NCBI GenBank assembly: GCA_017615595.1
Contig: JAFZZT010000045.1
Span: forward strand, 1-41,611
Reading direction: 5' to 3'
Length of the DNA: 41,611 nt
Source: Bacteroidales bacterium
GTDB lineage: Bacteria; Bacteroidota; Bacteroidia; Bacteroidales; WCHB1-69
In this document: piece after piece, positions 1-41,611 of the stretch
Layout of the letters: each line of letters opens with the position of its first letter
How positions within the stretch are numbered: the first letter of the stretch is position 1
Notes under the pieces: model-generated
Databases searched by the model: none
Told to the model about the DNA's origin: nothing
Seen by the model: only the letters and a program-made list of their open reading frames with translations
Position numbers and translations under genes: made by a program

Positions 1-1440
1 ATGGGTATAGATCTGCACGTCCACATAGAGGGAGTCGCAGGGCGCGAAGACAGTGTCGCCAGCCGTGGTGACGAGCGTGCGCCTGAGGTTGTCGCGTGTG
101 GTGGGGTACACCCACTCCTTGACCATCCGCTCGGTGGGCTGGGTGGTGAGAGGGGAAGTATATATGTAATTTCCGCAACCTCTATAATGGGTAACAATCC
201 CATAATGCGGTTCTGAAGTGGTGTGTAGGCTTGACTTGCAAATAAAAAAGAGGGGACCATTGGAGAAACTGAATCTTCTGGGATTCGATGATCGCAAAAA
301 AGAATAGGGTATGTTTATGTAATGCGTAGTATCACCGTAATATGGAATATTCTCACTTGTTGTCAATCCTGCGAAAGCAGGGGGAGAAGCATTACCATCC
401 GGAAGATAATTGTCAATATATTCATTGAAAGAATAGGCAGACACTATACCACTATTACCCATTCCACTATAAATCAACCCCATATCTATACCGTTTTGTA
501 AAGCTATCCCTTTGTCAAAACGGTTATTAAATAGTTTCTTGCATAAAAAATCAAAGCCTGTGAACAAGTGCCGGGAATGTGCCAATGGGATAACATGTAC
601 GGTGTAAGAATCGGCAATATGAGTCTCAAGAGAGCTATTTATGGCGAGAGGATAAAACTGGAGGAAAAGGTAGCTGATAATTTTCTTGCAGTTTGTCTTA
701 AAGGAAAAACTTGTAATAAACCGCAAATTTAAAATTACGGATTGTCCTTTATGGTTTAGAGATATGGTGTCGCAAATTATTGCTTGATTTAATTGGTTAA
801 GTCGATAAGAATATATAATGGTGCTGTCTTCCAAGGCTGTTATATTGCAATAACAATTGGATGGTGGTAAAAAATTTTGAAAATACCAAAACATGTCGTA
901 ATCCATATCCAAATGCTCTGACACGCTGAAGTGAAGAGGGTATAAAGGTGTTTTATAGGACATATTTGACAAAGAGGTTGCGATAGGTGAATATGGCAAT
1001 GGAGGATTTCCACACTGTTTTGGGCTGCTATTGCTGTGTGAACTGAGGAGGATGCTTGCTGACGACACGTAAACACAGACATTTTTTGAAGCATGCAAAA
1101 ACAATCCATTCTGATGATAATCCAACGACTGAGCTATGGAAGGGTTGTTTATAGGACTGCCAGGAAAGGAGGTCCCAACCACCGAAAACGGCACCGTTAT
1201 CCGGGTGACATTTCCTGCATTAACCGTAAACGCAATATGATAATTCAAGAAGGTATTTTCCAAGTAACCAGTGCAGGAGGTGTCACCGATAATAAACAAG
1301 GTGATGGAATCGCTAACACTTAAAGCTCTTGGGTACACGACCCAGAACTCCCTGCCGGAGGGAATATAGTCCTTTGAAAACATATTCAGAGGAGAGAGAA
1401 CTCCATATAGCATGAACAATATGATCAAAATCCGTTTCAT
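1..1440 (-). CDS. Surface protein with IgGFc-binding-like N-terminal domain, partial (3' end outside window)
   Basis: Starting from an ATG at 1440, the minus strand is open for all 480 codons to the window edge, so the C-terminus is missing. The protein begins with a signal peptide (MKRILIILFMLYGV). The segment that follows has GREFWVVYP near residue 29, a SITLFIIG strand, then VTRITVP. This pattern resembles the N-terminal IgGFc-binding domain of Bacteroidetes surface proteins, which usually end in a T9SS sorting domain. The start lies 12 nt after the stop of the 1453-3147 gene, so the two are probably co-transcribed. Base composition changes sharply near position 150: most of the gene is AT-rich, but the last ~50 visible codons are GC-rich. 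The open frame, signal peptide and position are clear. The family assignment rests on motif resemblance only. Confidence 0.75.
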   Translation of the reverse strand, partial: MKRILIILFMLYGVLSPLNMFSKDYIPSGREFWVVYPRALSVSDSITLFIIGDTSCTGYLENTFLNYHIAFTVNAGNVTRITVPFSVVGTSFPGSPINNPSIAQSLDYHQNGLFLHASKNVCVYVSSASILLSSHSNSSPKQCGNPPLPYSPIATSLSNMSYKTPLYPLHFSVSEHLDMDYDMFWYFQNFLPPSNCYCNITALEDSTIIYSYRLNQLNQAIICDTISLNHKGQSVILNLRFITSFSFKTNCKKIISYLFLQFYPLAINSSLETHIADSYTVHVIPLAHSRHLFTGFDFLCKKLFNNRFDKGIALQNGIDMGLIYSGMGNSGIVSAYSFNEYIDNYLPDGNASPPAFAGLTTSENIPYYGDTTHYINIPYSFLRSSNPRRFSFSNGPLFFICKSSLHTTSEPHYGIVTHYRGCGNYIYTSPLTTQPTERMVKEWVYPTTRDNLRRTLVTTAGDTVFAPCDSLYVDVQIYTH

Positions 1441-1452
1441 GCAAGGGAGGTA

Positions 1453-3147
1453 TTATGGAATTAGGACTTTGCAAACGGCTTGATTTCCAAAATCATCCAT
1501 CGCCATTAGCATATACATGCCTTTCAGCGTTGGAAAAGTATTCTGCACTTCATTAACGGTGCTGGTGCTCCAGATCATTCTTCCAGCCATATCATACAGA
1601 CAGACCGTCGTTTTCCCATTGAAACCGTTACAGATGAGCCCCCGATTATCCAAGACCGTCACTTCTGGTTTAGTCGGAGTGTCCATAGATTGAGTTCTTT
1701 TGGATTGGTTGGAGCGTTGGTTGGAACAAACATCAGGGTCCAGACAGACAATACCCGCAGAGATGTAGTCATTATAAAAACCTGTTGAAATATCTGTCAT
1801 TAAAATTGGATTGGGGGCGGTGGGCTGGGAATAATAAGGAAATATAACGGGATTAGTGTTATTGTCTGTGACAACCAAAGGGACATCGCAGGCGGAAGCT
1901 GTCACATCGCAGGTCTCGGTCAAAATACTGGTGGCAGCATTCACAACTCCTGATATCAAGACAGGTCCGCATGGATTGTGATAGTTGAAAGACAGACGGT
2001 TCATGTCCAGCATTGTGCCGTAAACATAGATATTTGGATTGGCCTCGCTCGGGCATGGAGTGTTCACCCCATACCCTCCATCCAATTGAATCACATTCAT
2101 GCCTGTCAGGGTGTAAGGATCCACCTGCGCCAACTGCTGTGGCATTGCACTTTCATCGCAGTACATCAGTTCGGTGAGCAGGTTCAACCTATTGTTGATG
2201 TCATCATATATCATGTCCAAAGCAAAAAGCTTGTGCGCCGGGTATTCAAAGGTGCTGCTTCTGACAACATTGTGGTAGTTGTTATAGTATTCTTTGACAA
2301 GGGTCAGCCAAACAACATCCCCCAGGTCCCTTCGCAGATCATGGTAAAGCAGGAGGTGTCCATCGTCAATTTGGACATGCAAGGTTTGGAATTCCGCACC
2401 ATCCAGTATGGTCTGGTTGTGGACGGAATATTGGGATGTTGCATTCAAGACATCGTTGGAGTTCAGCGATGCAGCCAAGAGGTCTGCCTGCAACATTTCC
2501 ACGAACGGTCCCGGGGAATATTGGGCTGAAGGTGCCGGGGCTGTCCCTGTGGCAATAAACTGCTGGTGCGTGTCATCCCAAGAGATGTCCTGATAGGGAT
2601 AGCCAAGACCTTGTGTGGCAATATAGTTAGCATTTTGACTTTGCGGTTCGGCCACAAAAAGCTTGCCATTGTCCATAACAAACACATAAACGGGGTCGTT
2701 GTAGGCATCATAACCTGAGCACCCTCTCACAAAGCGGCCGTTTATATTCGTATTTTCGAAATAATAGATGGAAGCCGAGGGGATATATTGGTCAATGACC
2801 ATATAAAAAGGAAATAAACTGCTATTGCCGTTGTTTCGATATCCATACAGGACAAAGTCTCCGTTCATATCTTCAAATCCTCCTTCAAGTGTAAGATCGG
2901 GGATAGATAATCCCTTGTTTATCCCAGTGGGCAGCATGGATATAGGATCAATTTCACTTACAGACAAAGCACCATTGATTATATCTTGTTGAAAGAAATA
3001 CACATACCCGTTACTATGCACAATAGAAACGGCACTGGTCGGGTTGGTGACATAGTTTTGGGATTGATAGTTCCAGTATTGGTTTTGGGCTTTCGGAACT
3101 GTCACAATTACGAGCAAAAAGAAGGCAAGAGCGTAGAATCTCTTCAT
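1453..3147 (-). CDS. Secreted protein of unknown function with probable T9SS C-terminal sorting domain
   Basis: About 564 residues. I start it at the ATG at 3147 (MKRFYALAFF), which opens a good signal peptide ending near PKAQ. An ATG ten codons further upstream overlaps the -7 promoter box at 3175-3182 and would lie before the transcript begins. The mature part is beta-rich, with scattered aromatic and Asn/Gly residues, and matches no enzyme family I recognise. A repeated-strand, propeller-like fold is possible but not shown. The last ~65 residues (VCLYDMAGRMIW, then LKGMYMLMAMDDFG and KVLIP) have the shape of a type A T9SS sorting domain, so the product is probably exported and surface-attached. 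It is the first gene of an apparent two-gene operon with the IgGFc-like gene downstream. Confidence 0.8.
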   Translation of the reverse strand: MKRFYALAFFLLVIVTVPKAQNQYWNYQSQNYVTNPTSAVSIVHSNGYVYFFQQDIINGALSVSEIDPISMLPTGINKGLSIPDLTLEGGFEDMNGDFVLYGYRNNGNSSLFPFYMVIDQYIPSASIYYFENTNINGRFVRGCSGYDAYNDPVYVFVMDNGKLFVAEPQSQNANYIATQGLGYPYQDISWDDTHQQFIATGTAPAPSAQYSPGPFVEMLQADLLAASLNSNDVLNATSQYSVHNQTILDGAEFQTLHVQIDDGHLLLYHDLRRDLGDVVWLTLVKEYYNNYHNVVRSSTFEYPAHKLFALDMIYDDINNRLNLLTELMYCDESAMPQQLAQVDPYTLTGMNVIQLDGGYGVNTPCPSEANPNIYVYGTMLDMNRLSFNYHNPCGPVLISGVVNAATSILTETCDVTASACDVPLVVTDNNTNPVIFPYYSQPTAPNPILMTDISTGFYNDYISAGIVCLDPDVCSNQRSNQSKRTQSMDTPTKPEVTVLDNRGLICNGFNGKTTVCLYDMAGRMIWSTSTVNEVQNTFPTLKGMYMLMAMDDFGNQAVCKVLIP

Positions 3148-3174
3148 AATCGCATTGTTTTTATAATTTCGGGG

Positions 3175-3182
3175 CAAAGATA
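3175..3182 (-). promoter_or_regulatory. Bacteroidetes -7 promoter element (TATCTTTG)
   Basis: TATCTTTG on the minus strand matches the TAnnTTTG consensus and lies 27 nt upstream of the ATG at 3147. It rules out the upstream ATG at 3177 as the start. I see no clear -33 TTTG partner. Confidence 0.7.
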
Positions 3183-3199
3183 CATTTTTTTATTTAGAT

Positions 3200-3239
3200 A
3201 TGAAGTTATGAAATCATGAAATTATGAGTTAAGAAGTTA
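3200..3239. repeat. Octamer tandem array (ATGAAATC-like, 5 units)
   Basis: Five head-to-tail 8-bp units: ATGAAGTT, ATGAAATC, ATGAAATT, ATGAGTTA, AGAAGTTA. It lies between the divergent promoters of the 3147 and 3357 genes. ATGAAATC recurs exactly in the array at 5826-5873, so the two arrays share a unit sequence. Confidence 0.75.
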
Positions 3240-3344
3240 AGGAAGCCCGAAGAGCGGAGTAGTGGAAGACTTGAGCAATTCAGGTTGAATTTTACAAACA
3301 ACTGTAAATATTTGCAATTATTTGCTATTTATTAGAATTATCTT

Positions 3345-3352
3345 TATTTTTG
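3345..3352 (+). promoter_or_regulatory. Bacteroidetes -7 promoter element (TATTTTTG)
   Basis: TATTTTTG fits TAnnTTTG and ends only 4 nt before the ATG at 3357. The transcript of the helix-hairpin-helix gene would therefore begin at or next to its start codon, making it leaderless or nearly so. Confidence 0.6.
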
Positions 3353-3356
3353 CGGC

Positions 3357-4046
3357 ATGAAAATGGACTTCAACTTCACGAAAGGCGAATGGGCGGGGGC
3401 GATGGCACTGGCAGCCCTGATATTGAGCAGCTATCTCATTTACTATCTCTATGATGGAAAGAAAAAGACGCCCTACGACTTCTCCGCTTTCGAGGCGGAG
3501 GTGGCGGCTTTTGAGGCGGAGCAGCAGCGCCTGGCGGACTCGGCAGATGCTGCGCGGGCACAGGGTCGGACTTACCCCTACCGCTCCTATGCGCACGGGG
3601 ACACCACACCCCGCAACAGGAAATACGAGAAGAAGCCCCTGTACGAGATCGTCCGCCTCGACCTCAACCGTTGCGACACCGATGCCATCAAGACCGTGCC
3701 GCAGTTCGGCAGCAAACGCGCCGCCAAGCTGGTGGAGTATCGCGACAAGCTGGGTGGATTCTACAGCTTCGAGCAACTGAAGGAGGTCTATGTGCTGCAG
3801 AGCATCGACACAGCCCTGCTGCACAAATACTTCTTCCTCCGCGCAGGAGACGTGCGCAAAATCAACATCAACACCGCCACCTACAAAGAGCTGATACAGC
3901 ACCCTTACTTCGACGCCTACCTCACCAAGACCATCCTCGCCTACCGCGAAAAACACGGAGCCATCCGGTCCTTGGCCGAACTGCAGGAGATCACCCACGC
4001 CTACCCCGAACTGATGGAACGGCTGAAACACTATGTGGTGTTTTGA
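3357..4046 (+). CDS. Membrane-anchored helix-hairpin-helix (ComEA-like) protein
   Basis: 229 residues. An N-terminal hydrophobic segment (about residues 12-31, AGAMALAALILSSYLIYY) should anchor it in the inner membrane. A charged Ala/Glu-rich stretch (about 40-70) may be helical. Two helix-hairpin-helix units follow: LDLNRCDTDAIKTVPQFGSKRA with LVEYRDKLGGF, and ININTATYKELIQHPYF with ILAYREKHGAI. The pattern 'LN..d...L..ip.ig...A..Iv.YR...G.f' is that of ComEA-type DNA-binding proteins, used in DNA uptake in other bacteria. A competence role here is inference, since no other com gene is in the window. The ATG at 3363 is an alternative start two codons in. It stands alone between its own promoter and the heptamer array at 4061. 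Confidence 0.85.
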   Translation: MKMDFNFTKGEWAGAMALAALILSSYLIYYLYDGKKKTPYDFSAFEAEVAAFEAEQQRLADSADAARAQGRTYPYRSYAHGDTTPRNRKYEKKPLYEIVRLDLNRCDTDAIKTVPQFGSKRAAKLVEYRDKLGGFYSFEQLKEVYVLQSIDTALLHKYFFLRAGDVRKININTATYKELIQHPYFDAYLTKTILAYREKHGAIRSLAELQEITHAYPELMERLKHYVVF

Positions 4047-4060
4047 AAAGAAACGTCGCA

Positions 4061-4094
4061 CAACTGACAACTGACAACTGATAACTGATAACTA
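4061..4094. repeat. Heptamer tandem array (CAACTGA/TAACTGA, nearly 5 units)
   Basis: Three CAACTGA units, one TAACTGA and a partial TAACTA run in perfect 7-nt phase. The array starts 14 nt after the stop codon of the helix-hairpin-helix gene and ends just before the promoter at 4103. Confidence 0.85.
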
Positions 4095-4102
4095 AAAAAA
4101 TG

Positions 4103-4110
4103 TATCTTTG
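4103..4110 (+). promoter_or_regulatory. Bacteroidetes -7 promoter element (TATCTTTG)
   Basis: A perfect TATCTTTG directly follows the heptamer array. It sets the start of the PHP gene, because an in-frame TTG at 4108 lies inside this box and cannot be used. Confidence 0.75.
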
Positions 4111-4134
4111 CCGCCCGATAAAACCGCAAAGATC

Positions 4135-4890
4135 GTGAACCTCTTCAAGGCAGACCTCCATACGCACACGCTCTTCTCCCCCTGCGGGGATCTGGAGATG
4201 ACACCCGACAATATCATCGATATTGCCAAACAGCGCGGTCTGGACGTCATCGCCATCACAGACCATAACGCCACACGACACTGCCGGCTGGCGGAGTACT
4301 ACTCCCACAACCGCGACATCTTCGTCATCTTCGGCGCAGAGGTCACCACCAAGGAGGAGGCCCACTGCTTAGGCTACTTCCCCGACTACGAGACACTCGA
4401 CGCCTTCCAAGCCTACCTGGACGAACATCTCCCCGACATTCCCAACGACCCCGACTTCTTCGGCGACCAGGTGCAGATTGACGAAGAGATGAACATCGTC
4501 TATGAGGAGCCCCGTCTGCTCACCTCCGCCATCAACCAGACCGTCAACCAGATAGCCGACAAGGTACACTCCTTGGGCGGTCTCTTCGTGCCCGCGCACA
4601 TCGACAAGCAGAAGAACAGCCTCATCGGGCAACTCGGCTTCATTCCCTTCGACCTGGACTACGATGCCGTGGAGCTCTCCGACAAAGGCAACAAAGAAGA
4701 GATTTTAAAAATTCACAAATATCTGAAAAACAAAACTTTCACCCGCAGCTCAGACGCGCACTTCCCCGACCGCATCGCCTACTCGCCCTGCTGGCTCCGC
4801 ATGGAGACCCGCAGCTTCGAAGAGTTCCGCATGGCCCTGCACCACGAAAACGGGAGGGAGGTGGTTTTGGAGTTAGGAGTTAACAGTTAG
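4135..4890 (+). CDS. PHP-domain metal-dependent phosphoesterase
   Basis: 251 residues from a GTG start at 4135, the first usable start after the promoter box. PHP metal-site motifs appear in order: DLHTHT (7-12), TDHN (42-45), GAEVTTKEEAH, VPAHID and SSDAHFPD. This is the compact PHP class related to TrpH/YciV-type phosphoesterases; the substrate cannot be read from sequence. It lies upstream of a DRTGG protein and a HATPase protein. In many fermentative anaerobes homologues of these three sit beside [FeFe]-hydrogenase/NuoEF-like genes, but none of those is present here. The last four codons before the stop, and the stop itself, lie inside a heptamer repeat array, so the tail residues GVNS are repeat-derived and probably dispensable. 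Confidence 0.88.
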   Translation: MNLFKADLHTHTLFSPCGDLEMTPDNIIDIAKQRGLDVIAITDHNATRHCRLAEYYSHNRDIFVIFGAEVTTKEEAHCLGYFPDYETLDAFQAYLDEHLPDIPNDPDFFGDQVQIDEEMNIVYEEPRLLTSAINQTVNQIADKVHSLGGLFVPAHIDKQKNSLIGQLGFIPFDLDYDAVELSDKGNKEEILKIHKYLKNKTFTRSSDAHFPDRIAYSPCWLRMETRSFEEFRMALHHENGREVVLELGVNS

Positions 4891-4903
4891 GAGTTAGAAG
4901 TTA
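4869..4903. repeat. Heptamer tandem array (GGAGTTA, 5 units) containing the PHP stop codon
   Basis: GGAGTTA, GGAGTTA, ACAGTTA, GGAGTTA and GAAGTTA in 7-nt phase. The PHP gene's stop (TAG, 4888-4890) spans the junction of the third and fourth units. Confidence 0.85.
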
Positions 4904-4920
4904 ACACTTTGTTTGCAACG

Positions 4921-4960
4921 AACAAATAAACGAATAAACAAATCAACAAATAAACAACAA
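4921..4960. repeat. Octamer tandem array (AACAAATA, 5 units) in the leader of the DRTGG gene
   Basis: AACAAATA, AACGAATA, AACAAATC, AACAAATA and AACAACAA in 8-nt phase, ending 5 nt before the ATG at 4966. It forms the whole ribosome-binding region, which is A-rich and has no Shine-Dalgarno sequence. Confidence 0.85.
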
Positions 4961-4965
4961 CAAAC

Positions 4966-5301
4966 ATGACCGTAAAAGACATTATCGAGAAAATGAACCT
5001 GAAGGTTTATTCTGGTGAGAACAATTTGGACACCGTCATCAAGGGCGGATATGTGTCCGACCTTTTGAGCGACGTGATGGGCTTTGCCCAGGAGGGCCAC
5101 GCGTGGGTCACCCTGCAGACGCACAAGAACGTCATCGCCATCGCCTCCCTGAAGGAGCTCGCCTGCGTCATCCTCGTCAAGGGCAACGAACCTGATGATG
5201 ACATGTTGGAGCAGGCCAAAGAGGAGGACATTCCTGTCTTGGGCACCACGGAGCAGACCTTTGAGGTGGCCGGACAACTGTACATGATGCTAAATGCGTA
5301 A
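4966..5301 (+). CDS. DRTGG-domain protein
   Basis: 111 residues, the size of a single stand-alone DRTGG domain as found near HPr-kinase-like and CBS proteins. It begins VKDIIEKMNLKV. The core has GGYVSDLLSDVMGFA and AWVTLQTHKNVIAIASLKELACVILV with alternating strands and helices. No kinase P-loop is present, so it is not an HPr kinase despite common database names. A partner-binding or ligand-sensing role is inferred from the domain type. It lies 3 nt upstream of the HATPase gene and 75 nt downstream of the PHP gene. No promoter box is visible, so transcription probably comes from 4103. Confidence 0.8.
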   Translation: MTVKDIIEKMNLKVYSGENNLDTVIKGGYVSDLLSDVMGFAQEGHAWVTLQTHKNVIAIASLKELACVILVKGNEPDDDMLEQAKEEDIPVLGTTEQTFEVAGQLYMMLNA

Positions 5302-5304
5302 GTC

Positions 5305-5829
5305 ATGAAAGACCTCTCCATGCACATAATGGACATCCTCCAGAACTCCACGCGCGCCAAGGCCACGGAGATCACCCTGGAGGTGTTGGAAGACCACGCC
5401 GCCGACACGCTGACGCTGATCTTCAAGGACAACGGCTGCGGCATGTCGCCAGAGATGGTCGAGAAGGTCATCAACCCCTTCTTCACCACCCGCAAGGTCG
5501 GCCTGGGACTGCCCCTGCTGAAGCAGAACACCGAGATGACCGGCGGCTCCCTCGACATCCAGTCGGAGGTGGGCGTGGGCACGGTGGTCACCGCCATCTT
5601 CGGACTCACCCACATCGACCGTCCGCCTATGGGCGACCTCGCCGGCACACTCGTGCTGACCATCTCCGCCTATCCGGACATCCGCTTCCTCTTCCACTAC
5701 AAACGCGATGAAGAGGTGGACTACCTCCTCGACACCAACGAGATCTACGAGGCCCTGGACGGCATGTCCATCAACTCCCCGGAGATCATCGAGTACCTCA
5801 AAGAGATGGTGCAGGAGAATATACAATGA
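5305..5829 (+). CDS. Histidine-kinase-like ATPase (HATPase_c) protein without a phosphoacceptor domain
   Basis: 174 residues. All GHKL ATP-binding boxes are present: N-box HIMDILQNSTRAKA (7-20), G1 DNGCGM (42-47), F-box NPFFTTR (57-63) and G2 GLGLP (66-70). There is no upstream dimerisation/His-phosphotransfer region, so this is not a complete sensor kinase. It resembles small anti-sigma-factor-like ATPases. The C-terminal ~65 residues (from about 110) match no domain I recognise. It follows the DRTGG gene by 3 nt, which suggests translational coupling and a shared function. Its stop codon falls in the first unit of the octamer array that begins at 5826. Confidence 0.85.
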   Translation: MKDLSMHIMDILQNSTRAKATEITLEVLEDHAADTLTLIFKDNGCGMSPEMVEKVINPFFTTRKVGLGLPLLKQNTEMTGGSLDIQSEVGVGTVVTAIFGLTHIDRPPMGDLAGTLVLTISAYPDIRFLFHYKRDEEVDYLLDTNEIYEALDGMSINSPEIIEYLKEMVQENIQ

Positions 5830-5873
5830 AACTATGAAATCATGAAACTATTAAGTTATTAAACTATTAAATT
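5826..5873. repeat. Octamer tandem array (ATGAAACT/ATTAAACT, 6 units) containing the HATPase stop codon
   Basis: Units: ATGAAACT, ATGAAATC, ATGAAACT, ATTAAGTT, ATTAAACT, ATTAAATT. The TGA stop (5827-5829) is part of unit 1, and the array runs straight into the -7 box of panC. Confidence 0.85.
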
Positions 5874-5880
5874 ATTTTTG
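5873..5880 (+). promoter_or_regulatory. Bacteroidetes -7 promoter element of panC (TATTTTTG)
   Basis: TATTTTTG lies 22 nt upstream of the panC ATG. Its first T is the last base of the octamer array, so the -33 region is made entirely of repeat units. Confidence 0.6.
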
Positions 5881-5902
5881 GCGACTTTTTAAATCGAAGA
5901 AT

Positions 5903-6739
5903 ATGGCAATGATAATCAATACGGTAGAAGGACTTACAAAAATCGCGCAAGGTGTGCGTGCGGATGGCAAGACCATCGGTCTGGTGCCCACCATGGGCGC
6001 ATTGCACGAGGGACATCTCTCCCTGATCCGTCGCGCGAGAGCGGAGAACGACGTTGTGTTCGTCTCCATCTTCGTCAACCCAGTGCAGTTCAACAACAAA
6101 GAAGACTTGGTGAAATACCCCCGCACGTTGGAGAACGATGTGGCGCTCATCGGCGACTATGCCGACTTCATCTTCGCCCCGACAGTGGAGGAGGTCTTCC
6201 CCACCCCACCCGAGGAGGAGTACGACTTCGGGCCGGTGGCCAACGTCATGGAGGGTGCGGCAAGACCCGGCCACTTCAACGGCGTGGGCGTCATCGTAGG
6301 CCGTCTCTTCCGCTGGGTGAACCCCCACAAGTCCTACTTCGGCGAGAAGGACTACCAGCAGATCGCCGTCATCCGTGAGTTGGTACGCATCGGCAACTAC
6401 GGCACGGAGATCATCCCCTGCCCCATCGTCCGCGAACCCAACGGGTTGGCCATGAGCTCCCGCAACCGTCGTCTCACCCCCGAAGAGTTCGAGACCGCCG
6501 CACAGATCCATCAGATCCTCCTCAAATCCACCGAGATTGAGGGAGACGTGCCCGAGGTGAAAGCCTTCGTGGAAGAGGCCATCGCCCAGGTGCCGGCCTT
6601 CACCCTCGACTACTTCGAGATGGCCGACGACACCACCCTGCAGACCGTCCATAGTTTCAGCGAGGCCAAGGGTGTGATGGGCTTCATCACCGTCTATATC
6701 GGCGCCGTGCGGCTCATCGACAACATCCGTTACCGCTAA
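5903..6739 (+). CDS. panC: Pantothenate synthetase (pantoate-beta-alanine ligase)
   Basis: 278 residues, normal for the family. It joins D-pantoate and beta-alanine with ATP to make pantothenate, in the cytoplasm. Signature elements: PTMGALHEGH (29-38, the HIGH-type nucleotide motif), FVNPVQFN (57-64), RPGHFNGV (121-128), FGEKDYQQ (146-153) and MSSRN (184-188). The ATG at 5903 follows the promoter by a short A-rich leader; the ATG at 5909 is the only nearby alternative. The beta-alanine donor gene, panD, is also in the window at 32527-32871 but in a different operon. panC is followed 18 nt later by the epimerase gene and probably shares its transcript. Confidence 0.97.
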   Translation: MAMIINTVEGLTKIAQGVRADGKTIGLVPTMGALHEGHLSLIRRARAENDVVFVSIFVNPVQFNNKEDLVKYPRTLENDVALIGDYADFIFAPTVEEVFPTPPEEEYDFGPVANVMEGAARPGHFNGVGVIVGRLFRWVNPHKSYFGEKDYQQIAVIRELVRIGNYGTEIIPCPIVREPNGLAMSSRNRRLTPEEFETAAQIHQILLKSTEIEGDVPEVKAFVEEAIAQVPAFTLDYFEMADDTTLQTVHSFSEAKGVMGFITVYIGAVRLIDNIRYR

Positions 6740-6757
6740 CCACATCCCACCTGCATC

Positions 6758-7819
6758 ATGAAGATAGCCAGCATCATAGGAGCACGGCCGCAGTTTGTGA
6801 AAGCGGCGGTCTTCAGTCATGCCGTGGACTTGGCACCCGACATGGAGGAGTTCCTGATACACACTGGCCAGCACTTCGACAACAACATGTCGCAGCACTT
6901 CTTCGACCAGTTAGGCATGCGCAAGCCCCAATACAACCTCAACATCCACAGTCTGGGGCATGAGGAGATGGTCGCCGCCATGCGCACACGGCTAGAGGGC
7001 ATCCTCTCCGAGGAGCGGCCCGACTGGGTGATCGTCTTTGGCGACACCGACTCCACCTTAGCCGGCGCCCTGGCCGCCAAGGAGTGCGGCATCCGGCTTT
7101 GCCATATCGAGGCGGGTCTCCGCTCCTTCAACGACGCCATGCGCGAGGAGTACAACCGCAAAGAGACCGACCGCATCAGCGACCTGCTGTGCTGTCCCAC
7201 CGAGGGCGCCATCCATCATCTCCGGCACGAGGGCATCCCGGACGACCGCATTCTTCTGACGGGTGACATCATGAAAGATGCCACGCTCCACTTCCGCGCC
7301 CAGGCCGTTGCGCCGCAGGTGGCGCTGCCCGACGAGTTCATGCTCTGCACCCTGCACCGCGCCGAGAACACTGACAGGCCCGAGGTGCTACAACAGCTGA
7401 TGAAGGCGCTGGAGATCATCAGCACGAAATATCCTGTCGTGTTGCCCCTGCACCCGCGCACGCGCCAGGTGCTGAAAGCGCAGGGGTTCCCCTTTGAGCA
7501 GTCAGCCATCCGTTTCATCGAGCCCGTGGGCTATCTCGAGATGCTGTACCTGCTTCATCATTGCCGGCTGGTGCTCACCGATAGCGGCGGGCTCCAGAAA
7601 GAGGCCTACTTCGCCCACAAATACTGCCTCACCCTCCGCGAGGAGACCGAGTGGACCGAGCTGCTCACGCACGGCTACAATCATCTGGTGGGCCATTCCA
7701 CAACAGACATTGTCGATCTCGCCGAGAAGATGGCCACGATGCCCCAACTCTTCACCGATGACTTATACGGAGACGGACACGCCGCCGAGAAAATCGTTGG
7801 GGCGTTGAAAGAGGGTTGA
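6758..7819 (+). CDS. wecB: Non-hydrolysing UDP-N-acetylglucosamine 2-epimerase
   Basis: 353 residues. It interconverts UDP-GlcNAc and UDP-ManNAc, a precursor of surface polysaccharides. Evidence: the N-terminal GARPQFVK (8-15), HTGQHFD, the nucleotide-binding GDTDSTLAGALAA, HIEAGLRS, the EYNRKETDRISD region and the C-terminal DSGGLQKEA. These are the family landmarks in the usual order. The gene lies alone behind panC, with no neighbouring polysaccharide genes, so the glycan it serves cannot be told from this window. The symbol follows the best-known homologue; mnaA is an equivalent name. A GA-rich and heptamer repeat region follows the stop instead of a recognisable hairpin terminator. Confidence 0.93.
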   Translation: MKIASIIGARPQFVKAAVFSHAVDLAPDMEEFLIHTGQHFDNNMSQHFFDQLGMRKPQYNLNIHSLGHEEMVAAMRTRLEGILSEERPDWVIVFGDTDSTLAGALAAKECGIRLCHIEAGLRSFNDAMREEYNRKETDRISDLLCCPTEGAIHHLRHEGIPDDRILLTGDIMKDATLHFRAQAVAPQVALPDEFMLCTLHRAENTDRPEVLQQLMKALEIISTKYPVVLPLHPRTRQVLKAQGFPFEQSAIRFIEPVGYLEMLYLLHHCRLVLTDSGGLQKEAYFAHKYCLTLREETEWTELLTHGYNHLVGHSTTDIVDLAEKMATMPQLFTDDLYGDGHAAEKIVGALKEG

Positions 7820-7835
7820 TGGGTTTACGGTTTAC

Positions 7836-7867
7836 CGATTAGGCGATTATGCGATGAGACGATTAGA
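7836..7867. repeat. Octamer tandem array (CGATTAGG, 4 units)
   Basis: CGATTAGG, CGATTATG, CGATGAGA, CGATTAGA in 8-nt phase. This is the first of three consecutive low-complexity blocks in the 286-bp gap between wecB and the C10 protease. Confidence 0.75.
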
Positions 7868-7910
7868 GGAGAGGAGAGGAGAAAGAGGAGAAAGAGGAGA
7901 AAGGAGGAGA
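7865..7910. repeat. 46-nt uninterrupted purine tract (GAGGAGAAA-type repeats)
   Basis: Every base from 7865 to 7910 is A or G, built from GGAGA and GAGGAGAAA units. Homopurine runs of this length can form triplex DNA and are slippage-prone; whether this one does is unknown. Confidence 0.85.
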
Positions 7911-7920
7911 TTAGGAGATC

Positions 7921-8004
7921 AACTTCTAACTTCTAACTTCTAACTCCAAACTTCTAACTGACAACTGATCACTGTTCACTCTTCATTGTTCACTCTTCAC
8001 TTAT
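7921..8004. repeat. Heptamer tandem array, 12 units in strict 7-nt phase
   Basis: The units drift from AACTTCT (x3) through AACTCCA, AACTTCT, AACTGAC, AACTGAT, CACTGTT, CACTCTT, CATTGTT and CACTCTT to CACTTAT. Most keep a CT core at positions 3-4. The array ends about 20 bp before the -7 box of the protease promoter. Confidence 0.9.
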
Positions 8005-8024
8005 TGTTATTTCCCAATTTTTTA

Positions 8025-8032
8025 TATCTTTG
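8025..8032 (+). promoter_or_regulatory. Bacteroidetes promoter of the 8106-17628 gene run (TATCTTTG)
   Basis: TATCTTTG with a possible -33 TTG at 8004-8006, about 18 nt upstream. I find no other TAnnTTTG box close to a start codon before 17628, so this may drive the whole run. The leader to the ATG at 8106 is about 65-70 nt. Confidence 0.65.
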
Positions 8033-8105
8033 CGGCTTCAATCTCAACCGCCTTCATGACGGCGAGATGGTGTATTGTATGATCGAAACTTCAAATGAAA
8101 AAAAC

Positions 8106-10247
8106 ATGAAAAAAACATCCTTTACGCTAATACTTATCTGCGTATGCCTTTTCACTGGCATGCGAGTCATGGCCCAATCCGTCACCCCATCGCAGGCCGA
8201 CCAAGTGTGCCAACGATTCCTGATGGACAAACAAAAGATGAAAGCGGGCGACACGCCCACCTTCCAGCTGGCAGAGGTCATGCTGAACCAGAGCGGCGAG
8301 GGATATGTCTACCGTTACAACCTCAACGACGAGGGATTTGTCCTGGTTTCCGCTTCCACGACCACCCCTCCCGTGCTGGCCTACTCTTTCGAAGGGCCCT
8401 TTGAGATGATTCCGCCGGTGCGCGACCTTCTCTGGCTCTACGAACAGGAGATCGCCTTTGCCGAGAGCCAGCAGCTCAAGGCGCTGCCCAAGGCTGCCGC
8501 CAACTGGGACCGCTATCTGGCCGCCGAGTACGCTCCCCCTGCCGAGAAAGGCACGAAGGTGGACCCCTTGCTGACCTCTTTCTGGAACCAGAACAAATAC
8601 TACAACACCTACTGCCCGTGGGATGTCAACGCCGGCGCCTACTATGACTACCGCGTACCCAACGGCTGTGTCGCACTCGCTTCCTCCCAGATCATCTACT
8701 ATCACCGCTGGCCCGAACATGGAACCGGCATGATCTCCTACATCCCCAGCGGCTACGGCATCCAGACCGTCCATTACAACAACGAGCACTACAACTACGA
8801 GGCCATGTGCAACATGCCTACCACCTATGTCAACCAGATCTCTCGTCTGGCATATCACTTCGGTGTGGCTATCCGCATGAACTACAACTATGACGGTTCC
8901 GGCGCACAAACCGATGACGCCAAGGAGCGCCTGCGCCAGACCTTCTTGTACGACCCGAGCATCACCACCTATTACCGTGGCAACTATATCGACACGCTGG
9001 TAGAGGAGTACATCATCGCCCTGAAAGACCAGCTGACACGCCGTCTGCCCGTCTATTACTCCGGATGCACCCAGCAACTCAACTCCTGCCACGCCTATGT
9101 GGTGGACGGTTATGACGAAGACGACCTTTTCCACATCAACTACGGATGGGGCGGCGCCTCCAACGGCAACTACGCCATCGACAACTTCGTGGCCGGCTAC
9201 TCCCACTACGACTACAGCGCCGAGGCTCTTTTCAACATCTACCCGTCCAAGGCTTATCCCGCCCCTCAATGCCAGGGGCACAAACGCGTGACCGCCTCCC
9301 TGGGCACCATCACCGACGGCTCGCATACCGCCATGCCCTACAAAGCCAACCCCGACTGTTCCTGGATGATCGCCGCGCCAGGCGCCTTTGCCTACAACAT
9401 CCAATTCGACCGCATGGACCTCAACCCAGGTGTGGACTATGTGACCATCTACAACGGCCCCACCACAGCCTCCGGCATCGCCGGCACCTTCACGGGACAA
9501 GAGCTGCCTACCACACCGATAGGAGTCAACGCCGACAGTGTGCTCGTCACCTTCACCAGCAGCAGCACGGTCGATACCAACACCCAGTACTACGGTTTCA
9601 TGTTCAGCTATACCTCCACCCTCCCCACCCGCTCCTGCAACAACGTCACCAACCTTACCGACTGGACCACCACCATCTCAGACGGCACGGACGAGGGCAC
9701 CAACTATACACCGCAGACCTCCTGCCAGTTCAACATCAACCACCAGTATGTGGGCGGCTATGCCTTCAACTTTGAGAAATTCGACCTCGGCGTGGGCGAC
9801 TTTGTGGACATCTACAATAACGGCACCAACCCCGCCACCTTCTACAAACGCTTTGACCTCAACAACATGCCGAATGGCGACTACTCCGTGCCCTTCCAGA
9901 AGATGCGCGTGCAGTTCGTCTCCGACAACTACGACCAGCGAGACGGATTCAGATTCCGTTACTTCACCCTTACAGGCATTGAGGAGAACAGCGGCATTGA
10001 AGACCTCTCCGTATATCCGAACCCTGCCACCGACTACCTCTTCGTCAAGTTCAACGTGGCAGAGCCCACCCTGATCACCTGCAAGCTGATGGATGCTACC
10101 GGCAAAGTCCTCTCCATGGAAAACATGGATGCTTTCAGCGGAGAAAACACCCACTCCATCCAGACCTCCTCGCTGGCGACTGGTTTCTACCTGTTGGAGA
10201 TCGACACTCCGACTGGCAAGACCATCCGCAAAGTGATGGTACAATAA
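8106..10247 (+). CDS. Secreted C10-family (streptopain-like) cysteine protease with two CUB-like domains and T9SS sorting domain
   Basis: 713 residues from the ATG at 8106. Longer in-frame starts lie in the leader and would mask the signal peptide MKKTSFTLILICVCLF. Domains in order: signal (1-24); a Spi-type propeptide (about 25-100, with FVLVSAS and PVLAYSFEG); C10 catalytic domain (about 150-380) with the nucleophile Cys188 in NGCVALASSQIIYYH, the catalytic His329 in CHAYVVDGY, and FHINYGWGG; two CUB-like modules (about 389-507 and 508-620, with VDYVTIYNG and GDFVDIYNN); and a type A T9SS sorting domain (about 625-713, VYPNPATDYL to KVMVQ). It should be exported through T9SS, activated by loss of the propeptide, and digest external protein. 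The ProX gene follows after 8 nt. Confidence 0.93.
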   Translation: MKKTSFTLILICVCLFTGMRVMAQSVTPSQADQVCQRFLMDKQKMKAGDTPTFQLAEVMLNQSGEGYVYRYNLNDEGFVLVSASTTTPPVLAYSFEGPFEMIPPVRDLLWLYEQEIAFAESQQLKALPKAAANWDRYLAAEYAPPAEKGTKVDPLLTSFWNQNKYYNTYCPWDVNAGAYYDYRVPNGCVALASSQIIYYHRWPEHGTGMISYIPSGYGIQTVHYNNEHYNYEAMCNMPTTYVNQISRLAYHFGVAIRMNYNYDGSGAQTDDAKERLRQTFLYDPSITTYYRGNYIDTLVEEYIIALKDQLTRRLPVYYSGCTQQLNSCHAYVVDGYDEDDLFHINYGWGGASNGNYAIDNFVAGYSHYDYSAEALFNIYPSKAYPAPQCQGHKRVTASLGTITDGSHTAMPYKANPDCSWMIAAPGAFAYNIQFDRMDLNPGVDYVTIYNGPTTASGIAGTFTGQELPTTPIGVNADSVLVTFTSSSTVDTNTQYYGFMFSYTSTLPTRSCNNVTNLTDWTTTISDGTDEGTNYTPQTSCQFNINHQYVGGYAFNFEKFDLGVGDFVDIYNNGTNPATFYKRFDLNNMPNGDYSVPFQKMRVQFVSDNYDQRDGFRFRYFTLTGIEENSGIEDLSVYPNPATDYLFVKFNVAEPTLITCKLMDATGKVLSMENMDAFSGENTHSIQTSSLATGFYLLEIDTPTGKTIRKVMVQ

Positions 10248-10255
10248 GCAGCACC

Positions 10256-10750
10256 ATGAACGGAGACCCCAGACTTTATCAGCTGCTGGAAGAGCTTGGC
10301 ATCGCCTTCGAGTACCTAGAGCACCCGGAGGCACCCACCATTGAGATTGCCAAGCAATACTGGGCGGGGCACGACGCCAAGCACTGCAAGAACCTCTTCT
10401 TCCGCAACCACAAAGGTAACCGGCACTACCTTGTGCTGCTGGACTGCGACCAGAACATGGACATCCACGCCATCGAGAAGCAGCTGCACCAAGGCAAGCT
10501 GAGTTTTGCCTCGGAACCCCGGCTGATGAAATATCTGGGCGTCCATCCAGGCTCCGTGACCCCGTTCGGCCTCATCAACGACACCGATCATCATGTGCGC
10601 GTCTTCATCGACAAGAAACTGCAAGAGGCTGAGAAGGTGAGCTTCCACCCTTGCATCAACACCGCCTCCCTCATCATCAGACGTGAGGATCTCATCCGAT
10701 TTCTAGATCATCAAGGCAACTCCTACGAATGGATCGACCTTTACGAATAA
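10256..10750 (+). CDS. ProX/YbaK-type aminoacyl-tRNA deacylase (prolyl-tRNA editing domain protein)
   Basis: 164 residues, the length of a free-standing INS-family editing domain. Family features: YLEHPEAPTIE near the N-terminus, HCKNLFFRNHKGNRHYLV with the conserved lysine, KLSFASEPRLMKYLGVHPGSVTPFGL and a C-terminal FHPCINTASLII. In the known family these proteins hydrolyse mischarged tRNA, often Ala-tRNA(Pro), in the cytoplasm. Exact substrate specificity (ProXp-ala against relatives) cannot be read here. It sits 8 nt behind a secreted protease gene and 18 nt before a lipoprotein gene; the grouping has no obvious functional logic and probably reflects shared transcription only. Confidence 0.9.
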   Translation: MNGDPRLYQLLEELGIAFEYLEHPEAPTIEIAKQYWAGHDAKHCKNLFFRNHKGNRHYLVLLDCDQNMDIHAIEKQLHQGKLSFASEPRLMKYLGVHPGSVTPFGLINDTDHHVRVFIDKKLQEAEKVSFHPCINTASLIIRREDLIRFLDHQGNSYEWIDLYE

Positions 10751-10768
10751 CAAGCTAACAACATTATA

Positions 10769-11485
10769 ATGAAAAAGATACTCGCTTTTTTACTGATTGT
10801 CATCACCCTGTTCACCCTCTCCTCCTGCAACACAGGGGAAGGCACGGGCGGACGCGGCACCATTGAGGGCAACGTCTATCTGGTGCTGCATCCTGACGAC
10901 AACTATAATCTGGACAAAGACACCGTCCTGGCCGCCAAAGAGGATGTCTTCATCGTATATGGCAACGAGAGTTTCTATGGCGACGATGTGGAGACCGACC
11001 ACACCGGCCACTATGTCTTCAACTACCTTCGCCCCGGCAACTACACCGTCTATGCCTACTCCTCACTCCCCTCTGGCGAGCGCGTGGCGGAGTATCAGAC
11101 CGTCACCTTGGGCAAAGGTGAACATTTGACGGCACCAGACATCTACATCCATGACGGCAAGGCTTACGGCACCTCCATCATCAAAGGGCAGGTGTACGCC
11201 ACCTATATCGACAAGGACGGCAACGTGCTGACCACCGGTCCCGCCTACAACCACCGCATGTACCTGCAGCGCATGGGTGAGGCGTTCCCGTGCGATGACG
11301 TGCGCGCCGGACTGGACGGCATCTTCATGTTCCAGAAGGTGACGCCAGGCGACTACATCGTCTTCACCACCAGCATCTACAACGAAGACGAAGTCCCGCT
11401 CATCGTCCAGAAGACCGTCTCCGTTCCCGAGCCGGACGCCATCGTGGAGATTCCCGACCGTTTCGAGATCACCATTAAACCTTAA
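10769..11485 (+). CDS. Lipoprotein with two carboxypeptidase-regulatory/prealbumin-like beta-sandwich modules
   Basis: 238 residues. A lipoprotein signal (MKKILAFLLIVITLFTL) ends at the lipobox LSSC, giving Cys20 as the lipidated residue. The residues after it (NTGEGTGG) are not the acidic export tag seen in many surface lipoproteins of this phylum. Two similar modules follow: GTIEGNVYL ... TGHYVFNYLRPGNYTVYAY (about 33-95) and SIIKGQVYA ... GIFMFQKVTPGDYIVFTT (about 135-205). 'G.I.G.V ... G.Y.F..l.PG.Y.v.a' is the pattern of carboxypeptidase-regulatory-like folds. Function unknown; a structural or binding role at the envelope is likely. Confidence 0.85.
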   Translation: MKKILAFLLIVITLFTLSSCNTGEGTGGRGTIEGNVYLVLHPDDNYNLDKDTVLAAKEDVFIVYGNESFYGDDVETDHTGHYVFNYLRPGNYTVYAYSSLPSGERVAEYQTVTLGKGEHLTAPDIYIHDGKAYGTSIIKGQVYATYIDKDGNVLTTGPAYNHRMYLQRMGEAFPCDDVRAGLDGIFMFQKVTPGDYIVFTTSIYNEDEVPLIVQKTVSVPEPDAIVEIPDRFEITIKP

Positions 11486-11527
11486 CCACCTTTCCTGCTC
11501 TCTTAACCCTGTTAAATTTTTACGGCA

Positions 11528-11935
11528 ATGAAAAGAATCATGATCATAGTATGCCTGCTGACCTTCACGCTGGGTCTCGCATCGGCACAGACGACCTCCA
11601 AGCAGGAGAACCGCAAAAACCTGACCGTCAAAGAGTGGAAGCGCGGTAACGCCGGCAAGGGCACCCGCTATCTGGACCATGTGACCAAATATGACGCCCA
11701 AGGCCGCAAAATCGAAGAGATCGAGTACAACTCCTCTTCCAAAATGGTCAGCCGCTGCACATACGCCTACAACGAGAACGGCAAGGTGAAGCAAGAAGTG
11801 GTGTATGACGAGCGCAACAAGGCCGTCCGCATCCGCAAATTCGAGTACAACAGCGACGGCACCAAGCACAAACAGTACAACTATGGCCCTGACGGCAAAC
11901 TGATTTCGGTCAAAGAGTTTGAATATATCCGATAA
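11528..11935 (+). CDS. Small secreted YD-repeat-like protein
   Basis: 135 residues with a signal peptide (MKRIMIIVCLLTFTLGLASAQ). The mature part is a series of short strand repeats of about 18-20 residues: VTKYDAQGRKIEEIEY, CTYAYNENGKVKQEVVY, RKFEYNSDGTKHKQY, NYGPDGKLISVKEFEY. The pattern 'Y(D/N)..G....e..Y' resembles RHS/YD or YwqK-type repeats of secreted Bacteroidetes proteins. There is no toxin domain and the chain is far too short for an Rhs toxin. It lies 42 nt after the lipoprotein gene and 17 nt before the VTC gene. A distant relative in architecture is the protein at 24952-26085. Function unknown. Confidence 0.85.
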   Translation: MKRIMIIVCLLTFTLGLASAQTTSKQENRKNLTVKEWKRGNAGKGTRYLDHVTKYDAQGRKIEEIEYNSSSKMVSRCTYAYNENGKVKQEVVYDERNKAVRIRKFEYNSDGTKHKQYNYGPDGKLISVKEFEYIR

Positions 11936-11952
11936 GACCGGACCGTGGGACT

Positions 11953-12783
11953 ATGGGTGAACATAAAGATCATAACGGCAGCTTCGACTTCATCAGGGAT
12001 GTGCTCTCGCAAATGCAGCCCATCTCCCTGGAGGAGATGAATGCTGTCAAGCTGATGAACCGTACGGACACCAAATATCTCACCAACAGGCAGACGCTGC
12101 AAGAGATGGCCCGGCATTGGGAGCCGCTTTTTTATGTCCAGGACATTAACGGTCTGCGGCAGGCGCATTACACCACCCTGTACTTCGACACGCCAGACGC
12201 CCTCACCTACACCATCCATCACAACCAGCGCCTGCACCGGCAGAAGATCCGCCAGCGCCACTATCTGGATACCGGCACCCGCTTTCTGGAGGTCAAGAAC
12301 AAGATCAACACCGGACGCACCAAGAAGAAGCGCATCGAAATCCCCGAAAGCGCGTGGGGCGACCTCTACCGCACCCCCGAGACGACGGAGTTCCTCCGCC
12401 AAAAGGTCTGGATCACCGAGCAGCCCCTGGCACCGCGACTGCAGAACTACTTCCAGCGCGTCACCCTGGTCAACAAGAACCGCACCGAGCGCATCACCAT
12501 CGACAGCGGCATCCGCTTCCACAACCACCTGTCACAGCAGGATGCCGACGTCTCAGACCTCGTCATCGTGGAGGTCAAGCAGGATGGCAACCAGCGTTCC
12601 GACTTCAAAGACCTGCTCCTCAACGCCCGTGTGCCCCAACGCGGCCTCAGCAAATACTGTCTCGGCATGCTCCTCACTGACGAGCAGATCAAATACAACC
12701 GTTTCAAAGACAAAATCCGCTATGTCGGCAAACTGATCGGCCAACCCCTTCAGATTTGCAGCGAAAAGAATAATCATCAATAA
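11953..12783 (+). CDS. VTC-domain protein (polyphosphate-polymerase-like)
   Basis: 276 residues, no signal peptide. It shows the basic and acidic tunnel-lining motifs of the VTC/CYTH-like triphosphate tunnel fold: NRTDTKY (36-42), LYFDTPD (76-82), RQKIRQRHY (96-104), FLEVKNK (111-117), KKKRIE (124-129) and IVEVKQDG near 204-211. In yeast Vtc4 this domain makes polyphosphate from ATP. Bacterial members are annotated by homology, and their product is less certain. The next gene encodes DUF4956, the usual partner of bacterial VTC genes, 12 nt downstream. That linkage suggests the polymerase docks to a membrane protein. DUF2490 and MscS genes follow in the same run. Confidence 0.92.
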   Translation: MGEHKDHNGSFDFIRDVLSQMQPISLEEMNAVKLMNRTDTKYLTNRQTLQEMARHWEPLFYVQDINGLRQAHYTTLYFDTPDALTYTIHHNQRLHRQKIRQRHYLDTGTRFLEVKNKINTGRTKKKRIEIPESAWGDLYRTPETTEFLRQKVWITEQPLAPRLQNYFQRVTLVNKNRTERITIDSGIRFHNHLSQQDADVSDLVIVEVKQDGNQRSDFKDLLLNARVPQRGLSKYCLGMLLTDEQIKYNRFKDKIRYVGKLIGQPLQICSEKNNHQ

Positions 12784-12795
12784 AACAACAATACT

Positions 12796-13533
12796 ATGTT
12801 TCAAGCAGATTTCCCTGATTATGACCCTGAAATAGCCCGACAGTTCGGCGTGAGCGAGATGGATGGCAGCCAGCTCTTCGGCATCCCCTGGTTCGATGGA
12901 CCATCCCTGTGGCAGCTACTCTTCCGCTTTGCCATCAACCTCATCGTTTGCTGGATCATCATCGGACTCTTCTACTATCGGAAAAGCCAGCGCAAAGACT
13001 ATTACTTCACCTTCATGCTCTTCAGCATCACCATCTTCTTCATGATCTTCTTGATGGACAATGTGAAAGTGCAGATTGGCTTTGCCTTGGGCCTCTTCGC
13101 CATCTTCGGCATGATCCGATACCGAACCGAGACCATCCCCATCCGGGAGATGACCTACCTCTTCGTCACCATCGGCATCTCCGTCATCAACGGCTTGGCC
13201 ATGACCACCAGCTATGCGGAACTCTTCTTCACCAACATCTTCGTGGTGCTGGCCGTATGGTTCTTCGAGTTCATCCAAGGCCGCAAGCAACGTCTAGAAT
13301 CCAAGATTATCCTGTATGAGAAGATCGACTTGATCAAGGTGGGTCGCGAGGAAGAGCTCAAGGCCGACCTCGTGGAACGCACGGGCCTCGATGTCGTCAA
13401 CGTGGAGGTGGGCCACATCAACTTCCTCAAAGACACCGCTTACATCAAGGTCTATTACAGACCCTCTTCGCCGGAGATCAACACCATCAACCATCTCACC
13501 AAGGTGAAATCCGACAAATACTTTGACGCATGA
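12796..13533 (+). CDS. DUF4956 inner-membrane protein
   Basis: 245 residues. After a soluble 35-residue start come four or five membrane segments: FAINLIVCWIIIGLFYY, FTFMLFSITIFFMIFLM, FALGLFAIFGMI, TYLFVTIGISVINGLAM and FFTNIFVVLAVWFFEF. A cytoplasmic tail of about 90 residues follows (KIDLIKVGREEELKADL ... INFLKDTAYIKVYY), where the conserved charged part of the family lies. DUF4956 has no proven biochemical role. Its genes are regularly beside VTC-domain genes, and here the spacing is 12 nt. It overlaps the next gene by 4 nt (ATGA at 13530), which indicates translational coupling with DUF2490. Confidence 0.92.
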   Translation: MFQADFPDYDPEIARQFGVSEMDGSQLFGIPWFDGPSLWQLLFRFAINLIVCWIIIGLFYYRKSQRKDYYFTFMLFSITIFFMIFLMDNVKVQIGFALGLFAIFGMIRYRTETIPIREMTYLFVTIGISVINGLAMTTSYAELFFTNIFVVLAVWFFEFIQGRKQRLESKIILYEKIDLIKVGREEELKADLVERTGLDVVNVEVGHINFLKDTAYIKVYYRPSSPEINTINHLTKVKSDKYFDA

Positions 13534-14207
13534 GCCTGAAAAAGACACTGCTATTCCTTTGCTGCGTGGCATTATCCGTCACCAGTCTCCGTGCCCAGTC
13601 GTTCGAGACCGGGGGCCTGATCGGGGTCGAATATGACCAGAAGATATTGAAAGGCTGGCATTTCAACGCGGAGACGCAGGTGCGTTTCGACCACAACTTC
13701 ACCCACTACGACCGGTGGAAAATCTCTGTCGGCACCGACTACACCTTTTGGAAAAAGCGCATCAAGATCGGGGCCACCTACAGTTTCATGAACTACCAGG
13801 ACAACAAAGGCTTCTTTGACTGGCGCCATCGCATCACGGGCTCGCTCACCTTCAGTCAGAAGATCGGCATCGCCAAGCTCAGCTACCGCGCCGCCTTCCA
13901 GAGCACCTTCCGGGACGAGAAGCGGGGAAGTTACAAGTTCAACCCCAAGACCTACATGCGCAACCGTCTGCAGTGCACCTTCAGCATCCCCGAGAAGCCC
14001 GTCAAGCTATATATCTCCGAAGAGTTCTGGTGGAGACTCTACCACCCGGGCAAGAACATCATAGACGAACTGCGCACCACGGTCGGTGTCAAATACACCA
14101 TCCGGAAACATCACACCCTGGACTTCTTCCTGCGTCTGTCGGACGAGGTGCAGGTCAAAAAGCCCGATCACAAACTCATGATAGGCATAACATACGAAAT
14201 TGACTAA
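13530..14207 (+). CDS. DUF2490 family outer-membrane beta-barrel-like protein
   Basis: 225 residues, signal peptide MSLKKTLLFLCCVALSVTSLRAQ. The mature part is a run of amphipathic strands with aromatic ends (GWHFNAETQVRFDHNF, RWKISVGTDYTFW, IKIGATYSFM, GIAKLSYRAAFQSTF, VKLYISEEFWWRLY, LRTTVGVKYTI, HTLDFFLRLSDEVQV). This is the pattern of a small beta-barrel and of DUF2490. Its start overlaps the DUF4956 stop by 4 nt, so one cytoplasmic, one inner-membrane and one outer-membrane product are made in order from the same message. Function unknown; a spanning complex is an inference from gene order alone. Confidence 0.88.
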   Translation: MSLKKTLLFLCCVALSVTSLRAQSFETGGLIGVEYDQKILKGWHFNAETQVRFDHNFTHYDRWKISVGTDYTFWKKRIKIGATYSFMNYQDNKGFFDWRHRITGSLTFSQKIGIAKLSYRAAFQSTFRDEKRGSYKFNPKTYMRNRLQCTFSIPEKPVKLYISEEFWWRLYHPGKNIIDELRTTVGVKYTIRKHHTLDFFLRLSDEVQVKKPDHKLMIGITYEID

Positions 14208-14217
14208 AAAACAGATT

Positions 14218-15036
14218 ATGGACCAACTGATTACTGCCGCCAAGACCTTCCTCACGGATGTGCTTTTCAAGAGCATCCCCAAGCTGATTCTCGCCCTCAT
14301 CATCCTCTATGTCGGCTTGAAACTCATCAAGTTGCTCAACAAGGTGATGAAGAAAGCCTACGAGAAGCATCAGGTGGACATTTCCCTGCAGCAGTTCCTG
14401 CAATCGCTGATCGACATAACCCTCAAGATATTGTTGATTTTGACGGTGATGAACATCATCGGCATCCAGATGACCTCCTTTGTGGCCATCATCGGTGCGG
14501 CGGGATTGGCGGTGGGCATGGCCTTGCAGGGCACCTTGCAGAACTTCGCCGGGGGTGTCATCATCCTGTTGCTCAAGCCTTTCAAGGTCGGAGACTACAT
14601 CGAGCAGGGCAACTATGCCGGCTCAGTGAAGAGCATCCAGATCTTCAACACCACCATCGTCACCTACGACAACCTGACCATTGTGGTGCCCAACACCGAG
14701 CTGGCCACCAAGTCGCTCACCAACTACACCGCCCTGCCCTCGCGGCGCGTCAAAGTCAATGTCGGCATCCGCTATGGCGAATCTGTCGAGAAGGCCCGCG
14801 AAGTCTTATTGCAGGTGGCCAACGCCAACCCCCACGTCACACAAGAGCCCAAAGTCCCCGCCGTCTATGTCAACGCCCTCGGCGAGAGTTCCATCGAGCT
14901 GATTCTCTTTGCCTGGACCACCCAGGAAAAATACTGGGATGCTCTTTTCTCCTTGAACCAAGAGGTGTATGAGGCCTTCCAAGCCAACGGCATCGAGATT
15001 CCGTTCAACCAGATGGACGTGCATATCACGCAATAG
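14218..15036 (+). CDS. Small-conductance mechanosensitive channel (MscS family)
   Basis: 272 residues from the ATG at 14218; an in-frame TTG at 14200 overlaps the previous gene and is less likely. Three membrane helices: SIPKLILALIILYVGLKLI, ITLKILLILTVMNIIG and the pore-lining FVAIIGAAGLAVGMALQGTL with the Gly/Ala-rich packing typical of MscS TM3. Then comes NFAGGVIILLLKPFKVGDYI, the family signature. The beta domain (VKSIQIFNTTIVTYDNLTIVVPN) and the C-terminal alpha/beta cage follow. It acts as a tension-gated safety valve in the inner membrane. It lies 10 nt after the DUF2490 gene and 27 nt before the VanX-like gene. Confidence 0.95.
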   Translation: MDQLITAAKTFLTDVLFKSIPKLILALIILYVGLKLIKLLNKVMKKAYEKHQVDISLQQFLQSLIDITLKILLILTVMNIIGIQMTSFVAIIGAAGLAVGMALQGTLQNFAGGVIILLLKPFKVGDYIEQGNYAGSVKSIQIFNTTIVTYDNLTIVVPNTELATKSLTNYTALPSRRVKVNVGIRYGESVEKAREVLLQVANANPHVTQEPKVPAVYVNALGESSIELILFAWTTQEKYWDALFSLNQEVYEAFQANGIEIPFNQMDVHITQ

Positions 15037-15063
15037 AACATTAACCACAAACTGATAACGATT

Positions 15064-15849
15064 ATGAACAGATCTATCTTCCGATTGTCTCTCATCCTAT
15101 TATTCTTTTGCATCGCACTGATACCGGCCGCCATAGGCCAACAGGACAAGCAACACACATCGCAACTCTCCATTCCGGAGCGGGATGCAAGCCAGTTTGT
15201 CAACATCACCGATGTGGTGCCGGATGTAATACTGGAAATCCGGTACTACGGCACCTACAATTTTGTAGGTCAGCGCATTGACGGCTACCTGCAGCCCACG
15301 GCATTGATGACAAAGCGGGCGGCCGACAGTCTGAAGGCTGTCAGTGACGATGTGATGCGCATGGGCTATCGGCTGAAGATCTACGACGCCTACCGGCCGC
15401 AGATGGCCGTCGATCATTTCGTGCGCTGGGCCGCCGATGTGCCCGACACGATGATGCGGCAGTATTTCTATCCTGAGGTGGATAAGAGCCGGCTCTTTGA
15501 ACTGGAGTACATCATGGCCCGAAGCGGCCATACCCGCGGCTCCACGGTCGATCTCACCCTCTTCGACATGACCACCGAGAAGGAGGTCGATATGGGCGGC
15601 ACCTTCGACTGGTTCGGCGAGGAGAGTCATCCCGACTTCGGTGGCAACCCCGAGACGGGCATCTATAATGGGAAACCGTCCCCTGCGGGCCGGACCATCA
15701 CCGCCGAGCAATTCCGCAACCGCATGATCCTGCGGGAAGCCATGCTACGCCACGGATTCAAGCCCCTCGACAGCGAATGGTGGCACTTCACTTTGAAGGA
15801 CGAACCGTATCCGGAGACATACTTCGTGTTCCCGGTAAAAGAGCTCTAA
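15064..15849 (+). CDS. Exported D-alanyl-D-alanine dipeptidase (M15D, VanX-like)
   Basis: 261 residues with a signal peptide (MNRSIFRLSLILLFFCIALIPAAIGQ), so it acts in the periplasm or outside. All VanX landmarks are present: DAYRP with Arg111, the zinc motif SGHTRGSTVD with His156 and Asp163, and EWWHF with the general base Glu238 and zinc ligand His241. The family hydrolyses free D-Ala-D-Ala. There are no vanH/vanA/vanS/vanR genes nearby, so this is not a glycopeptide-resistance cassette; cell-wall peptide scavenging or turnover fits better. By hand alignment, residues from about 43 on are about 89% identical to the C-terminal domain of the next gene, 33 nt downstream. That implies a recent duplication or ongoing gene conversion. 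Confidence 0.94.
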   Translation: MNRSIFRLSLILLFFCIALIPAAIGQQDKQHTSQLSIPERDASQFVNITDVVPDVILEIRYYGTYNFVGQRIDGYLQPTALMTKRAADSLKAVSDDVMRMGYRLKIYDAYRPQMAVDHFVRWAADVPDTMMRQYFYPEVDKSRLFELEYIMARSGHTRGSTVDLTLFDMTTEKEVDMGGTFDWFGEESHPDFGGNPETGIYNGKPSPAGRTITAEQFRNRMILREAMLRHGFKPLDSEWWHFTLKDEPYPETYFVFPVKEL

Positions 15850-15882
15850 TAATCCCAGCAGAATTACGTAGAAAAAATACCG

Positions 15883-17628
15883 ATGAAAAAAGTCCAACAT
15901 AGTTTGTCCATCCTTTGGGCCACCGCCATACTATTACTTTTGGCGATGCAGCCAGTTGCCACACATGCACAGGGGCCAAATAAAACGCTCAAGTGTGTGG
16001 CTCCCGCCTACTTGAAGGCTGGTGACAAGGTGGCGCTCATCACCCCCTCTTACTACGGCAATGTAGAGACGACCCGCAAGGCTGCCAAGGTGCTGAAGAG
16101 CTGGGGATTCAAGCCCGTCATCGCTCCGAATGTAGGCAAGAAGCATTTGGACCTCTATGCCGGCACGTCGGAAGAGCGACTTGCCGACCTCCGCTGGGCG
16201 CTCAACGATCCCGACATCAAGGCGATCATCTGCATGCGCGGCGGTTACGGAAGCCTGCAGTTAGCAGACTTGCTGCCGTTGCAAGAGCTGACGGACTCGC
16301 CCAAATGGATAGTGGGTTTCAGTGATGCCACCACGCTATTGGGGATGGAGAACTGCGCTGGGGTGATGAGCATCCACGGCATCATGGGCAGCAACATCGC
16401 CTCCCGGGGCGGTGCCGACCTCTCCTGCACGCTATTGCGCGACCTGCTGAAAGGTCAGCAGCCCATCTATGAGCTGCCTGCCAACTTCATGAATATTCCA
16501 GGTCAAGCCACCGGCGTCCTCGTGGGCGGCAACTTGGCCACCTTCGCACCCCTGCTCAGCAGCCAGGCCGACCTCTTCAAGAACACCAACATCATCCTCT
16601 TCATAGAAGATGTGGATGAAACCTACCACAGTTTGGACCGTTTCTTCAACATGCTGAAGATTAGCGGTGCCCTGTCACGCTGCAAGGGCGTCATATTAGG
16701 CAGTTTCAAAGACTGCAAAGACGACCTCGGCTATGGCAATGTGGAAAACATGTTTCGCGAGTACATAGAGCCTTACCATATCCCGCTCCTCTGCGGATTC
16801 CCCGCCGGACATGTGCAGAAGAACCTGCCCTTAATCTTAGGGGCGCCTGTGACTCTCGACGTGCGGAGTGACGGCTCCACCCTTTCCTTCAGCATGCCCG
16901 GCTCGCACAAGACCGTGCAAACAGAAGGACTTCCCTTTCTTGAAAACCTGCCCGAGTTTAACAGCAGCTCCTTTGTGAACATCACCGACGTGATCCCGGA
17001 TGCCATCCTCGAGATCCGCTACTACAGCACCTACAACTTTGTGGGCGAGCGTATTGACGGCTACCAGCAGCCGACCGCATTGATGACGAAACGCGCCGCC
17101 GACAGCCTGAAGGCCGTCAGCGACGAGGTAATGCGCATGGGCTACCGGCTGAAGATCTACGACGCCTACCGGCCGCAGATGGCCGTCGATCACTTCGTAC
17201 GGTGGGCTGCCGACATCCCCGACACACTGATGAAGCGGTACTTCTACCCCGAAGTGGACAAGAGCCTGCTGTTAGTGCAGAACTACATAGCAGCGAAGAG
17301 CGGCCACACGCGCGGCTCCACCGTCGATCTCACCCTCTTCGATATGACCACCGAGAAAGAACTCGATATGGGCGGCACCTTCGACTGGTTCGGCGAGGAG
17401 AGCCATCCCGACTTCGGTGGCGACCCCGAAACGGGCATATACAACGGAAAACCGTCCCCGGCAGGCAGGACCATCACCGCCGAGCAGTTCCGCAACCGCA
17501 TGATCCTGCGGGCGGCCATGCTGCGCCACGGCTTCAAGCCCATCGATGAGGAGTGGTGGCACTTCACCCTGAAGGACGAGCCGTATCCGGAGACCTATTT
17601 TGAATTCCCCGTAAAAGAACTGAGATAA
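15883..17628 (+). CDS. Exported two-domain enzyme: LD-carboxypeptidase (S66) fused to D-Ala-D-Ala dipeptidase (M15D)
   Basis: 581 residues. Signal peptide MKKVQHSLSILWATAILLLL ending near HAQ (30). Domain 1 (about 37-340) is an S66 LD-carboxypeptidase: ALITPS, CMRGGYGS, nucleophile Ser147 in VGFSDATT, Glu242 in FIEDVDE and His310 in GFPAGH. The Glu-to-His spacing of 68 equals that of the Pseudomonas LdcA triad. Domain 2 (about 363-581) is VanX-like with Arg430, His475, Asp482, Glu557 and His560 all intact. S66 enzymes remove the terminal D-Ala from tetrapeptides; M15D enzymes split D-Ala-D-Ala. LdcA is normally cytoplasmic, so export of both activities in one chain is notable. The linker is short (about 340-362). 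Both catalytic sets look intact. Confidence 0.93.
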   Translation: MKKVQHSLSILWATAILLLLAMQPVATHAQGPNKTLKCVAPAYLKAGDKVALITPSYYGNVETTRKAAKVLKSWGFKPVIAPNVGKKHLDLYAGTSEERLADLRWALNDPDIKAIICMRGGYGSLQLADLLPLQELTDSPKWIVGFSDATTLLGMENCAGVMSIHGIMGSNIASRGGADLSCTLLRDLLKGQQPIYELPANFMNIPGQATGVLVGGNLATFAPLLSSQADLFKNTNIILFIEDVDETYHSLDRFFNMLKISGALSRCKGVILGSFKDCKDDLGYGNVENMFREYIEPYHIPLLCGFPAGHVQKNLPLILGAPVTLDVRSDGSTLSFSMPGSHKTVQTEGLPFLENLPEFNSSSFVNITDVIPDAILEIRYYSTYNFVGERIDGYQQPTALMTKRAADSLKAVSDEVMRMGYRLKIYDAYRPQMAVDHFVRWAADIPDTLMKRYFYPEVDKSLLLVQNYIAAKSGHTRGSTVDLTLFDMTTEKELDMGGTFDWFGEESHPDFGGDPETGIYNGKPSPAGRTITAEQFRNRMILRAAMLRHGFKPIDEEWWHFTLKDEPYPETYFEFPVKELR

Positions 17629-17639
17629 GCTGGTGGATG

Positions 17640-17667
17640 TTAGCTATCAGCTGTTAGCTGTTGGCTT
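17640..17667. repeat. Heptamer tandem array (TTAGCTG-like, 4 units)
   Basis: TTAGCTA, TCAGCTG, TTAGCTG, TTGGCTT in 7-nt phase, beginning 11 nt after the stop of the S66-M15D gene. TTAGCTG also appears at the 3' end of the thiamine pyrophosphokinase gene. Confidence 0.7.
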
Positions 17668-17716
17668 TTGATTTCAAGATGAAAATATCTGAGGTTTTGA
17701 TGACTTTCTCCATCAC

Positions 17717-18265
17717 CTATTCTGATTCCTTAAGTGCATTCTCGAAGTCTGTGTACTGAACTATCACACAAGGGACATCTTCAAAATTCTCGATGACAAC
17801 ATCAATTTCGCCATTTTTCACCGTAAAGGATTTCATGTAATTACATTTCCCATTGAGTACGGCATTGAGTTTTTCTGCATCGTTCTTAACCGGAATCAAA
17901 AACGTTTCTTCTGATTCATCTGGTTCCCCATATTCCATTTTCATCTTTTTCACAATATCATCATAGATCTTTTGGAGAGATGGCCAATCTTCAGCTTCGA
18001 CAACACAAGCCAAAACACTATATACCAAATCCTGTTTCTGCAAAGGAACCACTCCTACCACACAATTTTTGTAACCCATGAAATCACCCATAAAAAGGTG
18101 TACGCCACCCTCTTCCAACACAAAAAACAGGCCTTTCTCGGTCATGCGTTGGGAGAAATTCTTCATAGTTCCGTCTATGGGCACTCCCATGAACGTCAGA
18201 TGATCCTGTGCCGCAACACTAAAGCACAGCGTAATAGCTATAAGAACTCCAAATAACTTCTTCAT
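17717..18265 (-). CDS. Small secreted protein of unknown function
   Basis: 182 residues from the ATG at 18265 (MKKLFGVLIAITLCFSVAAQ), a clear signal peptide. An ATG eight codons upstream would spoil it. The mature part begins DHLTFMGVPIDGTMKNFSQRM, an opening I associate with small secreted Bacteroidales proteins that have no assigned function. The protein is mostly mixed alpha/beta with Glu/Lys-rich helices (IYDDIVKKMKMEYGEP) and a C-terminal VIENFEDVPCVIVQYTD strand. No catalytic motif is visible. The gene is more AT-rich than its neighbours, faces the preceding operon tail to tail, and has no clear -7 box. Confidence 0.8.
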   Translation of the reverse strand: MKKLFGVLIAITLCFSVAAQDHLTFMGVPIDGTMKNFSQRMTEKGLFFVLEEGGVHLFMGDFMGYKNCVVGVVPLQKQDLVYSVLACVVEAEDWPSLQKIYDDIVKKMKMEYGEPDESEETFLIPVKNDAEKLNAVLNGKCNYMKSFTVKNGEIDVVIENFEDVPCVIVQYTDFENALKESE

Positions 18266-18393
18266 AATTTTAGATTTTAATTCAAACAAGATTTATAACG
18301 CATCTTTCCTGTTAAAATTGTACGCATCTAAATAACAATGGTGATTATATACCTGATGGCATGCCATCGTGCATATAACTACCGAAAAAATCG

Positions 18394-18401
18394 TATCTTC
18401 G
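18394..18401 (+). promoter_or_regulatory. Variant -7 promoter element (TATCTTCG) of the HAD gene
   Basis: TATCTTCG differs from TAnnTTTG at one position and lies 21 nt before the ATG at 18423. It supports that start over the in-frame GTG at 18369, which lies upstream of the box. Confidence 0.5.
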
Positions 18402-18422
18402 CCGCATCAAACATCATCACCC

Positions 18423-19058
18423 ATGACCGTTGATCTTCTACCGAAAGTCGTGATCTTCGACCTGGACGGCACCCTCTACGACAAGAGCGCCTTGGCCCGC
18501 CGCCTCATCCTCTCTTCGCTGGCGCATGGTGACCTGCGCCTCCTGGGTCACGAACGACAGGTGCGTAAGAAACTGCGCGGCACCCCTTTCGACTCCGAGG
18601 AGCAGTTCTACGAGGCCTTCTTCGCCGAGTTTCCCCATCCCGACAAGGCCCGCCGCTGGTATTTTCAGCGCTATATGCCCCTGATGATCCACATACTGCA
18701 AAAAAAATACACCCTCTACCCTTGGGTGGAAGATGTTTTTAAGACCTTGAAAGAAAAAGAGATCCGTACGGTCGTCTTCTCCGACTATGGCTGTGTGCGG
18801 GAGAAGTTGGAAGCCATCGGCTTTGACCCCCAATGGGCCGATTTTCTCTTCGATGCCCCCGCACTGGGAGGCCTGAAGCCTTGTAGGGATTCTTTCGCCA
18901 AGATATGTGCGCTGCTGGAGGTCCGTCCCGAAGAGTGCTGGATGATTGGCGACCGACGCGACACGGACGGTCTGGGCGCCGCCGCTGTGGGGATGCCCTT
19001 CTCACTCTACATCCGGGGCAGCCGGCCAGGGATTGACCTCGATGCCGGCCATCTCTAA
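18423..19058 (+). CDS. HAD-superfamily phosphatase
   Basis: 211 residues. HAD motif I is DLDGTLYD (13-20, nucleophile Asp13), motif II is VVFSDYG, a lysine follows in GGLKP, and motif IV is GDRRDTDGLGAA. A helical cap lies between motifs I and II (about residues 22-110), which is the type I cap of phosphoglycolate phosphatase/YjjG-like enzymes. The substrate cannot be told. The last 57 nt overlap, tail to tail, the end of the acyltransferase gene on the other strand. Both reading frames look genuine there, so the two genes cannot share a normal terminator between them. Confidence 0.9.
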   Translation: MTVDLLPKVVIFDLDGTLYDKSALARRLILSSLAHGDLRLLGHERQVRKKLRGTPFDSEEQFYEAFFAEFPHPDKARRWYFQRYMPLMIHILQKKYTLYPWVEDVFKTLKEKEIRTVVFSDYGCVREKLEAIGFDPQWADFLFDAPALGGLKPCRDSFAKICALLEVRPEECWMIGDRRDTDGLGAAAVGMPFSLYIRGSRPGIDLDAGHL

Positions 19059-19853
19059 CATCATGCTGTGCGCCGTCTCCCGCAGACGGTCCAACTCCTC
19101 CTTTCGATTGCCCTCTTTGTTGATCAAAATGGGTGTGCCCACATGGATAGTCATGCAAGGCAGCTCTTTCTTGCCAAACAGCCGGTATAACCCCTTGCGC
19201 TCCCGATAGTTGATGATGGTCGGGATGATGGGAAGGTCGTATTTGTAGGCCATGGAGAAGGCTCCGCGCTTGAAGGGACGCAGCGGCTTGTAGAAGTTCC
19301 AGCGGGTGGTCTCGGGGAAGAGCAAAATCCAGTCTTTCCGCCGATGATATTCGTCAAAAGCCTCGTTGAACTTCTTCATGCCCCCTAAGGTTTCGGGGAT
19401 GGGGATGCCGCCGACATATCGCATGAACCAGCTCATCTTGCCGTTGAAGTGCTTGGCATACATCGGGATTCGCAGCTTCCGGAACTTGCGGACGGCCTGG
19501 TAAACACACAGGGCGTCAAACACATACACGTGGTTGCAAAGGCACATCGCCCCATTCTTCAACGCGACTCTATATCCTCTCAGATTCTTCTTCCCCCGAA
19601 CCTGTAACCCGAAATGGGTCCGGTTCCAAAAGGTGGCCGCAATCCACTGTACAAAGAAGCCGAAGAAGTTGTTTATCTTGTATTTCCACGAGTTGTCGAG
19701 ATAGGGATAGGTCTCGTCAAACTGGAACTGTCCCTGGGCGGAGTCCTCCACCTGCACGGTCAAGAGCCTGGTGTATGGGTCGTCCGTGGGGTATTGGATG
19801 CCCATGTCGGGGACATAGACCCCTTCCTTCACTTTGAATTCTCCATATTGCAT
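19002..19853 (-). CDS. 1-acyl-glycerol-3-phosphate acyltransferase-like protein (PlsC family)
   Basis: 283 residues. The acyltransferase box NHVYVFD (the HX4D catalytic motif) and the substrate-binding FPETTRW (in place of the more usual FPEGTR) are both present, about 85 residues apart as expected. An N-terminal extension of about 60 residues (EGVYVPDMGIQYPTDDPYT...) precedes a hydrophobic segment (FFGFFVQWIAATFW), suggesting attachment to the inner membrane. It is the last gene of a tight operon: MMPL transporter, LolA-like carrier, acyltransferase, with 9-10 nt gaps. In aryl-polyene and flexirubin clusters the same three families appear together, but no ketosynthase or other pigment gene is here. 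It probably acylates a lipid exported by its partners. Confidence 0.88.
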   Translation of the reverse strand: MQYGEFKVKEGVYVPDMGIQYPTDDPYTRLLTVQVEDSAQGQFQFDETYPYLDNSWKYKINNFFGFFVQWIAATFWNRTHFGLQVRGKKNLRGYRVALKNGAMCLCNHVYVFDALCVYQAVRKFRKLRIPMYAKHFNGKMSWFMRYVGGIPIPETLGGMKKFNEAFDEYHRRKDWILLFPETTRWNFYKPLRPFKRGAFSMAYKYDLPIIPTIINYRERKGLYRLFGKKELPCMTIHVGTPILINKEGNRKEELDRLRETAHSMMLEMAGIEVNPWPAAPDVE

Positions 19854-19863
19854 ATCCGAAGTA

Positions 19864-20403
19864 TTATTTTTTAAAGGATATGTTGCTGAACGTGTAATGC
19901 GTGGTGTTGCCGTTGAACTCCTCTAACAGCATGTCTGTCACCATGTTGTCGGACTTGCGGTAGGTGATGGTGATCTTGGAATATCCTCTGGCAGCGGCCT
20001 TCTTGGCGGTGAGGGTGACCACCCGGTTGCCACCGTTCTCCTTGACGGAACACTCCGCGTCGTTGTCGGTCGCCACCTGCTTGTAGTTGCCCTTGATGCA
20101 GTTCAGCAGGATGTTCTTCTGGACCTTCATGGTCGCATTCTTGGTCACATCCACTGTCGATTTCTTGCCGTTCATGTTCAGTTTGAGGGTGTTGCCCTCG
20201 ATGATGAAATAGTCGCCGGCGGGTTGCGTGTAGTTCATCTTCAAGGTCTCCGGCGACTGGTACAGCACCGTGCCTTTGGACTCAATTTTCTTGCCCGAGG
20301 CTTTGATGAACTTGCTCTGTGCAAAGGAGGCGTTGATCTGTGTCTGGGCGCCTAACGAGAGCACCATGCTTAAGACCATACATAGGATGATGATTCTTTT
20401 CAT
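19864..20403 (-). CDS. LolA-like outer-membrane lipoprotein carrier protein
   Basis: 179 residues with signal peptide MKRIIILCMVLSMVLSLGAQ. The mature chain follows the LolA pattern: FIKASGKKIESKGTVLYQSPETLKMNYTQP, then DYFIIEGNTLKLNMNGKK, and a C-terminal ITYRKSDNMVTDMLLEEFNGNTTHYTFSNI. This makes an open half-barrel that carries acyl chains through the periplasm. It lies 9 nt after the MMPL gene and 10 nt before the acyltransferase gene. No LolB or LolCDE is adjacent, so it is better read as a pathway-specific carrier for the MMPL substrate than as the housekeeping LolA. Confidence 0.88.
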   Translation of the reverse strand: MKRIIILCMVLSMVLSLGAQTQINASFAQSKFIKASGKKIESKGTVLYQSPETLKMNYTQPAGDYFIIEGNTLKLNMNGKKSTVDVTKNATMKVQKNILLNCIKGNYKQVATDNDAECSVKENGGNRVVTLTAKKAAARGYSKITITYRKSDNMVTDMLLEEFNGNTTHYTFSNISFKK

Positions 20404-20412
20404 AAGGGTTGA

Positions 20413-22836
20413 TTATGAGATTTTTAATGATTTTCTGATAAACGGTATTTTGATCATCCACCGGAACAATAGCGGCTGCAGGGTGTAGGTGATCAGGATG
20501 GTAGAGGCCATTCCGATGAGGGTGCAGATGCCGATGGATTTGATGGCCGGGTGCGTGGCAAAGATCATGGCGCAGACCACGATGATGAGCACCAGGGCGG
20601 AGAAGAAAATGGCCACCTTGTGGTACGACAGCAGGTGGGTGTCTTCACCGCGGGCTTCTGCCAACAGTCCCTGCACCACGAAGATGCTGTAGTCCACGCC
20701 GATACCGAAGATGAAGGTGGAGATGACGATGTTGATGAGGTTGAACTGCAATCCGAAGATGGCCATCCACCCCTGCACCACATACCAGCTCAGGAACATG
20801 GGCAGGAAGGCGAGCAGCGTCACGGAGACCCTGCGGAAAGAGAGGAACAGCACTGCCAAGACAAACAGCGAGGAGATGAGCAGGATAGACTTGAAATCTT
20901 TATGTATCAACGAGATCATGTTGCCGGTGTAATAGAAGGGGTCCACCACGACGGCGTGCGGCATGGCGGCAATCTGATTGTCTATATGCTCTTTGTAATA
21001 CACATCCATCTCGGTGGCGTTGAAGATGAGGAAGCGGCCGTCCGACTGTTCAATGAAATTGCAGAGCAGTCCGTCGGGCACGAGACTGTCGCCATAGAGG
21101 TCGCCGGCCTCATAGTCGCTCTCCACTAAGGCGCGGAAGGGCACGAAGATGGAGGGGTCGAGGTCGTGTGCGCGGGCGGCCCGCTGGATGGCGGCCTCCG
21201 CCTCGTTGATCTTCTCCGGGGTCCAGTATTCCCGCCAGGCCTGGATGCGCGCCTGCTGCTCCTTCTCCGACTGGAAAAGCATGGAGACCACCGGCGTGTA
21301 GCTGGTCAGCAGACCCTGCCTGCGAAGCGAGTCCAACGTGGCCGCCAGTCGCTGGTTGGCATCCAAAGCCTCGTCCAAGGTCGGGGCCACCACGGCATAG
21401 TAACGCTGGATGCCGCCGCCAGTGAACTTCTCGGCGTACAGTTTCTCGGAGGCGTGCAAGGCGTCGCTCTCGTAGCCGATGTGCTTCAGATTGTTGTCGA
21501 ACTTCACCTTCGGACTGAAGATAAAGCCCACCACGATGATCAGCACTAAGGCGATGATCAGGACAGGGTTGCGGTCGTAGGCATAGTCGTTGACCTTATG
21601 GATAAGCTTGAAGACTTTCTCGTTGTGCGGCGCGTCGCCCGACTTCAGGAAGTGGGGCAGGAAGATGAGGGCAAACAGCGTGTTGCCGATGAGCATGAAG
21701 GTGGCGAAGAGGCCGAAGTCTTGCAACAGCGTGCTCTTGGTGAACAGCAGCCCCAGGAAAGCGCCGATGGTGGTGATGCAGCCGAGACAGACTGGTTTGG
21801 CCTCGTCGGAGAGCATCTTCTCCACATCGCCAACGAAGTGCTGGTGGATGATGACGTGCAGGCAGTAGCTGACCGCCACGCCCAAGACCACCGAGCCGAT
21901 GCCGAGTGCCATCAGCGACATGCCGCCCTTGATCCAGTACATGCATGCCAAGGCGAAGAAGGTGCCATAAGCCACGGGCAGCACGTTCTGCCACAGGATG
22001 TTGACACTCTTGAAGCAGAGGCTGAGCAGAATCAGGATGACCGCCAACGAGAGGCAGATGGTCAGCGCGATGTCGCGGTGCATCATCTGGGAGTTGCCGG
22101 CCGAGCGGACGGGCGCGCCATGGAAGAGGACTTTCACCTCGGGGTGCGCCTGCTCAAACTGCTGGATCCGCTCCTCCAAGTATTGGATCAGGGCTTGGCT
22201 GGAGCGGGAGTCAAACGACTGCGTATTGGGTGAGATGAACATCAGGGCCACGGTGCTGTCCTTGGAGAACAGATGGCCGTCGATGAGGGTGTAGCCCATA
22301 CTGCCGGAGATCTCGGGCAGCAGCAGCTCTCGGAGGTTGAGCGGGTCGGTGGTGACCATCTGGGTGGCCGCTCCGGTCTCATCGTTCATCACCAGGTCGT
22401 AGTTCTTGGCCATGGTCTCGTCCGCATGGGCAATAGCCTCGTCAAAGCGGGGGTAGAGGTCGGGGGAGACGAAGGAGGGCACGTGCGCCAGGGCATAGTC
22501 AAGGGCATTCAGAGCCACGTCCACATCCAGCTTGTACAGCGTGTTGGCGATATGATCGGGATCTTGCAGGATGGAGTCCATCAGCTCGTCCACGTAGCCG
22601 GCCATCGTTTCGGGCGCCGCCCCGGTCATCTCCATGAAGATCTTGTCCTTCACCTTCAGGTTGCCGAAGACCAGGCCGCTCTCCTGCGTCTCAGTGGATG
22701 GCAGCAGCTGCGACAGGTCCTCCTCGTAGCGCACCTTGGTGCCGAAGAAGACAAACACCACGCTGGTGATGATCAAGAGGGTGTATAATAAGGGCTTGTG
22801 GTTCCTGAAAAATCTATAGAGTGATACAAAAAACAT
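20413..22836 (-). CDS. MMPL/RND-family lipid exporter
   Basis: 807 residues with the two-fold repeat of MMPL transporters. TM1 (LLYTLLIITSVVFVFFG) is followed by a periplasmic loop of about 220 residues and a five-helix block (IALTICLSLAVILILLSL to LFATFMLIGNTLFALIFL). Then TM7 (PVLIIALVLIIVVGFIF) leads a second large loop and a second five-helix block ending LIGMASTILITYTLQPLLF. GIGVDYSIFVV in the second half corresponds to GIGSVVLGVAVSY in the first; such TM4-type segments hold the proton-relay residues in this family, and only the second copy keeps the Asp. It is first in an operon with LolA-like and PlsC-like genes, so it probably moves an acylated lipid out of the inner membrane. Confidence 0.92.
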   Translation of the reverse strand: MFFVSLYRFFRNHKPLLYTLLIITSVVFVFFGTKVRYEEDLSQLLPSTETQESGLVFGNLKVKDKIFMEMTGAAPETMAGYVDELMDSILQDPDHIANTLYKLDVDVALNALDYALAHVPSFVSPDLYPRFDEAIAHADETMAKNYDLVMNDETGAATQMVTTDPLNLRELLLPEISGSMGYTLIDGHLFSKDSTVALMFISPNTQSFDSRSSQALIQYLEERIQQFEQAHPEVKVLFHGAPVRSAGNSQMMHRDIALTICLSLAVILILLSLCFKSVNILWQNVLPVAYGTFFALACMYWIKGGMSLMALGIGSVVLGVAVSYCLHVIIHQHFVGDVEKMLSDEAKPVCLGCITTIGAFLGLLFTKSTLLQDFGLFATFMLIGNTLFALIFLPHFLKSGDAPHNEKVFKLIHKVNDYAYDRNPVLIIALVLIIVVGFIFSPKVKFDNNLKHIGYESDALHASEKLYAEKFTGGGIQRYYAVVAPTLDEALDANQRLAATLDSLRRQGLLTSYTPVVSMLFQSEKEQQARIQAWREYWTPEKINEAEAAIQRAARAHDLDPSIFVPFRALVESDYEAGDLYGDSLVPDGLLCNFIEQSDGRFLIFNATEMDVYYKEHIDNQIAAMPHAVVVDPFYYTGNMISLIHKDFKSILLISSLFVLAVLFLSFRRVSVTLLAFLPMFLSWYVVQGWMAIFGLQFNLINIVISTFIFGIGVDYSIFVVQGLLAEARGEDTHLLSYHKVAIFFSALVLIIVVCAMIFATHPAIKSIGICTLIGMASTILITYTLQPLLFRWMIKIPFIRKSLKIS

Positions 22837-22885
22837 ATCCGGTCTGTCGGCTTTCTTTCTACAATAGTGTTTCGAAATAAAGCGG

Positions 22886-22893
22886 CAAAAGTA
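22886..22893 (-). promoter_or_regulatory. Bacteroidetes -7 promoter element (TACTTTTG) of the MMPL-LolA-PlsC operon
   Basis: TACTTTTG on the minus strand, 49 nt upstream of the MMPL ATG. It fits TAnnTTTG exactly and is the only candidate in the gap. Confidence 0.65.
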
Positions 22894-22959
22894 TAAAAAA
22901 ATGCAATAAGCACCCCTCTTATACGCAAATAGTCAAGCTGGTTTTCTTAGACTGTGAAT

Positions 22960-23370
22960 TTATGAAGCACAAGTGATAGGGTCTCCTGGATATAGTTTCG
23001 CACAAAGATTGATGATGGAGTTTGCCAATTCGAAACCACCATCGCAAGTCTTTTTGTTTTTGGTGCCATCATAGCCCATGTACAGGTGCATGGTTTCATA
23101 TCCGGAGTTTACAAGTTGCAATAATCTTCCATCTCGCTGAGCGGCCGCTTTCTTGTACTTTTCGATCGACGGGCGCCCCTTGCCCTGTCGCACCTTCAGC
23201 ACCGCATCCAGGGCAATCAGACAGCCCTTCCACAGGGTGTCGCCAGCAATGCGGACATATTTTTTGTCTTTAAACAACTTTGTTTCAGGATCATACTTAG
23301 ACTTTTCAATAATCTCCTGAGCATTGGCCACATATCTTCGGGCCTCGTCGATAGGGTTACTTTGTTCCAT
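22960..23370 (-). CDS. Small helical protein, possibly DUF5618 family
   Basis: 136 residues, no signal peptide, predicted mostly helical: NPIDEARRYVANAQEIIEKSKYD, GDTLWKGCLIALDAVLKVR, SIEKYKKAAAQRDGRLLQLVNSGYETMHLYMGYDG and GGFELANSIINLCAKL. The layout resembles the HEPN-like small proteins listed as DUF5618 in Bacteroidetes, but I do not see the HEPN catalytic RX4-6H motif. The family name is from memory of the pattern and is tentative. It has its own promoter and stands alone, divergent from enolase. Confidence 0.75.
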   Translation of the reverse strand: MEQSNPIDEARRYVANAQEIIEKSKYDPETKLFKDKKYVRIAGDTLWKGCLIALDAVLKVRQGKGRPSIEKYKKAAAQRDGRLLQLVNSGYETMHLYMGYDGTKNKKTCDGGFELANSIINLCAKLYPGDPITCAS

Positions 23371-23394
23371 AATTTTTTAATTTAAATCCAGCCG

Positions 23395-23402
23395 CAAAGA
23401 TA
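23395..23402 (-). promoter_or_regulatory. Bacteroidetes -7 promoter element (TATCTTTG)
   Basis: A perfect box, 24 nt upstream of the ATG at 23370. The AT-rich segment from here to 23545 separates it from the divergent enolase promoter and holds no gene. Confidence 0.75.
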
Positions 23403-23545
23403 TAAAATTTTGTAATATAAAAATAATTTTCTGAATATTTTTAATATTATTTTCTGCAAATTAACATTCAAAAGTTAAGAACATGGTGATTCCTCAGTGA
23501 AGGTAAAAAATAAGGAAAAATGATGGTCATTTCCGATGGTTTTTG

Positions 23546-23553
23546 TATCTTTG
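23546..23553 (+). promoter_or_regulatory. Bacteroidetes -7 promoter element of enolase (TATCTTTG)
   Basis: A perfect box followed by GCCGCCCG, 29 nt before the enolase ATG. The leader is A-rich (AATAAGAAATACA) with no Shine-Dalgarno sequence. Confidence 0.8.
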
Positions 23554-23564
23554 CCGCCCGTTAA

Positions 23565-24872
<1,308 letters not shown>

Positions 24873-24896
24873 CACACATTTTTGTTGCAATATGAT

Positions 24897-24927
24897 AAAG
24901 GAGCGGCGAAAACCGCTCCTTTTTTTT
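24897..24927 (+). terminator. Intrinsic terminator of enolase
   Basis: A 10-bp stem (AAAGGAGCGG / CCGCTCCTTT) with a CGAAAA loop runs into an unbroken T-tract (24920-24927), starting 24 nt after the eno stop codon. Confidence 0.92.
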
Positions 24928-24951
24928 ATGAATACGAAGGATTTCTTTCGG

Positions 24952-26085
24952 TTATGGGTAAACGATGGTACGATTGGTCACGTTGAGGATATGATCGTCT
25001 TCGTAATGCTTGCACTGCACCCAATTTCCTCTCTCATCATACTTGTATTTCCAGGCCAGTCGGTACAACATCATTTCTCCCCCCGTATAATAGCATTTCT
25101 CAGTTAAGGCCCCGTGGTCATCGTACCGGAAGGTGACCTTTTTGATGAGAGTGCTGATGCTGCAACACCGGTTGGGGTAGCGATTGTAGCTCGCAAGATT
25201 TTCCCCTTCTATCATCTGCAGCCTTCCTTCGGAATCGTATTGGGAAGTGAAGTTGCAATTGTCCTCGGAATAGTACGAAACACTGTCACTTAAGAGATCA
25301 ACCACTTGGACGTTTTGCAGAGAGTCATCGTACAAGTATTGTTTGTGATGGATGGGGGAAACGTCTTGGCCAAGGGAGAAAGGAAGCATCTTTTCCGTGA
25401 CAATCCTATTGTCAGCATCGTAGGTGTATGTAGTGATAGCTGATAAAATATTGGCTGAGAAATGATAGACTTTGATGATCCGTTGAAGAGAATCATACCG
25501 CAGGGCTTCGATTCTTTGCCAGTCAGATTGCGCTTCATTCTTCTGCTCCCAAAGAATGGGGAGCCCGTTTTCAAATGTGAAACGGTTATAAATGCGTTGG
25601 CTGGACTGGCAGGTTGGTTTTTTTAGGGAATGTCTCGCGGATTGTATCGGACCTCTCACAAGTCTAGTCGGATTGTCGTTTTTCGGCAGAAACTGTTTAG
25701 TCTTTACCTTCTGGAAATATGTTGTTTTAACTACCTCTTGATTGATACTGACGACTTTTCCCATGCTGTCATACGAAAAAGTGGTGTTGATCTTCGGGGT
25801 AGCGGTGTAAAGGATGTTTTTGCTGTATTTTTTGTTGCGACTGACTAAAATATAGCTATTCAAATCATACTTCGGATTGATTTGTCTATTTTGGGTCTCT
25901 TCTATTTTCAAAATATGGTCACCGATGTAAATGTTCTGAAGCTCATTCAGCATATTGCTGCTCACGGATGGCATAGGCTGGAGCCGTGTCGTGATATCAT
26001 GATTGATGTAAGGACTCTCTTGTGCGTAGAGAATCCCGCCGGCAACCAGGCAAACCCATAAAAGAATGAAGACTCGTAGTCTCAT
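24952..26085 (-). CDS. Secreted YD/RHS-like repeat protein
   Basis: 377 residues from the ATG at 26085 (MRLRVFILLWVCLVAGGILYAQ, a signal peptide). A longer frame runs upstream into the insertion sequence and must be ignored. The mature protein has irregular YD-type repeats: FSYDSMGKVVSINQEVV, LRYDSLQRIIKVYHF, YTYDADNRIVTEKML, SQYDSEGRLQMIEG, FRYDDHGALTEKCYY and YKYDERGNWVQCKHY. These are carbohydrate-binding or shell-forming strands in large Rhs/Tc proteins. Here there is no core domain or toxin tip, so it is more like the small secreted protein at 11528. Its promoter box at 26116 lies only a few bp from the end of the insertion sequence, so expression may be altered. Confidence 0.85.
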   Translation of the reverse strand: MRLRVFILLWVCLVAGGILYAQESPYINHDITTRLQPMPSVSSNMLNELQNIYIGDHILKIEETQNRQINPKYDLNSYILVSRNKKYSKNILYTATPKINTTFSYDSMGKVVSINQEVVKTTYFQKVKTKQFLPKNDNPTRLVRGPIQSARHSLKKPTCQSSQRIYNRFTFENGLPILWEQKNEAQSDWQRIEALRYDSLQRIIKVYHFSANILSAITTYTYDADNRIVTEKMLPFSLGQDVSPIHHKQYLYDDSLQNVQVVDLLSDSVSYYSEDNCNFTSQYDSEGRLQMIEGENLASYNRYPNRCCSISTLIKKVTFRYDDHGALTEKCYYTGGEMMLYRLAWKYKYDERGNWVQCKHYEDDHILNVTNRTIVYP

Positions 26086-26115
26086 TGTCGCATAAACGTT
26101 TTGATCTTCAGGGTG

Positions 26116-26123
26116 CAAAGATA
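26116..26123 (-). promoter_or_regulatory. -7 promoter element (TATCTTTG) cut off from its -33 region by the insertion sequence
   Basis: A perfect box, 30 nt upstream of the ATG at 26085. The insertion-sequence end lies just upstream of it, so everything further 5', including where a -33 element should be, is now IS DNA. No TTTG is visible at the right distance inside the IS end. Confidence 0.65.
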
Positions 26124-26126
26124 TAA

Positions 26127-26138
26127 AGGGGACCTCTA
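26127..26138. repeat. Left terminal inverted repeat of the insertion sequence
   Basis: AGGGGACCTCTA, matched perfectly as the reverse complement at 27574-27585. The next bases inward diverge (TTTTTAAC against ATTATTTC). Confidence 0.75.
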
Positions 26139-26166
26139 TTTTTAACTTTTTCACGTCATATCTCCA

Positions 26167-26180
26167 GACCTCGCGAGGTC
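26167..26180. repeat. 14-bp palindrome inside the left end of the insertion sequence
   Basis: GACCTCGCGAGGTC is a perfect palindrome 28 bp inside the left terminal repeat. Its half-site GACCTC also occurs in the terminal repeat. No copy is seen in the right end, so it may be a one-sided transposase-binding or regulatory site. Confidence 0.6.
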
Positions 26181-26309
26181 CGTTGAACAAAATCTGAAAA
26201 TATGACGCTGCAAATCTACATAAATATTCTTTTAGTTCGGTCTGTTTTTTGAATTTTTCTACTTTTTAGGGGGGGTAGTATATTTCTGATTATCAATTAG
26301 TTGTCTTGT

Positions 26310-27401
26310 TTAATTCATCCCAAGGCGCATTACTTGCTCGTACCGGCACAGGTTGTAGACTAGGTTTGTCAGGGTATTGAAGGCCGCGTTCCGCGCAAAA
26401 CCGACCACTCGGCTGTGCATTCCGTGAAGGCACTCTTCCATGAATCCGAACACATGTTCCACTCTCACGCGCAGCTTTGAGTTCTTCCTGTTGATGGTCT
26501 CCTGCCATTTGCTGATCTTCTTGCCTCTGGTGTTCCGCTTGATTACCTTGTCCTTCATTTGGAACTTCCGCATCACTCTTTTCACACCCTTGCCAATGTA
26601 GGCACTGTCGGCGAGCAAATCCTCACCCCTGTCATTCTCATCCACAAGCTCTTTCACCGGCTTGGAGTCGTGGTCGGAGGCAGTCGTGGTCGCCCCTTTC
26701 TTGATGAACTTGCTCCCCTTGTCCACCTTGGCGTGGTTCTTGTAGCCGTAATGTTTTTCGCCGCCCTTCTTCACCCAGCGGGCATCCGTGTCCTTCTGCC
26801 TTTTCTTGTTGGCCTTGCGTTTCTTCTCCTCCTCGGTGTCGCCCTCTTCGGGATTCCACAACTCGCCGCCTTTACCCTCCTTAATTTGTTTGTTTTCCTC
26901 GCGTGTGTTGCGCTGACGCGGCGCCTCCACAAAGCTCCCGTCTATCATGGTGCCCTCATGCAAGATCAGGTTGTTCTCGTCCAAGAAGGCGTAGAATTTA
27001 TTGAATAATTGCTCGAAAAGACCTTTTTTTGTCAATTCCTCCTTGAAAGCCCATATCGTTTTCTCATCAGGCACTTTGTCGCCGCTGGCCAGTCCGAGGA
27101 AGTCGCGGAAAGACAGTCTGTCGCGAATCTGGTATTCCGCCTGCGCGTCGCTGAGATGATACATCCGCTGTAGAACCACTATCTTGAACATCAGCACGTA
27201 GTCGTACGGCTTCGCACCAACGTTGGTGAACTTCTCCTTGTAAAGACCTTTCTCCAACGTGTCTCTAAACATTTCAAAATCAATCGCTTCCTGAAGTTTG
27301 GCCAAGGGGTTGCCCATCTTGTTCAGTCGTTCCATTGTCTCGTCGCTATCGAAAAGCCCGACGTTGCCTTGCTGCTTGTATGTGGGTTTGTTCTGATTCA
27401 T
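26310..27401 (-). CDS. IS5-family transposase
   Basis: 363 residues, intact. An N-terminal DUF772-type helical region (about 20-130: YDYVLMFKIVVLQRMYHLSDAQAEYQI, FRDFLGLASGDKVPDEKTIW) is followed by an RNase H-like DDE domain. It has Asp154 in MIDGSFVEAP, Asp265 in LADSAYIG and Glu315 in RVRVEHVFG. A lysine-rich stretch (about 185-235) lies between the first and second catalytic residues. All three catalytic residues are present and there is no frameshift, so the element may still be mobile. Reading is on the minus strand, toward the YD-repeat gene that the element borders. Confidence 0.95.
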   Translation of the reverse strand: MNQNKPTYKQQGNVGLFDSDETMERLNKMGNPLAKLQEAIDFEMFRDTLEKGLYKEKFTNVGAKPYDYVLMFKIVVLQRMYHLSDAQAEYQIRDRLSFRDFLGLASGDKVPDEKTIWAFKEELTKKGLFEQLFNKFYAFLDENNLILHEGTMIDGSFVEAPRQRNTREENKQIKEGKGGELWNPEEGDTEEEKKRKANKKRQKDTDARWVKKGGEKHYGYKNHAKVDKGSKFIKKGATTTASDHDSKPVKELVDENDRGEDLLADSAYIGKGVKRVMRKFQMKDKVIKRNTRGKKISKWQETINRKNSKLRVRVEHVFGFMEECLHGMHSRVVGFARNAAFNTLTNLVYNLCRYEQVMRLGMN

Positions 27402-27420
27402 CGTTCATTCAAATTTGCCG

Positions 27421-27428
27421 CAAATATA
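27421..27428 (-). promoter_or_regulatory. -7 promoter element (TATATTTG) of the transposase
   Basis: TATATTTG fits TAnnTTTG, 19 nt upstream of the transposase ATG, and lies inside the insertion sequence. The element therefore has its own Bacteroidetes-type promoter. Confidence 0.65.
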
Positions 27429-27573
27429 CAAATAATTTCCTGAATAACAATGTGTTGCGAAAGATTTTTGTCACAAAAAGTTCATTTGTGGCGAATTGGC
27501 TCAAACGGGAATTTCGGGTGCCGGTTTTAGTGAATTTTAGTTCGTAATCAGCTAATAGTCAGGAAGAAATAAT

Positions 27574-27585
27574 TAGAGGTCCCCT
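27574..27585. repeat. Right terminal inverted repeat of the insertion sequence
   Basis: TAGAGGTCCCCT, reverse complement of 26127-26138, followed by the putative target duplication TAA at 27586-27588. Confidence 0.75.
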
Positions 27586-27615
27586 TAATTATAAGTTAGT
27601 AATAATCATGTGGCT

Positions 27616-27650
27616 AAAAAAAAACGGACTGACGATTGCCAGTCCGTTTT
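27616..27650 (-). terminator. Intrinsic terminator of the CreD operon
   Basis: On the minus strand, AAAACGGACTG and CAGTCCGTTTT form an 11-bp stem around an 8-nt loop, followed by a run of nine T. It lies 14 nt past the creD stop codon. Confidence 0.9.
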
Positions 27651-27663
27651 CCAATGCAGTGAA

Positions 27664-29007
27664 TCATGAATTATACCACTTGATCTTGCTGGTGATGTAC
27701 ATGATCAACCCCAAGATGACAAAGAGTCCGATACTGCCGGCGAGCAAGGCGTAACTCTCCATCTGCAACAATATGTAGATGAAGGTGTACAGACCGAGCA
27801 GCAGTCCGCCGATCAGCAATGCCGGCCGCTTGTCTTTGATGAGCGCCCACAAGAAGACGGTGATCATCGTGATGGTCATGACGCCTGCTATGACATAGGA
27901 AATCAAGAAGGAAATGTGCTCGCTGAAGGAGAGCAACAGGGTGTAGAACAACAGAAGCGCGAATCCCACCAACAGATACTGGATCGGATGGATGCGGATG
28001 TTCTGGCGGATCTCGGTGAAGAAAACCGTGGCGAAGGTCAGGAGGATGATGAGGAAGGCGTATTTGATGGAACGCGTGTTCTGCTGGTACTGCTCCACCG
28101 GCACCTGCAACTCCACCCCGAAGGCATTGTCGGAAATCAATCCCCCGCTATGCATGTTGCTGAGTGAATTCATGGTTTCCGAATAGCCGCTGTTCAGCGC
28201 AAGCACTTTCCAAGTGGCCTCAAAGCCATCCTGCTTCACGTCGCGCGTGACAGGCAGAAAGTCGCCCCCGAAACTCGGCGTGGCACAATCAGAAGTGAGA
28301 TGTACCTTCGTGACACTGCCCACCGGCAGGAAACTCAACTCTTCGGAACCCTTTACGGAAACACTCGTCTGATAGGCCACACTATCGCCCATGATGCCCG
28401 ACAAGTCGCCCAACGGACAGCTTACCACATGCCCCAAATAGCAGTTTTCTCCGGATTTCATCGGGATCTCCCGGTCTCCAATCTGGAAGACCACATTGTC
28501 GGTCAACCCACGGATGTCGTCAATGCCAATCATGACATACGCCTTGGAGAGATCGTAATGGGGCCCCGGATTTGCGAGCTCGGTGAGATGAAAGTCTCCG
28601 CTCAAGCCAAGCTGCGACTCATAGACGCTCACATCAAAGATGCCTCGGTGCAGCATCTGCGTCCGGACATCACCTTCGATGTCCAGATTGGCAGGGAGCA
28701 GGTAGATGTCGGGGATGCTGTCCTTCACACTCGGCAGACAGATGATCGGCCCGACCACCGACTGACGACCGCTCCACAGGTTGCTGACCTCCTCCACCGC
28801 CTCCTTGGATCGGGAATAACGTTCGTCAATCTTTTTCTGAATGATTTGTTGGGGGATGAGTAACAACAAGCTCAATGCCAAGATAACCAAGGCCTTCAGG
28901 CCTAGCTTCACTTGGCCACTGACGCTTCTCTTCCTTGTTCTGGGATTCATTTCCGGCATGTTCTGACTGCCGGCGTTCATGCTGTTTTCTGTTACATTTT
29001 CTGTCAT
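27664..29007 (-). CDS. creD: CreD-family inner-membrane protein
   Basis: 447 residues. One N-terminal membrane helix (LGLKALVILALSLLLLIPQQII) is followed by a long periplasmic domain with family landmarks RYSRSKEAVEEVSNLWSGRQ and VGPIICLP. A C-terminal block of about six helices runs from YAFLIILLTFATVFF to LFVILGLIMYI. CreD is an envelope-integrity protein, controlled by CreBC in enterobacteria. No creBC genes are here; the two upstream genes encode a small winged-helix regulator and a membrane protein, which may take that part. The gap to the regulator is 71 nt and no separate promoter is visible. Confidence 0.92.
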   Translation of the reverse strand: MTENVTENSMNAGSQNMPEMNPRTRKRSVSGQVKLGLKALVILALSLLLLIPQQIIQKKIDERYSRSKEAVEEVSNLWSGRQSVVGPIICLPSVKDSIPDIYLLPANLDIEGDVRTQMLHRGIFDVSVYESQLGLSGDFHLTELANPGPHYDLSKAYVMIGIDDIRGLTDNVVFQIGDREIPMKSGENCYLGHVVSCPLGDLSGIMGDSVAYQTSVSVKGSEELSFLPVGSVTKVHLTSDCATPSFGGDFLPVTRDVKQDGFEATWKVLALNSGYSETMNSLSNMHSGGLISDNAFGVELQVPVEQYQQNTRSIKYAFLIILLTFATVFFTEIRQNIRIHPIQYLLVGFALLLFYTLLLSFSEHISFLISYVIAGVMTITMITVFLWALIKDKRPALLIGGLLLGLYTFIYILLQMESYALLAGSIGLFVILGLIMYITSKIKWYNS

Positions 29008-29078
29008 GATGATAAAATTTTAAGGTTGTTGGAATTTATAAAGAACTTTGTATTTCAAAGTGTATAGGTCAAAAAAAA

Positions 29079-29375
29079 TTATTTGTTCAGCTGGAGGAGG
29101 TTTTCGAGGGCTTGGAGGTGCTGTGTGAAAGCCAATCGCCCAGCCTCCGTGACGGAGAAGAGGGTGTTGGGTTTGCGGCCGATGAACTTCTTCTCGCAGC
29201 GGATGTAGCCAGCCTCCTCCAGGTAGCGGGTGTGACTGGCCAGGTTGCCGTCGGTGACCTCCAACAGCGTCTTCAGCGTGGTGAAGTCGGCTGCGCCGTT
29301 GGCCATCAGGATGGACATGACGCCCAGCCGGACCTTGTTCTCGAATGCTTTGTTCAGACCGTCTATGAACGCCAT
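29079..29375 (-). CDS. Small winged-helix transcriptional regulator
   Basis: 98 residues, a single winged-helix domain. VRLGVMSILMANGAADFTTLKTLLEVTDGNLASHTRYLEEAGYI gives the helix-turn-helix (recognition helix around DGNLASHTRYLEEAG). FIGRKPNTLFSVTEAGRLAFTQHL gives the wing and C-terminal helix, the pattern of MarR/ArsR-like HTH_34 proteins. There is no ligand domain and no cysteine metal site. Its ATG comes 1 nt after the stop of the membrane-protein gene, so the pair is translationally coupled. It probably controls its own operon, which includes creD. Confidence 0.9.
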   Translation of the reverse strand: MAFIDGLNKAFENKVRLGVMSILMANGAADFTTLKTLLEVTDGNLASHTRYLEEAGYIRCEKKFIGRKPNTLFSVTEAGRLAFTQHLQALENLLQLNK

Positions 29376-29376
29376 G

Positions 29377-30009
29377 TTAGCGGGATTTTTTTTCGTACAA
29401 CAATATATATAGGATGCCGAAGAGGATGTGGAGCACGCCGAAGCCGAGGAACCAGAAAAGGAGGGCGTGATGGACCACGAAGCAGTCGATGAGGCCGAGC
29501 ACTATCTCGCCGTAGCCCAGGAAACGCATGGAGGGGTAGGTGTAGTGCTGGCATTCCACCAAGGCAAGACCGTAGAAGATGAGCATGATGGAAGAGGTGA
29601 GTCCGTAATGGCCTTGCAGGATCATGGCCAGTGCGAACAGACCGCCCGCCACCATGGGGATGTTGAAACTGAACATCATCTTGCGCATTCGGGTGTCGAA
29701 GGCAAAAGGCAGATTGTGACGTTTGGCCTTGGCGTAGGCCATGATGGTCACGGTAGCCGCTGAGATGACAAGCAGAAGCAGTGCCGCCACGATGGCCGTG
29801 GTGATCCGGATGCCGAGGGGCGCGAGTCCCATATCGCGGTGCAGGAAGGGAATATCCAGTCCGATGATGCCCGCTGCGATGACGGCCGCGATGCATGCAT
29901 ACAGTCCCACGATGATGATGGACCACCCGCTAATAGCCTGAAACTGAGATGACTTGCTCATCATCTCTTTAATGTCGGTCAGTGTTTTTTCAATCTCTTT
30001 TCGCTCCAT
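29377..30009 (-). CDS. Integral membrane protein of unknown function in the creD operon
   Basis: 210 residues. A short charged N-terminus (ERKEIEKTLTDIKEMMSKSSQFQAI) precedes about six membrane helices: WSIIIVGLYACIAAVIAAGII, ITTAIVAALLLLVISAATVTIM, IPMVAGGLFALAMIL, SIMLIFYGLALVECQ, GYGEIVLGLIDCFVV and FWFLGFGVLHILFGILYILL. The coupled regulator gene (1-nt gap) and creD downstream suggest a membrane sensor/regulator pair acting on envelope stress, but no sensor motif is seen. The operon promoter lies 22 nt upstream. Confidence 0.88.
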   Translation of the reverse strand: MERKEIEKTLTDIKEMMSKSSQFQAISGWSIIIVGLYACIAAVIAAGIIGLDIPFLHRDMGLAPLGIRITTAIVAALLLLVISAATVTIMAYAKAKRHNLPFAFDTRMRKMMFSFNIPMVAGGLFALAMILQGHYGLTSSIMLIFYGLALVECQHYTYPSMRFLGYGEIVLGLIDCFVVHHALLFWFLGFGVLHILFGILYILLYEKKSR

Positions 30010-30031
30010 ATTTCAAAAGTACTTTGCGCCG

Positions 30032-30039
30032 CAAAGATA
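30032..30039 (-). promoter_or_regulatory. Bacteroidetes -7 promoter element (TATCTTTG) of the creD operon
   Basis: A perfect box, 22 nt upstream of the ATG at 30009. A second match (TACTTTTG, 30014-30021) is too close to the start codon to serve. Confidence 0.75.
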
Positions 30040-30069
30040 ATATTTTTTTGAATATGCAAGACATTTCTG

Positions 30070-30107
30070 AAAAAAAAAAGAGTGGACCCTGGAGCCCACT
30101 CTTTTTT
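30070..30107 (-). terminator. Intrinsic terminator of the cDPGS-like gene
   Basis: AAAAAAGAGTGG and CCACTCTTTTTT form a 12-bp stem with a 10-nt loop. On the minus strand it ends in a T-tract, 18 nt after the stop of the 30126-31547 gene. Confidence 0.88.
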
Positions 30108-30125
30108 GCGTTCGAGAGAGAAGGA

Positions 30126-31547
30126 TTATTTTCTTCTCTTTCTCGGTTTGAGGTTGTGTGCTTTGATGAAATCATCCAAAACATCCTTCAAGGTCGGGGT
30201 GCCGATCTCCTGAAGCTCATAACCAACCTTCACAACGGGTTGTTTGATCTTGATGAAGCGCGGCAGGTCGATAGGAGTACCGATGACCACAGCGTCGCAC
30301 GGAGTGTTGGCGATGGTCTTCTCGAGGTCCTTCATCTGCTTAGCACCGTAGCCCATAGCAGGCAGCAAGGTGCCGATGTTCGGATATTTCTCATACGTGG
30401 TGGTGAGCTCGCCAACGGTGTAAGGACGAGGATCGATCAGCTCGGCAGCGCCATACTTCTGGGCGGCAACCGTACCGGCACCGATCTTCATCTCGCCGTG
30501 GGTCAAGGTCGGACCGTCTTCCACTACGAGCACTTTCTTGCCCTTGAGCAGTTCGGGTTTGTCAACCGTGAGGATAGAAGCAGCATCGATCTGCTTAGCA
30601 GTCGGGTTGATCTCACGCAGGTTGTTACGAACGATGTTGATGTTCTCCAAAGAAGCGGAGTCGATCTTGTTGATGACGATGACGTCAGCAATACGAGCGA
30701 CCACCTCGCCAGGATAGTAGCTGACCTCTGCGCCGGGACGCAACGGGTCGGCAACGCCGATGGTGAGGTCCGGTTTGTAGAACGGGAAGTCGTTGTTACC
30801 ACCATCCCACAATACGATATCGCAACCGTCGGGATCTTTCTCGGCACCAGCCATCTCAATCCACTTGCCGGTTTGAGGATCTTTGGTCTTGCCACCTTTG
30901 AGGATAGCCTCATAGTCAACACCGGCGTAGATGACGTTACGTTTGGTCACCACGTGCGGTTCATACTCTTCCATCTCCTCGATGGTGCAGTTTTGATATT
31001 TGAGGTCATCCACGCAAGCGAAGCGTTGGACGATTTGTTTGTTCAGATCGGGATCGTACGGCATCGGGTGACGAACGGCAACCACTCTGAAGCCCATACC
31101 AACGAGGTATTCAATGATTTTGCGGGAAGTCTGGGACTTGCCACAGCCCGTACGGGTAGCGCCAACAGCAATGACCGGTTTCTTGGAGGGGATCATCGTG
31201 TCTTTCGGACCCATCAACCAGAAGTTAGCGCCGGCAGCGTTCACGATGGCACTGATCTTCATCACGTAAGCATAGGGCTTGTCGCTGTATGCGAACACGC
31301 ACTCGTCCACGTTGAATTCCTTGATAAGTTCGGTCAACTTGGATTCCGGATAAATCTTAATGCCATTCGGATACAAATCCTCACCGGCCAGCTCCTTCGG
31401 GTACCAACGATCGTCGATGCCGGGGATCTGCTCAGCGGTAAAAGCTACCACGTTGTAGTTTTTGTTGTGGCGGAAAAAGGTGTTGAAATTGTGGAAGTCT
31501 CTTCCTGCAGCACCAATAATGATTACATTTCTTCTTTTTTGTGGCAT
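30126..31547 (-). CDS. Cyclic 2,3-diphosphoglycerate synthetase-like P-loop GTPase
   Basis: 473 residues from the ATG at 31547; the TTG two codons upstream is less likely. An N-terminal Rossmann-like part (NVIIIGAAGRDFHNFN) is followed by the P-loop GATRTGCGKSQ (129-139), VAVRHPMPYD, the acidic WDGGNNDFPF, a VINKID motif near residue 300 and a C-terminal VIGTPIDLPRFI. This is the layout of proteins named cyclic 2,3-diphosphoglycerate synthetase, an activity proven in methanogens; bacterial members are often just called GTPases. gpmA, whose cofactor is 2,3-bisphosphoglycerate, lies directly upstream on the same strand. The shared metabolite supports the name, but a different small-molecule ligase activity is possible. 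It has its own promoter and terminator. Confidence 0.82.
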   Translation of the reverse strand: MPQKRRNVIIIGAAGRDFHNFNTFFRHNKNYNVVAFTAEQIPGIDDRWYPKELAGEDLYPNGIKIYPESKLTELIKEFNVDECVFAYSDKPYAYVMKISAIVNAAGANFWLMGPKDTMIPSKKPVIAVGATRTGCGKSQTSRKIIEYLVGMGFRVVAVRHPMPYDPDLNKQIVQRFACVDDLKYQNCTIEEMEEYEPHVVTKRNVIYAGVDYEAILKGGKTKDPQTGKWIEMAGAEKDPDGCDIVLWDGGNNDFPFYKPDLTIGVADPLRPGAEVSYYPGEVVARIADVIVINKIDSASLENINIVRNNLREINPTAKQIDAASILTVDKPELLKGKKVLVVEDGPTLTHGEMKIGAGTVAAQKYGAAELIDPRPYTVGELTTTYEKYPNIGTLLPAMGYGAKQMKDLEKTIANTPCDAVVIGTPIDLPRFIKIKQPVVKVGYELQEIGTPTLKDVLDDFIKAHNLKPRKRRK

Positions 31548-31618
31548 AATCAAAAAGGTTTTAAGTGATTAATTATTTTAATAAATGATGAACATATATT
31601 TCTTTCAAAAAACGTGCG

Positions 31619-31626
31619 CAAAGATA
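31619..31626 (-). promoter_or_regulatory. Bacteroidetes -7 promoter element (TATCTTTG) of the cDPGS-like gene
   Basis: A perfect box, 71 nt upstream of the ATG at 31547, giving a 60-65 nt AT-rich leader with no clear structure. Confidence 0.75.
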
Positions 31627-31719
31627 ATAAAAATGTTGAAATGTTGAGTGGTTTATTTGTCGAATTGTTGTATTTTTTCGAAAAAAGTAAAAAAACGAAG
31701 AAATAATGTGGTGTCAAGG

Positions 31720-32469
31720 TCATGCTTTCGTCTGATTGGCGACTCCTTCCTGTCTTGCTTTGAGCTCTTCTTCTGTCACGCCCAGATATCGGTCGCTGAC
31801 CACCTGCATATCCTCGTCCAGCTCCATCAGATAGGGTATGCCGGTGGGGATGTTGAGTGTGACGATCTCCTCATTGGAGATATTCTTCATAAACTTGATG
31901 ATGCCGCGCAGGGAGTTGCCGTGGGCGACCACCATCACTTGTTTGTATTGGCGAAGTTTTTGTACAATATCGACGTTCCAAAGGGGGATGATACGGCGGG
32001 TGGCATCGGAAAGGGACTCGGTGCCGGGACGCGCCTCCTTGTATTTGATGCTCTTGTAGCGGATGTCGTTACGCGGATGGCGCGGGTCATCCTCCGGCAG
32101 AGGTTCGGGAGCCACATCATAGCTACGGCGCCATAGTGCAACCTGTTCTGCACCATAGACCGACACCGCTTCCTTCTTGTTTTGCCCCTGCAGCATGCCA
32201 TAGTGCTTCTCGTTCAATCGCCAGGTCTTTTCAACCGGCAACCACAAGCGGTCCATCTCCTCCAGCACATAGTTGAGCGTCTTGATGGCTCTCTTGAGAT
32301 AGGATGTGTAGGTGTAACGGATGTCCAAATCCGAATTTTTCAAAATGCGGCCGGCTTCTTTCGCCTCTTCCACGCCCTGCGGGGTGAGGTCCACGTCTGT
32401 CCAACCCGTGAACTGGTTCGACAGATTCCATTCGCTCTGACCGTGTCGTATGAGTATCAACTTGTACAT
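31720..32469 (-). CDS. gpmA: 2,3-bisphosphoglycerate-dependent phosphoglycerate mutase
   Basis: 249 residues. It interconverts 3- and 2-phosphoglycerate through a phosphohistidine. Features: LIRHGQSEWN with catalytic His9, FTGWTDVDLTPQG, TSYLKRAIKTL, LNEKHYGMLQGQNK with the catalytic Glu, the long insert DPRHPRNDIRYK characteristic of the cofactor-dependent mutase, and VVAHGNSLRG with the second His. It follows panD by 57 nt, in a gap holding an octamer array and no promoter box, so it may be read from the panD promoter. The cDPGS-like gene is next on the same strand but has its own promoter. Confidence 0.97.
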   Translation of the reverse strand: MYKLILIRHGQSEWNLSNQFTGWTDVDLTPQGVEEAKEAGRILKNSDLDIRYTYTSYLKRAIKTLNYVLEEMDRLWLPVEKTWRLNEKHYGMLQGQNKKEAVSVYGAEQVALWRRSYDVAPEPLPEDDPRHPRNDIRYKSIKYKEARPGTESLSDATRRIIPLWNVDIVQKLRQYKQVMVVAHGNSLRGIIKFMKNISNEEIVTLNIPTGIPYLMELDEDMQVVSDRYLGVTEEELKARQEGVANQTKA

Positions 32470-32479
32470 GTTCTTTTTT

Positions 32480-32511
32480 CTTAACTTCCTTACTTCTTAA
32501 CTTCTTAGTTT
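32480..32511. repeat. Octamer tandem array (CTTAACTT, 4 units) between panD and gpmA
   Basis: CTTAACTT, CCTTACTT, CTTAACTT, CTTAGTTT in 8-nt phase. On the minus (coding) strand the unit reads AAGTTAAG, the same core as in the array at 3224-3239. Confidence 0.8.
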
Positions 32512-32526
32512 CTCCGTTGAAAAAAA

Positions 32527-32871
32527 TCAGATATGGTTGTCCTTGTCCGGGAAAATCACCCAGGGTTTGAATTTTTTGGCCTCATCAAAATCGAGGGAGC
32601 AATAGGAGATGATGACGACCACATCGCCGACGCAGGCCTTGCGCGCGGCAGGACCGTTGAGGCAGATGATGCCGGAACCGTATTCGCCTTTGATGACGTA
32701 GGTCTCCAAGCGCTCGCCGTTGTTGACGTTGAGCACCTGCACCTTCTCATTCTCAATCAAGTTGGCGGCATTCATCAGTTTCTCGTCGATGGTGATGCTT
32801 CCGACATAGTCCAAATTGGCCTCCGTGACGGCCACTCTGTGTATTTTCGACTTTAAAACTTCAATATTCAT
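32527..32871 (-). CDS. panD: Aspartate 1-decarboxylase
   Basis: 114 residues. It makes beta-alanine from aspartate, the second substrate of PanC. The self-cleavage site is DYVGSITID: cleavage between Gly24 and Ser25 generates the pyruvoyl cofactor. [14 protein letters not shown] at the N-terminus, [17 protein letters not shown] and [18 protein letters not shown] complete the family pattern. Its leader is about 90 nt and contains a 16-bp perfect palindrome, suggesting regulation. panC is in the window but 26 kb away. Confidence 0.97.
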
Positions 32872-32887
32872 ACTCTTTTAGATGTTT

Positions 32888-32903
32888 TTAATCCGCGGAT
32901 TAA
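32888..32903. promoter_or_regulatory. 16-bp perfect palindrome in the panD leader
   Basis: TTAATCCGCGGATTAA lies 16-31 nt upstream of the panD ATG, downstream of its promoter box. A perfect even palindrome fits the operator of a dimeric regulator. As RNA it would be a loopless hairpin and a poor terminator. Confidence 0.5.
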
Positions 32904-32965
32904 GACTCTAACTTATTGAAATCAGTTATTTACCGACATTTCTGTCCGATTTTTTTTAGCGGCGG

Positions 32966-32973
32966 CAAATATA
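32966..32973 (-). promoter_or_regulatory. -7 promoter element (TATATTTG) of panD
   Basis: TATATTTG followed by GCCGCCGC, as at several other promoters here. It sits 94 nt upstream of the panD start. Confidence 0.65.
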
Positions 32974-33065
32974 CAAAAACAATTTGGATTTTGAAACATT
33001 CTTTGCATTTTGGCAAAGGTTCCGGCGTTTTACGGACGACAAGGGCATGGAAAAGAGCACAGAAG

Positions 33066-33112
33066 GGAAAAAAGAAAAGGTCAAACCGTCGTTTTCTTGA
33101 CACTTTGACCTT
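33066..33112 (-). terminator. Intrinsic terminator of tRNA-Met
   Basis: AAGGTCAAA and TTTGACCTT form a 9-bp stem (33077-33085 with 33104-33112), and on the minus strand a T-rich run follows. It begins about 10 nt past the tRNA 3' end. Confidence 0.75.
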
Positions 33113-33121
33113 GATTTCTCG

Positions 33122-33195
33122 TGGCGGGAACGGGAATTGAACTCGTGACCTCCGGGTTATGAATCCGACGCTCTAACCGACTGAGCTACCCCGCC
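33122..33195 (-). tRNA. tRNA-Met (CAU anticodon), elongator type
   Basis: 74 nt on the minus strand. The acceptor stem GGCGGGG pairs with TCCCGCC, including one G-U pair. The D-arm is AGCTCAGTCGGTTAGAGC, the anticodon loop TTCATAA (anticodon CAU) and the T-arm GAGTTCAATTCCCG. CCA is not encoded. The first base pair is a Watson-Crick G-C, so it is not the initiator tRNA. A tRNA-Ile2 with a lysidine-modified CAU cannot be excluded by eye. Confidence 0.93.
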
Positions 33196-33209
33196 ATTTT
33201 TTGAGGCCG

Positions 33210-33217
33210 CAAAAATA
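33210..33217 (-). promoter_or_regulatory. -7 promoter element (TATTTTTG) of tRNA-Met
   Basis: TATTTTTG on the minus strand ends 14 nt before the mature tRNA 5' end, followed by GCGGCC. Confidence 0.65.
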
Positions 33218-33254
33218 CATTTTTTTTCATTACCCCCGACAAGGAAGAAAAAAA

Positions 33255-33262
33255 TAATTTTG
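33255..33262 (+). promoter_or_regulatory. Probable -7 promoter element (TAATTTTG) of the glycogen gene
   Basis: TAATTTTG fits TAnnTTTG, about 73 nt upstream of the ATG at 33336. A weaker alternative is CACTTTTG at 33299-33306, closer to the start. Confidence 0.5.
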
Positions 33263-33335
33263 GCGCCACTTCGGATTTGGAATTCCGCTGGTTTTTTTGC
33301 ACTTTTGCACCTTTATTTTCTTTAAGAAGAGTTTT

Positions 33336-36300
33336 ATGAGTGCAGACTATATTTTTGAAACTTCGTGGGAGGTTTGCAACAAAGTTGGAGGCATATACAC
33401 TGTCCTTTCTTCCAAAGCATCCACGGCAGTACATCATTTCGGAGACCATTACATCTGTATCGGTCCAGACATTTCCAAAGAGTATCACGGAGATTTTGTT
33501 GAAGACCCGGCGCTTTTCCGCAACTGGCGGGAGATTGCGCAGCAAGAGGGTTTGAAGATCCGGATCGGCCGCTGGCAGATCTGCGGGTCGCCCATCGTCA
33601 TTTTGGTCAACTTCACTCCCTTTTTCGAGCACAAAAACGAGATCCTGACCACTTTCTGGATCAACCATAAGCTGGATTCCATCTCCGGTCAGTGGGACTA
33701 CATCGAGCCTGCGCTCTTCGGCTATGCCGCCGGCAAGGTCATCGAGAGTTTCTACAACTACTACTGCAACTCCATGGACAAGATTGTCGCCCACTTCCAC
33801 GAGTGGATGACGGGCACCGGCATTCTGCATTTGGAGACGGTGACCCCGCAGATCGCGACCGTCTTCACGACCCACGCCACCGTCTTGGGGCGCTGCATTG
33901 CCGGCAACGGACTGCCTCTGTACGAGAACATCCGCCAGTATCCGTCTTTGGAGACCGCCCAGCGTTTCGGCGTGCAGTCCAAGTTCTCGCTGGAGTCGCT
34001 CTCCGCGCAGGTGGCAGATGCCTACACTACCGTGAGTGACATCACCGACCAAGAGTGCGCGGCTTTCTTCCCCCACCCTGCCGATGTCATCACCATCAAT
34101 GGCTTTGAGAACGGCTTCGTGCCACAGGGAGACGAACGCGCCCAATGCCACGCCACTGCCCGCCAGCAGCTGCTCCACGTCGCCTCCTCCCTGATGCAGC
34201 AGCCGCTGCCAGACGACACCCTGCTCGTCATCAACAGCGGTCGCTACGAGTTCAAGAACAAGGGCATCGATGTCTTCATCCGCAGTCTGGCGCACTATGC
34301 GCAACAGAACCCCAGCCGGACGCTCTGCGCCTTCATCGCCGTCCCGGCAGGCCACAGCGGTATGCGCGAGGACCTGCTGCAACGCATGAACCAGCCCCTC
34401 GGCACCACGCCCATCCTGGACGACTTCTCCACCCATGTGCTGCACGACCCTTACAACGACCCCATCATCCGCGCATGCAAGCAGTACGGACTGCATAACG
34501 CGCCGGAGCAGAATGTCAAGGTGGTCTTCGTGCCCGTGTATCTAGACGGCCACGACGGCATCTTCAACCTTCCCTACTATGACTTCCTCGCAGGCTTCGA
34601 CCTCTCCGCATTCCCCTCTTACTACGAGCCCTGGGGTTACACGCCGCTGGAGAGCATCGCCTTCGGCATACCGACCATCACCACCTCGCTGGCAGGATTT
34701 GGCATGTGGGTCAACAGCAACTTCACCGACCAACGCAGCGTGACCGTGGTGCCCCGCACCGACCACAACGATGACGAGGTGGTCGAGCGCATCGCTCAGG
34801 CATTCCAATATTACAGCAGCTGCACCCCTGAGGAGAAAGCGCAACTCGACCAAAAAGCCGTTGAGATGTCGCAACAAGCACTCTGGAGCAGCCTTTACGA
34901 CAATTACCTGCAAGCTTACGACATCGCATTGTCAAAAAGCGACAGTCGTTACGATCAATATCAGACCAAAACCTCAAATATCAGCCAAATAGTGAAACAC
35001 ACGAACATTGAACGTCCTGAATGGAGACAGATATCCATCAAATCGCATCTTCCAAAGAGTCTGGAAAAACTAGAGCTGCTATCAGAGAACCTCTGGTGGA
35101 GCTGGAATTACGAAGCCCGGGAGCTTTTTGAGGAGATTGCGGGCAAAGAACTCTGGGAGCGTTGTCAGCAGAACCCTGTCTATCTGCTCCAGGTGTTGCC
35201 GTTTGAGCGGGTGGAGTCTTTCACCAAGAATCAGGAATTCCTGGCCAAGTTAGATCAGGTGTATGCCAAGTTCCGTCAATACATGGACACGCCGCGCACC
35301 CGTCCGGAGGAGAAGGTTGCCTACTTCAGCATGGAGTTCGGCATCAGCAACGAGCTGAAGATCTACTCCGGCGGTCTGGGCATGTTGGCTGGCGACTACC
35401 TCAAAGAGGCTTCCGACTCCAACGTCAACATGATTGGCATCGGCTTGCTTTACCGCTATGGTTATTTCACCCAACAGATCTCGAGTTACGGCGAGCAGGT
35501 CAACATGTATCCGCCTCAAAGTTTCTCCAAGTTGCCCATCAACCCGTTGAAGGACGAGGAGGGCAACTGGCTCACCATCTGTCTGTCATTGCCGGGGCGC
35601 AACCTGTACGCACGCATCTGGCGTGTGGATGTGGGTCGCATCCCGCTCTATCTGATGGACACCGACTTTGCCGATAACTGGAATGAAGACCGCGGGGTGA
35701 CTGCCACCCTTTATGGCGGCGACCAGGAGAATCGTCTCAAACAGGAGATGTTGCTGGGCATCGGCGGTCTGCGCATGCTCAGTCTGCTGGGCGAGCGCCC
35801 CACCCTCTTCCATCTCAACGAGGGTCATGCCGCCTTTGTGAATCTGGAGCGCATCTATCAAACGATGCAGGAGAAGCATGTCAACATGTCGGTAGCCATC
35901 GAACTCGTGCGCAGTTCCTCACTCTACACCACACACACGCCCGTGCCCGCCGGCCACGATGCTTTCCACGAGGATCTGATGCGCATCTACTTCGCCACCT
36001 ATCCCGACCGTTTCAACATCAGCTGGGAGACCTTCATGGGCTTCGGACGCCAGCGTGACGACTGCACCAACGACAAGTTCTCCATGAGCATCCTGGCCTG
36101 CCATTTCTCACAGGAGATCAATGGAGTGAGCCGCATTCACGGACGTGTCTCTCAGGACATGTTCGCCAATCTGTACGAAGGCCGTTTTGCCGCCGAGTCA
36201 CACATCGGCTACGTCACCAACGGCGTGCACTACCCCACCTGGGCGCACAAGCGTTGGCAGGCTCTGCACCGTCAGGTCTTCGGCGCCGCCTTCCTGCAAG

Positions 36301-37553
36301 ACCAGTCGAACCCCGCCTATTGGCAGAAGATCTACGAGGTGGCCGACCAAGACATCTGGGCTCTCAAGCAAGACCTCCGCGAGGAGATGATCTTGGCTGT
36401 CAAGGAGATGCTGGGAGAGCAGCTGCGCCGTCGCAACGAGTCCCCGGCCTTCATCAGCGCCACGCTGAAGCAGATACGCACTGACGTGCTCACCATCGGC
36501 TTCGCCCGCCGCTTCGCCACCTACAAGAGAGCGCACCTGCTGTTCACCAACGAAGAGCGGTTGCGTCAGATTCTCTGCAACGAGAAGATGCCCGTGCAGT
36601 TCATCTTCGCCGGCAAGGCACACCCGCACGACAAGGCCGGACAAGACATCATCACCAACATCGTCCGCCTGTCACACAAGCCCGAATTCGTGGGCAAGAT
36701 CATCTTCGTGGAGAACTATGATATGATATTGTCCAAGAAGCTCATCTCCGGCTGCGACCTGTGGCTGAACATGCCCACACGCCCGCTGGAGGCTTCCGGC
36801 ACGTCTGGTGAGAAAGCCGTCATGAACGGAGTGCTCAACTTCAGCGTTTTGGATGGCTGGTGGGCAGAGGGTTATGTCCCCGGCGCCGGATGGGCCATCA
36901 AGGAGGAGATCACCTACCGCGACAACCGCCTGCAAGACGAGTTGGACGCATCCACGCTATACAGTACCCTCGAAGAGGAGATCGCCCCTGCCTTCTACAA
37001 CCGCAACAAGGAGAACATCCCCGAGACCTGGGTCGCCATGATGAAGAAGTGCTTCGCCGAGATCTCCCCCATCTACACGATGAAACGACAACTCGACGAC
37101 TACTATAGCAAATTCTACAATAAACTGGAGAAACGCTATCTCGACATCAGCGCTGACGACTTGAAAAAGACTCGCCAGATCATCAAGTGGAAAGAGCACG
37201 TCATCACCGAATGGGACAACATCGTCTGCCGCTCCATCGAGAACTCCAACCATCCCAACAACACCTATTACATCGGCGACAAGTTCGGTCTTGAGATAGC
37301 CTTGGAATGCGGCTCCCTCACACCCAACGACCTCAAGGTGGAGCTGGTGCTCGTGGACAACGAGCATGAAGGTGAGATCAAACTCATAGCCAAATATCCT
37401 TTCCAGTTCATGCGTAAAGAGGGCGATAAGAGCTTCTTCAAATGCGAAGTGGACGCCAAGAAGGTCGGCAACTGGAGCTATGCCATCCGTGTGATCCCCG
37501 CCAACGAGCTCCTGCCGCACGATCTGGATTTCAATCTGGTGAAATGGTTCTAA
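33336..37553 (+). CDS. glgP: Glycogen synthase (GT3) - alpha-glucan phosphorylase (GT35) fusion
   Basis: 1405 residues from the ATG at 33336; the frame opens earlier at a TTG within a possible promoter. N-terminal half (about 1-545), yeast-type GT3 glycogen synthase: VCNKVGGIYTVLSSKA, FHEWMTGTGIL, FTTHATVLGR, NSGRYEFKNKGID and the donor-site YYEPWGYTPLESIAFG. C-terminal half (about 560-1405), GT35 phosphorylase of the DUF3417 type: ENLWWSWN, VAYFSMEFGI, GGLGMLAGDYLKEASD, FHLNEGHAAF and EASGTSGEKAVMNG with the pyridoxal-phosphate lysine near 1160. One chain thus carries both the elongating and the phosphorolytic enzyme. The fusion is known in Bacteroidales. ThiN's start overlaps its end by 10 nt. 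Confidence 0.95.
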   Translation: MSADYIFETSWEVCNKVGGIYTVLSSKASTAVHHFGDHYICIGPDISKEYHGDFVEDPALFRNWREIAQQEGLKIRIGRWQICGSPIVILVNFTPFFEHKNEILTTFWINHKLDSISGQWDYIEPALFGYAAGKVIESFYNYYCNSMDKIVAHFHEWMTGTGILHLETVTPQIATVFTTHATVLGRCIAGNGLPLYENIRQYPSLETAQRFGVQSKFSLESLSAQVADAYTTVSDITDQECAAFFPHPADVITINGFENGFVPQGDERAQCHATARQQLLHVASSLMQQPLPDDTLLVINSGRYEFKNKGIDVFIRSLAHYAQQNPSRTLCAFIAVPAGHSGMREDLLQRMNQPLGTTPILDDFSTHVLHDPYNDPIIRACKQYGLHNAPEQNVKVVFVPVYLDGHDGIFNLPYYDFLAGFDLSAFPSYYEPWGYTPLESIAFGIPTITTSLAGFGMWVNSNFTDQRSVTVVPRTDHNDDEVVERIAQAFQYYSSCTPEEKAQLDQKAVEMSQQALWSSLYDNYLQAYDIALSKSDSRYDQYQTKTSNISQIVKHTNIERPEWRQISIKSHLPKSLEKLELLSENLWWSWNYEARELFEEIAGKELWERCQQNPVYLLQVLPFERVESFTKNQEFLAKLDQVYAKFRQYMDTPRTRPEEKVAYFSMEFGISNELKIYSGGLGMLAGDYLKEASDSNVNMIGIGLLYRYGYFTQQISSYGEQVNMYPPQSFSKLPINPLKDEEGNWLTICLSLPGRNLYARIWRVDVGRIPLYLMDTDFADNWNEDRGVTATLYGGDQENRLKQEMLLGIGGLRMLSLLGERPTLFHLNEGHAAFVNLERIYQTMQEKHVNMSVAIELVRSSSLYTTHTPVPAGHDAFHEDLMRIYFATYPDRFNISWETFMGFGRQRDDCTNDKFSMSILACHFSQEINGVSRIHGRVSQDMFANLYEGRFAAESHIGYVTNGVHYPTWAHKRWQALHRQVFGAAFLQDQSNPAYWQKIYEVADQDIWALKQDLREEMILAVKEMLGEQLRRRNESPAFISATLKQIRTDVLTIGFARRFATYKRAHLLFTNEERLRQILCNEKMPVQFIFAGKAHPHDKAGQDIITNIVRLSHKPEFVGKIIFVENYDMILSKKLISGCDLWLNMPTRPLEASGTSGEKAVMNGVLNFSVLDGWWAEGYVPGAGWAIKEEITYRDNRLQDELDASTLYSTLEEEIAPAFYNRNKENIPETWVAMMKKCFAEISPIYTMKRQLDDYYSKFYNKLEKRYLDISADDLKKTRQIIKWKEHVITEWDNIVCRSIENSNHPNNTYYIGDKFGLEIALECGSLTPNDLKVELVLVDNEHEGEIKLIAKYPFQFMRKEGDKSFFKCEVDAKKVGNWSYAIRVIPANELLPHDLDFNLVKWF

Positions 37554-38215
37554 CTCCCGCCTTATTCACAAAACTATATGGTAATTACCCCGTTGTCATC
37601 ATTGCCAACGGGGATTTTCCTATGGCCGAACCCGCCCAAACTTTGCTGCAACATGCCGAAGTCATCGTTTGTTGCGATGGTGCATACGACACCTTCCGGC
37701 AACACCCATTGAACAGCCAAGCCGCTATCGTGGTGACTGGTGACGGCGACTCTCTTTCATCCAGCCTGGACAACACCAAGACCACCTTTATTCCCGACAA
37801 AAGCGTGGAATACAATGATTTGCAGAAAGCCTTGAAATACTGTCAGCAACAAGACTTTCGGAGAGTCTTGCTGACAGGTTGCGAAGGAAAACGGGAGGAT
37901 CACTTCATCGCCAACCTCAGTATCATGGCCACCTATAGCGAGAGTATGGACTTGACCATGCTCACAGCACACGGTATGTTCAACGTCATCCGGAAATCTG
38001 CTACCCTACCCTCTTTTCAAGGACAACAGGTGTCTGTTTTCAGCACAGACCATCAGCTGCCGCTCTCTTTTGAAGGGTTGAAATATCCTGTCAAAGAGCG
38101 TTGCTTCCAGCATCTGTGGGAAGGATCGCTCAACGAGGCAACAGGAGAAGAGTTCACCATCGTATTACATGGTGAAGGCCTCGTCATCGTATATCAGGCA
38201 TTAGCTGTTCGCTGA
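37544..38215 (+). CDS. thiN: Thiamine pyrophosphokinase
   Basis: 223 residues from the ATG at 37544, which overlaps the previous gene by 10 nt; the longer frame is a shadow of that gene. It transfers pyrophosphate from ATP to thiamine to make ThDP. Motifs: VVIIANGDFP near the start, VCCDGAYD (42-49), VVTGDGDSL (63-71, the metal-binding GDxDS), NDLQKAL and TGCEGKREDHFIANL (111-125). The C-terminal beta-sandwich (about 155-223) includes LPLSFEGLKYPVKE and ends in ALAVR, encoded by TTAGCTG/TTCGCTG heptamers like the arrays elsewhere. It converges with the M28 gene, 26 nt apart. Confidence 0.92.
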   Translation: MVLTPALFTKLYGNYPVVIIANGDFPMAEPAQTLLQHAEVIVCCDGAYDTFRQHPLNSQAAIVVTGDGDSLSSSLDNTKTTFIPDKSVEYNDLQKALKYCQQQDFRRVLLTGCEGKREDHFIANLSIMATYSESMDLTMLTAHGMFNVIRKSATLPSFQGQQVSVFSTDHQLPLSFEGLKYPVKERCFQHLWEGSLNEATGEEFTIVLHGEGLVIVYQALAVR

Positions 38216-38241
38216 GAGTCGAATTGTTAGGTTGAAAAATT

Positions 38242-39534
38242 CTATCGCAGCTGCTCCAGCGCTTCGATGACCAAATGGGCAATGCCCTGATAGGCCGTCA
38301 ACGATGCACCTGCAGAGGTGTCGTATGGATTGTGATACCCACCGGTACGTCCGCCCAAGGTATAAATGAAGATCGCCGGGACCCCTTTCTCCGTGAACGG
38401 GAAATGATCGCTGTTGGCCGCATTGTCGCGCGCCTTGACCTCCTTCACCCAATGGGAATCCGCGTTCAGCTGCACCAAGGAGTTGTAAAATCCGTTCGTC
38501 AGCGAATCTTTGGCATTGACCACCATGATACCGTCATCGCCACCGCACATCAAGTCAAGGTTGACCACCATCTTGACCTTTTTTAAATCGAAGAGCGGAT
38601 GAGAGACGAAATAGGTAGATCCCAACAATCCTGCCTCTTCAGCGCTAAAGACGACTATCTCGACCGTATATTTCAGCGGATGGAGGCGGAAATAGTTGGC
38701 TAAATCCAGCACCGATGCCGTGCCAGAGGCATTGTCATGGCAACCCGGGAACATCACCTCCTCGCCCATCATGCCCAGATGGTCGTAATGGGCCGTCAGG
38801 ACCACCATAGAGTCCGGCACTTCAGTGCCAGGAATCATGGCGCAGACGTTACGCGTATGGTGCTGGCGCGCCTCGTTGGTGTAAGAAATCTTTATCGTAT
38901 TTTTCTTAGCATCCATCAAGTGTTTCTTCACATATATCAAAGCATACTGACACTTATGATAGCCCATCCCAACGGTCCAGGCGGACATCTCATCCACGCC
39001 CAGTATAAATCCTTTGCATCGGAAAGAATCCTTGAAGCGCTGCAGCATGCCAAAAAGCCGTTGCAACGTTTTCAACGTATCCGCATTCTGGCATCGGGTC
39101 AGATCGACATACAGCATCGACTTTTTCGCTTTCTTATTTTTGGCAAAAAAGTTATCCAGCGCCGGTTGGTCCAACAATATCCGATAATCCAAATCGACAA
39201 TGGGCAACGAAGCATGCATCGTGGGTGAGAACGGGGCAATCACAAAATCCTCCCAACCTTTCAACACTTTACCATTCAAGATGATAGAGACAGGGCCTTC
39301 CATGGCATAAACGGGGAACTTGTATTCCTGCTCCTTCGTCTCGAGCTGCATCGATTGAAACCGCTTCACTATATAGTCGGCGGCGATACTGTCGCCATGG
39401 TAGGCATACCCCCGCCCGAACATGCTTCTAGAAGTCAGTGCGTCAATATCCTTACGCACACTATTGGAATCTTGCGCCTGCAAACCGCCGAAGCACGCCA
39501 GCATGCACAAAACGATTAAAGCGAACTTTTTCAT
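38242..39534 (-). CDS. Secreted M28-family metallopeptidase
   Basis: 430 residues with signal peptide MKKFALIVLCMLACFGGLQAQ. I start at the ATG at 39534, which overlaps the upstream stop as TAATG; an ATG at 39540 is possible. All M28 zinc and catalytic residues are present: His249 in AHYDHLG, Asp267 in CHDNASG, general base Glu299 and ligand Glu300 in FSAEEAGLLGS, Asp in NLDLM and His in YHNPYDT. A protease-associated-like insert may lie at about 80-220. There is no T9SS tail, so it probably stays in the periplasm. It follows the T9SS M28 paralogue in the operon and is the catalytically normal one of the two. Confidence 0.93.
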   Translation of the reverse strand: MKKFALIVLCMLACFGGLQAQDSNSVRKDIDALTSRSMFGRGYAYHGDSIAADYIVKRFQSMQLETKEQEYKFPVYAMEGPVSIILNGKVLKGWEDFVIAPFSPTMHASLPIVDLDYRILLDQPALDNFFAKNKKAKKSMLYVDLTRCQNADTLKTLQRLFGMLQRFKDSFRCKGFILGVDEMSAWTVGMGYHKCQYALIYVKKHLMDAKKNTIKISYTNEARQHHTRNVCAMIPGTEVPDSMVVLTAHYDHLGMMGEEVMFPGCHDNASGTASVLDLANYFRLHPLKYTVEIVVFSAEEAGLLGSTYFVSHPLFDLKKVKMVVNLDLMCGGDDGIMVVNAKDSLTNGFYNSLVQLNADSHWVKEVKARDNAANSDHFPFTEKGVPAIFIYTLGGRTGGYHNPYDTSAGASLTAYQGIAHLVIEALEQLR

Positions 39535-40751
39535 TACCATTTCAGAATTTTAGAGGTTCCCATCAGCTGATCTTGGTCATACACTTTCACAAAATAAAGA
39601 CCAGCAGGATATGATTGCAAAGAGATGGTCGGGTATGCTTCATCCACCTTTTGAGCAGATAGTTTTTGACCCTGGGCATTCAAAACCTCTACTGTCTTTT
39701 CACCTGAAGTAAAAGATGAAAGGTCTATCCGGATGTCGCCTGTAGTGGGGTTCGGGGCTATCTGGAGATTGTTTTTAGCATAGGAAGATACGCCATCCGG
39801 CAATGAAAAGACATCGTGATACGCATAATGGATGATCATCGTCATATTGACTTTCGCCAGCTCTACCACATTCGAGAGATTACAGGTTTCCATCATGTCG
39901 TTTTCTGTATGATGATAGGGCGACAACGTCGTTTCTCTAAAGAAAACAGAGGGCATCCCATACGCCGCATACAGATAGGAATCCCCATTCTGGCTCTCCG
40001 GAAGATTACCGGCAACATCCATCATAATGGGCAGCAGTTGTGAGAAGTTGTCGAACATCAGCGCCGCATCAGAGCGTTCCTGCATGGCATTCTCATACCA
40101 CAGGACCGTCATCATATGCATATTCTGAGGATCATAAGCCACCCGATCGTTGTTCAGCATCAACTTCACCTTCTCTTGATTGGCAGCACGTTGCATAACG
40201 TCCATCACACTTCCGGCCATGTCAAACTCAAAAGCATCAAAAGCGATAAACTCCACCGTATTCAAAGGTGAAAAATTATGGGTGGTCAGAACGCGGGCCA
40301 CCTCCAGCATGAGCGCCACGCCTGCGGCATTGTCATCGGCACCGCCAGCAATAGTATTCAGCAGACTGTCATTGGCGTCCAGCGTTTTCTTGTCGTAATG
40401 GGCACCCACCAGGACCACAGAATCAGCAGTCGCATGGCCAGGGATGAAACCACGGACATTATAGACATACCCCACAAACATTCCCGTCTGCCCATTCACA
40501 GTAGGATCCACGTAGAAAGAGTCTATCATCACATTTTGCAGACCGACTTGCTGCATCTTGCTGGCCACATATTGGGCCGCATCCCGATTCCCGAAATAGG
40601 CACATCGTTGATATTGCTGTAATTCCATCATAGTAGTTTGGATGGAATCGCTGTTCAACTCGGCTAACATGGTTTCTAATTCCTCTTGCGATTGTGCAAT
40701 CGCCATAGAACAAGCGAGACACAACAACATGTTAAGTATCAGTTTTTTCAT
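39534..40751 (-). CDS. T9SS-secreted M28-family protein lacking the general-base Glu
   Basis: 405 residues: signal peptide (MKKLILNMLLCLACSMAIAQ), M28 domain (about 40-312) and type A T9SS sorting domain (about 325-405, IAPNPTTGDIRIDL to TSKILKW). The metal ligands are kept: His118 in GAHYDKK, Asp140 in GADDNAAG, Glu175, Asp202 in LNNDRV and His281 in YHHTEND. Where active members read (D/S)AEE.GL.GS this one reads DAFEFDMAGS, so the general base Glu is replaced by Phe174. The codons (GAT GCT TTT GAG) are clear. It may bind but not cleave peptides, or use another base. It is 7 nt downstream of the surface-protein gene and overlaps the next M28 gene. Confidence 0.92.
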   Translation of the reverse strand: MKKLILNMLLCLACSMAIAQSQEELETMLAELNSDSIQTTMMELQQYQRCAYFGNRDAAQYVASKMQQVGLQNVMIDSFYVDPTVNGQTGMFVGYVYNVRGFIPGHATADSVVLVGAHYDKKTLDANDSLLNTIAGGADDNAAGVALMLEVARVLTTHNFSPLNTVEFIAFDAFEFDMAGSVMDVMQRAANQEKVKLMLNNDRVAYDPQNMHMMTVLWYENAMQERSDAALMFDNFSQLLPIMMDVAGNLPESQNGDSYLYAAYGMPSVFFRETTLSPYHHTENDMMETCNLSNVVELAKVNMTMIIHYAYHDVFSLPDGVSSYAKNNLQIAPNPTTGDIRIDLSSFTSGEKTVEVLNAQGQKLSAQKVDEAYPTISLQSYPAGLYFVKVYDQDQLMGTSKILKW

Positions 40752-40758
40752 AAGATGA

Positions 40759-41611
40759 TTATTTGATGATATTAATAATTTTTCTAGCCTGGCGACCTTC
40801 TTTGCTTTTGACGCATATCAGATAGGATCCGTCTGCCATATTCGACAGAGGAATAGTATATATCTCTTCTCCTTCGCAAGGAATGGTGTGCAAAAGTTGT
40901 CCAGTTATACTGAAGATTTGTATTCTATCGATATCTTTGTATTTCACATGAATGATTTCGGAAGCCGGGTTTGGATAGACAATCATATCCTGTTTTTCAA
41001 AACTCTCTACGCCGACATCGACGATCGAAACAAAGAGATGGATGATGCTATCGCAATCGTGTGAGTCTAAACGATAAAAAGTATATGTTGTATCAGATAT
41101 CACTTCCGTGATATAGGTATGAAGGGACTCCACATAGTAAGGAAGTTCAGAGACAGTAAGATAGAGGGAGTCAAATGTTTCTTTTATAGGAATAAGTGAT
41201 AAAGTCATGACTAGAACCATCTCTTCGCAACCATAATAATTAGTAGTATACGTAACCGTTTGAGTGCCAGCAGAATCAAAATAGGCTCCGTTCCAACTAA
41301 TAGGAAACTCATTTTCACAAATGGAATCTTTTAAATAGAAAGTATCTGCATAAAAAACGGTGAGGTGGAGCGTGACGATAGAGTCGCAGCCGTGGACGGT
41401 GGCCAGCGTGTCGGTGCAGGAGCCCGACTGGGTGAGGGCGTGGGAGTGCCAGTGGTAGGGCAGGTCTGAGGAGCAGATAGTGTCGGTAAGGTCTGTAAGG
41501 GCCTTAGGGTGTATGGTGAGGTGGAGGGTGTCGGTGCTGGGACAGCCCTGGGCGTTGGTGTAGTTGTGGGTATAAGTGCCCGACGTGGTGTAGGTCGTGC
41601 CGTGCCAAGTG
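40759..41611 (-). CDS. Repetitive surface protein with T9SS sorting domain, partial (5' end outside window)
   Basis: The minus strand is open from the right edge to a stop at 40759, so only the last ~283 residues are visible. Degenerate repeats are seen: TWHGTTYTTSGTYTH with STDTLHLTI; DTICSSDLPYHWHSHALTQSG with GCDSIVTLHLTV; DSICENEFPISWNGAYFDSAG with a diverged end. This 'C(D/S)....W.G...t.sG.y......GCDSi.tL.L.v' unit is common in large Bacteroidales adhesin-like proteins. The end (MIVYPNPASEIIHVKY to IINIIK) is a type A T9SS sorting domain. Base composition falls sharply to AT-rich after the first repeats, near 41357. The M28 pair follows 7 nt later. Confidence 0.88.
   Translation of the reverse strand, partial: TWHGTTYTTSGTYTHNYTNAQGCPSTDTLHLTIHPKALTDLTDTICSSDLPYHWHSHALTQSGSCTDTLATVHGCDSIVTLHLTVFYADTFYLKDSICENEFPISWNGAYFDSAGTQTVTYTTNYYGCEEMVLVMTLSLIPIKETFDSLYLTVSELPYYVESLHTYITEVISDTTYTFYRLDSHDCDSIIHLFVSIVDVGVESFEKQDMIVYPNPASEIIHVKYKDIDRIQIFSITGQLLHTIPCEGEEIYTIPLSNMADGSYLICVKSKEGRQARKIINIIK

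Follow-up and report, generated by a model that had tools for sequence, protein, structure and literature searches.

We describe a gene that joins, in a single chain, an S66 LD-carboxypeptidase domain and a VanX-like M15D dipeptidase domain behind one signal-peptide-like N-terminus. The gene lies in a stretch of 41,611 nucleotides from a Bacteroidales bacterium with relatives among rumen microbes, the whole of which we call the window, and its product carries, by alignment, two complete active sites that are conserved in relatives. We propose that the protein is an exported bifunctional hydrolase that scavenges D-alanine from peptidoglycan-derived peptides, a reading to which we assign a probability of about 0.5. 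Each of the two domains is known, as are an exported LdcA and a periplasmic D-Ala-D-Ala dipeptidase, whereas the pairing of S66 and M15D in one chain appears to be new. An earlier note on this DNA knew of no described enzyme with this pairing, and we likewise recognised none in the literature within our scope, outside which lie preprints and most subscription papers; no paper there was found to name both Pfam families together, and Table 3 of a 2019 review (PMC6403190) shows S66 with no further catalytic domain. If active, the protein would be a compact enzyme reclaiming D-alanine from cell-wall debris outside the cytoplasm, and the fused, split and PAP2-fused forms found in related genomes make up a natural series on whether physical linkage matters.

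Two active sites in one chain

The source assembly comprises 2.11 Mb in 53 contigs and is 92% complete. In the window, the fusion gene follows a lone M15D gene, co-directionally and 33 bp apart (Table 1). Both reading frames, and the seven catalytic residues that the earlier note had listed for the fusion (Ser147, Glu242, His310, His475, Asp482, Glu557 and His560), are where it had placed them, and its description of two catalytically intact domains behind one signal-peptide-like N-terminus agrees with our Pfam matches and residue check.

Table 1. Features of the fusion locus, in window coordinates
Feature	Position	Strand	Details
VTC, DUF4956 and DUF2490 genes, co-directional, upstream flank of the locus	11953..14207	+	
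MscS-type channel gene, directly upstream of the lone M15D gene	14200..15036	+	27 bp gap
Lone VanX-like M15D dipeptidase, 261 aa	15064..15849	+	Pfam; signal-peptide-like N-terminus by eye
Fusion, 581 aa: signal-peptide-like N-terminus, S66 LD-carboxypeptidase, M15D dipeptidase	15883..17628	+	
S66 domain as entered in trees, residues 36-350	15988..16932	+	Ser147, Glu242, His310
M15D domain as entered in trees, residues 357-581	16951..17625	+	His475, Asp482, His560, Glu557, Arg430, Ser473, Asp501

Pfam assigns Peptidase_S66 (residues 50-166, E 1.7e-30), S66C (210-325, 2.4e-28) and Peptidase_M15 (362-577, 9.3e-35) to the fusion, and Peptidase_M15 (4.7e-34) to the lone gene. All of these exceed their gathering scores, with 106.1 bits for PF02016 (cut-off 25), 99.6 for PF17676 (23.7) and, for M15, 120.6 in the fused and 118.4 in the lone domain (27). 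Among PDB sequences, VanX (1r44) is the best match of the M15D half and Pseudomonas aeruginosa LdcA that of the S66 half (1zrs, 98.3 bits in one stretch, against 80.6 bits in two stretches for MccF, 3sr3). Neither half reaches the NCBIfam equivalog cut-off of its characterised relative: VanX (NF033115) requires 320 bits, against 179.6 for the fused and 185 for the lone domain, and E. coli LdcA (PRK11253) requires 378, against 109.1 for the fusion. The P. aeruginosa enzyme (PA5198 structures) likewise combines Pfam S66 and S66C with Ser-Glu-His residues, but the fusion differs from LdcA in carrying a second catalytic domain.

The catalytic residues of both halves are nearly invariant. Among 31 S66 rows, Ser147 is present in 30, with one gap, and Glu242 and His310 in all; the M15D residues His475, Asp482, Glu557, His560, Ser473 and Asp501 are found in 53 of 53 rows. 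The columns aligned to VanX Tyr21, Tyr35, Arg71, Ser114, His116, Asp123, Asp142, Glu181 and His184, numbered by hand from the alignment to 1r44, are kept in the fusion and are invariant wherever present across the 53 M15D rows, with 52 or 53 letters in each column. His475, Asp482 and His560 align with the zinc ligands of VanX and Glu557 with the catalytic Glu, and the fusion, like VanX and PcgL of the M15D family, also keeps the residues aligned with the VanX base, Arg71, Ser114 and Asp142. It departs from VanX in 17 extra residues within the aligned stretch, around residues 510-530, and in the position of M15D behind S66.

The MscS gene adjoins the fusion in four relatives (G011, G017, G018 and G026), which also have the VTC/DUF4956/DUF2490 flank in common with the window. 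Among the relatives' loci compared, only the window has a lone M15D gene separating MscS from the fusion; in G012, a lone M15D follows DUF2490, and in the other relatives examined the fusion lies at different loci with unrelated genes alongside. Candidate promoters and terminators in the window showed no clear excess over shuffled sequence (7 against a mean of 4.8, sd 1.9, and 5 against 5.7, sd 2.4, respectively). Elsewhere in the window, 33297-37553 (+) holds one 1418-aa ORF with glycogen synthase, DUF3417 and carbohydrate phosphorylase domains, and 7986-10247 (+) encodes a C10 peptidase with a Spi-type inhibitor domain, a CUB domain and a Por secretion tail.

Distribution and descent of the fusion

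Within the family, 15 of 104 genomes carry the fusion, 13 of them among the 40 genomes of the window's genus and two among the four of another genus. It forms an uninterrupted single frame in 13 of the 15; in G037 it is divided between two overlapping frames, and in G011 it is cut by a contig end. The earlier note had allowed that the junction might be an assembly artefact at about 16900-16980, which is ruled out by the recurrence of the open frame in 13 genomes. In named genomes, the fusion is present at 8 of 37 loci (L034-L041; one cut by a contig end), all of them from MAGs titled Bacteroidales, and five of these titles name a ruminant stomach compartment.

Wider sampling returned little beyond this group. 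At E <= 1e-75, the fusion was found in the window and two genomes of its genus among 393 genomes of the order, and in the window alone among 395 of the phylum; in the class sample (395 genomes; cut-off for wider fusions E <= 1e-48) the window's fusion stood alone among the matches listed, which reach down to about E 4e-50. The three samples overlap partly, and more divergent fusions could escape the cut-offs used. One candidate, G888, has an open frame of 493 aa, but no M15D was seen by eye in its 451-aa ORF, and it was set aside. A single pattern scan of viral contigs, able to pick up only close relatives, gave no match in support of a viral origin.

By hand count, we did not see an exported S66 in 14 of the 40 genus genomes, several of which are incomplete. 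In the other 26, the two domains share one chain in 13 and lie in adjacent genes in 7, 20 in all, and M15D lies on another contig in the remaining 6. A Fisher test of co-occurrence gives p 0.004, but it uses hand counts and an identity threshold set after the rows had been seen, and we do not rely on it.

S66 trees were built from 30 rows and then from 34, the latter adding the unfused genus genes of G003, G016, G030 and G038; the 30-row tree lacks these four and the partial G007. G037 is represented by its 3' piece, and the second S66 copy of G039 was unused. The M15D tree has 52 rows, with G067b (135 residues) omitted and the short pieces of G011 (L101, L102) below the length filter. Loci were hand-picked, leaving out copies of identical contigs and several other M15D loci, lone or PAP2-fused, and L061 was excluded from alignment A2 because it was poorly aligned in A1.

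In the 34-row S66 tree, the 27 rows of the two genera with the fusion make up a clade with full support, and seven lone S66 rows lie outside it. The fused label changes three times, two of the changes being forced by starred branches, and the count is equal in the 30-row tree. Change counts alone cannot separate gain from loss. Support is weak (82/14) for the branches that place a fused row deepest; with the lone rows outside, the simplest account of the S66 tree would be one fusion in the ancestor of the two genera, lost twice. The window's S66 groups with G020 and G012 in the 30-row tree (91/87) but not in the 34-row tree. A single clade of all fused S66 rows is rejected (p-AU 8e-6 in one analysis, 2e-4 with 34 rows), and so is one of all 14 fused M15D rows (p-AU 0.001). 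On the M15D tree, the fused label changes seven times, at least four of them forced by starred branches. Thus, a single vertically inherited fusion fails for the M15D half, and either replacement by recombination or repeated fusion is needed.

The lone copy, split forms and exchanged tails

The earlier note counted 24 differences in 219 aligned residues between the window's two M15D domains, and proposed that a tandem duplication had occurred recently, with fusion coming either after or before it. The count is borne out (24 in 218 columns, 89.0% protein identity), but the recent duplication is not supported. At the DNA level, homology extends over 653 nt at 84.8% identity; in the comparison that gave dS the two copies are 84.1% identical, and their dS of 0.83 falls within the between-species range. 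Nearer relatives of the lone copy occur in other genomes: its protein is 97.2% identical to the lone gene product of G036 and 96.3% to that of G020, and it shares 95.9% with the M15D half of the G028 fusion. In the M15D tree of fused and standalone forms, which the earlier note had suggested building, the two window copies do not group; the lone copy groups with G036, G006 and G028 in a starred clade that excludes the window's fused copy. Forcing the two together costs 36.8 log-likelihood units, with a borderline AU p = 0.041. Because most comparisons are close to saturation at synonymous sites (the lone copy and G036 are 88.5% identical in DNA, with dS 0.74), dS excludes a recent event and cannot rank relatives.

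Nor does 89% identity imply recency, since M15D is a slow domain: between the window's fused copy and other fused copies of the genus, M15D is 80-90% identical and the S66 half 64-73%. The dN/dS of the window pair, about 0.08 (0.065/0.83), shows that M15D is under strong purifying selection. The alignments and trees therefore argue that the lone copy is not a fresh duplicate of the adjoining fused domain.

An unfused exported S66 occurs in 13 genus genomes. By hand count, 7 of these have M15D adjoining upstream, and in 6 of the 7 the S66 gene ends in an unrelated tail of about 130 aa that we call X; G009 lacks X, and the S66 frame of G007 is incomplete. Of the 6 with M15D on another contig, 4 have it as a PAP2 fusion (hand count). 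Several genomes that read as losers of the fusion carry a lone M15D immediately before an S66 gene whose tail is a different one, and the order in the window, M15D followed by S66-M15D, could represent an intermediate. Tail X has been exchanged between lineages, because its identities disagree with those of S66: between G012/G020 and G027/G032, X is 89-92% identical and S66 69-72%, whereas between G027 and G031, S66 is 91% identical and X 63%. X has matches in 13 of the 40 genus genomes and is also found as the C-terminal half of proteins that look like lipoproteins (L132, L134). Pfam gave no match to the tail in L019 at E 0.1 or in the X-bearing protein of L132 at 0.001. Bearers of X are L103, L104, L105, L107, L108, L109 and L125, besides L132 and L134.

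M15D is also found fused to PAP2-superfamily domains in many Bacteroidales (L042-L048, L050, L063, L077, L112-L116, L118 and L119), an assignment made by Pfam for L042 and L044 and by similarity for the remaining loci. The C-terminal M15D of such proteins (e.g. L042-L045, L050) is 71-76% identical to the window's fused M15D over 13 rows, but the N-terminal partner is a PAP2-superfamily domain rather than S66, which argues for M15D as a general exported module and not an obligate S66 partner. The genome's other M15D (C44) has an N-terminal membrane-like segment and adjoins an S46 peptidase gene, the two together occupying 3455-5644 and 5760-6653 of L146. M15D genes 58-65% identical to the query also occur in MAGs whose titles name Schwartzia (Firmicutes), Lentisphaerae, Verrucomicrobia, Clostridia and Erysipelotrichaceae (L053, L054, L055, L059 and L060), where they may reflect either gene transfer or binning error.

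Predicted export and possible function

Signal peptides were judged by eye and with a hydrophobicity script. The fused proteins have signal-like N-termini with no evident lipobox, and the fusion is thus apparently exported, either periplasmic or secreted. Seven lone S66 homologues fall outside the fusion clade, and by eye six of them carry a lipobox-like Cys. Acidic residues come after this Cys in L061, L074 and L076, a pattern similar to the surface-export signal published for Bacteroidetes, described as SDDDD in B. fragilis (PMC5080379). PAP2-fused M15D proteins have signal-like N-termini in those inspected (L042, L043, L044, L115 and L119); the script passed over most PAP2-fused loci. The earlier note was right that S66 LdcA is normally cytoplasmic, with a published exception, the LdcA of Neisseria gonorrhoeae, which is described as exported (PMC5646250), as we predict for the fusion.

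With export predicted from the N-terminus, we infer the substrates, compartment and scavenging purpose as follows. The S66 domain would remove the terminal D-Ala from muropeptide tetrapeptide stems as an LD-carboxypeptidase, and perhaps also act as an LD-endopeptidase, while the M15D domain would split free D-Ala-D-Ala; the material scavenged would be peptidoglycan fragments from turnover or from lysed neighbours. It can reasonably be inferred, as the earlier note did, that such a protein strips D-Ala from external or periplasmic muropeptides. Since both sites would release D-alanine, we propose that the protein is a nutrient scavenger, and there is a described parallel in PcgL, a periplasmic dipeptidase that allows growth on D-Ala-D-Ala (PMC3760250). 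In favour also count the hand-counted pairing of S66 and M15D, fused or adjoining, in 20 of 26 genus genomes, the signal-like N-termini of the PAP2-fused forms inspected, and the S46 peptidase gene beside the genome's other M15D. The window neighbours VTC, DUF4956 and MscS count against scavenging, being non-nutritional genes, as do the unrelated genes around the fusion in other relatives, the 6 genomes with M15D on a separate contig, and scores below the VanX and LdcA equivalog cut-offs. AmpG (TIGR00901) had no match in the genome, which is weak evidence because the assembly is 92% complete.

The two sites could instead work in series. S66 would cut a pentapeptide at the DAP/D-Ala bond and M15D would split the released D-Ala-D-Ala, yielding a tripeptide and two D-Ala. 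The S66 product would then be exactly the M15D substrate, the domains are fused or adjoining in most genus genomes with an exported S66 (the 20 of 26 above), and the exported neisserial LdcA is reported to have endopeptidase activity (PMC5646250). However, characterised S66 enzymes are described in the same source as hardly cutting UDP-MurNAc-pentapeptide, for which reason we rank this scheme below the scavenger reading, and M15D also occurs alone and fused to PAP2; we consider it unlikely. Equally doubtful is that periplasmic stem trimming and clearance of D-Ala-D-Ala edit the cell's own wall, controlling cross-linking or shape rather than feeding. Gonococcal periplasmic LdcA is described as altering sacculus stems (PMC5646250), and the MscS channel gene lies alongside in the window and four relatives, but the patchy presence of exported S66, not seen in 14 of 40 genus genomes (several incomplete), and the mostly lipoprotein-like lone homologues outside the clade, some with surface-export-like signals, speak against such a role.

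A more elaborate proposal holds both that the exported chain hands D-Ala-D-Ala from S66 to the VanX-like site, taking pentapeptide to tripeptide and two D-Ala, and that the C-terminal module (M15D, X or another tail) is an exchangeable cassette recombined between rumen-associated Bacteroidales species; as a joint claim this is improbable. Finally, detoxification of a peptide antibiotic by an MccF-like S66, or VanX-like glycopeptide resistance, is suggested by the membership of MccF in S66 and of VanX in M15D, but is very improbable, given that the VanX equivalog cut-off is missed, that the 17 window proteins scanned against Pfam include no vancomycin-type gene set, and that the S66 half lies nearer to LdcA (E 3.6e-27) than to MccF (8.2e-22).
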